From contig NZ_AQXY01000030.1 of the NCBI RefSeq assembly GCF_000376845.1, positions 1 through 64,000 of the forward strand: 64,000 nt of DNA, given 5' to 3'. Positions within the stretch are counted from its first letter, which is position 1. Every line of letters begins with the position of its first letter. The position numbers and the translations under genes are program-made. Positions 1 through 64,000 of this stretch are shown here, piece by piece. Source of the DNA: Thioalkalivibrio sp. ALE14 (lineage in GTDB: Bacteria > Pseudomonadota > Gammaproteobacteria > Ectothiorhodospirales > Ectothiorhodospiraceae). A model generated the notes under the pieces. That model did no database searches. It worked only from the letters and a program-made list of their open reading frames with translations, and was not told the origin of the DNA.

Positions 1-89
1 GGAAACGCTGATCAATGGCCCAGCACCCGGATCCATATACCGCCAACGCGTTTCTGGAAGGACATTTGGGCCAGGTCGGCCTGCTGTAC

Positions 90-123
90 CCCCTGTAACC
101 GCCGTTTTTGGCGGTTACAGGGG
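90..123. repeat. 14-bp perfect hairpin in the 3' region of the IS
   Basis: Cccctgtaaccgcc (90-103) and its exact inverse (110-123) are separated by six bases (gttttt). The hairpin lies 24 bp beyond the transposase stop codon. No T-run follows on the minus strand, so it is not a classic intrinsic terminator for the transposase. It could limit transcription passing through the IS or protect the mRNA 3' end (inference). Confidence 0.6.
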
Positions 124-146
124 TGATTTCCGGTCCTGCGAACACA

Positions 147-1112
147 CTACCCCTGCGACAGGAGCCCCCATCGTCGCGCGCGGTACAGGTTCGCGAGGGC
201 GAACAGGCTGTGCAGCTGCGCGGTGTTCTTCCTGAGACCCCGGTAGCGCACCTTGCGGTACCCGAAGAGGTTCTTCACCACATGGAACGGATGCTCGACG
301 ATCGAACGCAACTGGGCCTTCTGCCGTTCATCGGCGCGCACCTGTTCGCGCGCCGGGCCTTCCGGCATCGCGCGCACGGTGCCGCGCTTGCGCGCGATAT
401 GGGTCTCGGGGCGATGCGTGTTCAGGCGCTTCTCCGCACCGACATACCCGGCGTCGCCATGCAGGCTCTGTTCCTCGCCGTGGAGCAGTTCCGGCACCTG
501 CGACACGTCCGAGACGTTCGCGGCCGTCCCCTTCACGGTGTGCACCAGCCCCGTGACCACATCCGCTCCGACATGCGCCTTCATGCCGAAGTACCACTGG
601 TTACCCTTCCTGGTCTGATGCATCTCCGGGTCCCGCGCCTTCTCCTGGTTCTTGGTCGATGGCGGGGCCGCAATCAGGGTGGCATCCACCACCGTGCCCT
701 CGCGCAGCAGCAGGCCGCGCTGCTGCAGATGGGCGTTGATCCGGTCGAAGATCACCCGAGTCAGGTCGTGCCGCTCCAGCAGCCGACGGAACTGCAGCAG
801 GGTGGTGGCATCCGGGGCGTCTTCGCGGCTCAGGTCGATCCCGACAAAGCGCCGGATCGCCTGGCTGTCGTAGACCGCGTCCTCGATCCCTTCATCCGAC
901 AGGTTGAAGCACTGCTGCGCCACGTACATCCGCAGCATCCGCTCCAGGCCAATCGGTGGGCGGCCGCGCTTCCCCTTCGGGTAGTGCGGCTCGATCGCCT
1001 CCACCAGCGCCGCCCAGGGCGTGATCGCGTCGATCTCGCCCAGAAACCGGTCGCGCCGCGTCTGCTTGCGCTTGGCGGAGTACTCGAGATCGGAAAAACT
1101 GCGCTGCGACAT
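147..1112 (-). CDS. IS5-family DDE transposase
   Basis: A 321-residue transposase expected to cut and rejoin the IS ends. The N-terminal part (about residues 40-110) is the DUF772-type region typical of IS5/InsH proteins. The DDE_Tnp_1 catalytic core follows: D143 in VVDATLIAAP, D220 in LHGDAGYVG and E273 in IVEHPFHVVK. The downstream pattern with Y285, R286 and K287 is the family's Y-R-K signature (GYRKVRYRGL). Length is normal and the frame is intact, so the copy may be active. The start is ATG at 1112, preceded by GAGGTGATGGTCG. Confidence 0.93.
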   Translation of the reverse strand: MSQRSFSDLEYSAKRKQTRRDRFLGEIDAITPWAALVEAIEPHYPKGKRGRPPIGLERMLRMYVAQQCFNLSDEGIEDAVYDSQAIRRFVGIDLSREDAPDATTLLQFRRLLERHDLTRVIFDRINAHLQQRGLLLREGTVVDATLIAAPPSTKNQEKARDPEMHQTRKGNQWYFGMKAHVGADVVTGLVHTVKGTAANVSDVSQVPELLHGEEQSLHGDAGYVGAEKRLNTHRPETHIARKRGTVRAMPEGPAREQVRADERQKAQLRSIVEHPFHVVKNLFGYRKVRYRGLRKNTAQLHSLFALANLYRARRWGLLSQG

Positions 1113-1189
1113 CGACCATCACCTCGGGCAGGAAACCTGCTGCCATTATCCCAAACCCGCTCGCCGCGCGGGAACAGCGGCGGATTAAA

Positions 1190-1546
1190 TCAGCGTCTCC
1201 CTAAAGAGGGATGGTCGCTTAGAGCTTGCATCGCTCTCATTGCTGGATGCTCCTCTATGCGCTGGAACGCCGCCAAGTCGGCAGAGTCTTCAAGTTGCCG
1301 GTATGCCCTCAAGGCCGGCGAGTCATCCAGGTCTCGCATAAGTGGCATTTCGTTGAGATCCCGTACCGCCTTCATTGCAGGTGAGTCATTCATCTGACTC
1401 AAAGCACGCCATCCAGGGGACTGACTCAATTCATGACCGAGCCGCGCAACAGGCGAGTCCTCTATTGCATGAAAGGCTTGCATTGCGGGCGATTCGTCAA
1501 TCGCACGCAGGACCTTCATAACAGCATTGTCATACGGCTCGCCCAT
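1190..1546 (-). pseudogene. short-repeat protein gene truncated by the IS
   Basis: The frame encodes 115 native residues, then three residues (GRR) and a stop supplied by the IS inverted repeat, so the original C-terminus is lost or lies beyond the window. The protein is built of about nine degenerate units of roughly 12 residues with the pattern A-x-x-x-hydrophobic-x-(D/E)-S-P-A-(M/L)-(R/K), for example AIDESPAMQAF, MNDSPAMKAV, LDDSPALRAY and IEEHPAMRAM. The units alternate charged and hydrophobic residues and probably form short helices. No signal peptide or membrane segment is visible. I do not recognise the family. The RBS before ATG 1546 is weak. Whether the shortened product is made is unknown. 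Confidence 0.55.
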
Positions 1547-1877
1547 GGGGCTGCACCTACTGCACAGATGTGTTGGCCCCTATGAGACATGATCGCGCCG
1601 ACGAGGCTAGGGGCGCTCACCGAGTCGACTTTAGAACGGTAACATGCATCGTGGGGGACGTCTGGCGTCACGCGCCGTCTGGCGCAACCGTTCATGGTAC
1701 GCTTAACCGTACTGCGCCCGCCGGTCAACGGGGGCCATGCGAATGGCGAAGGGGCCCGAACCCTGACCATTCCACCACGGGCGGAGCGGGATCGGAGGGT
1801 GGTGGAGCGCTGGTGCGCTTATAGCGCATCAAGTCGGTGTGCGGGAGATACAGACATCTTCAAGCTAAAGTTTGCTT
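1547..1877. other. non-coding stretch between the truncated gene and the next small gene
   Basis: 331 bp without a convincing gene. Its only clear structure is a small inverted repeat, gtacg-cttaac-cgtac, at about 1697-1712. It must hold the promoters of the two divergent genes on either side, but I could not assign -35 and -10 boxes with confidence. Base composition is lower in GC than the core genome. Confidence 0.4.
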
Positions 1878-2132
1878 ATGAGTACTCGAAAGAGGCCATT
1901 TGAGAATGCACAGCAGATTATGGATGCCGTGGATCGCGGCGAAGCGGTCTTCTGGAGTAGCCTCCGTTATCCCGTGCGCAAGGACCGTTTGGGGCAATAT
2001 TTCATTGGAGAAGGTCCAGGCATGGTGGGTCTCACGTGGGCGGACGGCGTGACCCTCAACGGTCAACTCGACGAGTTCTTCACACTTACGCCTGCTCAAG
2101 CGGTCAAATTGCGACCGAGTACGCGCCACTAA
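1878..2132 (+). CDS. small hypothetical protein of the accessory region
   Basis: 84 residues starting at ATG 1878 (MSTRKRPFENAQQIM). It is soluble, with a basic N-terminus and a W/Y/F-rich centre (VFWSSLRYPV, GQYFIGEGPG). I recognise no domain and no catalytic motif. The RBS is poor (gctaaag 10 bp upstream). An overlapping frame of similar length exists on the other strand, so coding is not certain. The gene lies between the truncated repeat-protein gene and the restriction-modification pair. It could be a small accessory factor of the mobile element, but nothing shows what it does. Confidence 0.45.
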   Translation: MSTRKRPFENAQQIMDAVDRGEAVFWSSLRYPVRKDRLGQYFIGEGPGMVGLTWADGVTLNGQLDEFFTLTPAQAVKLRPSTRH

Positions 2133-2253
2133 CCTTCACCAGCTGACCGTTCTGGATTGTAGCGTGCTGACCGACTGGATCTTACTCGCTCGATAACAAA
2201 GGGCTAGAATCGGGGACCAACCGGACGCGCACTCCAACAGGCGCTACAGCAAG

Positions 2254-3159
2254 TCAACCGTCCAACGCGTTCTCAATGGCAGCCTTGTATACGTCCGCGG
2301 CCGGCAACGTAACGTTATTGAATGCCTCTTGAACTTTGTACACGGTCGTTGAATGTGTCGCGTCGTGCGTCAAAGGGATGACGCCACCCGTCTGTGGTGC
2401 TTGGTCAGAACTGTGGCTGTACACCATAAATGTAATTGAGGCAGGCTGGAGTGCGTATGTCACAAGTCCTGCCTGCCCGCCTAGGCGGTCCATGATGCGC
2501 TGATAAACGGGTTGCGGGCAGACAAAGAAAAGACCCTTCTTACACAGCGACTCGCGCTGGAGGACCTGCCCTTTGTAGATTAGCTGAGGAAGAATGCGTT
2601 TATTGACATTCTCCCAGTTCAATCCGGCCCCGGTTTTTTCGTCAGTGCGACCGTTACTTAGGGCGTCAAACCCTTTCCGATAGCTGCCGGTCGTATCTAT
2701 ACTTTGAACTTCGACGGCTACAAACTCTTCTAGGCTTCCAGTGCCGTCTAGTTTCGCAAGAACCCAATCGACAAAGTAGCTTCCTCGACCGGATTTTTGA
2801 GGGAGTCGAAGCTCCCCCCCCCAGCGCTGGCCAAACACCGCAACGCATGGTCGTCCCGTTTTCTTTGCATGAGATCGAGCTTCGCGCCCTGGCAGCAAAT
2901 CAAACCCTGGGCCAAATGCTTGATGCGTCACATCGCGGAGAATTTTGTAGTTCTCCGAATACAGGCGAACGGGGCAACAAATTACGGGTCCTGACTTAAT
3001 GGGCTTGATCGTGCAGACGCCTGACGTTACACCATTGTTGAAACGTTTTTCGCAATCACCCTTAAGGATGGGGCATTGCCCGGCTTGAAAAGCTTGCACA
3101 GCGTTATGGGAGGTGTCATTAGCTCGATAGCCAAAGAATTCCCAAATGTAGCTCGCCAT
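2254..3159 (-). CDS. NotI-like type II restriction endonuclease
   Basis: A 301-residue protein resembling the NotI restriction endonuclease family (Pfam NotI). It has a cysteine-rich N-terminal part (C29, C36, C49, C61, C62), matching the family's Cys4 iron-binding fold. A PD-(D/E)XK-type centre follows with E116, D131 (SYFVDWVLAKL) and E150-x-Q152 (FVAVEVQSID), where Q replaces the usual K. Its ATG shares one base with the stop of the cytosine methyltransferase upstream (TGATG), so the pair is translationally coupled with the methyltransferase made first, as expected for a restriction-modification operon. The recognition sequence cannot be read from the protein; NotI's GCGGCCGC is only a hypothesis. 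Lower GC than the core genes fits transfer. Confidence 0.82.
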   Translation of the reverse strand: MASYIWEFFGYRANDTSHNAVQAFQAGQCPILKGDCEKRFNNGVTSGVCTIKPIKSGPVICCPVRLYSENYKILRDVTHQAFGPGFDLLPGREARSHAKKTGRPCVAVFGQRWGGELRLPQKSGRGSYFVDWVLAKLDGTGSLEEFVAVEVQSIDTTGSYRKGFDALSNGRTDEKTGAGLNWENVNKRILPQLIYKGQVLQRESLCKKGLFFVCPQPVYQRIMDRLGGQAGLVTYALQPASITFMVYSHSSDQAPQTGGVIPLTHDATHSTTVYKVQEAFNNVTLPAADVYKAAIENALDG

Positions 3160-4400
3160 CAGATGGCTCGCATCAAATCAGAGGTCGACCGCCCAAGAAC
3201 GCGCGCGAGCGACCTTCCGATAGCAGCCGCCAGAAGAGGCGGTACCGCGTTGCCCACTTGCTCATATTGCTCTACACGCGACCCCACGAATCGGAAGGTA
3301 TCAGGGAAAGTCTGGATGCGCGCCGCCTCGCGCACGGTGAATGCGCGATCTTGATTGTAATGAAAGTAAGAGCCCCAGTGAGGGTCACACTTAGTGAGAA
3401 TGGTTGAGGCCAAACCATCTGGATCCACTCTTCCGTACCTGCGGGTATGATCAGTCCTTCGGGCTCTTTGCATGCCTTTCGGCAATAGATGGAATGGGAT
3501 TTGGGTCCAGTTTCCACCTGGAGAAATATGCTGCATGCGCTCGAGGTTAAGGCGGCTGAGTCGCGCCGCGGAATGATTCATCACCTCCGCGGAACCGGCC
3601 CGCATCATCTTTTGGAAGTCATTCTGGGGCGGGAGGCGATACGGACTGCCTTCCGGAGAAGCCTCTCCGTTCTGAAGGATGGGAAGATCGTCGATCGCAT
3701 CACGGACCGTAGTATGAGGGGGCAACTCGATTGTGTCGGGGATGGTAACGATGTTTCGCCCAGCAAACTTTGAGGTGAAATTCACGCGAAGAGGGGCAGA
3801 GCGAACGGGTATAGGGAATGCATCGTCCACACTAACGTGATCTCGGAGGCCAAGCACGATCGTGCGCCAACGGGTCTGTGGCACTCCAAAGTGAGGGGCA
3901 TAGAGGATTCGGACGTCGGACGCGTAACCATGGTTGGTGAGAGCTGCAAGGATCGCGCCTAAGGTATCGCCCCCCTCGTATGAAACCAGACCCGGCACAT
4001 TCTCGATCAAGACCGCGCGAGGCTGGAACTCGTCGACGAAGCGGAGAAAGTCTTTGAATAGGTGATTGCGCTTGTCCTCACTGGAGCGGACAGGGGCGTT
4101 AATGGAGAAGCCCTGGCAGGGTGGGCCACCGGCGAGTAAGTCAAGATCCCCACGATTCAAGCCGAGACGGCTGCGAACAGCCCGGGCATCCACTGACCGG
4201 ATATCTGACGTGTCAACGATGGTCTCAGGGTGGTTGATCGCGTAAGTCTGTGCGTACCTCTCCTCAATCTCATTGGCGTAGAGCGTCTGCATCCCCGCCT
4301 CATGAAGCCCCTCCGATAACCCGCCCGCACCCGCGAAGAGGTCGATCATCGTGAGCGAGGGAGGTTGGGACTCCGCAGCGGTGCTTCGCAACTTAGCCAT
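3159..4400 (-). CDS. DNA (cytosine-5-)-methyltransferase, partner of the NotI-like nuclease
   Basis: A 413-residue C5-cytosine methyltransferase. Family motifs appear in order: motif I DLFAGAGGLSEGL (from residue 20) for S-adenosylmethionine, motif IV GGPPCQGFS with catalytic C95, motif VI ENV (133-135), motif VIII QTRWR (175-179) and motif X QVGNAVPP (about 381-388). The target-recognition region lies between VIII and IX (about 190-340). It should methylate the site cut by the endonuclease encoded directly downstream. The start ATG is followed by MAKLRSTAAES; the ORF is complete. Confidence 0.93.
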   Translation of the reverse strand: MAKLRSTAAESQPPSLTMIDLFAGAGGLSEGLHEAGMQTLYANEIEERYAQTYAINHPETIVDTSDIRSVDARAVRSRLGLNRGDLDLLAGGPPCQGFSINAPVRSSEDKRNHLFKDFLRFVDEFQPRAVLIENVPGLVSYEGGDTLGAILAALTNHGYASDVRILYAPHFGVPQTRWRTIVLGLRDHVSVDDAFPIPVRSAPLRVNFTSKFAGRNIVTIPDTIELPPHTTVRDAIDDLPILQNGEASPEGSPYRLPPQNDFQKMMRAGSAEVMNHSAARLSRLNLERMQHISPGGNWTQIPFHLLPKGMQRARRTDHTRRYGRVDPDGLASTILTKCDPHWGSYFHYNQDRAFTVREAARIQTFPDTFRFVGSRVEQYEQVGNAVPPLLAAAIGRSLARVLGRSTSDLMRAI

Positions 4401-4711
4401 CGTGTTACCCCTTTTCCCGTGGTCGGAGCGTCGGGCGCCCGCATGAGCGTGGTTCGTACCGGGAGGAAGTGTAAGGGGTCGGAGCCATGAGTGCCACGAT
4501 GCTCGGAGGCCGAAGCACGGTCAGAAAGCAACACGGAGTGCGTGCCGGTGCTGCATGGGGCCTTCCCGCGAGAACCGTGACAGTCACGCCTCGTGAGTGT
4601 GACGTTGTCGGATCGATTTCTGAAAAACAGGGCGCGACCATTCAGGGATTCCAACGGAATTTGGTGTCGATCCCGAGCGACCATACAGTCGCCCCTCCAC
4701 AGGACCGCCCT
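4401..4711. other. divergent promoter region between methyltransferase and relaxase genes
   Basis: 311 bp separating the leftward restriction-modification operon from the rightward relaxase gene. An in-frame upstream extension of the relaxase is open from 4487 but lacks family similarity, so I treat this stretch as regulatory. The most structured element is the palindromic pair at 4576-4604, listed separately. Confidence 0.45.
4576..4604. promoter_or_regulatory. operator-like palindrome and partial repeat
   Basis: CGTGACAGTCACG (4576-4588) is a perfect palindrome around a central A. Three bases later CGTGAGTGTGACG (4592-4604) repeats the first five bases and ends in GACG. The 16-bp start-to-start spacing and the position between divergent genes suggest a site for a regulator of the restriction-modification genes or relaxase. 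No regulator gene for it is obvious nearby. Confidence 0.3.
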
Positions 4712-6544
4712 ATGCTGCGCTTGTTTCGCCGTCGAGAGCCTGCTTCACATACGCCACCGAGCACGCCCCGCGAAGGCCTGCTCCCCGTCCTGACACCCAA
4801 CGACCTGCTGCAGCCACCCCACCGCCAAGCGCTCCTGCGCCAGATCACCGGCCTGCTCGCACTCCCGTCGGAGTGCGCCGAACGGTATATCGCCGCGAGC
4901 CTGCGCCAGTACGCGGCATTCGTCCAGGCAGTACCGGCGTCCGAGGTGCACCATCACTCCGGTCGTGGCGGCATGCTGGACCACGGCCTCGAAGTCGTGC
5001 TCAAGGCGCTTCAAATTCGCCGGGGATACGTCCTGCCACCCGGGGCGGAGCCCGAGAGGCTGTCACACGAGGCGGATGCGTGGTCCTACGGCGTCTTCTC
5101 CGCCGCTCTGCTGCACGACGTAGGCAAGCCCGTGGTTGACCAAGAGATCGTCCTGTACGACGCCGTTGGCAACCGCCTGGGGCGCTGGGAACCCTGGCAC
5201 GGGCCGATGACCGAGCGACCGGGTGCGCGCTGGTACTCCGTGCGGTACAGGCGCGGTCGCGCTCACAAACTTCACGAACCGGTATCCAGTCTCGTCGCGC
5301 ATTGGGTCCTGCCGCCGGAAGGCATGTCCTGGATCGCTCAACACCAGGAATTGCTGCAGGCGTGGATCCATGCAATCCACGGGCAGATGGAGGATGCGGG
5401 GGCGCTGGGACAGATCATCCTGCAGGCCGACCGGGAGTCGGTGGCGCGGAACCTGGGTGGCGAATCACCGGACCGACTTCCGACGCCCACGAAGCCGCTT
5501 CACGAGAAGTTGATGACATCGCTTCGACACCTATTGAGCAGCGAAGATCTGCCGCTGAACCGCAACGGGGCGGCAGGCTGGCGCACGGAGTCGGATCTGT
5601 GGCTCGTGTCGAAGCGTGCGGCCGACGCGCTGCGGGCACAGCTCCGCGAGGAGGGGCATTCCGGTATTCCTTCAAACAACGACCGGATCTTCGACACACT
5701 GCAGGAGCACGGAGTGCTGACCGCCAATGGGGACCGCGCCATCTGGAGGGCCCGGGTTGCCAGTGACGGCTGGTCGCACGAGCTGACTCTGATCCGCCTG
5801 CCGGTGGCCCGTCTCTGGTCCGACCCCGAGACGATGCCGACGGAGTTCGAGGGTTCCGTGACTCCGCTGGGCGAGGCATCGACCGAGGAGACAACGGAGC
5901 CTGGCGACGGAGCGACAAGCCGCCCTGCACCGGAAGAAGTGGCCACCCCCGCAGCAGAACCGCCCGCGGCGAGGAGCGTCGCAATCCAGACGGGGCAGTC
6001 TGGCGAGGTGGCGGAACACCACTCGCCCCCCGGCCCGCCCGTATCCGCCGGCGTTGACGATCTGCCACTCCCGCCGGGTCTCGACGATGCCCTGGATAAA
6101 ACCACTGACGAACCGACGGCCGAGCCACCACCGCAGCCGATTCCGTCCTGCGATACGGGTGCGGACACTCCCCTGTCTGAAGACCCGGGCGACGCCTGTC
6201 TCGAATGGATCCGGCGAGGTGTCGCGGACGGGTCGCTCCTGGTGAACACGCGAGAGGCCCGGATCCACGTCGTCGCCGAGGGCGTGCTACTCGTCAGTCC
6301 CGCGATCTTCCGCGACTTTGCGAGTGCGACGGGCCACGCATGGAACACCGCTCAGAAGCGCTTTCAGCGGTTACAGCTGCACGAGAAGTCCTCAGAGGGC
6401 ACCAACATCCATCGCTATGTGGTGAGGGGCGAACGCCAGACCAGCCGGATCAACGGTCTCCTGATCCGCGACGTCTCCGTTGTCTTCGGTCCGGACTGGA
6501 CACCCTCACCCAACGACCACCTGACACCCGCCGTCGAAGCGTGA
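4712..6544 (+). CDS. MobH-family relaxase (TraI_2 domain)
   Basis: 610 residues from ATG 4712, preceded by AGGA at 4701-4704. The N-terminal half is a TraI_2 domain, the HD-type relaxase of MobH conjugative elements: HHHSGRGGMLDHGLEVV (H80-H82, D90-H91) and AALLHDVGKP (H135-D136) supply the metal-binding histidines and aspartates. A long Pro/Glu/Thr-rich linker (about 380-490) leads to a C-terminal TraI_2_C domain (about 495-605). It would nick at oriT to start DNA transfer. The open frame continues upstream to 4487, but the MLRLFRRREP start fits family starts better. Together with the integrase 570 bp downstream it marks the end of an integrative conjugative or mobilisable element. Confidence 0.85.
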   Translation: MLRLFRRREPASHTPPSTPREGLLPVLTPNDLLQPPHRQALLRQITGLLALPSECAERYIAASLRQYAAFVQAVPASEVHHHSGRGGMLDHGLEVVLKALQIRRGYVLPPGAEPERLSHEADAWSYGVFSAALLHDVGKPVVDQEIVLYDAVGNRLGRWEPWHGPMTERPGARWYSVRYRRGRAHKLHEPVSSLVAHWVLPPEGMSWIAQHQELLQAWIHAIHGQMEDAGALGQIILQADRESVARNLGGESPDRLPTPTKPLHEKLMTSLRHLLSSEDLPLNRNGAAGWRTESDLWLVSKRAADALRAQLREEGHSGIPSNNDRIFDTLQEHGVLTANGDRAIWRARVASDGWSHELTLIRLPVARLWSDPETMPTEFEGSVTPLGEASTEETTEPGDGATSRPAPEEVATPAAEPPAARSVAIQTGQSGEVAEHHSPPGPPVSAGVDDLPLPPGLDDALDKTTDEPTAEPPPQPIPSCDTGADTPLSEDPGDACLEWIRRGVADGSLLVNTREARIHVVAEGVLLVSPAIFRDFASATGHAWNTAQKRFQRLQLHEKSSEGTNIHRYVVRGERQTSRINGLLIRDVSVVFGPDWTPSPNDHLTPAVEA

Positions 6545-6632
6545 GCCAGCCGTCTTGCCCGGATAGTTACAGGCATGTGACACGGGAGGAATACCGGGAT
6601 ATTCTACACGGCTTATGGGGGAATAATAACGA

Positions 6633-6644
6633 CCGAATATTCGG
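6633..6644. promoter_or_regulatory. 12-bp perfect palindrome upstream of the csrA-like gene
   Basis: CCGAATATTCGG lies 56 bp before the csrA-like start in a 155-bp A/T-richer spacer that also contains the related sequence ccgggatattc at about 6595. The pair suggests an operator or a folded leader. No binding protein can be named. Confidence 0.3.
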
Positions 6645-6699
6645 AAGCACTACAGAGGGATCTGGCAACCAGGCAAGGAAGCAAGGAGGAGGATAAGGA

Positions 6700-7011
6700 A
6701 TGTTGGTTTTGACCCTGAAGGACGGGGAAGCGCTGTACGTGGGGGATAGCGCCCTCCTGGTCGCGGTGCAGACCCAGGAAGCACCCCTTCGACTGTCGGC
6801 ATGTGCGCCCGGTCTCAATATCGAGTGGGACACCGCAGGCAGCCGGATCACACTTCATCACCCGGACGGTCCTGTCCGGATGGAGTACGTCGACCATCGC
6901 AAGGCGCGCCTTGGCATCGAGGCCCCCGAGAGCGTGGAGATCGTGCGCGAGGCATTGCGGGAACGACGTCAATCCTCCCAGGAAATTTCGGCTCCATCGC
7001 AAACGGAGTAG
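6700..7011 (+). CDS. CsrA/RsmA-like protein with an internal insertion
   Basis: 103 residues, against about 61 for CsrA. The N-terminus MLVLTLKDGEALYVGD matches CsrA strands 1-2, and RLGIEAPESVEIVREAL (70-86) matches strands 3-5, including the RNA-binding arginine (R83, equivalent to CsrA R44). About 45 residues (24-68) are inserted between strands 2 and 3, where the Pseudomonas RsmN protein also carries an insertion. It probably binds GGA motifs in mRNA leaders and regulates translation. Its place between relaxase and integrase suggests control of the mobile element, as with CsrA paralogues on Legionella ICEs (inference). A strong purine-rich RBS (aaggaggaggataagga) precedes ATG 6700. Confidence 0.7.
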   Translation: MLVLTLKDGEALYVGDSALLVAVQTQEAPLRLSACAPGLNIEWDTAGSRITLHHPDGPVRMEYVDHRKARLGIEAPESVEIVREALRERRQSSQEISAPSQTE

Positions 7012-7115
7012 GCGGTTTCACTGCTGAATCCGTAAGGTCGCGCGCCTGGCAGGGAGACCGTGTGCTAACTTCAGTGATGCCAGGGGCGTGACTTGAACCC
7101 GTTACAGGGGAGGGC

Positions 7116-8054
7116 ATGCCCGCGATGGAAACCCACCGCACCCTCGACGACCTGGTGCAGATCTATCTGCGCGAGCGGATTTTGCGGCCCGATACCGCCA
7201 TCCGATACCAACAGGTTGTTCGACAGTTTCAAAACGACATGGGCGTCAGGACGCTGGACGAGATTCAGCGCGACACGCTGCTGGAATGGCGCAGCCAGGT
7301 CCTGCAGCGCGCCCGCGCGACGACCTGGAACTACTACCGTCGCCATTTCCGCGCGATGTGGCGCTTCGCCATGGAAGCGGAATGGATCAGCCATGACCCC
7401 CTGGAACGGGTCGATGCGGCTCCTGAAGATCGGCGGATCAAGACCGTTTCGCGCGACCTTCTGGATCAGGCGATCGCGGCGCTCGATGATTCCGAGAATC
7501 GATGCCTTGAGCCCCGCTGGTTCTGGCTCGTGGTGCTGCTCACCTTCTACTACACCGGTATGCGACGGCGGCAACTGGTGGCACTGACCTGGGGCGATGT
7601 GTGCTGGAAAGAAAGCGAGCTGCGGCTATCAGCAGCGGGATCGAAAACCCACCGAGAGTGGGATATTCCGATCCCCGCGCCCTTGGTGGAGCCGTTGCGG
7701 GAACTCTATGACCGGACCATTGCGCTACGCGGCCCCCGGGGCCTTGAGCAAGCGCAAGTGTTCAACCTGGGCCTGCACCGTGGCGAAACGCGCTACCAGG
7801 GCGACGGCATCCGAGTAGGACAGGTCAGCGGCTTTTTCCGGAAGTTAGGCGAGGTACTGGGACAGCCCATTTCGCCGCACCGTCTCCGGCATACGCTGGG
7901 GACCGAGGTGGGGCGTCAGGAGAACCCTCCGCTTCGCGCGCTGCAGCACCTGCTGGGACACACCAACCTATCGACTACGATGCAATACGTCGAACCCGAT
8001 ATGGGGCAGCTGCGCCAGTTGGTTGACCACCTTCCCCAACCGGGCCGGTCCTAG
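7116..8054 (+). CDS. tyrosine recombinase / integrase
   Basis: 312 residues with an N-terminal SAM-like core-binding domain (about 8-95) and a C-terminal catalytic domain. Active-site residues are R150 (YYTGMRRRQL), K177 (AAGSKTHR), H255-x-x-R258 (HRLRHT), H282 (LLGHTN) and nucleophile Y291 (TMQYVE). Lacking an Arm-binding domain, it resembles XerC/D-like element integrases. The gene ends 264 bp from the 3' end of tRNA-Thr, the usual place for an integrase whose target is that tRNA. The start ATG 7116 follows AGGGGAGGGC; the ATG at 7125 is an alternative. Confidence 0.9.
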   Translation: MPAMETHRTLDDLVQIYLRERILRPDTAIRYQQVVRQFQNDMGVRTLDEIQRDTLLEWRSQVLQRARATTWNYYRRHFRAMWRFAMEAEWISHDPLERVDAAPEDRRIKTVSRDLLDQAIAALDDSENRCLEPRWFWLVVLLTFYYTGMRRRQLVALTWGDVCWKESELRLSAAGSKTHREWDIPIPAPLVEPLRELYDRTIALRGPRGLEQAQVFNLGLHRGETRYQGDGIRVGQVSGFFRKLGEVLGQPISPHRLRHTLGTEVGRQENPPLRALQHLLGHTNLSTTMQYVEPDMGQLRQLVDHLPQPGRS

Positions 8055-8318
8055 CCAGCGTGCCGGATCGCCGCAGACACGCAAACCCTTTCTTGACTGT
8101 GGATTCCGATATGGGATAGTAAAGGATCGGGTGGCTGTGCATGCCGTCCGTAGCCAGTCAGTACGTGCCACCTGGCAGTACGCCTCGACATTCGAGCGGG
8201 GGACGCAAAAAAGAAGGGCGGTGCGACCAACACCGCCCTTCCGATGGTCCGAATAGGGCGGACCTGTCCCTGGCTCTGGTCTGTCATCGTCCCCTTGATC
8301 CGGCGATGACAGCAAGTT
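8055..8318. other. integrase-tRNA-Thr spacer, expected attachment-site side
   Basis: 264 bp without a gene. If the element integrated into tRNA-Thr, the attachment core should be the tRNA 3' part at the right edge of this stretch (from 8319), with a duplicate at the element's other end. No second copy was seen between 1 and 8000 by eye, so the other end probably lies left of the window. The terminator at 8205-8240 also lies here. Confidence 0.4.
8205..8240 (-). terminator. intrinsic terminator downstream of tRNA-Thr
   Basis: On the minus strand a 10-bp stem, aagggcggtg with its inverse, and a 7-base loop are followed by cttttttg. It lies about 80 bp beyond the tRNA-Thr 3' end and also separates the tRNA transcript from the integrase region. 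Confidence 0.75.
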
Positions 8319-8394
8319 TGGTGCCGGCGAGAGGAGTCGAACCTCCGACCTATCGATTACGAATCGATTGCTCTACCAACTGAGCTACACCGGC
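8319..8394 (-). tRNA. tRNA-Thr (anticodon CGT)
   Basis: 76 nt read on the minus strand with encoded CCA. The acceptor GCCGGTG pairs with CGCCGGC (one G-T), the D arm is GCTCAGTTGGTAGAGC, the anticodon stem ATCGA/TCGAT encloses the loop TTCGTAA, and the T arm contains GGTTCGACT. Its 3' end faces the integrase, making it the probable insertion target of the mobile element. Confidence 0.96.
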
Positions 8395-8456
8395 GAAGCG
8401 CGACATGATAGCGGGGGCCGGGACCGACCACAATCCGGCAGGGCCGGTCCACAGGT

Positions 8457-8891
8457 TCAGGAGCGGCTGCCCACGCGAATGATCACGTCCACCCCCTGCA
8501 GCTCCTTGCCCTCCGGCAGCGGCGGCAGGTCGGAGATGTCAATGCGCGCCGGATCCACGTCCTCCAGCTCCCCGGTGTCCGTGTGGAACAGGTGGTGATG
8601 GGGATTCAGGTTGGAGTCGTAGAACAGCTTTGCGGGGTCGATCAGGACCTCGCGCACCAGCCCCTTCTCGGCGAACAGGTTCAGGGTGTTGTACACCGTG
8701 GCCTTGGAAACCCGCGAGGCATGCCGCATCAGCTGCGCCAGGATCTGCTCGGCGCTGAGGTGCTGGTGGCGGGCGAACATCACGCGTGCAATCTCGACGC
8801 GCTGCTCGGTCGGGGAGATCGCATGATCGCGCAGCAGTTCGCGCGCCGCGTCGACCGCCAGCAGTTCCGGATTATTGGAGTCGAGGTTCAT
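8457..8891 (-). CDS. Fur-family transcriptional regulator
   Basis: 144 residues with an N-terminal winged helix (about 15-90; SKATVYNTLNLF is the recognition helix) and a C-terminal metal and dimerisation domain with NPHHHLFHTDTGELEDVD. The protein contains no cysteine, so the structural Cys4 zinc site of Fur and Zur is absent. This pattern and the HHH cluster resemble Irr/PerR-like members, pointing to peroxide- or iron-linked control (inference). It stands alone between two tRNA genes, all on the minus strand, with no obvious target gene next to it. The ATG at 8891 fits the family length. Confidence 0.88.
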   Translation of the reverse strand: MNLDSNNPELLAVDAARELLRDHAISPTEQRVEIARVMFARHQHLSAEQILAQLMRHASRVSKATVYNTLNLFAEKGLVREVLIDPAKLFYDSNLNPHHHLFHTDTGELEDVDPARIDISDLPPLPEGKELQGVDVIIRVGSRS

Positions 8892-8993
8892 GTTTCCGAC
8901 GATATAACAGGGGTCTGGAGCAAGTCCATATCCCGCCCCGGAGACAGGTCAGGACGACCGATACGGCCGGGAAGCCTGATAGAATGAAAAAGA

Positions 8994-9067
8994 TGGAGCG
9001 GGTGATGGGAATCGAACCCACATTAAGAGCTTGGGAAGCTCCCGTTCTACCATTGAACTACACCCGC
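8994..9067 (-). tRNA. tRNA-Gly (anticodon CCC)
   Basis: 74 nt on the minus strand with encoded CCA. The acceptor GCGGGTG pairs with CACCCGC, the D arm is GTTCAATGGTAGAAC, the anticodon stem GGAGC/GCTCT encloses TTCCCAA, and the T arm carries GGTTCGATT. The gene lies 65 bp upstream of thiS on the opposite strand. Confidence 0.95.
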
Positions 9068-9132
9068 TCGAGCCGGCGATTGTAGGCCTTGTCGGCCTCC
9101 GGCTCAACGGCAACATGACCAGTCGAAGAACC

Positions 9133-9339
9133 ATGCAGATTCAGCTGAACGGCGAACCCTTTGAACTCCCCGATGATCGGGAGGCCACCCTGGCCGCGCT
9201 GATCGAGGCGCGCGGTCTGGGCGGGCGCCGCCTGGCGGTGGAGGTCAACGAGGAGCTGGTGCCGCGCAGCGAGCACGCGGCACACCCGCTGCGTCCCGGG
9301 GATCGCGTGGAGATCGTGCAGGCCATCGGGGGCGGATAG
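9133..9339 (+). CDS. thiS: sulfur carrier protein ThiS
   Basis: 68 residues of a ubiquitin-like fold ([15 protein letters not shown]) ending in IVQAIGGG. The C-terminal glycine is adenylated and then thiocarboxylated to donate sulfur for the thiazole ring of thiamine. The ATG at 9133 gives the family length; an upstream in-frame ATG at 9115 would add six residues. It lies 56 bp before thiG, whose enzyme uses ThiS thiocarboxylate, so they form a thiamine operon that trmB probably joins. Confidence 0.93.
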
Positions 9340-9395
9340 GAAGCCGTGTTCCCCAACCGCACCGGCCTGCAATCACTTACAACGAAGGAAGCACC

Positions 9396-10202
9396 ATGAC
9401 CCAATCGGCCGCCGCAAAAGCCGACGATCTGTTCCGCGTGGGCTCGCGCGAGTTCACCTCCCGCCTGCTGGTGGGGACCGGCAAGTACCGCGATCTGGAC
9501 CAGACCCGCGACGCCATCGAGGCCAGCGGGGCGGAAATCGTGACCGTGGCGATCCGCCGCACCAACATCGGCCAGAACCCGGACGAGCCCAACCTGCTGG
9601 ACGTGATCTCGCCGGAGCGCTACACGCTGCTGCCGAACACCGCCGGCTGCTTCAACGCCGAGGACGCCATCCGCACCTGCCGCCTGGCGCGTGAGCTGCT
9701 GGACGGCCACAACCTGGTCAAGCTGGAGGTTCTGGGCGACGAGAAGACCCTGTACCCGGATGTATTCGAGACCGTGAAGGCCGCAGAGACGCTGGTGGCC
9801 GAGGGCTTCGACGTGATGGTCTACACCACCGACGACCCCCTGCTGGCGAAGCGCCTGGAAGAGATCGGCTGCCTGGCGATCATGCCGCTGGCCGCGCCGA
9901 TCGGCTCGGGACTGGGCATCCAGAACCGCTACAACATCCGCGAGATCGTGGAAAACGCGTCGGTCCCGGTGCTGGTCGATGCCGGCGTGGGCACCGCCTC
10001 GGATGCCGCGATCGCGATGGAGCTGGGCTGCGACGGCGTGCTGATGAACACCGCGATCGCCGCGGCCGACGACCCGGTGCTGATGGCCTCGGCGATGCGC
10101 CACGCGATCGTCGGCGGGCGTCAGGCCTTCCTCGCCGGGCGCATGGCGCCGCGGCGCTATGCCTCGGCCTCCTCGCCGCAGACCGGCCTGTTTTTTAGCT
10201 GA
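9396..10202 (+). CDS. thiG: thiazole synthase ThiG
   Basis: 268 residues of a TIM barrel that condenses 1-deoxy-D-xylulose 5-phosphate, dehydroglycine and sulfur from ThiS into thiazole phosphate carboxylate. The Schiff-base lysine is K109 in [18 protein letters not shown], and phosphate-binding glycine loops appear in PIGSGLGI and [12 protein letters not shown]. Length is normal. GAAGGAAGCACC precedes the ATG. The stop is two bases before trmB. Confidence 0.96.
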
Positions 10203-10204
10203 GC

Positions 10205-10933
10205 ATGGGCGAAACTGTCGATTCCGCTTCCGACGACAAGCCGTTCTACCGGCGCATCCGCAGCTTCGTGCGCCGCGAGGGCCGGCTGACGCCGGGCCAG
10301 CAGCGGGCGCTGGATGACCTGTTCCCGCGCTTCGGCCTGCAGCTGCCGGAACCCGCCGCACCGCTGGACCTGGCGGCGGTATTCGGGCGGTCGGCGCCCG
10401 TGACCCTGGAGATCGGCTTCGGCGACGGCGAGAGCCTGGCCGAGCAGGCCGCGAACCAGCCAGAACGCGACTTCATTGGCACCGAGGTCCACCGGCCGGG
10501 GGTCGGGCACCTGCTGCGCGAGGTGGAGCAGCGCGGGCTCACCAACGTACGCGTCAGCGACGCCGATGCGGTGGAGCTGCTGGAACACTACCTGAAACCG
10601 GCCAGCCTGGATTGCGTGCAGGTGTTCTTCCCCGACCCGTGGCACAAGAAGCGCCACCACAAGCGGCGCCTGATCCAGCCGGCCTTCGTGCGCCACCTGG
10701 CGACGCGCATCCGGCCGGGCGGGCGGCTGCACCTGGCCACCGACTGGGCCGAGTACGCCGAGCACATGATGGCGGTGATGCAGGAATGCGCGCCGTGGTT
10801 CGAGCCGGACGGCCCGGTTCCGGCGCCTGGCCGGCCGCCGGAACGCCCGGTCACCAAGTTCGAGCGTCGCGGGGAAAGCCGCGGCCACGAGGTGGCGGAT
10901 CTGCTTTACCGGCGCACGGACGAACCGGCCTGA
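10205..10933 (+). CDS. trmB: tRNA (guanine-N7-)-methyltransferase TrmB
   Basis: 242 residues of a Rossmann-fold methyltransferase that makes m7G46 in tRNA variable loops. The SAM-binding motif is LEIGFGDGESLAEQAA, followed by DFIGTEVHRPGVGHLL and the family's FFPDPWHKKRHHKRRLIQ segment. The C-terminus shows the expected TKFERRGESRGHEV motif. It starts two bases after thiG, indicating co-transcription. Six bases after its stop the first MITE-like repeat begins. Confidence 0.95.
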   Translation: MGETVDSASDDKPFYRRIRSFVRREGRLTPGQQRALDDLFPRFGLQLPEPAAPLDLAAVFGRSAPVTLEIGFGDGESLAEQAANQPERDFIGTEVHRPGVGHLLREVEQRGLTNVRVSDADAVELLEHYLKPASLDCVQVFFPDPWHKKRHHKRRLIQPAFVRHLATRIRPGGRLHLATDWAEYAEHMMAVMQECAPWFEPDGPVPAPGRPPERPVTKFERRGESRGHEVADLLYRRTDEPA

Positions 10934-10940
10934 GGCCGGA

Positions 10941-11238
10941 GGGAAGCACGGATCAATATACACACTCGCGTTGGCACCCCTGGTTGTCCGAGACCAGGCG
11001 CGGTGCGCAGTCGGTAGTGGTTCTGCCGGCCCGTTGTTGAATGATTCGGGCCGCAACGCAGGATCGGGGAACCTGGGATGCCAACCCCGAAGGGGCTCGG
11101 CCGCCCGTTGTTATCAAAAACGGGCGCGCGCACGGCGTTGCGGCTCCCTTGTGCAGAATGACTGCACGGCAGTCACCGCGCCTTGTTCGCCCGCAAAAGC
11201 GACTCGAGCGCGAGCGTGTATATTGATCCGTGCTTCCC
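10941..11238. mobile_element. MITE-like element, copy 1
   Basis: 298 bp with near-perfect terminal inverted repeats of about 30 bp: the left end begins gggaagcacggatcaatata (10941-) and the right end is its inverse, ending at 11238, with one mismatch over 30 bases. It encodes no protein. Its interior is the reverse complement of copy 2 at 39748-40043 along most of its length, including a conserved hairpin around cgcccgttgttatcaaaaacgggcg. It fills the gap between the converging trmB and usp genes and ends one base before the last base of the usp stop codon. No target duplication is visible (ga left, tc right). Confidence 0.8.
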
Positions 11239-12087
11239 TCAGACGTTCTTGACCACCAGCACCGGGCATTCGGCGCCGCCGATCACGCGCTCGGAGACAC
11301 TGCCCATCAACAGTCGCTTGAGGCCGGTACGGCCGTGGCTGCCAAGCACGATCAGGTCGCGCTGATCGCGATGGGCGATGTCCACCAGCGCGAGCTCGGG
11401 GCGGCCTTCCTCGGTGGTGGCGTCGGCCGTCAGCCCCTTCTCGCGGGCCTCGCCCTGCAAGCGCTGCACCGCCTCCACGCCCTCCTTGCGGCGCTCGTCG
11501 CTCTGGCCCGGGACCGCCACCGTGGCAATGGTGAGCGGCAGGTCGCAGTAGCCCGCCAGCTCGATCGCGGCGAGCACGGCCTGGTCGCCCAGCTCGGATC
11601 CGTCGGTCCCCACCAGCAAACCGCGATGCGGTGCCTGGGCCCCGCGCGGGACGACCATCACGTTGCAGGGTGCCAGCCCGATGACCTTGCGCGTGGCGTC
11701 GCCCACCATCAGGCGCGACAGATCACCACGCTCGCGGCGCCCGATGACGATCAGTCCGGCCTTGAATTCCTCGGCGATGGCAACGATCTCCTGATGCCGG
11801 TCGACCCCGTGACGCAGGATCATCGAGGCATCGATCCCGACCTCCCGGGCGCGCTTCTCCAGCGCATCCAGGTCGGCCTGGCCAGCCACGCTCGCTTCGT
11901 GGCTGCGCGGCGGGGAAAGGGCGTCGTGCTGGGTGTCCGTGGGGATGATGCGGGCAACGACCAGACGCGCACCGCAGCGCTGCGCCAGGTCCAGCGCCAC
12001 GCTCTCGGCGGATTCGCTGAACTCGGAGCCATCGGTCGCCAGGACGATGGTCTCGAAACGGCACAGCGGGGCTTCGGATTCGGACAT
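11239..12087 (-). CDS. tandem universal stress protein (UspA family)
   Basis: 282 residues with two Usp domains (about 10-150 and 155-280). Each starts with the strand motif (ETIVLATDGSEFSESA and RGLLVGTDGSELGDQA) and ends with an ATP-type G-x2-G-x9-G-(S/T) loop, intact in the second domain as GSHGRTGLKRLLMGSVSE. It probably binds ATP and helps stress survival. The frame is open to 12306, but ATG 12087 (MSESEAPLCRFE) follows GGTGGAGAGCCCGC and fits the family. Its stop codon touches the MITE-like element. Confidence 0.9.
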   Translation of the reverse strand: MSESEAPLCRFETIVLATDGSEFSESAESVALDLAQRCGARLVVARIIPTDTQHDALSPPRSHEASVAGQADLDALEKRAREVGIDASMILRHGVDRHQEIVAIAEEFKAGLIVIGRRERGDLSRLMVGDATRKVIGLAPCNVMVVPRGAQAPHRGLLVGTDGSELGDQAVLAAIELAGYCDLPLTIATVAVPGQSDERRKEGVEAVQRLQGEAREKGLTADATTEEGRPELALVDIAHRDQRDLIVLGSHGRTGLKRLLMGSVSERVIGGAECPVLVVKNV

Positions 12088-12344
12088 GCGGGCTCTCCAC
12101 CTGGGCTTTTTTCTCAGCATAACCGACACGCCGGCAAACGCCAGCACTCGGGATGCCACCCCCAAGGCACCCAACCACGCCTTTTTTGCGTCCGTGCCCG
12201 CGGGATGAAATAATCCCGCGCTTTCAAGGGAAAGGCGGAATCCGTTTCCCCGACCCGCCGCCTCGGCGCCCGCGCCCGGCGTGCGTCCCCTTCGGCTTCC
12301 GGCCACGCGCCGCCCGGCGCGGGTCTTCAGGACACGACTGGAAC
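12088..12344. other. divergent intergenic region between usp and permease with a hairpin
   Basis: 257 bp with no gene. It contains an 8-bp perfect hairpin, cgcgggat with its inverse around gaaata (12199-12220), without a T-run, so more likely an operator or leader structure than a terminator. Promoters for both divergent genes should lie here. Confidence 0.35.
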
Positions 12345-14183
12345 ATGGAAAACCTTACGCTGACCACCGAGATGATCGTGGTGCTCGCGCTGCTCGCGTT
12401 CACGATCTTCCTGTTTGTTTCCGAGATCGTCCGGGTGGACCTCGCGGCCATCTCGGTGATGGTACTGCTGGGCCTGCTGACACTGGTGCCCGGGCTCGGG
12501 ATGCTGGTCGGCCAGGAGGAGCTGTTCAGCGGCTTCGCCTCCAACGCGGTGATCTCGATCATCGCGGTGATGATCATCGGCGCGGGGCTGGACAAGACCG
12601 GCGTAATGCACAGGGTTGCGGCGTTCATCATGCGGGTGGGCGGCACCTCGGAGAAGACCATCATCCCGACCGTCTCCGGGACGGTCGGCGTGATCTCCAG
12701 CTTCATGCAGAACATCGGCGCGGCCGCCCTGTTCATGCCGGTGATGAGCCGCATCTCCAACCGCCTGAACATCCCGCTGTCGCGCCTGCTGATGCCCATG
12801 GGCTTCGCCGCGATCGTGGGCGGGACGATCACCCTGGTCGGCTCCAGCCCGCTGATCCTGCTGAACGACCTGCTGCCCTCCGACATGGAGCCGTTCCAGC
12901 TGTTCGACGTGACCCCGATCGGGCTGGCCCTGCTGGCGACCGCCATCGTCTATTTCGTGCTGCTGGGCCGTTTCGTGCTGCCGTCGGTCAAGAGCAAGGC
13001 CACCCAGCGCGAAAGCGCGCAGGACTACTTCCAGCGCGTGTACGGCCTGTCCTACGAGATCCACGAGCTATTCGTCCCGGAGAACGACCCGATGGTCGGC
13101 CGCACGGTGGCCGAGATCGAGCGCGAGACCGGGATCGCGATCGTCGGCACCTACGTGCGCGACGAGCTGCGCATGGCGCCGTGGACCGGTTACGAGATCC
13201 AGGCCAACTCGCACCTGGCCGTGCTGGCCAGCCCGTCACGCATGGAAAAGCTCTGCGAGGGCACGCGCAAGCGCCCCACCACCCATCTCGACGTGTTCGC
13301 CAACGCCCTGGACCGTGGGCGTTCCGGCGTCGCCGAGGTGGCGATCGCACCGGGCTCGAACCTCGCCGGCAAGACAGTCACCGAACTGGCGATGCGCCAG
13401 ACCTACGGCCTGTCGGTGATGCGCATCCAGCGCGGCAACGAGACCTATGGCGAGGGGCTGCGCGACATCCCCCTGGAGCCGGGCGACATCCTGGTGGTGC
13501 ACTGCACCTGGGAATCCCTGGCCCGGCTGGAGCAGGACCGCGATTTCGTGGTGATCACCTCGGATTATCCGCGCGAGGAACTGGTACCGTCCAAGGTGCC
13601 GCATGCGCTGTTCTTCCTGGCGCTGACCGTGGGCCTGATCGTGTTCACCGACCTGATGCTCTCGGTCGCACTGCTGACCGGCGCACTGGGCATGATCCTG
13701 ACCGGCGTGATCAGCCTCGACAACGCCTATCGCGCCGTCAGCTGGAAGACCGTCTTCCTGCTGGCGTCGCTGATCCCGCTGGGCATGGCGGTGGAAAACA
13801 CCGGCACCGCGGCCTGGATCGCGCAGAACACGCTGGAGATGCTGGGGACCGTACCGCCCTGGGTGCTGCAGGCGACGATCTTCGCCCTGGCCACATTCTT
13901 TACCCTGGTCATGTCCAACGTGGGCGCGACCGTGCTGCTGGTGCCGCTGGCGATCAACTTTGCGATCGCGGCGCAGGCCGCGGGCATGGACGCCGACCCG
14001 CGCGTGTTCGCGCTGACCGTCGCGATCGCGACCTCGAATTCCTTCCTGATCCCGACCCACCAGGTGAACGCCCTGATCATGGGCCCCGGCGGCTACCGGG
14101 TGAAGGACTACATGAAGGCGGGCGGCATCATGACCATCCTGTTCGCCGTGGTCGCCATGTTCATGCTCAACCTGATTTTCTAG
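12345..14183 (+). CDS. SLC13-family permease with TrkA-C (RCK_C) domains
   Basis: 612 residues. Membrane segments occupy both ends (about 10-210 and 410-612). Between them are two cytosolic RCK_C/TrkA-C domains (about 215-290 and 310-390; GSNLAGKTVTELAMRQ, LEPGDILVVHC). This layout is shared with bacterial divalent anion permeases of the ArsB/NhaD superfamily, some annotated as sulfate or dicarboxylate carriers. The exact substrate is not readable; in a sulfur oxidiser sulfate is plausible (inference). ATG 12345 begins MENLTLTTEM, at the first hydrophobic helix. It lies 46 bp upstream of prkB and may be co-transcribed. Confidence 0.83.
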   Translation: MENLTLTTEMIVVLALLAFTIFLFVSEIVRVDLAAISVMVLLGLLTLVPGLGMLVGQEELFSGFASNAVISIIAVMIIGAGLDKTGVMHRVAAFIMRVGGTSEKTIIPTVSGTVGVISSFMQNIGAAALFMPVMSRISNRLNIPLSRLLMPMGFAAIVGGTITLVGSSPLILLNDLLPSDMEPFQLFDVTPIGLALLATAIVYFVLLGRFVLPSVKSKATQRESAQDYFQRVYGLSYEIHELFVPENDPMVGRTVAEIERETGIAIVGTYVRDELRMAPWTGYEIQANSHLAVLASPSRMEKLCEGTRKRPTTHLDVFANALDRGRSGVAEVAIAPGSNLAGKTVTELAMRQTYGLSVMRIQRGNETYGEGLRDIPLEPGDILVVHCTWESLARLEQDRDFVVITSDYPREELVPSKVPHALFFLALTVGLIVFTDLMLSVALLTGALGMILTGVISLDNAYRAVSWKTVFLLASLIPLGMAVENTGTAAWIAQNTLEMLGTVPPWVLQATIFALATFFTLVMSNVGATVLLVPLAINFAIAAQAAGMDADPRVFALTVAIATSNSFLIPTHQVNALIMGPGGYRVKDYMKAGGIMTILFAVVAMFMLNLIF

Positions 14184-14229
14184 TCTCTTAAACGCAACCT
14201 TCCGCAACCCGTTTGCAAGGAGAACTCCC

Positions 14230-15120
14230 ATGTCCCAGAAGCACCCCGTGATCGCAGTGACCGGTTCCTCGGGCGCCGGCACCTCCACCGTCAAGCGCTC
14301 CTTCGAGTCCATCTTCCGTCGCGAGCAGATCAGCCCGGTTGTGATCGAGGGCGACAGCTTCCATCGCTATGACCGCAAGGCCATGAAGGAGGCCATGCAG
14401 AAGGCCGCCGACGACGGCAATCATCACTTCTCGCACTTCGGCCCCGAGGCCAACCTGTTCGATCGCATCGAAGGGCTGTTCAAGACCTACGGCGAGACCG
14501 GCCAGGGCGAGAAGCGCTACTACCTGCACTCCGACGAAGAGGCCGCCGAGCACAACGAGCGCCTTGGCACCAACCTCGGACCGGGCGAATTCACCCCCTG
14601 GGAAGAGATCCAGCCGGGCACCGATCTGATGTTCTACGAAGGCCTGCACGGCCTGGTCGTGAACGGCGAAGTGGACGCCGCGCAGCACGTGGATCTGGGC
14701 ATTGGCGTGGTCCCGATCGTGAACCTCGAGTGGATCCAGAAGATCTTTCGCGACAACGCCGAGCGCGGCTATTCCGCCGAGGCCATCGTCGACACGATCC
14801 TGCGCCGCATGCCGGACTACGTGAACTACATCACCCCGCAGTTCGGCTACACCGACATCAACTTCCAGCGCGTGCCGACGGTGGACACCTCCAACCCGTT
14901 CATCGCCCGCGCGGTGCCGACCCCGGACGAGTCGATGGTGGTGATCAGCTTCAAGGATCCGACGAAGCTCGGCATCGACTTCCCCTATCTGCTGAACATG
15001 ATCCCCGACTCCTTCATGTCCGATCCCAAGACCCTGGTGGTCCCGGGCGGCAAGATGAGCTTCGCGATGGAGGTCATCCTCGGCCCGATCATCCACGACA
15101 TGCTGTCGCGCCGCGGCTGA
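14230..15120 (+). CDS. prkB: phosphoribulokinase
   Basis: 296 residues. It phosphorylates ribulose 5-phosphate to ribulose 1,5-bisphosphate, the substrate of Rubisco, making it a diagnostic Calvin-cycle enzyme. The N-terminal P-loop is GSSGAGTSTVKRSF (from residue 12), then VIEGDSFHRYDR, the catalytic and substrate region of proteobacterial phosphoribulokinase. Length matches the octameric bacterial type. CAAGGAGAACTCCC precedes the ATG. No Rubisco gene is in the window. A strong terminator follows. Confidence 0.96.
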   Translation: MSQKHPVIAVTGSSGAGTSTVKRSFESIFRREQISPVVIEGDSFHRYDRKAMKEAMQKAADDGNHHFSHFGPEANLFDRIEGLFKTYGETGQGEKRYYLHSDEEAAEHNERLGTNLGPGEFTPWEEIQPGTDLMFYEGLHGLVVNGEVDAAQHVDLGIGVVPIVNLEWIQKIFRDNAERGYSAEAIVDTILRRMPDYVNYITPQFGYTDINFQRVPTVDTSNPFIARAVPTPDESMVVISFKDPTKLGIDFPYLLNMIPDSFMSDPKTLVVPGGKMSFAMEVILGPIIHDMLSRRG

Positions 15121-15145
15121 TCGCGCCGTTCGAAGGAAGTTCCCA

Positions 15146-15170
15146 AGCCCCGCTCCGGCGGGGCTTTTTT
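15146..15170 (+). terminator. intrinsic terminator after prkB
   Basis: The stem agccccg/cggggct with loop ctccg g is followed by six T residues, 26 bp after the prkB stop. Confidence 0.9.
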
Positions 15171-15232
15171 CGTTCCGTGCCGAGCATTCGGCTAGGATTC
15201 GGGCTTTATCCACCCGACAGGACGGAGCAGGC

Positions 15233-15691
15233 GTGTTCGGACTCTTGGGGCCACGGCCGGCCCAGCAAATGGAGCGCTTTCGCGGCCGCTATACCGGTCG
15301 CTCGCTGATCGTTCATCAGGGCTTCACCGGCGACTGGCTGGAGGAACTCCTGAAGCAGCCGGGCGGCGGCGGGCATTTCCGTATCGACAGCCGTCCGCTG
15401 CCGCGGCGGCGGCCCAGCCCCGTGGAGTGGCTGGTGCAGACCCATATCCTGCCGCTGGAACTGCCCCAACCCCTGTTTCTGGACGTGCGCGAGGACGCCA
15501 TCCTGGCCCGTCACCTGGTGCGCGGCAGCCATGCGGTGCATCCCTCGGAGATCGCCTGGTTCCTGGAAGAGCTGGACACGCGCCACCACGCCCGCCTGGT
15601 CTTCACCGAAGACGGCGGCCTGAACGTGCACACCGGCCTGTCGGTCGACGACAACGAGGCCCTCAGCATGCTGGAGCAGCTCGGTTTATGA
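15233..15691 (+). CDS. hypothetical protein upstream of a FIST-domain protein
   Basis: 152 residues from GTG 15233 with a good RBS (GACGGAGCAG). It is soluble, with a basic proline-rich patch (RPLPRRRPSPVEW) and an acidic C-terminus. I recognise no domain. Its stop overlaps the start of the FIST gene (ATGA), so the two are translationally coupled and probably work together. The N-terminal region (RYTGRSLIVHQGFTGDWLEELL) looks like a small alpha/beta fold. No catalytic motif is evident. Confidence 0.75.
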   Translation: MFGLLGPRPAQQMERFRGRYTGRSLIVHQGFTGDWLEELLKQPGGGGHFRIDSRPLPRRRPSPVEWLVQTHILPLELPQPLFLDVREDAILARHLVRGSHAVHPSEIAWFLEELDTRHHARLVFTEDGGLNVHTGLSVDDNEALSMLEQLGL

Positions 15692-16818
15692 CCACACCCT
15701 TTCGCAGTGCCACCGCCCGCGGCGACGAACCCCGGGCCCTGGCCGACGCCCTGATCGCCGAACTGGGCGAACAACCCCAGCGTGGCGAGGATGAGGTACG
15801 GGTCGGCTTTATCTACCTTTCCGATGCCCTCAGCCGCCATGCCCGCGCCCTGCTGAAGCATCTGCGCGAGGGGCTGGGCGTGGACCACTTCGTCGGCGGC
15901 ATGGCCATGGCCGTGATCGGCCCGCAGGACGAGCTCTACGAGCAGCCTGGCGCGACCCTGATGATCGGCGAATTCCCGGCCACCAGCGTCCGCGTCATCT
16001 ACCACCCGGTGCGTGGCTTCGACGAACTGGTGAAGGAGCTCGACGGCTTTCTCGACCCGCAGACCCCGGGCCGGCTGATCCTGAACGCCGACCCGCGCAT
16101 GGAGGGGCTGGAGGACACCCTGACCGAGATCGGCGAACGGACCGCCTGGTTTGCGACCGGCGGGGTAAACTCCGGTGACGACGGCGTGGTGCAGATCGCC
16201 GACGGCGTGGCCGCCTCGGGCATCACCGGGCTCGCGCTGCGCGACGACGTCGCGATCGCCGCGCGCCACAGCCAGGGCTGCACCCCGCTGCCCGGCCAGC
16301 ACGAACTCACCGAGACCTGGCGCAACATCATCGTGCGCCTGGACGGCCAGCAGGCCCTGCCGGCGTTCAAGGGCATCATCGGGGATGTCCTGTCGCGCGA
16401 CCTGGAGCGGGCACTGGGCTACATCCTGGTCGGCTTTCCCATCGCCGGTTCCGACACCGGCGACTACCGCGTGCGCAACATCATCGGCATCGACCTCGAC
16501 CAGCAGGTCCTGGCGGTCGGGGAGATGCTGGAGCAGGGCTCGCAGATCCTGTTCGTTCGCCGCGACGGGCAGGCCGCGATCGAGGACCTGGAGCGCATGC
16601 TGGAGCAGATCCGCACCCAGGCCCCGAATGGCATCCGCGGTGCGATCTACGTCTCCTGCGTGGGGCGCGGGCGCCACCAGTTCGCGCAGGAGGGCACCGA
16701 ACTGGGTATCGTGCAGAAGCACCTGGGCGACGTACCCCTGGTGGGGTTTTTCGCCAACGGCGAGATCTTCGCCAACCGCCTGTACGGCTATACCGGGGTC
16801 CTCACCCTGTTCACCTGA
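15688..16818 (+). CDS. FIST N- and C-domain sensory protein
   Basis: 376 residues with a FIST_N domain (about 35-225: VGFIYLSDALSRHARALL, FVGGMAMAVIG) and a FIST C-terminal domain (about 230-365, ending ISCVGRG-like RGAIYVSCVGRGRHQF and PLVGFFANGEIF). FIST proteins are ligand-sensing signal-transduction modules, thought to bind small molecules such as amino acids; no fused output domain is present. It would therefore signal through a partner, possibly the 152-residue protein that overlaps its start. The cytosolic location follows from the lack of a signal peptide. The frame is open further upstream, but ATG 15688 is chosen by the ATGA overlap. Confidence 0.88.
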   Translation: MTTPFRSATARGDEPRALADALIAELGEQPQRGEDEVRVGFIYLSDALSRHARALLKHLREGLGVDHFVGGMAMAVIGPQDELYEQPGATLMIGEFPATSVRVIYHPVRGFDELVKELDGFLDPQTPGRLILNADPRMEGLEDTLTEIGERTAWFATGGVNSGDDGVVQIADGVAASGITGLALRDDVAIAARHSQGCTPLPGQHELTETWRNIIVRLDGQQALPAFKGIIGDVLSRDLERALGYILVGFPIAGSDTGDYRVRNIIGIDLDQQVLAVGEMLEQGSQILFVRRDGQAAIEDLERMLEQIRTQAPNGIRGAIYVSCVGRGRHQFAQEGTELGIVQKHLGDVPLVGFFANGEIFANRLYGYTGVLTLFT

Positions 16819-16845
16819 CACGCCTGACTGCAGCCGGGAGAAGGC

Positions 16846-17880
16846 ATGGAATACCGCAAACTGGGACGTACCGACATCGGGGTCAGCCTGATCGGCCTGG
16901 GCACCATGACCTGGGGCGAGCAGAACACCGAGGCGGAGGCCCACGAACAGCTCGACTACGCGCTGGAACAGGGCGTGAACCTGATCGATGCCGCCGAGAT
17001 GTACCCCGTGCCCCCGCGCGAGGAGACCCAGGGCCTGACCGAGACCTATATCGGCAACTGGCTGGCGGCGCGCGGCAACCGCGATCGGGTCGTGCTGGCC
17101 AGCAAGGTCGCCGGTCCCGGCATGATCGACTACCTCCGCGGTGGCCCGAAGCTGAACCGCGAGCACATCGAGCAGGCCCTGAACGACAGCCTGACGAGGC
17201 TCCAGACCGACTATCTGGACCTCTATCAGGTCCACTGGCCCGCCCGTTCCACCAACTTTTTCGGCCAGCTGGGCTATGTCCACAAGCCGGATGACGACGC
17301 GACCCCGATCGAGGAGACCGCCGAGGCCCTGAAGGCCCTGGTCGACAGCGGCCGCGTGCGTACCATCGGCATCTCCAACGAGACCCCCTGGGGCTTCATG
17401 GAGTGGATCCGCGCGCATGACCGCGGGCTGTCCGAGCGCATCGTCTCCATCCAGAACCCCTACAACCTGCTCAACCGCAGCTTCGAGGCGGGGCTGGCGG
17501 AGATGGCCATCCGCGAAGACGCGGGGTTGCTGGCGTATTCGCCGCTGGCCTTCGGCATGCTCTCCGGCAAGTACCTGGACGGGGCCAAGCCGGAAGGGGC
17601 CCGCCTGACGCTGTTCGAGCGTTTCCAGCGCTACAGCAACGAATCCGGCCTGGCCGCCACCGCCGAGTACGCCCGGCTGGCCGCCGAACACGGGCTGACC
17701 CCGAGCCAACTGGCGCTGGCCTTCGTCAACCAGCAGCCGTTCGTGACCAGCAATCTGATCGGCGCCACCACGATGGAACAGCTGCGCGAGAACATCTCGA
17801 CCGTCGACATCACCCTGTCCAATGCCGTGCTGGAGGCGATCGAGGCCATCCACGCCCGCTACACCTACCCCTGCCCGTAA
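16846..17880 (+). CDS. aldo/keto reductase, Tas-like
   Basis: 344 residues of a TIM-barrel NADPH-dependent oxidoreductase. The catalytic tetrad is visible as D48 (LIDAAEMYP), Y53, K87 (VLASKVAG) and H130 (LYQVHWP). The extended loop after the tyrosine (PVPPREETQGLTETYIG) matches E. coli Tas and its relatives. The physiological substrate is unknown. It starts 27 bp after the FIST gene with CGGGAGAAGGC before ATG, and the tatD-like gene follows after 16 bp, so all four genes may form one transcript. Confidence 0.9.
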   Translation: MEYRKLGRTDIGVSLIGLGTMTWGEQNTEAEAHEQLDYALEQGVNLIDAAEMYPVPPREETQGLTETYIGNWLAARGNRDRVVLASKVAGPGMIDYLRGGPKLNREHIEQALNDSLTRLQTDYLDLYQVHWPARSTNFFGQLGYVHKPDDDATPIEETAEALKALVDSGRVRTIGISNETPWGFMEWIRAHDRGLSERIVSIQNPYNLLNRSFEAGLAEMAIREDAGLLAYSPLAFGMLSGKYLDGAKPEGARLTLFERFQRYSNESGLAATAEYARLAAEHGLTPSQLALAFVNQQPFVTSNLIGATTMEQLRENISTVDITLSNAVLEAIEAIHARYTYPCP

Positions 17881-17896
17881 ACTCGGGGAGCAGGGC

Positions 17897-18679
17897 GTGG
17901 AGCTGATCGACACGCACGTCCACCTGGACCTGGACGCGTTCGATCCGGACCGGCCGGCGGTGCTGGATCGCGCCCGGGCCGCCGGGGTACAGGAGATGGT
18001 CCTTCCCGGCGTCACCCGCGCACGCTGGCCCGATCTCGACGCCCTGAGCCGTCACTACGCCGGCCTGCATGTCGCCTACGGCCTGCACCCGATCTTCCTG
18101 CAGGACCACGCGGATGCCGACCTCGACGCACTGGAGGACTGGCTGGACGCACACCCCGAGACCGTCGCCATCGGCGAGATCGGCCTCGACGGCTATCGGC
18201 TGGACCGCGACTGGGACCGCCAGTGGCGCTTTTACACCCGACAGCTGGCGATCGCCCGGGAGCGCGAGCTGCCGGTGATCATCCACAGCCGGCGGGCGCT
18301 GGACGAGGTCCTGAAGGGCCTGCGCCAGCACCAGGGTGTCACCGGCATCCTGCACGCCTTCATCGGCAGCCCGCAGCAGGCCCGGCAGGCCGTAGATCTT
18401 GGCTGCTGCCTCGGGATCGGCGGCCCCGTGACGTATGAGCGCGCCAAGAAACTGCACCGCGTGGTGCGCGAGGCCCCGCTGGAGGCCCTGGTGGTGGAGA
18501 CCGATGCCCCCGACCAACCCCTGGCCGGGCACCAGGGCGAGCGCAACGAGCCGGGCCGGGTGCGCGAGGTCAACACAGCGATGGCGACACTTCGGGACAT
18601 TGCGCCGCAGGACATGGCTATAATAACCACACAAAATGCACGCCGGATCCTCCGGCTACCCAACGGCACTCCCCAATGA
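17897..18679 (+). CDS. TatD-family metal-dependent hydrolase
   Basis: 260 residues from GTG 17897. The metal ligands of the TatD DNase/amidohydrolase fold are present in order: DTHVHLD, AIGEIGLDGY, IIHSRRA, LHAFIGSP and VVETDAPD. TatD proteins are Mg-dependent deoxyribonucleases linked to DNA repair and turnover. The sequence is closest to the YjjV-like subgroup (inference). Its stop overlaps the tcdA start (ATGA). Confidence 0.9.
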   Translation: MELIDTHVHLDLDAFDPDRPAVLDRARAAGVQEMVLPGVTRARWPDLDALSRHYAGLHVAYGLHPIFLQDHADADLDALEDWLDAHPETVAIGEIGLDGYRLDRDWDRQWRFYTRQLAIARERELPVIIHSRRALDEVLKGLRQHQGVTGILHAFIGSPQQARQAVDLGCCLGIGGPVTYERAKKLHRVVREAPLEALVVETDAPDQPLAGHQGERNEPGRVREVNTAMATLRDIAPQDMAIITTQNARRILRLPNGTPQ

Positions 18680-19422
18680 GCACGAACCCGTCCCCGGACT
18701 TCAATCCATACACCGAGCGCACGGATCTGCTTCTGGGGCGGGATGTGACGGCGCGCCTGCGCGACCGGCATGTCTTCATCGCCGGGCTGGGCGGGGTGGG
18801 CAGCTACGCCGCCGAGGCCATCGCCCGCGCCGGCGTCGGTCGCATGACCCTGGCGGATCACGACGTGGTGGGCGCCTCCAACCTGAATCGCCAACTGGTC
18901 GCGCTGCGCTCCACCGTGGACCGACCCAAGACCGAGATCATGGCGAACCGCATCCACGACATCGATCCCGAAATCGAGCTCACGATCCGCCACGACTTCC
19001 TCCAGCCCGATACCGTCGGTGACCTGGTCCCGGAGGATGCCGACTTCGTCCTCGACGCGATCGACTCCATCGTCTGCAAGGCCGCGCTGGTCGCGACGGC
19101 CCAGGCGCGCGGGCAGGGCGTGATCTCGAGCATGGGGGCCGGCGGGCGCATCGACCCCACCGCCGTGCGCGTGGGGCCGCTGGCGGGGACGCGCGTGTGC
19201 CCGCTCGCGCGCCAGATGCGCAAGCGCCTGCGGCGCCTGGGCGCGCATCTCGACTACCCCGTGGTGTTCTCCATCGAACAGCCGCGCAAGGGCACCGAAC
19301 ACCGCCCGGTGGGGGACGGCGGCCGGCCGCGTTCGGTCAACGGCACGATCTCCTACCTGCCCGCGATCTTCGGCCTGACCGCCGCCGGCCACGTAATCCA
19401 GAGCCTGATCGCCCGCGCCTGA
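18676..19422 (+). CDS. tcdA: tRNA threonylcarbamoyladenosine dehydratase TcdA
   Basis: 248 residues of the ThiF/E1-like family. The nucleotide-binding motif is FIAGLGGVGSYAAEAIARAG, followed by LADHDVVGASNLNRQ and DAIDSIVCKAALV, as in TcdA (CsdL). It uses ATP to cyclise t6A at position 37 of tRNAs into ct6A. It is coupled to the tatD-like gene by a four-base overlap. The length fits the family, and the C-terminal segment with SVNGTISYLPAIFGL is typical. Confidence 0.93.
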   Translation: MSTNPSPDFNPYTERTDLLLGRDVTARLRDRHVFIAGLGGVGSYAAEAIARAGVGRMTLADHDVVGASNLNRQLVALRSTVDRPKTEIMANRIHDIDPEIELTIRHDFLQPDTVGDLVPEDADFVLDAIDSIVCKAALVATAQARGQGVISSMGAGGRIDPTAVRVGPLAGTRVCPLARQMRKRLRRLGAHLDYPVVFSIEQPRKGTEHRPVGDGGRPRSVNGTISYLPAIFGLTAAGHVIQSLIARA

Positions 19423-19476
19423 CCGCTATACACGGCTTGCTCCGTCAGACCCCTGCACCCACGGGTTCCGTCCTGC

Positions 19477-19550
19477 CCTGTGGGAGCTCAGCCCCCTGAG
19501 CGATACGGCGCGGCCCGACCTCATCGGCCAGAGGGCTGGCCTCCTACAGG
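19477..19550. repeat. REP-like palindromic element
   Basis: The 74-bp unit begins cctgtgggagctcagccccc and ends ggccagagggctggcctcctacagg in inverse arrangement, flanking cgatacggcgcggcccgacctcatcg. Outward ends CCTGT(G/A)GGAG and the internal cgat/atcg match the layout of REP-type intergenic palindromes seen in other Gammaproteobacteria. It lies in the gap between converging tcdA and the gene ending at 19580, where it could stop transcription from both sides. Confidence 0.6.
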
Positions 19551-19579
19551 CCAAGACAACCCCACCCCCTACGAAGACG

Positions 19580-20221
19580 CTATTCGTCGAATACCGCCTC
19601 GATGCGGGCCTGGATGTGCTGGTCGGCGTCCGGGCCATACTGCGTGCTCGCCGGGTCGAAGCGATCACAGAAGGCGTAGGCAAACTTCAGGTCCTTCACG
19701 CCCAGGGCGCCGAACAGGCGCGCCTCGAAGGAATGGTCCTCCGGATTCTGGGTCAGCGTGGGCCAGCCATCCGCCCCGGGTGCCAGCGCCGGGCCAAAGA
19801 ACACGACTCCCGGCAGGTTCTTCAGGCGCAGGGCACAGGTGCCCTCGGTCACCCCGGCCATCGGCAGGAAATCGATGGTGCGGGACAGGCGCTGCTTGCG
19901 GTTGAAGGCGATATCGATCTCGCCGCCGGCCGCGCGGATCGCCGGGGCCTCCGCCTCGAACGCCAGGGTCTCGAGGGCAGCCGCCCGCCAGGCCTCCAGG
20001 TCCTGTGCCCCATGGCGGCTGGGCAGGAACAGGTAGGCGGGCCTGGTGATGGCCCGGATCGCCGCCAGCAGGGGTTCCGAATACGCCGGCGCGTTGACCA
20101 GGATCCCGCCCAGTTCGAGGTCGTCGATCAGCCAGACCGCCGGCGAACCATCCCCGATGCGGTAAATGGTCCGGTCACGCAGTTCGACCAGCGGCGCGCT
20201 GATCACGGGTTCATTCGCCAT
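19580..20221 (-). CDS. metallo-beta-lactamase-fold protein lacking metal ligands
   Basis: 213 residues whose strand order follows the glyoxalase II-like MBL fold (AVWLIDDLELGGILVNAP, then LLAAIRAI, later VVFFGPAL). The HxHxDH position reads SRHGAQD, the downstream PGHT position reads AGVTEG, and the GD position reads GP. Every zinc ligand motif is thus changed, so it is probably not a hydrolase and may bind a ligand or partner (inference). The assignment rests on pattern only. It overlaps plsC by 11 bp and closes the glyQ-glyS-plsC transcript. Confidence 0.6.
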   Translation of the reverse strand: MANEPVISAPLVELRDRTIYRIGDGSPAVWLIDDLELGGILVNAPAYSEPLLAAIRAITRPAYLFLPSRHGAQDLEAWRAAALETLAFEAEAPAIRAAGGEIDIAFNRKQRLSRTIDFLPMAGVTEGTCALRLKNLPGVVFFGPALAPGADGWPTLTQNPEDHSFEARLFGALGVKDLKFAYAFCDRFDPASTQYGPDADQHIQARIEAVFDE

Positions 20222-20966
20222 GTGCGGGCTCCGATGACGGACGGGCGGGACGCGGCTCGATCCCGGCCATGGTGGTCTCGATCCATTCTTCGACCTCGGC
20301 CAGCACCTCCACCGGCTTGCGCCCGGCGGTCTCGATCGGCGGGCCGATCACCACCTCGATGGTGCCGGGGTAGCGCCGGATGCCTTTCTTCGGCCAGAAG
20401 CTGCCACTGTTGAGCGCCACCGGCAGCACCGGGTAACCGGTGCGCGCGGCCAGCATCGCGCCGCCCTGACGGTAGCGCCCGTGTTCGCCCGGGGCCACGC
20501 GCGTGCCCTCGGGGAACACGATCACCCAGCGGCCCTCGTCGAGGCGCTGCCGGCCCTCGGTGACCAGATTCTCCAGCGCCTGGCGCCCACCTTCGCGGTC
20601 GATCGGCACCGGATCGATCATCGCCAGCGTCCAGCCGAAGACCGGGATACGCATCAGCTCGCGCTTGAGCACCCAGGTCTGCATCGGGAAGATCGCGACG
20701 AAGGCGATAGTCTCCCAGGCCGACTGATGCTTGGACAGCACCACATGCGGGCGCGACGCATCGATGTGTTCGGCGCCACGCACCCGGTAGTCCACGCCAC
20801 AGGTGACCCGCAGCCACCAGACATTGAAGCGCCCCCACTGCGTCAGCACCCGGTAGCGGGTGCGGCGCGAGAGCGGCCAGATCAGCGGCGGCACCAGCAC
20901 GCCGAAGACCAGCATCGAGCTGATGAACCCGAGCTGGAACAGCAGACCGCGGATCAGGGGCAGCAT
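20211..20966 (-). CDS. plsC: 1-acyl-sn-glycerol-3-phosphate acyltransferase
   Basis: 251 residues, membrane-bound through an N-terminal hydrophobic segment (about 5-35). The acyltransferase motifs are SKHQSAWE (H-x4-E instead of H-x4-D, a known variant of this family), then VPIDREGGRQALENL and FPEGTRVAPGE. It acylates lysophosphatidic acid to phosphatidic acid in phospholipid synthesis. It lies nine bp downstream of glyS, an order common in gammaproteobacteria, usually with gmhB between; gmhB is absent here. Confidence 0.92.
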   Translation of the reverse strand: MLPLIRGLLFQLGFISSMLVFGVLVPPLIWPLSRRTRYRVLTQWGRFNVWWLRVTCGVDYRVRGAEHIDASRPHVVLSKHQSAWETIAFVAIFPMQTWVLKRELMRIPVFGWTLAMIDPVPIDREGGRQALENLVTEGRQRLDEGRWVIVFPEGTRVAPGEHGRYRQGGAMLAARTGYPVLPVALNSGSFWPKKGIRRYPGTIEVVIGPPIETAGRKPVEVLAEVEEWIETTMAGIEPRPARPSSEPAHGE

Positions 20967-20975
20967 GCGGCGGTG

Positions 20976-23057
20976 CTATCCCGTGGCCAGGCGGCCGATG
21001 TCGGCCACGGTCTCGAACGCGCGGCGCAGTTCACGCAGCAGGGCCAGACGGTTGCGCCGCTCGGCGGCATCCTCGGCCATCACCATCACCTGGTCGAAAA
21101 AGGTATCGACGCGATCGCGCAGGCCCGCCAGATCGCCCAGGGCGTGCAGGTAATCGCCATCGGCCACCGCCTGCTCGACGCCGGGACGCACCGCCTGCAG
21201 GCCCTGGTAAAGCTGACGCTCCTCGTCCAGCGCGAGGGCCTCCGGGTCGAGGTCGGCCTCGGCCTCCTCGCCGGCCTTGCGCAACAGGTTGTGGATGCGC
21301 TTGTTCGCCGCGGCCAGGGCCTCGGCCTCCGGGCGCTCGCGAAACAGGCTCACCGCGCGCACGCGGCGAGCGAAGTCCAGCGGGGCATCCGGCGCGACCG
21401 CGGCCACCGCCTCGATGGTTTCGTGCGCCTGGCCCTGCTCCAGCAGGTACCCGCGCAGACGCTCGAGAATGTACTCGCGCACCGGCTCCACCGCCTGATC
21501 GGCCTCCGGCACGCGTTCGCGGATCGGCTCGGCGGCGGCCTGCAGCAGCGGGGTCAGGGCCAGCGGCAGTTCGCGCTCGACCAGGATGCGCACCAGCCCC
21601 AGCGCCGCGCGGCGCAGGGCGAACGGGTCCTTGGTGCCGGTGGGCTGCTTGCCAATGGCGAAGATGCCGACCAGCGTGTCGAGGCGATCCGCCAGCGCCA
21701 GCGCCTGGGCCAGCGGGGCGTCCGGCAGCTCGGAGCCGGACTGGCGCGGCCAGTAGTGCTGCTCGATCGCGGCGGCGACAGACTCGTCCTCGCGGTCATG
21801 CAGGGCGTAGTAACGGCCCATCGTGCCCTGCAGCTCGGTGAACTCGAACACCATCTGAGTGACCAGATCGCACTTGGCCAGACGCGCGGCGCGCGCGGCC
21901 AGGTTCGCGTCCAGATCCATCAGCCCGGCCAGGCGCTGCATCAGGGCCTCGAGGCGCGCGGACTTGTCGCGCAGCGTGCCCAGGCGCTTCTCGAACACCA
22001 CGGAATCGAGTGCCTCCAGGCGTTCCTCCAGGCGCTTCTTGCGGTCCTGCTGCCAGAAGAACTCGGCATCGGCGAAGCGCGGGCGCAGCACGCGCTCGTT
22101 GCCGTCGCGCACCGCATGCGGGTCGCGCGACTCGATGTTGCTGATCACGATGAAGTGCGGCTGCATCCGGCCGGCCTCGTCGACCACCGGGAAGTATTTC
22201 TGGTTGTCCTGCATGGTGGAGATCAGCGCCTCCTGCGGGACCTCCAGGAAACGCGGGTCGAAGGCACCGGTCAGGGCCACCGGCCACTCGACCAGCGCGG
22301 TCACCTCGTCCAGCAGCTCGGCATCCACCAGCGCCCGGCCGCCCAGGGCCTTCGCCTGTTCGTGGACCTGTTCCAGGATGCGCTCGCGGCGCGCCTCGAA
22401 CGAGGGCTCGACAAAGCCGGGGCTGCGCAGCCGCTCGGCGTAGTCGTTCCCGCGCTTGAGCTCCAGCGCGCCGGGCTGGTGGAAGCGGTGGCCATGCGTG
22501 GCGCGCCCGGCCGTCTGTTCCAGCACCGTCATGTCGAGGACTTCGGTGCCGTGCAGCACGACCAGCCAGTGCGCCGGGCGCACGAACTCGGTGCGGCTGC
22601 TGCCCCAGCGCATGCGCTTGGGGGTGGGCAGGGCGTCCAGCGCGGCCTCGAGCATCTCCGGCAGCAGCTCGCCCAGCGCGCGGCCCGGCTGTAGCTGGCG
22701 AAAGACCAGATATTCGCCCTTGTCGGTGGTCTCGCGCTCCAGGCGATCGACCTCGACGCCGCAGGAGCGGGCAAAGCCCAGCACCGCCTTCGTCGGCTCG
22801 CCAGCGTCGTCGAACGCGGCGGCCACGGCCGGGCCGCGACGCTCCTGCAGCTGGTCCGGCTGCTGGGCCGGGACGTCCGGGAACAGCACCGCCAGCCGGC
22901 GCGGGGTGGCAAAGGTCTCGGGCGCGCCCGGCTCCAGCCCGGCCGCGCGCAGGCGGGTGGTCAGGCCCTCGGCCAAGGCATCGCGCAGGCGCGCCAGCGC
23001 GGTCGGGGGCAGCTCCTCGGTGCCGAGTTCGATCAGGAGTTCGCGGGCTTCAGCCAT
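20976..23057 (-). CDS. glyS: glycyl-tRNA synthetase beta subunit
   Basis: 693 residues, the normal length of the tRNA-binding beta chain of the alpha2beta2 bacterial GlyRS. The N-terminus ELLIELGTEELPPTAL is diagnostic. The C-terminal DALR-type anticodon-binding region (about 580-690) contains VMAEDAAERRNRLALL. It works with GlyQ, encoded 58 bp upstream on the same strand. Confidence 0.97.
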   Translation of the reverse strand: MAEARELLIELGTEELPPTALARLRDALAEGLTTRLRAAGLEPGAPETFATPRRLAVLFPDVPAQQPDQLQERRGPAVAAAFDDAGEPTKAVLGFARSCGVEVDRLERETTDKGEYLVFRQLQPGRALGELLPEMLEAALDALPTPKRMRWGSSRTEFVRPAHWLVVLHGTEVLDMTVLEQTAGRATHGHRFHQPGALELKRGNDYAERLRSPGFVEPSFEARRERILEQVHEQAKALGGRALVDAELLDEVTALVEWPVALTGAFDPRFLEVPQEALISTMQDNQKYFPVVDEAGRMQPHFIVISNIESRDPHAVRDGNERVLRPRFADAEFFWQQDRKKRLEERLEALDSVVFEKRLGTLRDKSARLEALMQRLAGLMDLDANLAARAARLAKCDLVTQMVFEFTELQGTMGRYYALHDREDESVAAAIEQHYWPRQSGSELPDAPLAQALALADRLDTLVGIFAIGKQPTGTKDPFALRRAALGLVRILVERELPLALTPLLQAAAEPIRERVPEADQAVEPVREYILERLRGYLLEQGQAHETIEAVAAVAPDAPLDFARRVRAVSLFRERPEAEALAAANKRIHNLLRKAGEEAEADLDPEALALDEERQLYQGLQAVRPGVEQAVADGDYLHALGDLAGLRDRVDTFFDQVMVMAEDAAERRNRLALLRELRRAFETVADIGRLATG

Positions 23058-23115
23058 GTCGGGTCCGTGTCGGGTCCATCACGACCGCGCGGGGGGCGCG
23101 GTCCGGAAAAAGAAT

Positions 23116-24057
23116 TCAGGCGGCGTCGGGCTTGTTCGCATCGTCGTCGGCGCACAGGGGAAAGCCCAGGGCCTCGCGTGACTCGTAGTACTTCTGCGCG
23201 ACATTCCGCGACAGCTCGCGCACGCGCAGGATGTAGCGCTGACGCTCGGTGACCGAGATCGCGCCACGCGCATCCAGCAGGTTGAAGCTGTGCGAGGCGC
23301 GCAGCATCTGCTCGTAGGCCGGCAGCGGCAGGCCCAGCTCGATCATGCGGTCGCTCTCGGTCGCGTGCTGGTCGAAGGCGGCGAACAGCGCATCGCGGTC
23401 GGCGTACTCGAAGTTGTAGGTGGACTGCTCCACCTCGTTCTGGTGGTAGACATCGCCGTAGGTCACGGGGCGGCCGTCCGGGCCGACGGTCCAGATCAGG
23501 TCGAACACACTCTCCACGCCCTGCAGGTACATCGCCAGGCGCTCGAGGCCGTAGGTGATCTCGCCGGAGACCGGGTGGCAATCCAGCCCGCCCACCTGCT
23601 GGAAGTAGGTGAACTGGGTCACCTCCATGCCGTTCAGCCAGACCTCCCAGCCCAGCCCCCAGGCGCCGAGAGTGGGGGACTCCCAGTTGTCCTCGACGAA
23701 GCGCACGTCATGGGTCAGGGTGTCGAAGCCGAGCGCCTCCAGCGAACCCAGGTAGAGGTCCTGGATATCCGGCGGCGAGGGCTTCAGCAGCACCTGGAAC
23801 TGGTAGTAGTGCTGCAGGCGATTGGGGTTGTCGCCGTAACGCCCGTCGGTCGGGCGCCGGCTCGGCTGCACGTAGGCCGCCCGCCACGGCTCCGGCCCGA
23901 TGGAACGCAGGAAGGTCGCCGGGTGGAAGGTCCCCGCGCCCATTTCCATGTCATAGGGCTGCAGGACCACGCAGCCATGATCGCTCCAGTAATCCTGCAG
24001 GCGCCGGATGAGGTCCTGGAAGGTCGGGCTGCTGGACGGGGTACGTTCGTGCGACAT
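23116..24057 (-). CDS. glyQ: glycyl-tRNA synthetase alpha subunit
   Basis: 313 residues, the catalytic class II chain that activates glycine. Diagnostic segments are [35 protein letters not shown] and [16 protein letters not shown]. The open frame extends far upstream, but ATG 24057 ([11 protein letters not shown]) is required by family alignment. It is divergent from the cation efflux gene, 222 bp away. Confidence 0.97.
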
Positions 24058-24279
24058 GCGGGATCCCGGGTCAGAGCAAAGCGGACAGTATATCGGGCGG
24101 GCTCCAGCCGCGGCCACCGCCAGCGCGAAACGCGGACTCACGGAGCCAGCCGCGCGAGCCCGCATTTTGCGCGGTTCGGCGGCGGGTTTTGCGCCAGCCG
24201 GCAAGGCGCCCATACTGGAGGCTTGATCCGGTTCGGGAGAACCGCCCTGAGCGAGCCCCACGCCAATTCGGAGCCGACG

Positions 24280-25446
24280 GTGACCGCGGAGAACGGTCAG
24301 CGCTACCGCGACACCCGCCGCGTCACGCTGGTGGGCGCGACCGTGAACAGCTTCCTCGCCCTGGCGCAGCTGATCAGCGGCTGGCTGCTGAACTCGCAGG
24401 CGCTGGTGGCGGACGGCGTGCATACGCTGTCGGACCTGGTCACGGACGGGGTCGTGCTGTTCGCCGCGCGCAAGGCATCCGCCTCCCCCGACCAGGACCA
24501 TCCCTACGGCCACGCCCGCATCGAGACGCTGGCGACGGTGGTCGTCGGGGTCTTTCTGGCGCTGGCGGGCCTGGGGATCGCCTGGGCGGCGGGCAGCCGG
24601 CTGGTCGAGCCCGAGGGCATGACCGGCCCCGCGAACATGGCCATCTTCTTTGCCGCACTGACGCTGGTGGCCAAGGAGGGTCTGTACCAGTACACCCATC
24701 GGGTGGCGAAGCGCCTGCGCTCGCGGATGCTGGATGCGAACGCCTGGCACCATCGGTCGGATGCGATTTCGTCGCTGTTCGTGCTGGTCGGCGTGGGTGC
24801 GGCAGTGGCCGGCTACCCGTGGGCGGATGCCCTGGCCGCGCTGATCGTGGCGCTGTTCATCCTGCACATCGCCGGACGCCTGATCGTGCGCGCCGCAGCG
24901 GAACTGATCGATACGGCACTGGAACCGGAAAAGGTCGATCGCATCCACCAGACCATCATGGACGTGCCCGGGGTGAAGGATGCGCACATGCTGCGCACCC
25001 GCCGCCACGGCAGCGACGTGGTGGCCGACGTGCATATCCAGGTCGCCCCGATGATCTCGGTCTCCGAGGGCCACCGCATCGCCGATGCGGTGTTCCATTC
25101 GGTGACCGACGAACACGACCGGGTCAACGACATCACTGTGCACGTGGACCCGGAGAACGATGCGGACCAGGCGCGCAGTTCGTCTCTGCCGCTGCGCCCG
25201 GTCCTGGTCGAGGCCCTGCGCGAAGCCTGGGCCGGCACCCCGGAGCTGGAGGCGGTGGAACACCTGTCGCTGCACTACCTCGGCGGCCGGGTGCACATGA
25301 CTGTGACCCTGCGCCTTGACGGGGCAACCGCCGCGCCCGACCTGGAGGCGCGGGCCCGAGCCCTGGCCGACCGGCTGCATGGCCACTCGCAGGTGGGCGA
25401 CATGCTGGGCGAGGTCACGCTACTCTATCGACCCTGCACTCATTAG
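24280..25446 (+). CDS. cation diffusion facilitator family transporter
   Basis: 388 residues from GTG 24280, chosen because GGAG lies seven bases upstream and family similarity starts at [22 protein letters not shown] 24223 is an alternative. Six membrane helices (about 15-220) carry metal-site motifs [13 protein letters not shown] and [11 protein letters not shown] (H/D pairs on helices 2 and 5). The C-terminal cytosolic domain (about 225-385) has repeated HV/HL strands. It exports divalent metals (Zn, Fe, Mn or Cd) in exchange for protons; the motif pattern is FieF-like, but specificity is not certain. Confidence 0.9.
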
Positions 25447-25487
25447 GTGCGCTCCTGGCCGGTGCGCCCAATGCTTGTGCATATAAC

Positions 25488-25502
25488 GCACTATTGTGGT
25501 GC
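25488..25502 (+). promoter_or_regulatory. NtrC (GlnG) binding site upstream of glnA
   Basis: GCACTATTGTGGTGC matches the enteric NtrC site (GCAC-N7-GGTGC with TATATT-type centre). It lies about 95 bp upstream of the start expected from the sigma-54 promoter at 25568-25583, a usual enhancer distance. Confidence 0.75.
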
Positions 25503-25567
25503 AGACAGGATGCGGCGGCGGGCACCGGGTGCCCGTTTTTCGCGCGCCCGGGCCGAATCCGGCCGGA

Positions 25568-25583
25568 TGGCATGATGCCTGCA
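25568..25583 (+). promoter_or_regulatory. sigma-54 (-24/-12) promoter of glnA
   Basis: TGGCATGATGCCTGCA contains GG and GC separated by exactly ten bases, the spacing required by RpoN, and resembles TGGCAC-N5-TTGCA at most positions. With the upstream NtrC site it implies nitrogen-limitation control of glutamine synthetase. Confidence 0.7.
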
Positions 25584-25664
25584 TAGTGAATCGCGAAGCC
25601 GTGCAGGGCGCAGCAAGCCGGCCGGCCACCATTGAAGACTCAAGTAAAGACCAAGGAGATCCCC

Positions 25665-27074
25665 ATGTCCGCAGCCGACGTGCTGAACCAGATCAAGGAA
25701 AAGGAAGTGCGCTTCGTCGACTTCCGTTTTACCGACTCCAAGGGCAAGGAACAGCATGTGACCATGCCGGCCCACGACATCGATGAAGAGACCTTCGAGG
25801 AAGGCAAGATGTTCGACGGCTCCTCGATCTCCGGCTGGAAGGGGATCAACGAGTCCGACATGATCCTGATGCCGGACGCCGAGTCGGCCGTGATCGACCC
25901 GTTCTTCGAAGACATGACCATGAACATCCGCTGCGACGTGGTCGAGCCGGCCACCATGCAGGGCTACGACCGCTGCCCGCGCTCCCTGGCGCGCCGCGCC
26001 GAGGCCTACCTGCAGAGCACCGGTATCGCCGACACCGCGCTGTTCGGCCCTGAGAACGAGTTCTTCATCTTTGACGACGTGAAGTGGGGCACCAGCCTGT
26101 CCGGCTCCTACTGCCGCGTGGACTCCCAGGAGGCCTCCTGGAACTCCGAACGCGTCTACGAGGACGGCAACATCGGTCACCGCCCGGGCGTGAAGGGCGG
26201 CTACTTCCCGGTCCCGCCGGTCGACAGCCTGCACGACATCCGCTCCACCATGTGCGAAGTGATGACCGAGATGGGTCTGGAGACCGAGGTGCACCACCAC
26301 GAGGTGGCCACCGCCGGCCAGTGCGAGATCGGCGTGGGCCCGGCGACCCTGACGCAGAAGGCCGACGAGGTGCAGATCCTGAAGTACGTGGTGCAGAACG
26401 TGGCCCACATCCACGGCAAGACCGCGACCTTCATGCCCAAGCCGATCGTCGGCGACAACGGCTCCGGCATGCACGTGCACCAGTCGCTGTCCAAGGACGG
26501 CAAGAACCTGTTCTCCGGTGACCTCTACGGCGGCCTCTCCGAGACCGCGCTGTACTACATCGGCGGCATCATCAAGCACGCCCGCGCGCTGAATGCCTTC
26601 ACCAACCCGTCCACCAACAGCTACAAGCGTCTGGTCCCGGGCTTCGAGGCGCCGGTGATGCTGGCCTACTCCGCCCGCAACCGCTCCGCCTCGCTGCGCA
26701 TCCCGTTCGTGATGAACCCGAAGGGCCGCCGCGTCGAACTGCGCTTCCCGGACTCCACTGCCAACCCCTACCTCGCGTTTGCCGCGATGCTGATGGCCGG
26801 TCTGGACGGCATCCAGAACAAGGTCCACCCGGGCGACGCGATGGACAAGAACCTCTACGACCTGCCGCCGGAAGAGGAAAAGGGCATCCCGCAGGTCTGC
26901 CATTCGCTGGACCAGGCGCTGGAAGCCCTGAACCAGGACCGCGAGTTCCTGACCCAGGGTGGCGTGTTCACCGACGACATGATCGATGCCTACATCGACC
27001 TGAAGATGGAAGACGTCACGCAGATGCGCATGACCACCCATCCGATCGAGTTCGACATGTACTACAGCCTGTAA
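25665..27074 (+). CDS. glnA: type I glutamine synthetase
   Basis: 469 residues. It forms glutamine from glutamate, ammonia and ATP as a dodecamer. Visible family segments are [38 protein letters not shown] and [10 protein letters not shown]. The adenylylation tyrosine is Y398 in [10 protein letters not shown], so GlnE-type modification is expected. ATG 25665 follows CCAAGGAGATCCCC; the open frame upstream lacks similarity. Expression probably depends on NtrC and sigma-54 (sites at 25488 and 25568). A GC hairpin with T-run follows. Confidence 0.98.
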
Positions 27075-27111
27075 GGCATCCGCTTCCGGCCCCTCGGGGC
27101 CGCGAGGCCTT

Positions 27112-27144
27112 CCGCCGCCGCGCCCCCGGGCCGGCGGCTTTTTT
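27112..27144 (+). terminator. intrinsic terminator after glnA
   Basis: GC-rich stem (gccgccg... paired with ...ccggcggc) followed by six T residues, about 40 bp after the glnA stop. Confidence 0.8.
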
Positions 27145-27235
27145 GTGTCTGCCGGCCGGCCCCACGAAGACGGCCGAGGACACGCCCCGGACCCATCACG
27201 GCCTGGCGGGACGGGGACGGAAGCCGCAAATGAAG

Positions 27236-27264
27236 GGCCCCGCGAATCGTCGATCCGCGGGGCC
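27236..27264 (-). terminator. hairpin after asnB
   Basis: A nine-bp perfect stem, ggccccgcg with its inverse, around an 11-base loop lies 54 bp past the asnB stop. The minus-strand T-run is weak (cttcattt), so efficiency is uncertain. Confidence 0.55.
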
Positions 27265-27317
27265 TTCTTGCGTGGCACCGGGAGGACGCTCCCGGGCCTC
27301 TGACCGGCGATCGGCAA

Positions 27318-29336
27318 TCAGGCGTGCCAGCCGAACTCCTCGGCCTTTTGCTGCGCCAGCGCCGGGATGTCGGTGGCGACGAATTTCTCGTACAGCACCT
27401 GGACCCCGATCATGTGATTGATCACCGCGTCCAGCTGGACCTGGGTGGCGGCCGGGGTGTCCTCGGACTCGTGCAGCTCGAACACCTGGCGTACACCCTC
27501 CGGATCCAGCAGGCCGGCCTCCTCGACCTTCTCCGGGGCGAGGTAGCGATCGGCCAGGGCCTTCATCGCGGCCCACTTGACCGGGTCGGTATGCGCCGGC
27601 GGCGCCATGAACGCGAACTTCTCGCGCTCGTAGAGCACCTTCGGCAACAGACCCTTCATCGACTCGCGCAGCACGTACTTCTCGGTCGGGCCCTTGATGC
27701 GCATGGTCGGCGGCAGGTGGGCAGCGAACTCGGCCAGGTGGTGATCGAGGAACGGCGGGCGTGCCTCCATCGAGTTGGCCATGTCCATGCGATCGCCGCC
27801 CCAGGTCAGGATCTGGCCCTCCAGCATGGTCTTGATCCAGACGTACTGGGCCTTGTCCAGCGGATGACGACCTTCCAGCATGTCGTTGTCCAGGGCGTTG
27901 GCGATCGCCTTGCCCGGCTGGTAGCCCTGCATGCGCTCGCGGCGTTTCGGGTGCAGCAGGCCCGGCACGTGGTCGGCCGCGGCCAGCCACGGCTGCAGGC
28001 AGGACGGCGTGAACCCCATCATCTTCGTGAACTCGGGATCGTCCACCTCGTCCTCGGCCAGCATCGCGCCGGAGACCAGTTCGTTGGACTCGTTCAGCAT
28101 CTGCTGCCAGGCCTGGCGGTCGGCCTCCGGCAGGGTGTCCAGGCCGTGCAGGAACATGTCGCGGCGGAACGCCGGGTAACCACCGAACAGCTCGTCCGAG
28201 CCCTCGCCGGTGACCACCACCTTGTAGCCGGCCTTGTTCACGTGGCGGCTCATCAGCAGCTTGGCCACGCCGAGGGTGTTGTAGATGGTGCGCTCGGCGT
28301 GCCACAGGGCCTCTTCGAAGTTGTCGTAGAGGTGGTCCGCGTTCAGGGTCATGATGTCCTGGTCGGCGCCGACACTCTCCGCCATCTCGCGGGCGATCGC
28401 GGTCTCGTCGTAGTCGGCGTTGTCGAAGCCGATGGTGAAGGCCTTGACCGGCGACTGCTGGCTGGCCGAGGCCAGCCCCAGGGTGATGCAGGAGTCGATC
28501 CCGCCGGAAAGGTAGCAGGCGACCGGCACATCGGCCTCCAGGCGCAGCTGCACGGCCTCCATCAGCTTCTCGCGCACGCCCTCGATCCAGTAGTCCTCGT
28601 CGGTCTCGCTCTCGGGCGGGCGTTCGGAGGCCAGCGGGAAGTCCATGTCCCAGTACTTCTCCTGGCGGATCTTCAGCTTCCCGTGGGCACGCTCGACGAT
28701 CACCATGTGCCCGGGCTTCACCTGCTGGATGCCCTCGAAGGCGGTGGTGCCGGGCACCATGGTCTGCATCAGCTGGTGGTACAGGCCGTCGTCGGAGAAC
28801 TGGCGCGGGACGTCGGGGTTGGCGAACAGCACCTTCAGTTCGGAGCCGAACACGAAGCTGCCGTTGGCCTCGGTGAAGTACAGCGGCTTGATACCGAAGC
28901 GGTCGCGGATCAGCACCAGCCGGTCGTGCTCGCGGTCGTACAGCGAGATCGCGAACTCGCCGCGGAAGTGCTTCACCGCGTCCTCCAGACCCTCGCGCTG
29001 GTACAGGTGCATGACCATCTCGGAGTCGCTCTTGGTGCGGAACTTGACGCCGCGCGAGGTGAGATCCGTGCGGATGCGCTTGTAGTCGTACAGCTCGCCG
29101 TTGACCGCGGTCATGATCTCGCCGTTGGTCATGCAGAACGGCTGGCGACCGCGGTTCTCGTCCAGGTCGATGATCGACAACCGGGCGTGGGAGAAACCCA
29201 CACCGCGGTCATCCTGCGTCTTGTAGCCGAAGCCGTCGGGCCCTCGGTGATACTGGATCGCGGCCATGTTGACCAGAGTTTGCGGGTCGACCTTGCGGTT
29301 CGGGTCGGCGTGGAAGATTCCGGCAATGCCACACAT
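27318..29336 (-). CDS. asnB: glutamine-hydrolysing asparagine synthase
   Basis: 672 residues. An N-terminal class II glutaminase domain begins with the nucleophile Cys2 (MCGIAGIFHAD), and the synthetase domain carries the PP-loop YLSGGIDSC. It converts aspartate to asparagine using glutamine. It is longer than the 554-residue E. coli enzyme and resembles the amidotransferase group with about 630-670 residues, so a role in amidating another carboxylate cannot be excluded. AAGGAGACATGCC precedes the ATG. It is convergent with glnA, whose product supplies its nitrogen donor, and follows the carbamoyltransferase gene on the same strand after 98 bp. Confidence 0.9.
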   Translation of the reverse strand: MCGIAGIFHADPNRKVDPQTLVNMAAIQYHRGPDGFGYKTQDDRGVGFSHARLSIIDLDENRGRQPFCMTNGEIMTAVNGELYDYKRIRTDLTSRGVKFRTKSDSEMVMHLYQREGLEDAVKHFRGEFAISLYDREHDRLVLIRDRFGIKPLYFTEANGSFVFGSELKVLFANPDVPRQFSDDGLYHQLMQTMVPGTTAFEGIQQVKPGHMVIVERAHGKLKIRQEKYWDMDFPLASERPPESETDEDYWIEGVREKLMEAVQLRLEADVPVACYLSGGIDSCITLGLASASQQSPVKAFTIGFDNADYDETAIAREMAESVGADQDIMTLNADHLYDNFEEALWHAERTIYNTLGVAKLLMSRHVNKAGYKVVVTGEGSDELFGGYPAFRRDMFLHGLDTLPEADRQAWQQMLNESNELVSGAMLAEDEVDDPEFTKMMGFTPSCLQPWLAAADHVPGLLHPKRRERMQGYQPGKAIANALDNDMLEGRHPLDKAQYVWIKTMLEGQILTWGGDRMDMANSMEARPPFLDHHLAEFAAHLPPTMRIKGPTEKYVLRESMKGLLPKVLYEREKFAFMAPPAHTDPVKWAAMKALADRYLAPEKVEEAGLLDPEGVRQVFELHESEDTPAATQVQLDAVINHMIGVQVLYEKFVATDIPALAQQKAEEFGWHA

Positions 29337-29434
29337 GGCATGTCTCCTTGGTTATCCGTTCGGGGCGAGCGGGGCGCGGGCCGGGCTTGTCCGGCGCGCC
29401 ACGCCGCTCGCGGTTCAAATGAAAAGGTGGGGCG

Positions 29435-30517
29435 TCAGCCCTCCGGGGTGTCCATCACCGCGCTGATGCGGCGCACCACCGTGGTCAGCAGCGCCATGCG
29501 CACGAACACGGCCCCGCGGGCCTGGGCGAAGTACCAGTTGTGCGGGGTGTCGTCGAGATCGGTGGACAGCTCGTCGCCGCGCGCCAGCGGGTGCATGATG
29601 ATCGCCCCCTTCTTCAGCGGCGAATTGCGGTCCAGCTTCAGACCCTCGCCCATCGACTCGAAGGTATCGCCGACCCAGGCGATGGCGTTGATGTAGACGA
29701 CATCCAGCTCCGGCAGCACCGGGTCCAGATCGTGGACCACCCGCAGGGAAAGCCCCGCCTGTTCCAGCTCTTCGCGCTGGCCGGGGTCGAAGTTCTCGTC
29801 CTCGCGCGAGATGATCACGACCTCTTCGATCGCCTCCGGGAACAGGCTCAGCAGGCGCAGCAGCGAACGCACCGTGCGCATCCGCGACGGCACCCCGATG
29901 ATGCCGACCTTGATGCGGTCTTGCGGGGCCACCTGCCCGGCGAACAGCTCCGGGCGCCACTTGGCCAGGGTGTAGACATCGGCGAGCGCCTGGGTCGGGT
30001 GCTCGTCGATGCCGTTGCCGGCATTCACCAGCGGGATGCGCAGGTTCTCCAGCATGTTGTGCGCCGCCTCGCCATCCGAGGAGCGCAGCACCAGCACGTC
30101 ACCGTAGTTGTTGAACATCTCGGCGATGTCCGCCAGCGACTCGCCCTTGGCGATGCCGGTGCTCTTGGGGTCGGTGATCGACATCACCGCCCCGCCGAGG
30201 CGGTGCCAGGCGCTCTCGAATGACAGCCGGGTGCGCGTGGACGGCTCGTAGAACGCGCTGATCAGGATCTTGCCCGCCAGCGGCAGGTGCATCAGCGCCG
30301 GCGTGGTCTCGTACTGCGCCGCCAGGCGGAACAGCTGCAGCAGCTCGTCGCGCGAGAACTGCTGGCTGGAGACCACATGCGCGGCGGCCAGCTTGAGGAG
30401 CGGATCCGGATCTTCCTCCACCGCGTCCAGCAGCGCCTTCGGCCGGTCGGTGCCAGCGGCGCCGTCTTTCGGGTGGAGCACGTGCAGGGGATCTTCGGTG
30501 TAGTTCACCAGAGGCAT
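29435..30517 (-). CDS. pyrB: aspartate carbamoyltransferase-type catalytic chain
   Basis: 360 residues. The carbamoyl-phosphate motif is FYEPSTRTRLSFESAW (S93-T-R-T-R97). HPTQALADVYTL (173-) and MHPLARGDELSTDLDDTPHNWYFAQ correspond to the aspartate side of PyrB. Relative to E. coli PyrB the N-terminus is about 40 residues longer. It is the last gene of an operon with N-carbamoyl hydrolase, amidohydrolase and symporter genes, so besides pyrimidine synthesis it could handle carbamoyl groups from a degraded compound (inference). The frame is open upstream to 30670; ATG 30517 is preceded by ggaaaaaagg. The start codon lies inside the 40-residue peptide gene. Confidence 0.82.
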   Translation of the reverse strand: MPLVNYTEDPLHVLHPKDGAAGTDRPKALLDAVEEDPDPLLKLAAAHVVSSQQFSRDELLQLFRLAAQYETTPALMHLPLAGKILISAFYEPSTRTRLSFESAWHRLGGAVMSITDPKSTGIAKGESLADIAEMFNNYGDVLVLRSSDGEAAHNMLENLRIPLVNAGNGIDEHPTQALADVYTLAKWRPELFAGQVAPQDRIKVGIIGVPSRMRTVRSLLRLLSLFPEAIEEVVIISREDENFDPGQREELEQAGLSLRVVHDLDPVLPELDVVYINAIAWVGDTFESMGEGLKLDRNSPLKKGAIIMHPLARGDELSTDLDDTPHNWYFAQARGAVFVRMALLTTVVRRISAVMDTPEG

Positions 30518-30627
30518 CCTTTTTTCCAGTCGCGGATAAACAGGGCAAGCAGCAGGATCGGGGTCAGGGTCGCCACGCTGGTGGCGATGACCACGATCAC
30601 GGACAGTGCGGTAATCGAGATCGTCAT
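30505..30627 (-). CDS. symporter small accessory membrane peptide
   Basis: A 40-residue ORF. One long hydrophobic helix (residues 3-32, ITALSVIVVIATSVATLTPI and on) is followed by a basic-aromatic tail, RDWKKGCLW. Its ATG overlaps the symporter stop (ATGA), and its end runs 13 bases into the carbamoyltransferase gene. Small single-helix proteins encoded directly after sodium:solute symporters are known as symporter small accessory proteins, and this fits by size, place and topology. It probably binds the symporter in the inner membrane. The pattern of tight overlaps argues that it is translated. Confidence 0.7.
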   Translation of the reverse strand: MTISITALSVIVVIATSVATLTPILLLALFIRDWKKGCLW

Positions 30628-32081
30628 GCCGGCACCTCGGCGTCCGAACGGGCCAGGCGGCCCCAGTCAAACGGCCGCGGCATCAGCCAGGTGGTCAGCA
30701 CCATCACGGCCAGCGACACGGCGGCCCCGACCAGCGCGGCCACGTAGAACCCGATCAGGAAGTAGCTGGCCAGCCCGATACCGGACCCCAGTATCATCGA
30801 CCAGGCGGCGCCCTGCGGGTTCGCCTTCTGCCAGTACAGCCCGGCGACGATGGGCCAGATCGCGGAGGCCACGAAGGCCCCGGTGAAGTACAGCAGTTCT
30901 GCCAGGGAACCGACAATCGGGATCTCCCCGCGATAGCTGGCCGCCAGCCAGGTCAGCAGCCCCAGCAGCACGACGATCACCTTGGTCGCGTGGAACTGGT
31001 GCTGCTCGCTGGCCTGCGGGCGGATATGGCCGCGGTAGATGTCGCGGGTCACCAGGTCGGACGTGGCCGCCAGCAGTGAGTCGAGGCTGGAGGCCAGCGC
31101 GGCGAACACCACGATGAACACCACGATCGCACCGGTCAGGCCCAGCACCTCGGCGGCCACCAGCGGGCCGACCATGTCCGCCGCGGGGACGTTGATCCCC
31201 AGCGCCGGCGTGGCCAGCGCGATGAAGCCCGCGACGATGGGGATCGGCAGCCACAGCAGGCCGCCGAAGAGGTAGGCGCGAAAGCCCACGTTGCGGCCGA
31301 AGGCGAAGGCGCGCGACCACCAGACGTTGGAGTGGAAGATCTCGCCCACGCCAAACAGCAGGTTGTTGAACAGGAACATGATCGCCGCCGGAAACAGCAG
31401 GTTCAGCAGTTCCGGACGCTCTTCCATCAGGTTGAAGTGGATCGCCTCGAAGCCGACCTTGTCGATGGTCAGCCAGGCGATGAACGCGGCCCCGCCAATG
31501 ATGATGATGGTCTGGATGAAGTCGGTGCCGATCACCGCGCGCAGGCCGCCCAGCAGGGTGTAGACCACGCAGACAGTCAGGATGACGGTCATGCCCACGC
31601 GGTAGTCGATGCCGGCCAGGGCGTTGATCAGCACGCCACCGGCCATCGCCATCGAGACCAGCCAGCCGAAGGCGTAGATCAGCGAGACCACCAGGAATAC
31701 ACGCCAGGTGAAGGTTCCGAAGCGCAGGCGGATGAAGTCGCCGGAGGTAAACCCCCGGGGCATCAGCTCGCGAATGCGTCGCGCCAGCGGCGCGAACAGG
31801 ATCAGGCCAAGGGCACCCAGCGAGTACCCGAGCATGCCCCAGACACCCAGCTGCAGCGCGAGCTGCGGGGCCGTCATGGTGGTGTTGGCGGTCACCCAGG
31901 TGGCCATCGCCGTGGCCGTGGCCAGCGCCAGGCCGACGTTGCGCCCCGCCAGCATGTGGTCCTCGGCGGTCTTGTTGCGACGACCCAGCCACCAGCCCAG
32001 CACCACCCAGAGGACGCTGAACGCCGCCAGCAGCCCCCAGGCAATGGAAGTGGGGAGGATGGGGTCGTCGAGACCGGTCAC
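30624..32081 (-). CDS. sodium:solute symporter family transporter
   Basis: 485 residues with 12-13 predicted membrane helices, starting at GTG 32081. The SSS signature region includes GFTSGDFIRLRFGTFTWR, YTLLGGLRAVIGTDFIQ and SSLDSLLAATSDLVTRDIYR, the sodium-motive site region. Substrates of this family include urea, amino acids, pantothenate and proline. The neighbouring hydrolases suggest a ureido or carbamoyl compound (inference). The stop of the amidohydrolase gene upstream overlaps its start (GTGA), and its own stop overlaps the accessory peptide. Confidence 0.9.
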   Translation of the reverse strand: MTGLDDPILPTSIAWGLLAAFSVLWVVLGWWLGRRNKTAEDHMLAGRNVGLALATATAMATWVTANTTMTAPQLALQLGVWGMLGYSLGALGLILFAPLARRIRELMPRGFTSGDFIRLRFGTFTWRVFLVVSLIYAFGWLVSMAMAGGVLINALAGIDYRVGMTVILTVCVVYTLLGGLRAVIGTDFIQTIIIIGGAAFIAWLTIDKVGFEAIHFNLMEERPELLNLLFPAAIMFLFNNLLFGVGEIFHSNVWWSRAFAFGRNVGFRAYLFGGLLWLPIPIVAGFIALATPALGINVPAADMVGPLVAAEVLGLTGAIVVFIVVFAALASSLDSLLAATSDLVTRDIYRGHIRPQASEQHQFHATKVIVVLLGLLTWLAASYRGEIPIVGSLAELLYFTGAFVASAIWPIVAGLYWQKANPQGAAWSMILGSGIGLASYFLIGFYVAALVGAAVSLAVMVLTTWLMPRPFDWGRLARSDAEVPA

Positions 32082-32821
32082 GAGGCCTCCTGCACCTTCT
32101 TGATCTCGCGGATCGCCTCGTCGGTGGTCATCACGCGGGCGTAGCGGTCCTTGATCGTCGTAAGCGTGGCCTTCTGCATCTCCGGCGTCACCGTGGCCGT
32201 GGCGTCGTCCATCAGGGTGACATAAAAGCCCAGGTCACAGGCATCGCGCACGGCGGTGGAAACGCACTCGTTAGAGTACACGCCCACGATGAACAGCGCG
32301 GAGATGTTCAGGTTGCGCAGGATGTAGTGCAGGTTGGTGGAATTGAAGACCCCGCTGGCGGTCTTGTCGAGCACGATCTCGTCGCCCACCGGGGCCACCT
32401 GCTCGACGAACTCGGCATCCTTGGAGCCGGGGGCCGCGTGCAGGTTCAGACGCTTGTGGCCCGGGCTGCGATCGCGGCCATCGTGCGTCAGCGAGCGGAT
32501 GCGGGTATGGATCACCTCCAGCCCCTCCTCGCGGAAGGCATCCTGCAGGCGGCGCACGTTGGGCAGCACCGTCTGCTCGAGGCGGTTGAAGTAGTACTCC
32601 TGCGCCTCCAGCGGCACACCGGATTCGGCGGAATCGGCGAACACCCCGTGGCCCCGCGCGGCATCCAGATACTGGAGGTCGATGCACAGGAGCGCGACAT
32701 GGTGCTCCCGCAGCTCCTGACGCAGGACCGGTGTGGTGATCAGGCTCTCCTGGTACTGCTCGCGCAGCGGGTCCAGGGAGTCGTAATCGGTCAGGCGGGA
32801 GACGTTGTTGTTGTCGGCCAT
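32078..32821 (-). CDS. isochorismatase-family cysteine amidohydrolase
   Basis: 247 residues from ATG 32821 (MADNNNVSRLTDYD), which follows GAGAGGAAACGCCCGG. The catalytic triad of the family is present: D48 (LLCIDLQYLDA), K153 (LDKTASGVFNST) and C186 (VYSNECVSTAVRDA). Relatives hydrolyse nicotinamide, N-carbamoylsarcosine, biuret or ureidoacrylate. The context with an N-carbamoyl hydrolase favours the last three (inference). A 30-residue N-terminal extension precedes the core. Confidence 0.88.
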   Translation of the reverse strand: MADNNNVSRLTDYDSLDPLREQYQESLITTPVLRQELREHHVALLCIDLQYLDAARGHGVFADSAESGVPLEAQEYYFNRLEQTVLPNVRRLQDAFREEGLEVIHTRIRSLTHDGRDRSPGHKRLNLHAAPGSKDAEFVEQVAPVGDEIVLDKTASGVFNSTNLHYILRNLNISALFIVGVYSNECVSTAVRDACDLGFYVTLMDDATATVTPEMQKATLTTIKDRYARVMTTDEAIREIKKVQEAS

Positions 32822-32846
32822 TCCGGGCGTTTCCTCTCGTCGCGGT

Positions 32847-34088
32847 TTATTGCCGGGCCGCCAGCGCCAGGGCACTTTGCAGGGCCAGGTTGGCGCCGGT
32901 CTCGATGTCCTCCCAGTTTGTCCATTCCGCGGCGGAATGGCTACGCCCCTGGAGACTCGGCACGAAGATCATGCCCGTGCGGGTGATCCGGCTCATGCTC
33001 TGGGTATCGTGGGCCGCGCCACTGGGCATCGTGATGTACTCCAGCCCCATGCGTTCGGCCTGCGCCTCGATGGTCTGCACGACGCCCGGGTCGCAGCGCA
33101 CCGGATCGATCTCGGAGAGGACGTCGAACTCGAACATCAGGTCGCGCCGGCGCGCCAGGCTCGACAGGGTGCGCCGGGCCGCATGGGCCAGCGCGGTCAG
33201 GACCTTCTCGTCGGTGTCGCGCACCTCGAAGGAGAAGGTCGCCATGCCCGGCACGGTATTGGCCGCGCCGGGCGCGAGCTCCACACGCCCAATGGTCGCC
33301 CGCGAGTTGGGGCTGCCGTGTTCCTCGAGCAGGCGATTGATCTCGCCGCCGAACTCGGCCAGCCCCTGGAAGGGATCGATGCGCATGTCCATCGGCGTGG
33401 TGCCGGCGTGGTTGGGCTGGCCCTTCAGGCGCACCTCCCACTTGAACAGGCCGGTGATCGCCTCGACCACGCCGACACTGAGGCCGCGCCGGTCGAGGAC
33501 CGGCCCCTGCTCGATATGGGTCTCGATAAAGGCATGCAGGGTGTGCGGATCGCGCCGGGCGGCCAGGGCATCGTCGGCATTGAGGCCCCAGTTGGCCATC
33601 GCCTCGACCAGGGTCACGCCCTCCAGGTCGCGCGCATGGCTGATGCTCTCCGGGGTCAGCTTGCCGGCCATCGCCTGCGAGCCGAACATGCCGCCGAATC
33701 GGCCTTCCTCGTCGGTGAAGTCGATCACCTCGAGGGGGTATTCCAGATCGACCGCGTTCTCCTTGGCGGTGCGCAGCACCTCAAGCCCGATCAGCACGCC
33801 CAGGGCCCCGTCCAGCGGACCGCCGCCGGGCACCGTGTCCAGATGCGAGCCCATGGCCACCACCGGGCGCTTGCCGTCGTAGTCCAGACGGCCGTGAAGA
33901 TTCGCGGCGCCGTCCTGCCACACGTCCAGACCCGCGGCCTCCAGGCGCCCGCGAAACCACTCGCGCCCGGCGCGGTCACCCTCGCTGAAGGCGCGGCGGT
34001 GCAGGCCGCGATCCTCGTCGCGGCCGATCTGCCCCAGTTCGTTGATGTCCTGTTGCAGGCGCTGCATGTTGATCTTGAGATCCGTCAT
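32847..34088 (-). CDS. M20-family Zn-dependent N-carbamoyl amino acid / allantoate hydrolase
   Basis: 413 residues from ATG 34088, preceded by CCGGAGGTTTCC. Metal ligands are H82-x-D84 (GSHLDTVPGGGPLDGALG), D93, E127/E128 (DFTDEEGRFGG), H in AFIETHIEQGPVL and H in LQGRSHSAAEW near the end. This is the HyuC/AllC/beta-ureidopropionase pattern, enzymes that release ammonia and CO2 from N-carbamoyl amino acids or allantoate. It is the first gene of the leftward operon, 25 bp before the amidohydrolase. Substrate is not determinable. Confidence 0.9.
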   Translation of the reverse strand: MTDLKINMQRLQQDINELGQIGRDEDRGLHRRAFSEGDRAGREWFRGRLEAAGLDVWQDGAANLHGRLDYDGKRPVVAMGSHLDTVPGGGPLDGALGVLIGLEVLRTAKENAVDLEYPLEVIDFTDEEGRFGGMFGSQAMAGKLTPESISHARDLEGVTLVEAMANWGLNADDALAARRDPHTLHAFIETHIEQGPVLDRRGLSVGVVEAITGLFKWEVRLKGQPNHAGTTPMDMRIDPFQGLAEFGGEINRLLEEHGSPNSRATIGRVELAPGAANTVPGMATFSFEVRDTDEKVLTALAHAARRTLSSLARRRDLMFEFDVLSEIDPVRCDPGVVQTIEAQAERMGLEYITMPSGAAHDTQSMSRITRTGMIFVPSLQGRSHSAAEWTNWEDIETGANLALQSALALAARQ

Positions 34089-34170
34089 GGAAACCTCCGG
34101 TAGCGGGCCCACCCCGGATCACGCGAAGACGCTTTACGCAGCCACGGATCGACGAGACGGGCCGGGTGAA

Positions 34171-34572
34171 TCAGTCGCGCGGGCGACCGCGCAGGATGGC
34201 CCCGATCAGGACCAGAAAGACGACGGCGCCCACCGCAAAGAAGCCGAAGGCGCGCGCCAGGCTGTGATGCTCCACGACGACGGTGGCCTCGTCGGCCCAG
34301 GTGTCGGCATCCGCGGCGCGCAGGCGGAAGCGATACTCGCCGTCGGGCAGGCCGCTGACCACGGTGCTGGCATCACCGCCTTCGTAGACGATGCGCACAT
34401 CCTCATGGTCCGGCCCGGTGGCCCGCTCCAGCACGACGGCATCCTCGGCCTCCCAGGACAGCGTGAACCCCCCATCCGTGGAGCGCTCGGGAGGCGCGTC
34501 GAACGCCGGCTGCGCGCTCAGTGCCAGCGGCAGCCAGAACAGGAACGGCAGGAGGGGGCGAATGAGTCGCAT
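34171..34572 (-). CDS. periplasmic fibronectin type III-like protein with C-terminal anchor
   Basis: 133 residues with a signal peptide (MRLIRPLLPFLFWLPLALSA), one beta-sandwich of FN3 type (about 25-105; GFTLSWEAEDAVVLERATG, DGEYRFRLRAAD) and a C-terminal membrane helix (FGFFAVGAVVFLVLIGAIL) followed by RGRPRD. The predicted location is periplasmic, anchored in the inner membrane. No ligand is known. It lies 82 bp upstream of the hydrolase operon on the same strand and 23 bp after the marR-like gene, so it may be part of either transcript. Confidence 0.78.
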   Translation of the reverse strand: MRLIRPLLPFLFWLPLALSAQPAFDAPPERSTDGGFTLSWEAEDAVVLERATGPDHEDVRIVYEGGDASTVVSGLPDGEYRFRLRAADADTWADEATVVVEHHSLARAFGFFAVGAVVFLVLIGAILRGRPRD

Positions 34573-34595
34573 CGGGGCCTCCGCGCGGGCCGGGG

Positions 34596-35132
34596 TCAGG
34601 ATTTGCCGTCGAACGGCTGCAAGCCGGCCTTGGGTTCCGTGGTGTTCATTGCCTCGACCAGCAGGTCCAGGCCTTGGTCCAGGTCTTCGAGGCAGCCCTT
34701 CGGCAGCGAATGCAGGGCCCGGTTCAACTCGCCCTGCGGCGCGGCCGGGGCCTTGTCCAGCAACGCCATGCCCGCATCCGTCACGTACAGACGCACGATG
34801 CGCTGGTCCTTTTCCGGACGCCGACGCTCGATCAGGCCTCGGTGCTCCAGCTTGTCCAGGAGGTTGGAGGTCGTGGAGGCATGCACCGACAGTCGGCGCG
34901 ACAGGTCGCTGACGTTCAATCCCGGCGTGCGCTGGAGCTCCCACAGCGCCCACAGCTGCGAGGCGCTGATCCCGCAGGCCCGCTCCACCGTCCTCGAATG
35001 CCCCTGCAGGGCGCGGATGATCACGCGCAGCTGGCGGATCACCGAACGCGCCACGTCCGGCTCGCCAGTCGTGCTGGCCACAGGGCCGGTTTCGTTTTCG
35101 GGTGCCTCGGGCACAGCCTCGGTGGATGCCAT
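34596..35132 (-). CDS. MarR-family transcriptional regulator
   Basis: 178 residues. A winged helix-turn-helix spans about 45-145: ISASQLWALWELQRTPGLNVSDLSRRLSVHASTTSNLLDKLEHRGLIERR, with wing RRPEKDQRIVRLYVT. It represses or activates in response to a small ligand. ATG 35132 follows CGAGAAGTTTTG. The 18-bp palindrome 33 bp upstream is the likely operator, suggesting autoregulation. Downstream genes on the same strand (FN3 protein and carbamoyl operon) are candidate targets. Confidence 0.9.
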   Translation of the reverse strand: MASTEAVPEAPENETGPVASTTGEPDVARSVIRQLRVIIRALQGHSRTVERACGISASQLWALWELQRTPGLNVSDLSRRLSVHASTTSNLLDKLEHRGLIERRRPEKDQRIVRLYVTDAGMALLDKAPAAPQGELNRALHSLPKGCLEDLDQGLDLLVEAMNTTEPKAGLQPFDGKS

Positions 35133-35164
35133 CAAAACTTCTCGCAGTTGAATCACTCGTTTAG

Positions 35165-35182
35165 TTATTTTTGTACAAAAAT
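35165..35182. promoter_or_regulatory. 18-bp perfect palindrome, probable MarR operator
   Basis: TATTTTTGTACAAAAATA is a perfect inverted repeat in the marR-like promoter, in an otherwise GC-rich genome. Position, length and A/T-rich arms fit a MarR-dimer site that controls the regulator's own transcription and perhaps the divergent porin. Confidence 0.7.
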
Positions 35183-35504
35183 AGTTCCATTGCAACTTAC
35201 GCCCGGGCTGGCGAAATCGCGGTATGGCCTCTAAAAACGTGATTTGGGGAGCCTGCCGAGGCAAAAGGCCCACCCGGTGCGCCGGGACTCGGGCGGCTGA
35301 AGGCCCTCCAAGCCAGAGAAGGAACACGGGGCGGGTGTCGCGGTCACACCACAGGTGCGCCGAATTTTCGTGTCCCGTTTACAACGAATCAGCAAACGCT
35401 TATAGGCGTTGTCGTGCTGGATCCCGAGACACCGCGCGCACTCCGTGTCCGCCCGGGAAGGCCGCTGGCGACACCCGAACCGCCCGACCAGAAGAGGAAT
35501 CGCA
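35183..35504. other. leader region between marR-like and porin genes
   Basis: Together with 35133-35182 this makes 372 bp without a gene. It contains the palindrome at 35165 and the probable porin promoter at 35378-35406; the rest shows no clear structure. Confidence 0.4.
35378..35406 (+). promoter_or_regulatory. probable sigma-70 promoter of the porin gene
   Basis: TTTACA (35378-35383) and TATAGG (35401-35406) are separated by 17 bases, about 100 bp upstream of the porin ATG. It is a good match for this GC content. Confidence 0.5.
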
Positions 35505-36695
35505 ATGAACAAGACGATGAGCTGGACCCTGGCACCGCTGTCCGGTGCCGTTGCCCTGGCCCTGTTCCTGGGCCCGAATGTCGCCGCCGCGGAATACGAC
35601 AGCATCCAGGTCGGCAACCTGTCGATCGGTGGCGCCCTGCGCGGAAACTATGTGGTCGGCGACTATCCCGACTCCGACCGTCGCTCGTGGGACAAGGGCG
35701 GCAATTTTCTGCTCGACACCGCCCGCATCAATCTCGACTACGAAAACGGCCCCTGGCTCGGCAAGCTGGAGTACCGCTGGTACGACGGCTACAACATGCT
35801 TCACACCGGCTGGGTCGGCTATAACTTCGAAAACGAAAGCCAACTGCAGGTCGGTGTGAATCGGGTTCCGTTCGGCCCCGGACCTTACGGGGTATCCCAG
35901 AGCTGGTTCTTCGACCAGCACTACTACGTCGGCCTGTCCGATGACATGGATCTCGGCGTCAAGTACTCGATGCCGATGGGTGACTGGACCTGGGACTTCG
36001 GCTACTACGCACGCGACGAGGGACACTACTCGGGCGATACACGTGACAGCGCCCGCTACTCCTACGATGTCGTGAATGAAAGCGGCAGGGGCTACGAAGA
36101 GCGCAACCAGATCAACGTGCGCGGGATCTACAGCATCCCGGGCGCGAACACCGATGTTGGCTTCTCGGCCCAGGCCGGGGAGCTGAAGAGCAAGGGTCCG
36201 CAAAGCGATGGCGACCACTACGCGGTCTCGGGCCACATGGTCAACAACTGGGGCAACTGGACTCTGGCCAGCCAGCTGACCTACTACAAGTTCGACGTGG
36301 ACGCGAACCAGCCACTGGGTACCGACAAGCTTGTCCAGATGGGCGCCTACGATTTCCCCAACACTGTGGCTGCCGAAGGCTGGATCCCGGCTGTCTCGCT
36401 CAGCTACTACCAGGAGACCAGCAACATCCCGTGGCTGGACTACGTGATCCCCTATGCCGAGGTCTCCTCCATCGTGAAGAGCGAGAGCGACTTCAACAAC
36501 AGCGACATGCTGGTCCTCGGCGCCGCCTGGGCACGGGGTAACTGGTATATCTATACGGACCTGGCCTATGCCAACGGTAACGAATTCGTTGGTGGCAACC
36601 GTCGCGGTGACAACCCGTTCGGGGATCGCCTGGGCGCCAACGAGGACGACAACTGGGAGGCCCGTTTCAACATCAACTTCGGGTATTACTTCTAA
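35505..36695 (+). CDS. outer-membrane porin-like beta-barrel protein
   Basis: 396 residues. The signal peptide (MNKTMSWTLAPLSGAVALAL to VAAA, about 30 residues) is followed by alternating amphipathic strands rich in Y, W, D and N, and the chain ends in NINFGYYF, a C-terminal aromatic BAM signal. It is acidic, as expected for a haloalkaliphile. The order of strands fits a 14-18-strand porin; substrate is unknown. ATG 35505 follows AGAGGAATCGC. It stands alone with its own promoter and strong terminator. Confidence 0.85.
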   Translation: MNKTMSWTLAPLSGAVALALFLGPNVAAAEYDSIQVGNLSIGGALRGNYVVGDYPDSDRRSWDKGGNFLLDTARINLDYENGPWLGKLEYRWYDGYNMLHTGWVGYNFENESQLQVGVNRVPFGPGPYGVSQSWFFDQHYYVGLSDDMDLGVKYSMPMGDWTWDFGYYARDEGHYSGDTRDSARYSYDVVNESGRGYEERNQINVRGIYSIPGANTDVGFSAQAGELKSKGPQSDGDHYAVSGHMVNNWGNWTLASQLTYYKFDVDANQPLGTDKLVQMGAYDFPNTVAAEGWIPAVSLSYYQETSNIPWLDYVIPYAEVSSIVKSESDFNNSDMLVLGAAWARGNWYIYTDLAYANGNEFVGGNRRGDNPFGDRLGANEDDNWEARFNINFGYYF

Positions 36696-36740
36696 AGGCG
36701 GTCGCGGAAGGTCGTCGCCTGACGGCCTTCGGACGACTCG

Positions 36741-36769
36741 AGCCCGCACCATCCGGTGCGGGCTTTTTT
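36741..36769 (+). terminator. intrinsic terminator after the porin gene
   Basis: A nine-bp perfect stem gcccgcacc/ggtgcgggc with loop atcc, followed by six T residues. Confidence 0.92.
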
Positions 36770-36791
36770 GTGCTCGGGGCAGCGCCCTGGG

Positions 36792-38207
36792 TCAGGCGCT
36801 ATTCGCGGCCTGGGGCTCCGGCACATCCGGCCGGCCCGGCTGGGCCATATGGTCGGGGTTGGCCCAGCGCATCAGGGCGAAGGCGAGCAGGATGGTGGGG
36901 ATGCCGATCAGGGCCGAGCTGGCGAAGAACCAGACCCAGCCGATGTGCTCCGCCAGCACGCCGGTGAAACCGGCGAGAAACTGGCCGGGCAGGGTCATGA
37001 TCGAGCTGAACAGGGCGTACTGGGTGGCGGTGTAGGCACTGTTGGTCAGGCTGGAGAGGTAGGCGATGAACACCGAGATCGCCATGCCACCGGAAAGATT
37101 GTCCGCCATGATCGCGAACACCAGGCCATAGGTCTCGGGGCCCAGGGTGGCCAGCCAGGAGAAGGTCAGGTTGGTCAGCGGCGCCAGAACCGCCGTCGTG
37201 ATCAGCATGCGCATGATGCCGAAGCGCACGACCAGCAGCCCGCCCAGGGCCGCGCCGGTCAGGGTCATGGCCAGGCCGAAGGCGGCGGCGATGTTGGCGA
37301 TCTCGTCCTTGGTGAAGCCGATATCCAGGTAGAACGGGTTCGCCATCACCCCCATGAAGATGTCGCTGATGCGAAACACGGCGATGAAGGCGATCACCAC
37401 CAGGGCGATCTTCCCGAAGCGCTGCCAGAACTCGACGAACGGGCAGATCACCGCGCCGATGAACCAGGCCTTCAGACCGCGCCACCATCCGGTATCCGAG
37501 GTGTTGTTGAGGTAGTCGACCACGCGGTCCTCGAGCCGGGCCGTGGCGGAGTCCCGCCGGGCCACCTCGGGCTCACGGACGATCAGCGTGCAGACCACGC
37601 CCACCAGCATCAGCGCGGCCATCGCGCCGTAGGAGAGACTCCAGCTGCCGATCGCGGCGATATGCAGTGCCCCGGCTCCAGCGGTCAACAGGGCGACGCG
37701 ATAGCCGAACACGTAGGCGGCAGCCATCGCGCCCTGGCGCTCCTGGCTGACGGCCTCGATGCGGTAGGCATCGATGGCGATGTCCTGGGTCGCGGCGCCG
37801 AAGGCCGTGAGTACGGCCCAGACGGCCACCAGCCAGAGCTGCTCCGTCGGGTCGGTCAGGGCGATCCCGGCCAGACCGAGCATGATGACGGCCTGGGCGA
37901 ACAGCATCCAGGCGCGGCGGCGGCCGAATACCCGGGTCAGGACCGGCAGGGCCAGGCGATCGACCACCGGTGCCCAGAACACCTTGATGCTGTAGGCCAT
38001 GCCGACCCAGGAGAGGAACCCGATGGAGGCCAGCTCCACGCCAAGATCGCGCAGCCAGGCGGTGAAGGTGCCACCGGTCAAGAGCAGCGGGAGCCCTGCG
38101 GCAAAGCCGAGGAACAGCATGCCGATGACCCGCGGATGGCGGTAGACCGCCAGGGCCGCGCGCCAGTCGCGGCGCGGGGGCCGTTGCGCTTCGGCGGCGT
38201 CGGTCAT
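36792..38207 (-). CDS. ampG: AmpG-family muropeptide MFS permease
   Basis: 471 residues with 12-14 predicted membrane helices. The N-terminal FLGFAAGLPLLLTGGTFTAWLRDLG and the FGAATQDIAIDAYRIE segment are typical of AmpG, which imports anhydro-muropeptides for cell-wall recycling. ATG 38207 (MTDAAEAQRPP) is preferred over the upstream GTG 38216. No SD is obvious. It follows xthA with 18 bp between and may share its transcript. Confidence 0.88.
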   Translation of the reverse strand: MTDAAEAQRPPRRDWRAALAVYRHPRVIGMLFLGFAAGLPLLLTGGTFTAWLRDLGVELASIGFLSWVGMAYSIKVFWAPVVDRLALPVLTRVFGRRRAWMLFAQAVIMLGLAGIALTDPTEQLWLVAVWAVLTAFGAATQDIAIDAYRIEAVSQERQGAMAAAYVFGYRVALLTAGAGALHIAAIGSWSLSYGAMAALMLVGVVCTLIVREPEVARRDSATARLEDRVVDYLNNTSDTGWWRGLKAWFIGAVICPFVEFWQRFGKIALVVIAFIAVFRISDIFMGVMANPFYLDIGFTKDEIANIAAAFGLAMTLTGAALGGLLVVRFGIMRMLITTAVLAPLTNLTFSWLATLGPETYGLVFAIMADNLSGGMAISVFIAYLSSLTNSAYTATQYALFSSIMTLPGQFLAGFTGVLAEHIGWVWFFASSALIGIPTILLAFALMRWANPDHMAQPGRPDVPEPQAANSA

Positions 38208-38225
38208 GCGCGGCACAGGCCCCGG

Positions 38226-38999
38226 TCAGGGCTGGTAGTCATAGTCGATCCAGAACGGCGCGTGGTCGGAGAAGCGATCGTCGGTATGGATGTACGGGTC
38301 GCGCGCGGTGGCGGCAATGCCCGGGGTGGCGATCTGGTAGTCGATCCGCCAGCCCACGTTCTTGGCCCAGGCCTGGCCGCGGTTGGACCACCAGGTGTAC
38401 TGCTCGGGGCGCCCATCCAGCCGGCGGAACACGTCGACCATGCCGATCTCGTCGAACAGGTGGTCCAGCCAGGCCCGCTCCTCCGGCAGGAAGCCGGAGT
38501 TCTTGCGGTTGGACTTGAAGTTGGTGAGGTCGATCTCCTTGTGGGCGATGTTCCAGTCGCCGCAGATGACCCACTCACGCCCGTCCTGCATGCGTTCCGC
38601 CAGCCAGGGGCGGAAGAACTCCAGGAAGCGCCACTTGGAGTCCTGGCGGTGATCGCCCGAGGAACCCGAGGGCAGATACAGCGAGACCACCGACAGGTTG
38701 CCGAACCGCATCTCGGCATAGCGGCCCTCGTTGTCGGCCTCCTCGAAGCCGATGCGGGTCACAACCTCGTCCGGCTGGCGACGGCTGTACAGGGCCACCC
38801 CGCTGTAGCCGGGCTTCACCGCATCGACATAGACACTGTGATAACCGGGTGGATGGAAGGGCTCGCCCTGGATCTGATGGATCTGGGCCTTGGTCTCCTG
38901 GATGCAGACCACGTCGGCCTCAGTGGTCGGGAGCCAGTCGAAGAAGCCCTTGCGGGCGGCGGCACGGATGCCATTGGCGTTCATCGAGAGTATGCGCAT
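38226..38999 (-). CDS. xthA: exodeoxyribonuclease III
   Basis: 257 residues of the endonuclease/exonuclease/phosphatase fold. Motifs are [44 protein letters not shown] and the C-terminal [14 protein letters not shown] with catalytic D-H. It acts as an AP endonuclease and 3'-5' exonuclease in base excision repair. ATG 38999 is chosen because the fold starts at MRILS; it lies 113 bp from the divergent pyrE start. Confidence 0.94.
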
Positions 39000-39112
39000 G
39001 GCGGGGAACAATACCCGCGCACGCGGGCGCGGAAAAGGGCCCCGACCGGCGCCGATGCCGGATTCGCGGGTGGGTGTGTCAGAATACGGCGTTTTACGAC
39101 CGGAGCACCCCG

Positions 39113-39748
39113 ATGACCGCCCACGCCTTCTTGGAATATGCCCTGCAACGCGATGTCCTGCGCTTTGGCGAGTTCACGCTGAAGTCCGGGCGGGTGAGTC
39201 CCTACTTCTTCAACGCGGGGCTGTTCAACCGGGGGTCGGATCTGGCCCGCCTGGGCGAATTCTATGCCCGCGCGATTGTGGACTCCGGCATCGAGTTCGA
39301 CCTGGTGTTTGGCCCGGCCTACAAGGGCATCCCGCTGGCGGCAGCAGTGACCGAGGCGCTTTATCGCGACCACGGCATGGACCGCCCCTGGGCCTTCAAC
39401 CGCAAGGAGGCCAAGGACCACGGCGAGGGCGGCAACATCGTCGGCGCCCCGCTGGAGGGCCGGGTGCTGATCGTGGATGACGTGATCACCGCCGGCACCG
39501 CGATCCGCGAGTCGGTGGACCTGATCCGCGCGGCGGGTGCGGCGCCGGTGGGGGTTGCGATTGCGCTGGACCGCGAGGAACGCGGGCGCGGCGAACGCTC
39601 CGCGATCCAGGAGGTCGAGGCCGACTTGGGCCTTCAGGTAGTGCGCGTCGCCCGGCTGGGCGACCTGGTCACCATGCTCGAGGACACCGGCCGCGCACCG
39701 GAACACCTGGAGGCCCTGCGCGCCTACCGCGCCGAATACGGGGTTTAG
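39113..39748 (+). CDS. pyrE: orotate phosphoribosyltransferase
   Basis: 211 residues. It joins orotate to PRPP in pyrimidine synthesis. The PRPP motif is [14 protein letters not shown] (about 122-135); [11 protein letters not shown] and [13 protein letters not shown] are typical of the family. ATG 39113 follows GGAGCACCCC. Its TAG stop is formed by the TA target and the first G of the MITE-like element, so the original stop and 3' untranslated region may have differed slightly. Confidence 0.96.
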
Positions 39749-40043
39749 GGAGACGCTGATTGGATCGCGCGTCCGCGCTCGAGTCGCTTTTGCGTGCGAA
39801 CAAGGCGCGGTGACTGCCGTGCCGTCATTCTGCACAAGGGAACCGCAACGCCGTTCCCACGCCCGTTTTTCTCAACAGCGGGCGGCCGATCCCCTGCTTT
39901 CAATGGTTTGTGGGGTTGGCGCCCCCTGTTCCCCGATCCTGCGTTGCGCCGCTTGCGGGTAGAACCACTACCCGCTGCACGACGCGCCGTGTCTCGGAAA
40001 ACAGGGGCACCAACGCGGACGTGCGATTCAATCAGCGTCTCCC
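39748..40043. mobile_element. MITE-like element, copy 2, with IS5-type ends
   Basis: 296 bp flanked by TA on both sides (39746-39747 and 40044-40045). The terminal inverted repeats start gggagacgctgatt and extend about 30 bp with two or three mismatches. The interior aligns with the reverse complement of copy 1 (10941-11238) over most of its length, including the hairpin cgcccgtttttctcaacagcgggcg. The ends match the IS5 element at 1-1201, not copy 1. No protein is encoded. Confidence 0.88.
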
Positions 40044-40074
40044 TAGGGGGCGCATACCGCCGCATCCATGCCCC

Positions 40075-40256
40075 CGTCATTGCGAGGAGCGCGGCGACGA
40101 AGCACAAAAGCAGCGAAGCTGCGTTGAACGGCCGCAGGCCGGCCCGCAGGGCGAGCGAAGCGAGTAACCTGCGTCTGGAACCACCCGATCCCGACCGGTC
40201 CGGCCCCTGCCAGCTTCGGGAGGTTGCTTCGTCGGCTGCGCCTCCTCGCAATGACG
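40075..40256. repeat. interspersed repeat with cgtcattgcgagg inverted ends
   Basis: 182 bp whose left end cgtcattgcgaggagcgcgg is mirrored by ctgcgcctcctcgcaatgacg on the right. The terminal inverted repeat is about 29 bp with small indels. This type, with cgtcattgcgag ends and gaagca inside, is widespread in proteobacterial intergenic regions. It lies 31 bp from MITE copy 2; together the two fill the 538-bp gap between pyrE and the cupin gene. Confidence 0.75.
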
Positions 40257-40286
40257 GAGCGGGGTAGCGGCGTGCGCCGCTCGGCG

Positions 40287-40643
40287 CTACAGGAGTTCGG
40301 TGTCGTCGTGCGAGTACGCCGGCGAGCAGCTGCACAGGATATGCAGCGGCTCGCTACCCGTATTGCGGATGTTGTGCGGCGTGCCGGGGGCAATGCAGAC
40401 GGTGTCGCCCACGCTCACCGGGAAGGTCGTGTCACCCAGGCGCATCTCGCCCTGTCCACGGGTCACGTGATAGAGCTCTTCCGTTCGACCGTGGCGATGC
40501 AGGCGCGTCGTCGCCCCGGGCTCGACCACCGCCTCGGCCAGGCTCTGGGCCGCATTGCCATGCACATCGGGGTGCATCAACTCGCGGATCTCGGAGCCGT
40601 CCTTGGTGTCGTAGGCCGGGATGTCGCTATAGCGCGTGTGCAT
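40287..40643 (-). CDS. cupin-domain protein
   Basis: 118 residues forming one conserved beta-barrel. Metal ligands are H49, H51 and E56 (LHRHGRTEELYHV) and H90 (IAPGTPHNIRN), the two cupin motifs. The fold binds a divalent metal and acts as a small dioxygenase, isomerase or sensor; the function here is unknown. It lies 12 bp downstream of gpmI on the same strand and is probably co-transcribed. Confidence 0.87.
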   Translation of the reverse strand: MHTRYSDIPAYDTKDGSEIRELMHPDVHGNAAQSLAEAVVEPGATTRLHRHGRTEELYHVTRGQGEMRLGDTTFPVSVGDTVCIAPGTPHNIRNTGSEPLHILCSCSPAYSHDDTELL

Positions 40644-40655
40644 GGCTGCCCCTGC

Positions 40656-42206
40656 TCAGGCCGAAGCCGGCACTTCCTCGAACAACAGGCTCTGCCCGCC
40701 CATCGCGGCGGGCTTGGGCACGCCCATCAGTTCCAGCACGGTCGGCGCCACGTCGGCCAGCCCGCCGCCGGTGCGCAGGCGCCAGCGCTGCGAGTCGAGA
40801 ATCATGCACATGACCGGGTAGATGGTGTGCTGAGTGTGCGGGGCCCCGGTCACCGGGTCGATGTACTCGTCGCAGTTGCCGTGGTCGGCGGTCACGATCG
40901 CGGAGTATTCCAGTTCCTTCGCAGCATCCAGCACCCGGCCGACCTCGCGGTCCAGGGTCTGGACCGCCTGGATCAGGGCCTCGCGCTTGGCGGTGTGACC
41001 GACCATGTCGCCATTGGCGAAGTTAACCAGAATGAAGCCGTAGCGCCCGCTCTGCATGGCCTGGATGGTCTCGTCAGCGACTTCCTTCGCACTCATCTCG
41101 GGCTGCTCGTCGTAGGTATCGACCGAAGGCGAGGGAACCATCACGCGCTGCTCCCCGGCGTAGGGTTCTTCCTTGCCGCCGTTGAAGAAGAAGGTCACGT
41201 GGGCGTACTTCTCGGTCTCGGCGCAGTGGAACTGCGGGATCCCGGCGGAGGCGATGGTGCTGCCCAGGGTCGTCGACGGGCGCTCCGGCGGGAAGGCGAT
41301 CGGCGACAGGAAGCGCGGGTCGTACTCGGTCAGGCAGGTCTCGGAGACCGGGTGGAAGTCGCCGCGGTCGAAGCCGTCGAAGTCGTCCATGCCCAGGGCC
41401 GCCGTGAGCTGGCGCGGGCGATCATTACGGAAGTTGAACAGCACGCAGACCGCGTCTTCGCCCAGCGGCGCGCCGCCGTTGATGATGCGCGGATTGATGA
41501 ACTCGTCGTCTTCGCCGGCGGCGTAGGCCGCCTCGATGGCCTCCCGGGCGGAACCGGCGGCCTCGCCCTCGGCGTAGGCAATGGCGCGGAAGGCCTTCTC
41601 CGTACGCTTCCAGCGCTTGTCGCGATCCATCGCGTAGTAGCGCCCGCAGACCGTGGCGATGGCGCCGCCAGCGCTTGCCAGCTCCTCCTCGAGGGGATCG
41701 AGGTAGTTCAGCGCGGAGCGCGGCGCGGTATCGCGGCCGTCCGTGATCATGTGCACCATCGGGCGGGCCCCCTCGCGCTGGCAGATCTCGATCAGAGCGC
41801 GCAGGTGGCGGATATGCGAATGCACGCCGCCGTCCGAGACCAGGCCGATCAGGTGCAGGGGCAGGTCGTTGTTGGCGGCCGCCCGGGCGGCACTGACCAG
41901 GGCGTCGTTCTCGTAGAAGCTGCCATCGGTGATGGAGTCGTCGATGCGCACCAGGTCCTGGTTGATCACGGTCCCGGCCCCCAGGGTCAGGTGCCCCACC
42001 TCGGAGTTGCCCATCTGCCCGTCCGGCAGCCCGACGGCGCGGCCGCAGGCATCCAGCGTCGTGTGCGTGTGCGTGGACAGATACTCGTCGAGACGCGGAG
42101 TGTCGGCCTCGGCGTAGGCATTGTTCAGCTTGGAGGGGTTTACGCCCACTCCGTCCATGACGACCAGCAGGACGGGGCGGCGGGGGGTGGAACGCGGATC
42201 GGCCAT
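40656..42206 (-). CDS. gpmI: 2,3-bisphosphoglycerate-independent phosphoglycerate mutase
   Basis: 516 residues of the alkaline phosphatase superfamily. It interconverts 3- and 2-phosphoglycerate. The metal ligand D18 is in LLVVMDGVGVNPS, the phosphorylated serine is S68 in DGQMGNSEVGH, and the C-terminal metal site is in TADHGNCDEY. Length is normal. Confidence 0.96.
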   Translation of the reverse strand: MADPRSTPRRPVLLVVMDGVGVNPSKLNNAYAEADTPRLDEYLSTHTHTTLDACGRAVGLPDGQMGNSEVGHLTLGAGTVINQDLVRIDDSITDGSFYENDALVSAARAAANNDLPLHLIGLVSDGGVHSHIRHLRALIEICQREGARPMVHMITDGRDTAPRSALNYLDPLEEELASAGGAIATVCGRYYAMDRDKRWKRTEKAFRAIAYAEGEAAGSAREAIEAAYAAGEDDEFINPRIINGGAPLGEDAVCVLFNFRNDRPRQLTAALGMDDFDGFDRGDFHPVSETCLTEYDPRFLSPIAFPPERPSTTLGSTIASAGIPQFHCAETEKYAHVTFFFNGGKEEPYAGEQRVMVPSPSVDTYDEQPEMSAKEVADETIQAMQSGRYGFILVNFANGDMVGHTAKREALIQAVQTLDREVGRVLDAAKELEYSAIVTADHGNCDEYIDPVTGAPHTQHTIYPVMCMILDSQRWRLRTGGGLADVAPTVLELMGVPKPAAMGGQSLLFEEVPASA

Positions 42207-42309
42207 CGCGGGATCATTACCTGGGTCAATGGGTTACCCGGGCATTTTAGCAAGTTCCGATGCTTGGCGGGGCGTGGCGCCGCACAAATGAGGCGGAGCA
42301 CAGAGAGGG

Positions 42310-43518
42310 TCAGCGCTCCCGCCCGGCGTCGGGATGGTCGGGCGGCCCACCGCCCTTGTCCTCGTCGGATGGCGAGCCCGCGTCGTCCTGGTTCTCGGCG
42401 GCAGGAGCCGACGTGGCATCGGGCGCCGGATCCGCTGGCGCTTGCCCGGCGGTGGCGCCGCCGGAGTCGCGGGCCTCGCGCTGGCGGCGCAGCTCAGCCT
42501 GCTCTTCCTCGATGCGGTCGAGCTCGGCGTCCATCTCGTCGTCCGTCAGCGGGGTGTACCCGGTGCGGGCCGCGGCACTGGTGCCCTCGCCCTTGGCGGG
42601 TTTGGCGGTGGAGGCAGCCGCCCCCGTCGTCGCGGCGGTGGTGCGGGCACCCCCGGAGCCGCCCGATCCACCGCCGGGCGACGTACCACCGCCCCCGCCC
42701 GGACCGTCGTCGTCCGGACCGTCGCCATCGGACGCACCATCGCCACCACCCGCGGTGGTACGGCGCTCGGCCTTCTTGCGCTCCATGATCCGCGACAGGA
42801 TCAGGCCGATCTCGAAGAGCAGCCACATCGGCAGCGCCAGCAGGGTCTGCGAGATGATATCCGGCGGGGTCAGCACCATGCCGACCAGGAACACCCCGAC
42901 GATCACGTAGGGCCGCTTCTGTGCGAGCTTGGCCGGCGTCGTGGCGCCCATGGAGACGAGCAGGATAGTCGCCACCGGCACCTCGAAGGCAATACCGAAG
43001 GCGATGAACAGCATGATGACGAAGGACAGATAGCGCGAGATATCGGTCATCACGGCCACGCCCTCGGGGGCCGTGGCCGTGAAGAACGCGAAAATCAGCG
43101 GGAAGACCACGAAGTAGGCGAACGCCATGCCCAGATAGAACAGCGCGGTGGACGAAGCCACCAGCGGCAGTGCCATGCTCTTTTCGTGGGAATAGAGCCC
43201 CGGCGCCACGAACGACCAGACCTGATACAGCAGGTAGGGGATGCTGAGCACCACCGCCAGCAGCAGGGTCAGCTTGAACGGGATCAGGAACGGCGCAGCC
43301 ACGTCGATCGCGATCATGCTGGTGCCTTCCGGCAGGTGCTGCATCAGCGGGCCGGCCAGCCAGGTGTAGATCGGGTTGGCGAACGGGAACAGGACCAGGA
43401 ACACCACCAGGATGGCGATGAACATCCTGAGGATGCGGTCACGCAGCTCGATCAGGTGCGTGAGCAGGGTCTCGGTGGCTTCCGGACTCGGCTCGACCCC
43501 CGGTTTGGTCTTGCTCAT
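42310..43518 (-). CDS. tatC: TatC with a long hydrophilic C-terminal extension
   Basis: 402 residues. The first 250 form the six-helix twin-arginine translocase core ([35 protein letters not shown], and the FEVP segment near 178). The remaining 150 or so are a low-complexity Gly/Ala/Asp/Ser/Pro tail with an acidic coiled-coil-like stretch ([21 protein letters not shown]). Ordinary TatC ends near residue 258, so the tail is unusual. It faces the cytoplasm and could bind ribosomes, substrates or salts (inference). Its start overlaps the tatB stop (ATGA). Confidence 0.93.
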
Positions 43519-44219
43519 GAGTGCTTGTCAGGGGTCTGGTTGTCGTGAGTGGTGTCGGTTGTCGAGCCACTGTCCGGCGTCGAGGTGTCGCTCGCGGAGT
43601 CCGGGGTTCGACGTTCGCGCACGGCCGGCTTTTTGCGCTCCGGGCGCGGTCCATCGGTCTCGCGTGCCTTCTGCTCGGCGGCCAGCGCCGGGTCATCGGT
43701 CATCAGGTTGCCGTCCAGGTCACCCTGGGTAGGCACGCGGCGCACCTCGGGGGCATCCGCATCCCCGGGGGTTTCCGACGCAGCCTGATCCGTATCACGG
43801 ACCGACGCATCAGGACTGCGCATGGAAGGCTTGTCGCGCACCGCCGGCTTGCTCGGCTTCTTCTCGGAAAGGGCCTTTTGTTCCTGCTCCGAGAGGTTCT
43901 TGCGGGTCTTCGGCTGGCCTTCGATATCCTCCCGGAGACCCCGCTCGGTATCCTCGATATCCTCGCGCAGACTGGTCTCGGTCTCGTCCATCATGTTCTT
44001 GAGCTGACGGATCTCGCGATCCTGACTCTTCAACATGTTGCGCAGCTCGTCAGTCTGCAGCTCCTGCTCGAAATCGGAGCGCACGCTATGGACGAAGCGC
44101 CGCGTCTTGCCCACCCAGCGCCCGATCTCGCGCGCAAGCCCGGGCAGCCGCTCCGGCCCGACGACCAGAAGCGCTACCAGCACGATGATGATGATTTCCC
44201 AGAAGCCAATGTCGAACAT
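43515..44219 (-). CDS. tatB: Sec-independent translocase protein TatB
   Basis: 234 residues with a short N-terminal membrane helix containing the diagnostic glutamate region ([25 protein letters not shown]), an amphipathic helix ([19 protein letters not shown]), then a long charged tail of coiled coil and Pro/Asp/Ser-rich sequence. It partners TatC in twin-arginine signal recognition. It follows tatA after 44 bp and is coupled to tatC. Confidence 0.94.
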
Positions 44220-44263
44220 GGGCTATCGTCGCTCGAGCCGGACCGCCGCGTCGGGCGCGGCGC

Positions 44264-44563
44264 TCAGGACTTCTTGTCCGATTGCGAGGCGTCGGATTCC
44301 TTTTCGCTGCTCTTCTTGACCTCGGCATCGACGACGCGGCCCTTCTCGTCGGTCTGATCCTCGACCTCGCGCGGCTCGCCGCCTTCCTCGCCTTCCTCGC
44401 CTTCTTTCTTCTCGGCGTCGGGATCCTTGACCGCCTGGCGGAAGTTCTTCATCGCCGAGCCGATATCCCCGCCCATGTTGCGCAGCTTCTTCGTGCCGAA
44501 CAGCAGCACGACGATCAACAGGATGATGAGGAGCTGCCAAATACTGATACCACCGATACCCAT
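44264..44563 (-). CDS. tatA: Sec-independent translocase protein TatA
   Basis: 99 residues: membrane helix [22 protein letters not shown] followed by [19 protein letters not shown], the hallmark FGxKKLxxxGxxxGxxxxxF hinge and amphipathic helix. The tail is acidic and lysine-rich. It forms the protein-conducting assembly. A good RBS (CGGAGACAGAGTTC) precedes the ATG. SoxY in this window carries a twin-arginine signal and is a probable substrate. Confidence 0.95.
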
Positions 44564-44700
44564 GAACTCTGTCTCCGGTAAAACAACTTTGGGGTTAGCC
44601 TGAACGGCGCCAGGCCCATAATCAACTATGGGGCACCCGAGTAATGTACACGTACGCGCCCGGTTCGCTCTTGCTCGCGCACCACGCGCAGCGAATGCAG

Positions 44701-44715
44701 TGTAGCCAGGCTACA
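44701..44715. promoter_or_regulatory. 15-nt palindrome in the hisE-tatA spacer
   Basis: TGTAGCCAGGCTACA is a perfect inverted repeat of seven bases around a central A, in the 197-bp gap between hisE and tatA. The gap suggests tatABC has its own promoter, which this site could regulate; it could also be a weak hairpin. No T-run follows. Confidence 0.3.
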
Positions 44716-44760
44716 TGAACGCACGCTTTACCGGAGCCGATCAAAAGGCGGCCGGAAAAA

Positions 44761-45129
44761 TCAGTGATCGGAACGGCGTCCACTCGTTTCGCGCGCAGCC
44801 TTCTCCGCGACACCCGACAGGCCGAAACGCCGCGCCAGTTCATCCAGCACGTCATCCGGGTGTCGCCCGCGGGCCGCGAGCACCACCAGAGCATGAAACC
44901 ACAGGTCGGCCATTTCCGACACCAGGGCGTCCGTATCATCGTTCTTCGCGGCGATCAGCGTCTCGGCCGATTCCTCGCCGAGCTTCTTGAGCATCTCGTC
45001 CAGGCCCCGGGCATGGAGCTTGGCCACATAGGACTGCTCCGGGTCGGCCTGACGGCGCTGCTCGATCACCTCGGCCAGCGCGGCCAGCACCTCGGCCCCA
45101 CCGGGGCGCGCGGAATTCGAATCGGTCAT
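44761..45129 (-). CDS. hisE: phosphoribosyl-ATP pyrophosphatase
   Basis: 122 residues of the MazG-like fold with [16 protein letters not shown] and [19 protein letters not shown], the metal-binding E-x2-E and E-x3-D residues. It removes pyrophosphate from phosphoribosyl-ATP, the second step of histidine synthesis. Only the HisE domain is present; no HisI domain is fused or adjacent. Its start overlaps the hisF stop by four bases. Confidence 0.95.
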
Positions 45130-45920
45130 TGCGTGGCCACCCCGGCATCGTTCGGCCGCACCGGGACGCCGGCCGCGGCCATCGCGTCCTTGGCCTCGCC
45201 CACCGTGTGCTGCCCGAAGTGGAAGATACTGGCCGCCAGGACCGCGTCGGCATGCCCCTCGGTCACGCCCTCGACCAGGTGCTGCAGCTCGCCCACGCCA
45301 CCGGAGGCGATCACCGGCACGCCGACCGCGTCACTCACCGCCCGGGTCAGGGGCAGATCGAAGCCGATCCGGGTGCCATCGCGGTCCATGCTGGTCAGCA
45401 GGATCTCGCCGGCCCCCAGGGACTCCATGCGCTGCGCCCACTCGACCACGTCCAGCCCGGTCTCGCGGCGGCCTCCGTGGGTAAAGACCTCCCAGCGTGG
45501 TGATTCATTCCCGGTGCTGACCTGCTTGGCGTCGATCGCGACCACGATGCACTGGCTGCCGACCCAGTCGGCGGCCTCGCGCACGAGCTCCGGACGGTGC
45601 ACCGCGGCGGTGTTGATGGAGACCTTGTCGGCCCCGGCATTTAACAGGCGGCGGATATCCTCCACCGCGCGCACGCCACCACCGACGGTCAGCGGGATGA
45701 AGACCTCGCGGGCCACCGCCTCGACCACGTGCAGGATGGTCTCGCGGTCGTCGCTGGAGGCGGTGATGTCGAGGAAGGTGATCTCGTCCGCGCCCTGAGC
45801 GTTGTAGCGCCGAGCGATCTCCACCGGGTCGCCGGCATCGCGGATGCCGACAAAGTTGACGCCCTTGACCACGCGGCCGGCGTCGACGTCCAGGCAGGGG
45901 ATGATGCGTTTGGCGAGCAT
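45126..45920 (-). CDS. hisF: imidazole glycerol phosphate synthase subunit HisF
   Basis: 264 residues of a TIM barrel. Catalytic D11 ([15 protein letters not shown]) and D130 ([10 protein letters not shown]) are in place. It uses ammonia delivered by HisH to close the imidazole ring. It follows hisA directly with one base between the hisA stop and its own ATG. Confidence 0.97.
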
Positions 45921-45921
45921 C

Positions 45922-46650
45922 TCAGTTCCCGGCGGCCTGGCGGGCCTCCTCCAGGGTGAAAGCGCCCTCGTACAGCGCGCGCCCGACGATCGCGCCGGTA
46001 ATGCCGTCCTCCTCGCGCTCGGCGAGGTTGCGCAGATCGTCCAGAGAGCTGATGCCGCCGGAGGCGATCACCGGCACCCTCACGTTGCTTGCCAGGCGTG
46101 CGGTGGCCTCCACGTTGGGGCCCTTCATCATCCCGTCACGGGCAATGTCGGTGTAGACGAAGGCGACCACGCCGTCCGCCTCGAAGTGCTGGGCGAGGTC
46201 GATCACATCGTGGTGCGAGAGCTTGGACCAGCCATCCACCGCCAGCTTGCCGTCCTTTGCGTCCAGCCCGACGATGATGCGTCCGGGAAATTCCAGGCAC
46301 AGGTCGTTCACGAAGTGCGGGGCGCTGACGGCCCGGGTGCCGATGATGACGTATTCGACCCCGGCATCCAGATAGGCCTGTACCGTGTCCTCGTCGCGCA
46401 CGCCGCCGCCGATCTGGATCGGCAGGTCGGGGAAGGCCCTGGCGATCGCGTGGACCGCCCGGGCGTTGCGCGGCTGGCCGGCGAAGGCGCCGTCGAGGTC
46501 GACGATGTGCAGGCGCTCGGCCCCGGCATCCACCCAGCGCTTCGCCATCTCCACCGGGTCCTCGCCGAACACGGTGGAATCGTCCATGTTCCCCTGACGC
46601 AGGCGAACGCACTTGCCTTCCTTCAGATCGATTGCGGGAATGACCAGCAT
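45922..46650 (-). CDS. hisA: phosphoribosylformimino-5-aminoimidazole carboxamide ribotide isomerase
   Basis: 242 residues, a TIM-barrel homologue of HisF. Catalytic D8 is in [17 protein letters not shown] and the second aspartate is in [14 protein letters not shown]-region strands. The open frame extends upstream into hisH, but ATG 46650 is set by the conserved N-terminus and by GAGGAGTCGAAG upstream. Histidine synthesis, fourth step. Confidence 0.96.
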
Positions 46651-46660
46651 CTTCGACTCC

Positions 46661-47317
46661 TCACGACGCCCCGGGACCGTCTCCGTCCCAGCGCAGAAAG
46701 TTGTGCAGCAGGCGCAGCCCGCAGGCGGCGCTCTTCTCCGGATGGCACTGCATGGTGAACAACGAGCCCCGCGCCAGTGCCGAGGCAAAGGTCTCGCCAT
46801 AATCGGTGCGCCCGGCCACATCGGCCTCGCGCTCGGGCTGCACCCGGTAACTGTGGACGAAATAGAACCACGGGGTCTCCGGCAGGCCGTGCCACAGGGG
46901 ATGCTCCTGCGCCGGCAGCACGCGGTTCCAGCCCATGTGCGGGATCTTCAGGCGCCGGCCATCCGGGCCCTGCATCGCCGGGAAGCGCGCGACCCGGCCC
47001 GGCAGGACGCCCAGCAGGTCGACCCCGCCGCTTTCCTCACTGGTGTCCATCAGGATCTGCTGGCCCAGGCACAGGCCCAGGAAGGGCCGGTCCGCCGCCA
47101 GCTCGGGCAGCAGCCGGTCGAGCCCGCGCCGGGCGAGCGCCTGCATGGCATCCCCGGCCGCGCCCTGGCCGGGAAACACCAGGCGATCCGCCTCGCGCAG
47201 GGTCTCGGGGTCGTCCGTGAGCAGCACGCGTTGATCGGCCGCCGCCTCGTGCTCCAGCGCACGCACGACCGAGTGCAGATTGCCCATGCCGTAATCGATG
47301 ACGGCAACAGTTTCCAT
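46661..47317 (-). CDS. hisH: imidazole glycerol phosphate synthase glutaminase subunit HisH
   Basis: 218 residues of the class I glutamine amidotransferase fold. The nucleophile is C83 ([12 protein letters not shown]), and the H-x-E pair is in [11 protein letters not shown]. It makes ammonia for HisF. It lies 10 bp before hisA in the same operon. Confidence 0.96.
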
Positions 47318-47341
47318 GGCCGGGTCTCGTCCGTTGGTCCG

Positions 47342-47935
47342 TTACAGGGTTCCCTTGGTGGACGGCATCATGCCCGCCGAGCGCGGATCCATCTCCGCCG
47401 CCACGCGCAGGGCACGTCCGAAGGCCTTGAAGATGGTCTCGGCGACATGGTGGGCATTGTCGCCACGCAGGCAGTCGATATGCAGGGTCATCCAGCCGTG
47501 GTTGACCAGGCCCTGGAAGAATTCGTGGAACAGGTCCACGTCGAACTCGCCGATGTGCGAACGGCGGAAATCGGCATGCATCTCCAGCCCCGGACGCCCG
47601 GAAAAGTCGATCACCACGCGCGACAGGGCTTCGTCCAGCGGGACATAGGCATGGCCGTAGCGGCGGATGCCCTTCTTGTCGCCCAGGGCCTTCACCAGGG
47701 CCTGACCCAGGGTGATCCCGATGTCCTCCACCGTGTGGTGGGCATCGATGTGCAGGTCGCCCTCGGCGCGCACGTCGAGATCCACCAGTCCGTGGCGGGC
47801 AATCTGGTCCAGCATGTGATCGAGGAACGGGATGCCCGTCTCGAGGTGGCTCTGGCCGGTGCCGTCGAGGTTCAGTTCGATGGCGATCCGGGTCTCCAGG
47901 GTGTCGCGGCGGACGGATGCGGTACGTTCAGTCAT
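47342..47935 (-). CDS. hisB: imidazoleglycerol-phosphate dehydratase
   Basis: 197 residues, monofunctional, without the phosphatase domain found in enteric HisB. Metal-binding motifs are [37 protein letters not shown] and [12 protein letters not shown] 47935 ([18 protein letters not shown]) is chosen by family start; the frame is open upstream. It is the first gene of the hisBHAFE run. Confidence 0.96.
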
Positions 47936-48003
47936 GTTCCGGTTCAGGCACGGTAAAACGTCAGTGTAGCAAGGCTGGCCCGCGCCCGGTATGACCGCGG
48001 GCG

Positions 48004-48384
48004 TTATCCGCGCGGCCCCAGCTTCGGCCCCACCAGTAACGCCTCCGGCACGGCCTCCTGGATGGCGCAGGGCAGTTCGCTGCAAATCCCCGGCCGCGCG
48101 GTCAGCGAGACCCACAACGTGTTCAGCTTCAGGTTCAGCTCAACGAAGGCGATATCCCCACCGTAGGCGTTCAGGACCCGTTCGATGGCGCGGGCCCGGG
48201 CATGGATCTCCTCGCGCGGGCGCTGGCGCAAACCGGGGATCAGCATCATGAAATCCGCCAGCCGGCGCCCTTCGGCGTCGCGCCGCGGGAGACGCTGCCA
48301 CAGGGGCTGATGGGGTTCGAGGAGCAGGGCCGGCCGCAGCGCGGGTTCGGCATCCGGGGTTCGCGGAGGGGAATGGGGCGGCAT
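48004..48384 (-). CDS. hypothetical protein between soxZ and hisB
   Basis: 126 residues from ATG 48384. A Pro-rich N-terminus ([20 protein letters not shown]) leads into a compact alpha/beta region ([61 protein letters not shown]). I recognise no family. The RBS is weak. The soxZ terminator lies between it and soxZ, so it has its own promoter. Two cysteines six residues apart are the only notable residues. It could be a small ligand-binding protein, but nothing supports a specific role. Confidence 0.6.
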
Positions 48385-48458
48385 GGCGCGTCGCTCGGCA
48401 TGGACCTGTCTGGAGTGTAGGCCAGAAAGGCCGGAGTGCGACGGCCCGGATCCGGGCA

Positions 48459-48488
48459 CAAAAAAAGCCGGGGACAAGCCCCGGCTTT
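48459..48488 (-). terminator. intrinsic terminator after soxZ
   Basis: The eight-bp stem agccgggg/ccccggct with loop acaag is followed on the minus strand by seven T residues, 24 bp past the soxZ stop. Confidence 0.9.
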
Positions 48489-48511
48489 CTTGCAGAGCGT
48501 GGAAGCGCTCT

Positions 48512-48796
48512 TTACCGCACCTCGACCTCGGTCGAGTCGGATTCACCCTTGTTGTCCGTCCAGGAGATGGACACGGTGTCACCGGAAGAACCGTCCAGCT
48601 CAACCTGCAAGAACGGGTTGCGGGAAACGGTGTAGTTCCAGTTGGCGGTGATGGCGGTGCTGCCATTGCGCGCCACTTCCACGGTTTCGATGAAGTGCGG
48701 GCCACCGTCGTCGTCGGGGACCAGCATGTCGTGGCTGATCAGCGCACGAACATTGATAACGCCGTTGCTTTCCTGGGCGCGAACTCGAATAGACAT
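48512..48796 (-). CDS. soxZ: thiosulfate oxidation carrier complex protein SoxZ
   Basis: 94 residues of an immunoglobulin-like beta-sandwich. It forms the SoxYZ heterodimer that carries sulfur intermediates in the periplasm. Family-like strands include SIRVRAQESNGVINVRALISHDM, FIETVEVARNG and NPFLQVELDGSSGDTVSISW. CTGGAGGTTTAAGAT precedes ATG. It follows soxY after 46 bp. It has no signal peptide and would be exported together with SoxY through Tat. Confidence 0.92.
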   Translation of the reverse strand: MSIRVRAQESNGVINVRALISHDMLVPDDDGGPHFIETVEVARNGSTAITANWNYTVSRNPFLQVELDGSSGDTVSISWTDNKGESDSTEVEVR

Positions 48797-48842
48797 ATCT
48801 TAAACCTCCAGTAGTGTTCGGATCAGCGGTTCGGGGTCGGCG

Positions 48843-49313
48843 TTAGCCGCCGCAGCCACCGACCGTGACCTTCACTTCTTGAACCGTCTTGTACCAGGTG
48901 TCGCCGGACTTCACGGCGGCGATCACGTTGGAGGACTCGCCCATGCGGATACGGCCGGAGACGTTCGCATGCGCGCCATCCGCCAGCACGTAGTGGGCGG
49001 TCAGCGGCTGATTGTTCAGCTCGACGAACACGGCCATTTCGGTCACGTTGTCCAGGCCGGATTCGACGGACACTGGAACCACGGCGCCGTTTTCGGCGAT
49101 TTCCGGGGCGCTCAGGGTGACGTCGCCATCGGCCACGTCGCTGGAACCGGTCACGGCTTCCATGGCGGCGGCCAGGCCTTCGGCGCCAAAGGCTTCGGAC
49201 GGCCAGGCGGCGAGCAGCTTGCTCGGGGCGAGCAGACCGGCCCCGACGGCGACACCGACAGTACCGGCGGCGAGAGTGCCTTTCAGGAAGACACGGCGCT
49301 TGGTGCTAATCAT
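48843..49313 (-). CDS. soxY: thiosulfate oxidation carrier protein SoxY
   Basis: 156 residues. The N-terminal twin-arginine signal is TKRRVFLKGTLAAG (R6-R7) followed by a hydrophobic stretch to about residue 36. The C-terminus is VGGCGG, the swinging arm whose cysteine (C154) covalently carries thiosulfate-derived sulfur. ATG 49313 follows GAGGAGATCATCC; the upstream extension is not needed. With soxZ it forms a two-gene operon closed by a terminator. No soxAX, soxB or soxCD is nearby, so the other Sox proteins must be encoded elsewhere. Confidence 0.96.
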   Translation of the reverse strand: MISTKRRVFLKGTLAAGTVGVAVGAGLLAPSKLLAAWPSEAFGAEGLAAAMEAVTGSSDVADGDVTLSAPEIAENGAVVPVSVESGLDNVTEMAVFVELNNQPLTAHYVLADGAHANVSGRIRMGESSNVIAAVKSGDTWYKTVQEVKVTVGGCGG

Positions 49314-49654
49314 GGATGATCTCCTCTCATCTTGTGGGTCAGTTCCGGATGATCCGGGGACGTCTCCGCGGCGAACCGCTGTGACGCCTGTTGCTTTGGA
49401 CGGCGACCTGCAGGGGTCTATTCCCTGCGGACCGGACTCCGCCCCCTGACCAGCTTCAGTGGTCTTTTTGCTGGTCTCGCAGATGCATCGTCCCAAACCA
49501 GGCTGAATCATTGATGAACGAATCATCGCGATTCCTGAACCGGGCGGATTTCATCCGGGTGAGCGCCACAGCGAACACCGGGTGCACCTGAAGCCAGCGG
49601 CGTATCAATGGCACACTATCGCCTTCCCATGCAACGAAGACCCTGGACCCCACC
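49314..49654. other. divergent region between soxY and lptM
   Basis: 341 bp without a convincing gene. It must contain the soxYZ promoter and that of the lptM-lysA operon. A short inverted repeat, gcaggg-gtctatt-ccctgc (49410-49428), lies about 100 bp upstream of soxY and could be a regulator site. Short frames here look non-coding. Confidence 0.4.
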
Positions 49655-49789
49655 ATGTTCTCCTGCAAGGCCCAATGGCTGTTGATTGCCGTGATCGTCG
49701 TGCTTGGCACGATGCAGATGCTCGCCTCCTGTGGCCAGAAGGGCGATCTCTACCTGCCCGATGACGAAGAAACCGAGGAGCGCCGCTAG
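49655..49789 (+). CDS. lptM: LptM-like (YifL) small lipoprotein
   Basis: 44 residues. A lipoprotein signal peptide with lipobox LASC (MQMLASCGQKGDLYLP) gives a short mature protein starting at C26, with the conserved CGQKGDLYLP sequence of the YifL/LptM family, and an acidic tail. LptM helps assemble the LptD lipopolysaccharide translocon in the outer membrane. Its TAG stop is directly followed by the lysA ATG, and yifL-lysA-dapF order is conserved in gammaproteobacteria. Confidence 0.88.
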   Translation: MFSCKAQWLLIAVIVVLGTMQMLASCGQKGDLYLPDDEETEERR

Positions 49790-51079
49790 ATGGACTATTT
49801 CGACTACCACGGCGACACCCTGTTTTGCGAAGGCGTCGCCCTGGACGGCCTGGCCGAGCTGGTCGGCACCCCCGCCTACGTGTATTCCCGGGCCACGCTG
49901 GAACGCCACTACCGGGCTTTCAGCGAGGCCCTGATCGGCACCCCGCACCAGGTCTGCTTCGCGGTCAAGGCCAACTCCGCGCTGGGCGTGCTGAACGTAC
50001 TCGCGCGCCTGGGCGCCGGCTTCGACATCGTCTCCGGCGGCGAACTGGAGCGCGTGCTGCGCGCCGGCGGCGACCCGGCGCGGGTGGTGTTCTCGGGGGT
50101 GGGCAAGACCGCGGCCGAGATGCGCCGGGCGCTGGAGGTCGGCATCCACTGCTTCAACGTCGAGTCCGCCCCGGAGCTGGACCGACTGGAGGCGGTCGCC
50201 GCGGAAATGGGGGTCAAAGCCCCGGTGTCGATCCGGGTGAACCCGGATGTCGACGCCGAGACCCATCCCTACATCGCCACCGGGCTGCGCGAGAACAAGT
50301 TCGGTGTGGCGATCGAGGAGGCCCCGGCGCTGTACGCCCGGGTGCGCGACAGCGAACACCTGGAGGCAACCGGCGTCGACTTCCATATTGGCTCGCAGCT
50401 CACGCGCATCGATCCATTCACCGATGCATTGAAGCGCGTGCTGGCGCTGGTCGACGAGCTCGCCACGGACGGCATCGAACTGGAACATATCGATGTCGGC
50501 GGCGGGCTGGGCGTGCGCTACCGCGACGAGACCCCGCCGGAGCCCGAGGCCTGGGCCAGCGCCCTGCGCGAGGTGCTGGGCGAGCGGAATCTCAAGGTCC
50601 TGCTGGAACCGGGGCGGGCGATCGCCGCGAACGCCGGCGTGTTCCTGACCCGGGTGGAATACCTGAAGCACACCGAGGCGCACGACTTCGCGATCGTCGA
50701 CGGCGCGATGAACGACCTGCTGCGCCCGGCGCTGTATGGCGCCTGGCAGGAGATCGTGCCGGTGGTGCAGCGCGACGACACCGCCGCGCGCACCTACGAC
50801 ATCGTCGGCCCGGTCTGCGAGACCGGCGACTTCCTCGGGCGCGAACGCGAACTGGCGCTGGCCACCGGCGACCTGCTGGCGGTGCGCTCGGCCGGCGCCT
50901 ACGGCTATGTAATGGCGGGCAACTACAACTCGCGCCCACGCCCGCCGGAGGTGATGGTCGACGGCGACCACTTCCAGATCATCAACCGCCGCGAGCAGGT
51001 GGATCACCTGATGATGCGCGAGAGCATGCTCCCGCAGGACCCGGACGACGAGAACCCGCCCGGGAGCGTGGACCCGTGA
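49790..51079 (+). CDS. lysA: diaminopimelate decarboxylase
   Basis: 429 residues of the alanine racemase-like fold III PLP enzymes. The PLP lysine is K60 (VCFAVKANSALGVLN). Other motifs are DFHIGSQLTRID, IDVGGGLGVRY and GPVCETGDFLGR. It makes lysine from meso-diaminopimelate. It is the second gene of lptM-lysA-methyltransferase-dapF, overlapping the next gene by GTGA. Confidence 0.97.
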   Translation: MDYFDYHGDTLFCEGVALDGLAELVGTPAYVYSRATLERHYRAFSEALIGTPHQVCFAVKANSALGVLNVLARLGAGFDIVSGGELERVLRAGGDPARVVFSGVGKTAAEMRRALEVGIHCFNVESAPELDRLEAVAAEMGVKAPVSIRVNPDVDAETHPYIATGLRENKFGVAIEEAPALYARVRDSEHLEATGVDFHIGSQLTRIDPFTDALKRVLALVDELATDGIELEHIDVGGGLGVRYRDETPPEPEAWASALREVLGERNLKVLLEPGRAIAANAGVFLTRVEYLKHTEAHDFAIVDGAMNDLLRPALYGAWQEIVPVVQRDDTAARTYDIVGPVCETGDFLGRERELALATGDLLAVRSAGAYGYVMAGNYNSRPRPPEVMVDGDHFQIINRREQVDHLMMRESMLPQDPDDENPPGSVDP

Positions 51080-51750
51080 TCCCGCGCCAGCCCGAACCCG
51101 AGCTGATGCTGGCGCCGGAGCAGGCCCGCGCCTACGCCGAGGCCGACTTCGCCGCCCCGCACGAGGGCTTCGTGGATGCCTTCGCCGAGGCCTTCCCGGC
51201 CCCGGTGACCGGGCGCGTGCTGGATCTCGGCTGCGGCCCGGGCGATGTCTCGCTGCGCTTTGCCGCGCGCTACCCGGACTGCGAGGTCGACGGCCTCGAC
51301 GGTGCCCCGGCGATGCTGGCCGCGGGTGACGCGCTGATGGCCGGCCACCCGGCGGCGGAGCGCGTGCACCTGTCCGAGGGCTGCCTGCCCGAGGCGCGCG
51401 GACCACGCGCCCCGTACGCCACGATCATCAGCAACTCCCTGCTGCATCACCTGCACGACCCGGCCGTGCTGTGGCAGGCGATCCGGCGGGACGGTGCGCC
51501 GGGTGCGACGGTGTTCGTGATGGACCTGCGGCGCCCGGACTCGACGGAGGCGGTCCAGGCCCTGGTGGCGCAGTACGCGGCCGACGACCCTCCGGTCCTG
51601 CGCCGCGACTTCGAGCACTCCCTGCACGCGGCCTTCACTCCCGACGAGGTCCGCGACCAGCTGGCCGCCGCCGGGCTCGATCGCTTCACCGTCCGCACCA
51701 CCTCGGATCGGCACATGATCATCCACGGGCACTTGCCGGAGGCCGTCTGA
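51076..51750 (+). CDS. class I SAM-dependent methyltransferase
   Basis: 224 residues from GTG 51076. The SAM-binding core contains [18 protein letters not shown] (about 47-64), [13 protein letters not shown] and [15 protein letters not shown], with a C-terminal [15 protein letters not shown] segment. Substrate is unknown; the domain resembles small-molecule methyltransferases. It is coupled on both sides (GTGA with lysA, TGATG with dapF). Such an enzyme is inserted between lysA and dapF in some gammaproteobacteria, but I cannot say that it acts in lysine synthesis. Confidence 0.87.
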
Positions 51751-52586
51751 TGCGCCTGGAATTTACCAAGATGCACGGGCTGGGCAACGACTTCGTCGTG
51801 ATCGACGGCATCCGCCAGGCAGTCCGGCTGGACGAGTCGACGCTGCGCCACTTGGCGGATCGCCACTTCGGGGTCGGCTGCGACCAGATCCTGCTGGTGG
51901 AAGCCCCCGGCGATCCGGCACAGGCCCTGTTCCGCTATCGCATCTTCAATGCCGACGGGTCCGAGGTGGAGCAGTGCGGCAACGGCGCGCGCTGCTTCGC
52001 CCGCTTCGTGCGCGAGCAGGGCCTGACCGAGGCCCGCGAGATCCCGGTCGAGACCCTGGGCGGGCGCATCGTGCTGCATGTCGAGGACGACGAGCGGGTG
52101 CGCGTCGACATGGGCCGCCCTGAGTTCGCGCCGGCGCGCATCCCGCTGGTCGCCGAAGGCGAGGCCGACGCCTACACCCTGGACGTGCAGGGCCACTCGA
52201 TCACCCTGGGCGCGGTCTCCATGGGCAACCCGCATGCGGTGATCCTGGTCGACGACGTCGCCCGCGCGCCGGTGGCCGAGATCGGCCCGGTCATCGAGCG
52301 CCACGAAAGCTTCCCCCGGCGGGTGAACGTCGGCTTTGCCGCGCTGCGCGACCGCGGGCATGTCGACCTGCGGGTGTTCGAGCGCGGGGTCGGGGAGACG
52401 CTCGCCTGCGGCAGCGGTGCCGCCGCCGCGATGGCCGTCCTGCGCCGCCGCGGCCTGGTCGACGACGACGTCGAGGTAACCCTGCCGGGCGGGACCCTTG
52501 TGCTAAGCTGGAACGGACAGGCCGAGGCACCGGTTTGGCTGACCGGGCCGGCCACCACGGTATTCAACGGCTGGATCGATCTATGA
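51750..52586 (+). CDS. dapF: diaminopimelate epimerase
   Basis: 278 residues. It interconverts LL- and meso-diaminopimelate with two cysteines: [19 protein letters not shown] and [16 protein letters not shown]. The N-terminus [15 protein letters not shown] is diagnostic. ATG 51750 shares a base with the stop of the methyltransferase gene. It overlaps the DUF484 gene by four bases. Confidence 0.97.
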
Positions 52587-53320
52587 CTGGGCACTCCTCC
52601 AACGCCTCTGTGAAAGAGACCGCGAAGACCCGCACAACGAAGAACCACCCCAAAGACGCGATCAGCGCGGCCGACGTCGAGGCCTATCTGCGCGAGCACC
52701 CCGACTTCTTCCAGAACCACCTCCCGCTGCTGGATATCCTGCGCCTGCCGCACCCGACCGGCGGTGCGGTATCCCTGCTGGAGCGCCAGGTCGCCCTGCT
52801 GCGCGAGAAGCACCGGGCGATGGAGCAGCACATGGGCGAGCTGGTGGAGCGCGCCCGCGATAACGAGCGCATGGGCCAGCACCTGCACGAACTCGCGAAG
52901 ACCCTGATGCGCGCCGAGAACCTGGACGCCGTGCTGGCCCTGACCCAGGACGCCCTGCGTAACGAGCTGGGCGCGGAGCGTGTCAGCATCCGCCTGGCCA
53001 ACCGCAAGGTCGACGACCTGCACGCGCTCGACAAGGGCGAACTGGGGACCTTCGATCCCCTGTTCAGCCGTGGCAAGGCACAGTGCGGCCGGGTGCCCGC
53101 CGAGATGCTGGACGTGCTGTTCGACGACGCCGAAGAGATCGGCTCGGCGATCCTGATGCCGCTGGGTGACGAGACCGACCGCATCGGCGTGCTCGGCCTG
53201 GCCAGTGAGTCCGCGGACCGCTTCCAGCCCGACATGGGCACCTACTTCGTGACCCATATCGGCGACCTGCTGGCCGAATCGATCCGCTGCCATGTCGAGC
53301 GGACCCACGCCGCGGCCTGA
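52583..53320 (+). CDS. DUF484 family protein
   Basis: 245 residues. After a hydrophilic leader comes [47 protein letters not shown], the family signature, with a coiled coil (about 65-105) and a GAF-like domain (about 110-240). DUF484 genes (yigA) conservedly stand between dapF and xerC in gammaproteobacteria, but their function is not established. It starts by ATGA overlap with dapF and overlaps xerC by 29 bases. Confidence 0.92.
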
Positions 53321-54245
53321 CGCGGCGCACGCCAACGCCCCCGCGCCGGACCCGGACATCGCGGCCTTTCTGGCCCACATGCGCGATGTCCGCGGTCATT
53401 CGCCGCATACCATCCAGGCCTACCGGCGCGACCTGACGCGTCTGCGCGGGCTGCACGAAGGCCCCTGGGAGACGCTGAAGGCCGCGGACATGCGCCGCAT
53501 CGCCGGGCAGCTGGCCCGTCAGGGACGCCACCCGCGCTCCATCCAGCGCTTCCTGTCCGCCGTGCGTGGCTTCTTCGCCTACCAGGTGGAACAGCGGCGC
53601 ATGCCGGCCAATCCGGCCGCCGGCATGCGCGGGCCGCGCGCCGGGCGCCCGCTGCCACGCGACCTCGACGTCGACCAGACCCAGCAGGCCCTGGCCCCGG
53701 CCGAGGGCCTGAACCCGACGCTGGCGGCCCGCGACCAGGCGATGCTCGAACTGCTGTACTCCTCCGGGCTGCGCCTGTCGGAACTGACCGGGCTGGATCT
53801 GACCGATCTGGATCTGGACTCGGGGCTGGTGCGGGTGCTCGGCAAGGGCCGGCGCGAGCGCAGCGTCCCGGTAGGCCGGGTGGCCCGCGATGCCCTGCGC
53901 ACCTGGCTGAAACACCGGGGTGACTGGACCGCGCCGGACGAGCACGCCGTGTTCGTCACACGGCGCGGCCAGCGCATCGGCAACCGCGCGGTGCAGCGCC
54001 GGGTCGCCGAGGCGGGCCGGCGCGCCGGCCTGGACGTGCGTCTGCACCCGCACCGCCTGCGCCATGCCTTTGCCAGCCACCTGCTGGAGTCCAGCGGCGA
54101 TCTGCGCCCCATCCAGGAACTTCTTGGCCACGCCAACCTTGAAACCACCCAGATCTATACCCATCTCGACTATCAGCACCTGGCACAGGTGTATGATGCG
54201 GCCCACCCGCGCGCCCGGCGAAGCCGCTCGTCCGACAGCGACTGA
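53292..54245 (+). CDS. xerC: site-specific tyrosine recombinase XerC
   Basis: 317 residues. Catalytic residues are R161 (SSGLRLSELTG), K185 (LGKGRRERSVP), H254-x-x-R257 (HPHRLRHAF), H280 (LLGHAN) and Y289 (TQIYTH). It resolves chromosome dimers at dif with XerD. The core-binding domain spans about 20-110. Gene order dapF-DUF484-xerC identifies it as XerC rather than a mobile integrase. Confidence 0.95.
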   Translation: MSSGPTPRPDAAHANAPAPDPDIAAFLAHMRDVRGHSPHTIQAYRRDLTRLRGLHEGPWETLKAADMRRIAGQLARQGRHPRSIQRFLSAVRGFFAYQVEQRRMPANPAAGMRGPRAGRPLPRDLDVDQTQQALAPAEGLNPTLAARDQAMLELLYSSGLRLSELTGLDLTDLDLDSGLVRVLGKGRRERSVPVGRVARDALRTWLKHRGDWTAPDEHAVFVTRRGQRIGNRAVQRRVAEAGRRAGLDVRLHPHRLRHAFASHLLESSGDLRPIQELLGHANLETTQIYTHLDYQHLAQVYDAAHPRARRSRSSDSD

Positions 54246-54419
54246 GCATCATCGAAACCTCGGGAGAAGCCACACCCTCGCCACCGATTCATTGCGCGAA
54301 GCCCCGGGACACCGCAACCTCGCGCCCCGGAACGGCCGGCCGAACGATCGGCGCACCCGGGGCCTAGCGGCAGGAACCGGCCCGGGGCCTTCCCCGACCG
54401 CAGCAAAAGGAGACCGCCC

Positions 54420-54962
54420 GTGGAACAGTTTCGCGGCACCACCATCGTATGCGTCCGCAAGGACGGCGCCGTCACGCTTGGCGGCGACGGCCAGGTATCT
54501 CTGGGCAACACCGTGATGAAGGGCAACGCGCGCAAGGTGCGCCGCGTCTATCACGACCGCATCCTGGCCGGGTTCGCTGGCGGCACCGCCGACGCCTTCA
54601 CCCTGTTCGAGCGCTTCGAGGGCATGCTGGAGAAGCACTCCGGCAACATCACCCGCGCCGCCGTCGAGCTGGCCAAGGACTGGCGCACCGACCGCGCCCT
54701 GCGCAAGCTGGAGGCGCTGCTGGCCGTATCCGACCGCGAGAACTCCTTCGTGATCTCCGGCAACGGCGACGTGATCGAGCCGGAGAACGCGCTGATCGCG
54801 ATCGGCTCCGGCGGCCCCTACGCCCAGGCCTCCGCCCAGGCCCTGCTGCAGAACACCGACCTGCCGGCCCGCGAAATCGTGGAGAAATCCCTGAACATCG
54901 CCGCCGACATCTGCGTGTATACCAATCACAACATCACCCTGGAGAGCCTGGACGCGGAATGA
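54420..54962 (+). CDS. hslV: ATP-dependent protease proteolytic subunit HslV
   Basis: 180 residues from GTG 54420, with CAAAAGGAGACCGCCC upstream. The precursor begins [10 protein letters not shown]; removal of the first six residues exposes the catalytic threonine T7, as in other proteobacterial HslV. The rest ([38 protein letters not shown]) is strongly conserved. It forms the peptidase rings of the HslUV heat-shock protease with HslU encoded 42 bp downstream. Confidence 0.97.
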
Positions 54963-55004
54963 CGCGCCCCGGCCCCGAATGATTCGACCAAGGCCCCTTC
55001 TGCC

Positions 55005-56339
55005 ATGACCGACATGACCCCCCGCGAGATCGTCCAGGAACTGGACCGCTACATCATCGGCCAGGACGAGGCCAAGCGCTCCGTCGCCGTCGCCCTGCGC
55101 AATCGCTGGCGCCGCCGCCAGCTGCCGCCGGAGCTGCAGCCGGAGGTCACGCCCAAGAACATCCTGATGATCGGCCCGACCGGTGTCGGCAAGACCGAGA
55201 TCGCCCGGCGTCTGGCCAAGCTGGCCCATGCCCCGTTCATCAAGATCGAGGCGACCAAGTTCACCGAGGTCGGCTACGTCGGCCGCGATGTGGAATCGAT
55301 CATCCGCGATCTGGCCGAGGCCGCGATCAAGCAGCTGCGCGACGAGGCGATCCGCGAGAACCGCGTGAAGGCCGAGGACGCCGCCGAGGAACGCATCCTG
55401 GATGCCCTGCTGCCGCGCCCGCGCAACGCCGGCTTCACCGAGTCCGAGCCCGACGATTCCAACAGCGAAACGCGGCAGAAGCTGCGCAAGCGCCTGCGCG
55501 AAGGCGACATGGACGAGCGCGAGATCGACATCGAGATCTCGCAGAACCCGCAGGGCGTGGAGATCATGACACCCCCGGGCATGGAAGAGATGGCCAGCCA
55601 GCTGCAGTCGATGTTCCAGAACCTCGGCGGCCAGAAGACGCGCTCGCGGCGGCTGAAGATTGCCGAGGCGCGCAAGCTGCTGATCGACGAGGAGGCCGCG
55701 CGCCTGATCAACGAGGAAGAGCTGAAGGAGCGCGCCATCGAGCGCGTCGAGGAAAGCGGGATCGTATTCCTCGACGAGATCGACAAAGTCGCCAAGGGCA
55801 GCGAGAAGACCAGCGGCGGCGAGGTCTCCCGCGAGGGCGTGCAGCGCGACCTGCTGCCGCTGATCGAGGGCACGACCGTGTCCACCAAGCTGGGCATGGT
55901 GCGCACCGATCACATCCTGTTCATCGCCTCCGGCGCGTTCCACCTTTCCAAGCCGTCCGACCTGGTCCCGGAGCTGCAGGGCCGGCTGCCGATCCGCGTC
56001 GAGCTGGACTCCCTGTCGGTGGACGCCTTCGTGCGCATTCTGACCGAGCCCACGGCCTCGCTGACCGAGCAGTACACCGAACTGATGAAGACCGAGGCCG
56101 TCGAGCTGCGTTTCGAGGAGGACGGTGTGCGCCGCCTGGCCGAGATCGCCTTTGACGTGAACGCCCGCACCGAGAACATCGGGGCCCGCCGCCTGCACAC
56201 CGTGCTGGAGCGCCTGCTGCAGGATGTGGCCTACCGCGCCCCGGACGTCGACGGGGCCGTGATCGTGGACCGTGCCTTTGTCGACGAACGCCTGGGCGAC
56301 CTGGTCGAGGACGAGGACCTGTCCCGCTACATCCTCTGA
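55005..56339 (+). CDS. hslU: ATP-dependent protease ATPase subunit HslU
   Basis: 444 residues of an AAA+ unfoldase. Walker A is [19 protein letters not shown], Walker B is [15 protein letters not shown], and the I-domain lies between about 110 and 240. The C-terminal DEDLSRYIL tail inserts into HslV to activate it. Length and order are normal. Confidence 0.98.
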
Positions 56340-56385
56340 CGCAGCCCCGCCGGGACCGACGCCCCGTGATCTGCGCCAGGGGGCG

Positions 56386-57297
56386 CTACTCGGGGGGCCC
56401 CTGGCGATAGGGGTCGGGCCAGCCCTCGGGCGGCGGGTGGAAGCGCTTGTACGCCCAGTTGTATTGCTCGGGGCAGCGCCGCACCAGGGTCTCCACATGG
56501 GCGTTGATCGCCGCGGCCGCGCGGGCGAAATCGCGGTCGGCCACCTCCGGCCCGGCTTCGACCTCGTGATAGCGAAAGCCCCGGCCCCCGGGCAGGCGCT
56601 CGGCAAACAGGAACACCACGTGATCCGCGCGCCCGCGCAGCAGGCGGGGGAGCAGGGTCATGGTCAGGGCCGGGCGGCCGAAGAACGGAGCGTGCTGGCC
56701 CGAGGCGCCCTTGGGGCTCTGGTCCGGCAGGATGCCGATGATCTCGCCGCGGTCGCGGGCCTGCTGCAGGATGCGCAGGCCGCTGCGATCGGCCGGGGCC
56801 AGCTCGGCCCCGGTCGAGGCCCGGGCCTCGCGCACCCAGCGATCAATCTCCGGGGTCTTGAACGGGCTGTACAGCGTGGCCATCGGACCGTGGCGGGCGG
56901 CATGCAGGCCGGCGAACTCCCAGGAACCCAGATGCGGGGCGCACAGGAACAGCGCCCGGCCGGGGGGGCGCTCGCGCAGGCGCGCGTAGTGCGGCGGCTG
57001 GACGGCCAGCGTCTCCAGGCTTGCCGGGGGCGACTGCCACAGCCAGGGCGATTCGGTCAGGGCCCGGCCCATGGCCATCAACGAGCGACGCCCCACCCGC
57101 CGCCGCCAGGCCGGATCCTTTTCCGGGAAGCACAGCGCCAGGTTGATGCGGGTGATACGGGCCGCGCGCGTGGGGAGATACCAGGCAAGCGCGCCCACCC
57201 CGCCGCCCAGGGCGTGGTTTACCCGCAGCGGGAGTCGCGCGAGCAGGCGCAGGCCGCCCCCGATCAGGCGGTCACGCAGATGCCGACGTCGGGCCAT
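56386..57297 (-). CDS. LpxL/HtrB-family lipid A acyltransferase
   Basis: 303 residues with an N-terminal hydrophobic segment and the H-x4-E acyltransferase motif in LCAPHLGSWEFAGLHAAR (about 118-123), followed by GIIGILPDQSPKGASGQHAPFFG. It probably adds a secondary fatty acid to lipid A at the inner membrane. Whether it is the LpxL or LpxM type cannot be decided. It overlaps ttcA by 26 bases. It is convergent with hslU. Confidence 0.9.
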   Translation of the reverse strand: MARRRHLRDRLIGGGLRLLARLPLRVNHALGGGVGALAWYLPTRAARITRINLALCFPEKDPAWRRRVGRRSLMAMGRALTESPWLWQSPPASLETLAVQPPHYARLRERPPGRALFLCAPHLGSWEFAGLHAARHGPMATLYSPFKTPEIDRWVREARASTGAELAPADRSGLRILQQARDRGEIIGILPDQSPKGASGQHAPFFGRPALTMTLLPRLLRGRADHVVFLFAERLPGGRGFRYHEVEAGPEVADRDFARAAAAINAHVETLVRRCPEQYNWAYKRFHPPPEGWPDPYRQGPPE

Positions 57298-58078
57298 GCT
57301 CGGACGCTTCGGGTTCGGCGGTCCTGTCCGGCGGCGGCTCGCGCGGAGGAATGCCGCCCTCGGTCATCAGGGGTTTGAGGGTGGTGCGCAGGTTGCGGAA
57401 CAGCCGCGGGTGCTGCGCCTCTTCCTGCGCCAGCAGCTGCTTCATGTGCTCGCGCTGGGTGGGCATGGCGAAGCAGGCCGGGCAGTTGTCGAGGATGACC
57501 GGCAGCCCCGCGGCCTCGGCGAAGTCACGGGTCTGGCGCTCGCGCACGTAGACCAGCGGGCGGATCACCCGCAGGTCGCCGGCGTCGATCGCGTAGTGGG
57601 CCTTCATGGTGCGCAGCTGGCCGCCATGGAAGGCGCTCATCATGAAGCTCTCCGCGAGATCATCGAGGTGCTGGCCCAGCGCCAGTACGTTGTAGCCGCG
57701 TTCGCGCGCGGTGCGATACATCAGGCCGCGCTTCATCCGCGAGCAGAAGGAACAGAACGAGTCGTTGTCCATGTGCGCGTCCGCCAGTTCGGCGATCGGC
57801 TCGGACACGAAGTGATAGGGGATGCCATACGCGGCGAGGTAGTCCATCAGCCGCTGCGGCTCGAACCCCTCGATCTCGGGATTGATGGTGACCGCCCCGA
57901 CCTCGAAATGCACCGGGGCCCGCCGCGCGAGGTTGTGCAGCAGCCACAGCAGGGTCAGCGAATCCTTGCCACCGGACAGGCCGACCAGGATACGGTCACC
58001 CTCGCGGACCATGTCGAAGTCGGCGATGGCACGCCCGGCAAGGCGGCGGATCGAGGCGGGAACGGCGGGAGTCTCCAT
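57272..58078 (-). CDS. ttcA: tRNA 2-thiocytidine biosynthesis protein TtcA
   Basis: 268 residues. The PP-loop is LVGLSGGKDSLTLLW (35-40), and the iron-sulfur or sulfur-transfer cysteines are C109-x-x-C112 (DNDSFCSFCSRMKRG) and a third cysteine in ILDNCPACFAMPTQ. It thiolates C32 of certain tRNAs. The open frame continues upstream, but ATG 58078 (METPAVPASIRRLAGRAIAD) is the best family start. The last 40 residues are a Pro/Glu-rich tail without clear similarity. Confidence 0.93.
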   Translation of the reverse strand: METPAVPASIRRLAGRAIADFDMVREGDRILVGLSGGKDSLTLLWLLHNLARRAPVHFEVGAVTINPEIEGFEPQRLMDYLAAYGIPYHFVSEPIAELADAHMDNDSFCSFCSRMKRGLMYRTARERGYNVLALGQHLDDLAESFMMSAFHGGQLRTMKAHYAIDAGDLRVIRPLVYVRERQTRDFAEAAGLPVILDNCPACFAMPTQREHMKQLLAQEEAQHPRLFRNLRTTLKPLMTEGGIPPREPPPDRTAEPEASEHGPTSASA

Positions 58079-58315
58079 GGGGCCGCAACATAGGCCGCGC
58101 GCGGTCTGCACGCAAGCATCGGTAGGCCGGTGCGGGGTTGGGGGCGCCAACCGTTGGTGCACGGCTCGCAGGCATGCACCGGGTCCGGGCAGCCGCTGCG
58201 CCGCAAGGGTGCGGCAACGCGGTGAGCGGGCCCCACGCATGGCCTGCGATACGCAGTCTCGCCATGGCACTGCGTTTGCAAGGGATCCGGAAGGCAATGT
58301 CCACCGGGGGACCCC
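58079..58315. other. GC-rich spacer between ttcA and a small hypothetical gene
   Basis: 237 bp without a gene. GC-rich partial inverted repeats occur (ggtgcggggttgggggcgcc, gcatgcaccgggtccggg), but I could not define a repeat unit. The ttcA promoter must lie here. Confidence 0.35.
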
Positions 58316-58627
58316 ATGCACGACCGCAAGAGCCTCAGTCTGGCCGCCGAGCTGCGGCGCAACCTGCGGACCGAATTTCCCGCAGTGGCGAGGCTGTCGG
58401 TGAGCGATCCCGATTTCATGGAAGCGATCCTGGACTACGCCGGCCGCTCGCAGTCGAGCCTGGTGCAGGCGGCGGCGCTGACCCTGCGCAGCCAGCTGGA
58501 GGGATCAGGGTATCTGCGGTCCCCGCCCGCGGCGAACACGGAAGCGGATCCCCATGCAGCGACCGGGTCGCACTCTGCACACAAGCGGCGGGTCTACCGA
58601 GGGCGGGTGATCGAGGACCCGGAGTAG
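58316..58627 (+). CDS. small hypothetical protein
   Basis: 103 residues. The first 60 look like a helical domain (LSLAAELRRNLRTEFPAVARLSVSDPDFMEAILDYA, SSLVQAAALTLRSQLEG), followed by a disordered tail ending RRVYRGRVIEDPE. I recognise no family. The start ATG 58316 has only a GGGGG-type upstream sequence. It is followed after 73 bp by pip on the same strand and could share its transcript. The conserved look of the N-terminal part supports coding, but function is open. Confidence 0.6.
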   Translation: MHDRKSLSLAAELRRNLRTEFPAVARLSVSDPDFMEAILDYAGRSQSSLVQAAALTLRSQLEGSGYLRSPPAANTEADPHAATGSHSAHKRRVYRGRVIEDPE

Positions 58628-58700
58628 CGCCAGCAATCGCATCGAGGGTTTCGCGGGGCGGGCGTTTTGGCGACACTCGGGGTTTTTCCGGAGAACCGCC

Positions 58701-59687
58701 ATGGACGCACTGTACCCCGAGATCGAACCGCACGGGATGGGCCGGCTGAAGGTCGGCGACGGCCACGAACTCTACTTCGAGGAATGCGGCAACCCGGACG
58801 GCATCCCGGTGGTGTTCCTGCATGGCGGGCCGGGCTCGGGGTGCGAGAGCTGGCATCGCCGGTTCTACGACCCCGAGCGCTACCGCATTGTGCTGTTCGA
58901 CCAGCGCGGCTGCGGACGCTCGACGCCGCATGCCAGCCTCGAGGCGAACACGACGTGGCATGTGGTGGCGGACATCGAGCGGCTCCGTGAGCACCTGGGG
59001 ATCGAGCGCTGGGCCGTGTTCGGCGGGTCGTGGGGCTCCACCCTGGGGCTGGCGTATGCCCAGAGGCACCCGGAGCGGGTGCTCGGGCTGGTGCTGCGGG
59101 GGATCTTCCTGTGCCGCCCGCAGGACATCCAGTGGTTCTACCAGTCCGGCGCCGACCGCCTGTTCCCCGAGGCCTGGGCCGACTACGAGGCGCGGATCCC
59201 CGAGGCGGAGCGCGACGACATGGTGGGCGCGTATTACCGGCGGCTCACGGATGACGATCGGGCGGTACGCGAGGCGGCGGCCCGGGCCTGGTCCGGCTGG
59301 GAGGGACGCACCTCCTGCCTGATCCCGAACGAGGACGTGATCGCCCATTTCGAGGAGCCCGACGTGGCGGTCAGCCTGGCGCGGCTGGAATGCCACTACT
59401 TCATGCACGACACCTTCCTGGAGCCCGACCAGCTGCTGCGCGATGCCGGCCGGCTCCGAGGCATTCCCGGCACCATCGTGCACGGACGCTACGACGTGGT
59501 CTGTCCGGTGAACCAGGCGGTCGCGCTGCACCAGGCCTGGCCGCAGGCGCAGCTGGAGATCGTCCCCGATGCCGGCCACTCGGCCCCCGAGCCCGGGATC
59601 CTGCGTCGACTGGTCGCGGCCACCGACCGACTGGGCACGCAGCTCGCGGGGCGGGTCGAGCCCGGCACCGGCAAGGCGCGGGCGTGA
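58701..59687 (+). CDS. pip: proline iminopeptidase
   Basis: 328 residues of the alpha/beta hydrolase fold, S33 family. Motifs are oxyanion [10 protein letters not shown] (41-), [11 protein letters not shown] (67-), the nucleophile S110 in [14 protein letters not shown], and late D and H residues ([18 protein letters not shown]). It removes N-terminal proline from peptides in the cytoplasm. CGGAGAACCGCC precedes the ATG. The stop overlaps dtd (GTGA). Confidence 0.95.
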
Positions 59688-60130
59688 TCGCATTGATCCA
59701 GCGCGTCACCGAGGGCCAGGTGGCGGTCGGCGGTGAGGTGACGGGCGCCATCGGGCCCGGGCTGGTGGCCCTGGTGGCCGTGGAGCCGAACGACACCGAG
59801 GCGAGCGCGGAGCGCATGCTGGACCGCCTGCTGGGCTACCGCGTGTTCGCGGACCAGGACGGTCGGATGAACCGGAGCCTGGTCGAGGCCGGCGGCGGGC
59901 TACTGCTGGTGCCGCAGTTCACCCTCGCCGCCGATACCCGCAAGGGGATGCGCCCGAGCTTCTCCGGATCCGCCAGCCCGGAACACGGGGCGGCGTTGTT
60001 CGAGGTGCTGGTGCGCCGGGCGACCGAACGCCACGCACCGGTCGCCAGCGGGCGTTTTGGCGCGGACATGCAGGTGAGCCTGACCAACGACGGCCCGGTG
60101 ACCTTCTGGCTGGAGGCGCGCGGGCAGTAA
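59684..60130 (+). CDS. dtd: D-aminoacyl-tRNA deacylase
   Basis: 148 residues from GTG 59684. It frees tRNAs from D-amino acids. Family motifs are [40 protein letters not shown] and the C-terminal [11 protein letters not shown] with the Gly-cisPro loop. In most members VSQFTL replaces VPQFTL. It is translationally coupled to pip; the pair is common in this group. Confidence 0.95.
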
Positions 60131-60175
60131 GCCGCGACGGGCGGCCGAACCCAAACCCAGGTCAAGGGCGAATTA

Positions 60176-60343
60176 ACCACAGAGAACACGGAGGACACAG
60201 AGGAGGTCTTTGCTGGAACGCCACGGTGCAGGGGGGCCGCCCGACAGCGACCGGGGATCGGAAAGAATGGCGTCGCACGCGGCATTTAGCCACAGCCTTG
60301 TACCTTTCCTTCGTTTCTCCGTGACCTCCGTGTCCTCTGTGGT
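60176..60343. repeat. interspersed repeat with accacagag inverted ends
   Basis: 168 bp. The left end accacagagaacacggagga (60176-) and the right end, inverse of ctccgtgtcctctgtggt (about 60325-60343), form an imperfect terminal inverted repeat of about 27 bp. This accacagaggacacggag motif recurs in intergenic DNA of many proteobacteria. It occupies most of the 303-bp gap between dtd and the minus-strand gene at 60434. No coding sequence is seen. Confidence 0.7.
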
Positions 60344-60377
60344 AGAGCATTCGGTTTTCATGGGCCCCAAACGAAGA

Positions 60378-60398
60378 GACCCGGCACGAGGCCGGGTC
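60378..60398 (-). terminator. hairpin downstream of the 98-residue gene
   Basis: An eight-bp perfect stem gacccggc/gccgggtc with loop acgag, followed on the minus strand by tcttcgttt. It is 36 bp after the stop of the minus-strand gene. The T-run is interrupted, so it is of moderate strength. Confidence 0.6.
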
Positions 60399-60433
60399 CC
60401 TTAGAGCAACGCTGGGTTCGCTATGCGCGCGGA

Positions 60434-60730
60434 TCAGGCCGCGCGACGCAGGAACGGGCGCTGGCCGGACTGGACCGCGCGACGGATGAAGTCGGCACGG
60501 CCGGCCTCGCGCTGGTTCAGGTTGTCGGCGCACTGCGACGGCTCGTAGGCGGCAGCGGAGAGCATCACTTCCAGCTCGCACAGGTCGACCTTCGGCTGGG
60601 TCAGCTCGTCCGGGGTGGTGTTCAGCTTGCGGCCGACTTCCCAGAACATGCGCGGGTTCCAGAGCTTGGTCTGAATGCGCGGGGACTGGAACAGGGTGAC
60701 GCAGCGGTTGTTGAGCTCTTGCTGATCCAT
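60434..60730 (-). CDS. hypothetical protein, 98 residues
   Basis: Starts at ATG 60730 with a strong RBS (ACAGGAGTACCTC) and ends with a hairpin terminator, so it looks well expressed. The sequence is mostly helical with conserved-looking W, C and P residues (FQSPRIQTKLWNPRMFWEVG, PKVDLCELEVMLSAAAYEP) and a basic C-terminus RPFLRRAA. It contains three cysteines and no signal peptide. I do not recognise the family. As a single-gene transcript it may be a regulatory or stress protein, but that is a guess. Confidence 0.75.
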   Translation of the reverse strand: MDQQELNNRCVTLFQSPRIQTKLWNPRMFWEVGRKLNTTPDELTQPKVDLCELEVMLSAAAYEPSQCADNLNQREAGRADFIRRAVQSGQRPFLRRAA

Positions 60731-60835
60731 GAGGTACTCCTGTGACAGGTTATTCAAGCGCGCCCGAATCTAGCGGACCCGGGGCGCGAATACAAGCGTT
60801 TCCTGATGGAATGAGCGGTTGGGGCAGGCCGCGCC

Positions 60836-62686
<1,851 letters not shown>

Positions 62687-62699
62687 CGGTTCGTTCTCC

Positions 62700-64000
62700 T
62701 TATTCCTTGCCGCTTTTCTTGGGGCGCGGCCAGTCGCGAATGGTGCGGGGCCGGGCACGCGTAAGCGCCAGTGCGCCGGGCTCGACGTCGTCCGACAGCG
62801 TCGAGCCCGCCCCTACGGTAGCGTCATCGCCGATGCGAATCGGCGCCACCAGGGCGGTATTCGAGCCGATGAAGGCGCGTTCGCCGATCTCGGTACGGTG
62901 CTTGTTGGCACCATCGTAATTGCAGGTGATGGTACCCGCACCGAGGTTGGCGCCCGCCCCGACCCGGGCGTCACCGACGTACGTCAGGTGGTTCGCCTTC
63001 GCCCCGGGGCCCAGGGAGGCGTTCTTGATTTCCACGAAATTCCCGACGCGGGCGCCGGCACCCACCTCGGTGCCCGGCCGAAGTCGTGCGAATGGTCCGA
63101 TCCGCGCATCCGCGTGCACCCGCACCCCCTCGAGGATGGTGTGGGCCGCGATCTGCGTGCCGGGACCGATGTCGCAGTCCCGCAGCACGCAACCGGGGCC
63201 AATGTAGACATCGTCGGCGAGCGTGACCGTGCCCTCGATCACGACGTTCACGTCCAGTGCGCAATCCTGTCCGAAGTTGAGAACGCCTCGGACATCGAAA
63301 CGGTCGGGGTCGGCCAGCGCCAACCCGCGTCCCATCATGTCCGTGGCGAGCGCACGCTGGTACAAGCGCTCCTGGACGGCCAGTTGTGCGCGATCATTCA
63401 CCCCGAGCACGGCGGCCGGATCCTGGCTCTCGACAACCGCGACGGACTGGCCGTCCGCCCGAGCCGCCGCGACCACGTCGGTCAGGTACCACTCGCGTGA
63501 TCCGCCCGGGGCCGGCTCGCAGGCCGCCAGCCAGGCGCGCAGGGCGGCCGCGGGGCCGGCCAGCACCCCCGTGTTGATGAGATCCACGGCGCGTTCGTCC
63601 GCACTCGCCTCCTTGTCCTCGACGATCCGCTCGAGCTGGCCGTCGGCGCCCAGGATCAGGCGCCCATAGCCGCTCGGATCCCCCACCCGAGCCGCCAGCA
63701 CGGTCACACCGTCGCCCTCGGCGCAGGCCTGGAGGTCGCCAACCGGGATTCGAGGGACGTCCCCGTAGGTCACCAGGACGCGGGCGCCATCCGGGATATC
63801 CTCCAGGGCGCGGAACACGGCGTGGCCCGTCCCCCGGGGTTCCCCCTGATCGACCCAGTGCAGGTCCAGTGGCGAGTCCGCGAAGGCCGCGCGGATGCGT
63901 TCCTGCTCGTGACTGACCACCACATGACAGGCGGCCGCTTCCAGCAGCGCGACGCGTTCCAGTACGTGGGCGAGTAGGGGACGACCGGCGAGGGGCTGCA
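62700..64000 (-). CDS. glmU: bifunctional UDP-N-acetylglucosamine pyrophosphorylase / glucosamine-1-phosphate N-acetyltransferase, 5' end cut by window
   Basis: The reading frame is open to the right edge, where it encodes QPLAGRPLLAHVLERVALLE, a typical region about 25 residues into GlmU, so the start lies outside. The uridylyltransferase part shows DQGEPRGTGHAVFRAL and VTYGDVPRIPVGDL. The C-terminal left-handed beta-helix carries the acetyltransferase residues around NHLTYVGDARVGAGANLGAGTITCNYDGANKHRT. It makes UDP-GlcNAc from the product of GlmS and GlmM. The tail RPRPKKSGKE is basic. Confidence 0.97.
   Translation of the reverse strand, partial: QPLAGRPLLAHVLERVALLEAAACHVVVSHEQERIRAAFADSPLDLHWVDQGEPRGTGHAVFRALEDIPDGARVLVTYGDVPRIPVGDLQACAEGDGVTVLAARVGDPSGYGRLILGADGQLERIVEDKEASADERAVDLINTGVLAGPAAALRAWLAACEPAPGGSREWYLTDVVAAARADGQSVAVVESQDPAAVLGVNDRAQLAVQERLYQRALATDMMGRGLALADPDRFDVRGVLNFGQDCALDVNVVIEGTVTLADDVYIGPGCVLRDCDIGPGTQIAAHTILEGVRVHADARIGPFARLRPGTEVGAGARVGNFVEIKNASLGPGAKANHLTYVGDARVGAGANLGAGTITCNYDGANKHRTEIGERAFIGSNTALVAPIRIGDDATVGAGSTLSDDVEPGALALTRARPRTIRDWPRPKKSGKE

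Follow-up and report, generated by a model that had tools for sequence, protein, structure and literature searches.

The window analysed here, a stretch of 64,000 nucleotides from the soda-lake bacterium Thioalkalivibrio sp. ALE14 that starts at base 1 of contig C30, carries a small csrA-like gene (6700–7011, forward strand) between the genes for a MobH relaxase and a tyrosine recombinase, and an earlier sequence-only reading had rightly placed it there, on a MobH conjugative element. The relaxase (4487–6544, forward strand; TraI_2 and TraI_2_C domains, 358 bits against NF041494, with a further match to TIGR03760) has its likely start at 4712, the orthologue of strain ALJ16 starting at the equivalent methionine, while the integrase (7116–8054, forward strand; Pfam Phage_integrase, E = 7e-20) is followed by the tRNA-Thr(CGT) gene that forms the attachment site (8319–8394, reverse strand). 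Cargo genes on the reverse strand encode a C5 cytosine methyltransferase (3159–4400; Pfam, E = 1e-65) and a NotI-like restriction endonuclease (2254–3159; Pfam NotI, E = 9e-9). The order relaxase, csrA-like gene, integrase and tRNA-Thr is identical in four of four strains, and the cargo adjoining the relaxase varies among them, comprising the C5 methyltransferase with the NotI-like nuclease, an N6/N4 methyltransferase or a type I-F Cas3. The latter (Cas2-3; L005:231-3422) adjoins the relaxase in the ALJ16 element and presents a case of CRISPR as ICE cargo.

In strain ALMg11, the element is whole: the tRNA-Thr gene (440148–440223) lies at one end and an exact 48-bp copy of its 3' part (491705–491752) at the other, and the 51.6 kb so bounded contain the integrase, the csrA-like gene, the relaxase, methyltransferase cargo, transfer genes and a topoisomerase-like gene. 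In the genome of the window, a single ICE has most likely been split between contigs C30 and C20, because the 48-bp sequence just described lies at C30:8319-8366 and recurs exactly at G000:C20:46806-46853, the sole full MobH relaxase of this genome is the one in the window, and the PFGI-1-class ATPase (TIGR03744, 1273 bits; 96% identical to that of ALMg11) lies on C20. With this class-specific transfer ATPase, the MobH relaxase, the integrase and direct repeats at a tRNA gene, the element belongs to the PFGI-1-class ICEs. In another genome of the order (G013), the tRNA-Thr gene at L094:13198-13296 has the same Fur-like neighbour gene and no adjoining integrase, and is probably an empty attachment site.

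The 103-aa open reading frame at 6700–7011 is a real gene and encodes a relative of CsrA. It is directly preceded by a strong ribosome binding site (aaggaggaggataagga), and its product matches Pfam CsrA in two stretches (E = 5.5e-11), scoring 42.7 bits against the curated cut-off of 27 for PF02599; the CsrA equivalog models are not reached (31.9 versus 70.1 bits for TIGR00202, 34.4 versus 73 for NF002469). Both ends are of the CsrA type, as had been recognised before, with MLVLTLKDGE at the N-terminus and ARLGIEAPESVEIVREAL, which contains R83, at the C-terminal end. Orthologues of 92–97% identity occur in strains ALMg11 (L003), T. halophilus HL17 (L004) and ALJ16 (L005). Across the four Thioalkalivibrio orthologues, dN/dS amounts to 0.08–0.19 and replacement changes are scarce in both halves; since the gene and the gene order are also kept in the four genomes, this is a gene under selection. 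A separate canonical csrA is present in the host genome.

What sets this protein apart is its middle part, which the sequence-only reading had described as a 45-residue insertion between strands 2 and 3. Extra residues are indeed found, about 39 of them according to the 39-column gap that MAFFT opens in the middle of canonical CsrA; by sequence, however, the segment is a partial internal duplication of CsrA, in which b3-b4-b5-b2 are repeated, rather than a foreign insert. When the protein was cut at residue 47 and each half searched separately against the CsrA profile, the N-terminal half matched CsrA positions 1–37 without a gap (E = 7e-4) and the C-terminal half positions 25–51 (E = 1e-5). 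A second profile built from 18 canonical CsrAs gave corresponding matches, with window residues 1–37 equivalent to CsrA 1–37, again ungapped, and residues 64–96 to CsrA 25–57. Moreover, after residues 17–40 had been shuffled about 2000 times and the fit of the first half to the CsrA profile rescored, the real score was reached by 3 of 2000 shuffles and beat the remaining 1997. As both halves match CsrA with an overlap and the shuffles rarely reach the real score, the chain has two copies each of b3 and b4 but a single b1, and the strand order reads b1-b2-b3-b4-b5-b2'-b3'-b4'-b5'. Copy 1 (residues 1–47; 6700–6840) comprises b1 to b5, and copy 2 (residues 48–86; 6841–6957) comprises b2' to b5' and has no b1'. 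The RNA-contact residues Leu4 in b1 (codon 6709–6711) and Arg83 in b5' (codon 6946–6948), the latter equivalent to Arg44 of CsrA, occur once each. In copy 1, the position of the b5 arginine is taken by Asp44, so that this strand lacks the RNA-binding arginine, and leucine stands at the position of CsrA Arg6.

Distantly related tandem forms were recovered from further genomes, and most of them are linked to mobile elements (ICE, plasmids, a Tn7-like transposon, a phage), as anticipated from the first inspection of the locus. When the order (47 genomes) was searched with a tandem-form profile, tandem proteins were matched over their full length (E = 1e-21 to 1e-42) and canonical CsrA in the C-terminal part only (about 1e-10). 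A 99-aa tandem CsrA (L095:9967-10263, G013:C9) lies directly after the TnsA, TnsB-like, TniB and TniQ genes of a Tn7-like transposon, which suggests that it is cargo or a regulator of this transposon, and two Thioalkalivibrio genomes contain an 83-aa tandem CsrA-like gene (L094:10759-11010 and L011:263-514) directly 3' of a DEAD-box (rhlB-like) helicase gene, with trxA- and rho-like genes adjoining. Plasmids and phages gave no match when searched by sequence with the window protein, and relatives there were reached with the L010 protein as bridge: a 116-aa tandem CsrA is found on plasmids of Xanthomonas and Stenotrophomonas, and a tandem form also occurs in Pseudomonas phage vsMR. On Xanthomonas citri plasmid plB (L063:6001-6634), the tandem CsrA gene is directly followed by a canonical csrA. 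No tandem form outside this lineage appeared in samples of the class and the phylum (369 and 398 genomes), where a weak match in G517 turned out to be a canonical CsrA. The L017 protein is of similar length, but about 20 of its residues form an insert unrelated to the duplication. A Marinobacter MobH plasmid also has an unannotated CsrA fragment without b1 (L047:6000-6180), perhaps a pseudogene, which adjoins the integrase gene and lies close to the relaxase gene.

Against the profile of 18 canonical CsrAs, the L010 protein matches at 1–40 and 11–53 and the Xanthomonas plasmid protein L045 at 1–30 and 7–58. The real score was reached by 2 of 2000 shuffles for L010, 0 of 1999 for the L094 protein and 1 of 2000 for L045; for the phage form, 106 of 2000 did so, a weaker sign of duplication. 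The strand that connects copy 1 to copy 2 in the Xanthomonas and phage forms could be either b5 or a remnant of b1'. In every tandem form seen, the b5 arginine is confined to copy 2, where R83 is invariant in the tandem alignments, and the single b1 has a leucine at position 4 in all forms except the ALJ16 orthologue, which carries a valine. In a tree of single copies, the copy-1 halves group together (local support 0.87), yet on only about 40 columns, with which a single as well as a repeated origin of the tandem forms would be compatible.

Structure prediction was in line with a doubled chain. A first AlphaFold run with the four near-identical orthologues reached a pLDDT of 55.7 and yielded nine strands with meaningless Foldseek matches, and a second one, the alignment of which additionally included seven viral canonical CsrAs and in which strand pairing therefore counts as predicted, was of moderate confidence (pLDDT 74, pTM 0.62), again with nine strands (residues 2–5, 10–14, 18–23, 31–35, 40–43, 49–54, 57–65, 70–74 and 81–85). 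These correspond to b1-b2-b3-b4-b5-b2'-b3'-b4'-b5'. Solved CsrA chains superpose on the second model over 37–38 columns at 1.9 A and are the most probable PDB matches listed (0.69–0.75), yet with E-values above 1, and Foldseek gave no PDB match at E < 0.001. Five predicted viral proteins of 88–114 residues, one of them named carbon storage regulator, match the model over nearly its full length with probabilities of 0.92–1.00. Neither model shows an alpha-helix in the extra segment. The proposed analogy to RsmN of Pseudomonas is not supported: RsmN/RsmF is likewise a CsrA relative that is enlarged and has an altered chain path, but its 16-residue insert, between b2 and b3, is alpha-helical, and its docked monomers make up a dimer with two sites (PMC3791407), whereas the extra segment of the window protein is CsrA-like by sequence and modelled as strands.

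Each sheet of RsmA is ordered b5A-b2B-b3B-b4B-b1A (PMC3791407), and b2-b5 contacts are inter-monomeric (PMC13287468); the RNA site is composed of b1, b5 and the helix (PMC13287468), with RNA contacts by Leu4 and the arginine (PMC3791407). Because b5 of one chain adjoins b2 of the other, a short turn can join b5 to b2' with the sheet kept. The partial internal duplication of CsrA has produced a complete module (b1-b5) followed by a module without b1 (b2'-b5'), and we slightly favour a scenario in which the result is a single-chain pseudo-dimer and one-site GGA regulator on an ICE. Such a chain would fold on itself into the canonical two-sheet architecture of the CsrA dimer with nine instead of ten strands, b5 of copy 1 and b2' of copy 2 forming a hairpin. 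Leu4 of copy 1 and Arg83 of copy 2 could then build one intact GGA-binding site per chain, and the second site would be lost with b1' and the b5 arginine of copy 1.

With respect to function, E. coli CsrA needs both pockets of its dimer to repress glgC fully (Mercante et al., 2009, cited in PMC7652899), and a one-site form may thus serve single-site targets or compete with host CsrA. An option compatible with the pseudo-dimer fold, and differing as to function only, is that the protein has no repressing activity of its own and acts as a decoy, competing with host CsrA for GGA sites or CsrB-like sponge RNAs and shifting the Csr output in favour of the ICE. We consider this possible, though clearly less probable than the one-site regulator: the host contains a canonical CsrA, a one-site form should bridge and hence repress poorly in view of the glgC requirement (PMC7652899), and the plasmid-borne RsmQ is known to take over host regulation (PMC9928087), but the argument is deduced from the loss of residues. 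Even more speculative, and in our view unlikely, would be the extension to a whole mobile-element family of single-chain, single-site CsrAs that act as built-in competitors of the two-site host CsrA and adjust post-transcriptional regulation in the host to favour the transfer of ICEs, plasmids, the Tn7-like transposon and phages.

Alternatively, b1-b2 together with b3'-b4'-b5' of each chain could form an ordinary two-site CsrA dimer, leaving the duplicated middle as decoration or a second interaction surface and arriving by a different route at an RsmN-like solution. The central gap in the MAFFT alignment and the additions tolerated at the same place in RsmN (PMC3791407) are consistent with such an enlarged homodimer; the middle, however, is CsrA-like and continues b1-b2 without a gap, and both models lack a helix there, which makes this arrangement rather doubtful and, to a small extent, harder to sustain than the decoy. 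A decayed CsrA, with the duplication as degenerate by-product and RNA binding lost, is improbable: the missing copy-1 arginine and the leucine at position 6 would fit it, but replacement changes are few in both halves, no form has lost R83, and Leu4 is retained by three of the four orthologues.

That plasmids, phages and ICEs can carry CsrA homologues is well documented (PMC7366521; PMC9928087). The window protein shares with canonical CsrA/RsmA (E. coli CsrA, P. aeruginosa RsmA) the family profile, the MLVLT start, the RLGIEAP motif and the equivalent of Arg44, but differs in its length (103 aa versus about 60), in the duplication of b3-b4-b5-b2 next to one b1, and in having one RNA-binding arginine per two modules. 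CsrT and LvrC of Legionella ICEs are likewise ICE-borne CsrA homologues thought to regulate their ICE (Abbott et al., 2015, as cited in PMC7366521, PMC5413113); the citing passages mention no duplication, and the window gene is distinguished by its position, with the MobH relaxase gene on one side and the integrase gene on the other. Plasmid-borne Rsm proteins such as RsmQ of pQBR103 are also CsrA homologues on conjugative elements, but RsmQ is described as highly similar to RsmA and is apparently not doubled (PMC9928087). In the literature searched, which was of incomplete coverage and without supplementary files, no tandem, duplicated or single-chain CsrA is named. The sequence-only reading had considered an enlarged CsrA on a MobH element little described; ICE-borne CsrA as such was already known from Legionella CsrT, and it is the doubled chains on mobile elements that seem not to have been described before.

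CsrA acts as a dimer able to bridge two GGA sites, and the need for bridging has so far been probed with engineered dimers. If the single-site model is correct, a natural one-site chain under selection on mobile elements would allow the purpose of the second site to be tested in a natural system, and would provide a compact GGA-binding protein with one site as well as a possible route by which mobile elements interfere with host regulation.

The one-site regulator would be expected to bind GGA motifs in transcript leaders, including its own, and, being ICE-borne, could regulate transfer, excision or host genes. The 155-base leader of the csrA-like gene (6545–6699, forward strand) contains 12 GGA versus 7.2 expected, and AAGGA motifs surround the ribosome binding site (6675, 6683, 6695). 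The leader is enriched in GGA in four of four orthologues, which are not independent of each other (9–14 versus 4.6–8.4 expected). This pattern would fit autoregulation and equally an ordinary strong ribosome binding site. Before the relaxase and integrase genes, where GGA motifs had been envisaged, no enrichment was found, and a control of transfer or excision by the csrA-like gene may be proposed from its location on the element. The gap between the csrA-like gene and the integrase gene (7012–7115) harbours an inverted repeat, CCTGGCA...TGCCAGG, which is conserved in four of four strains.
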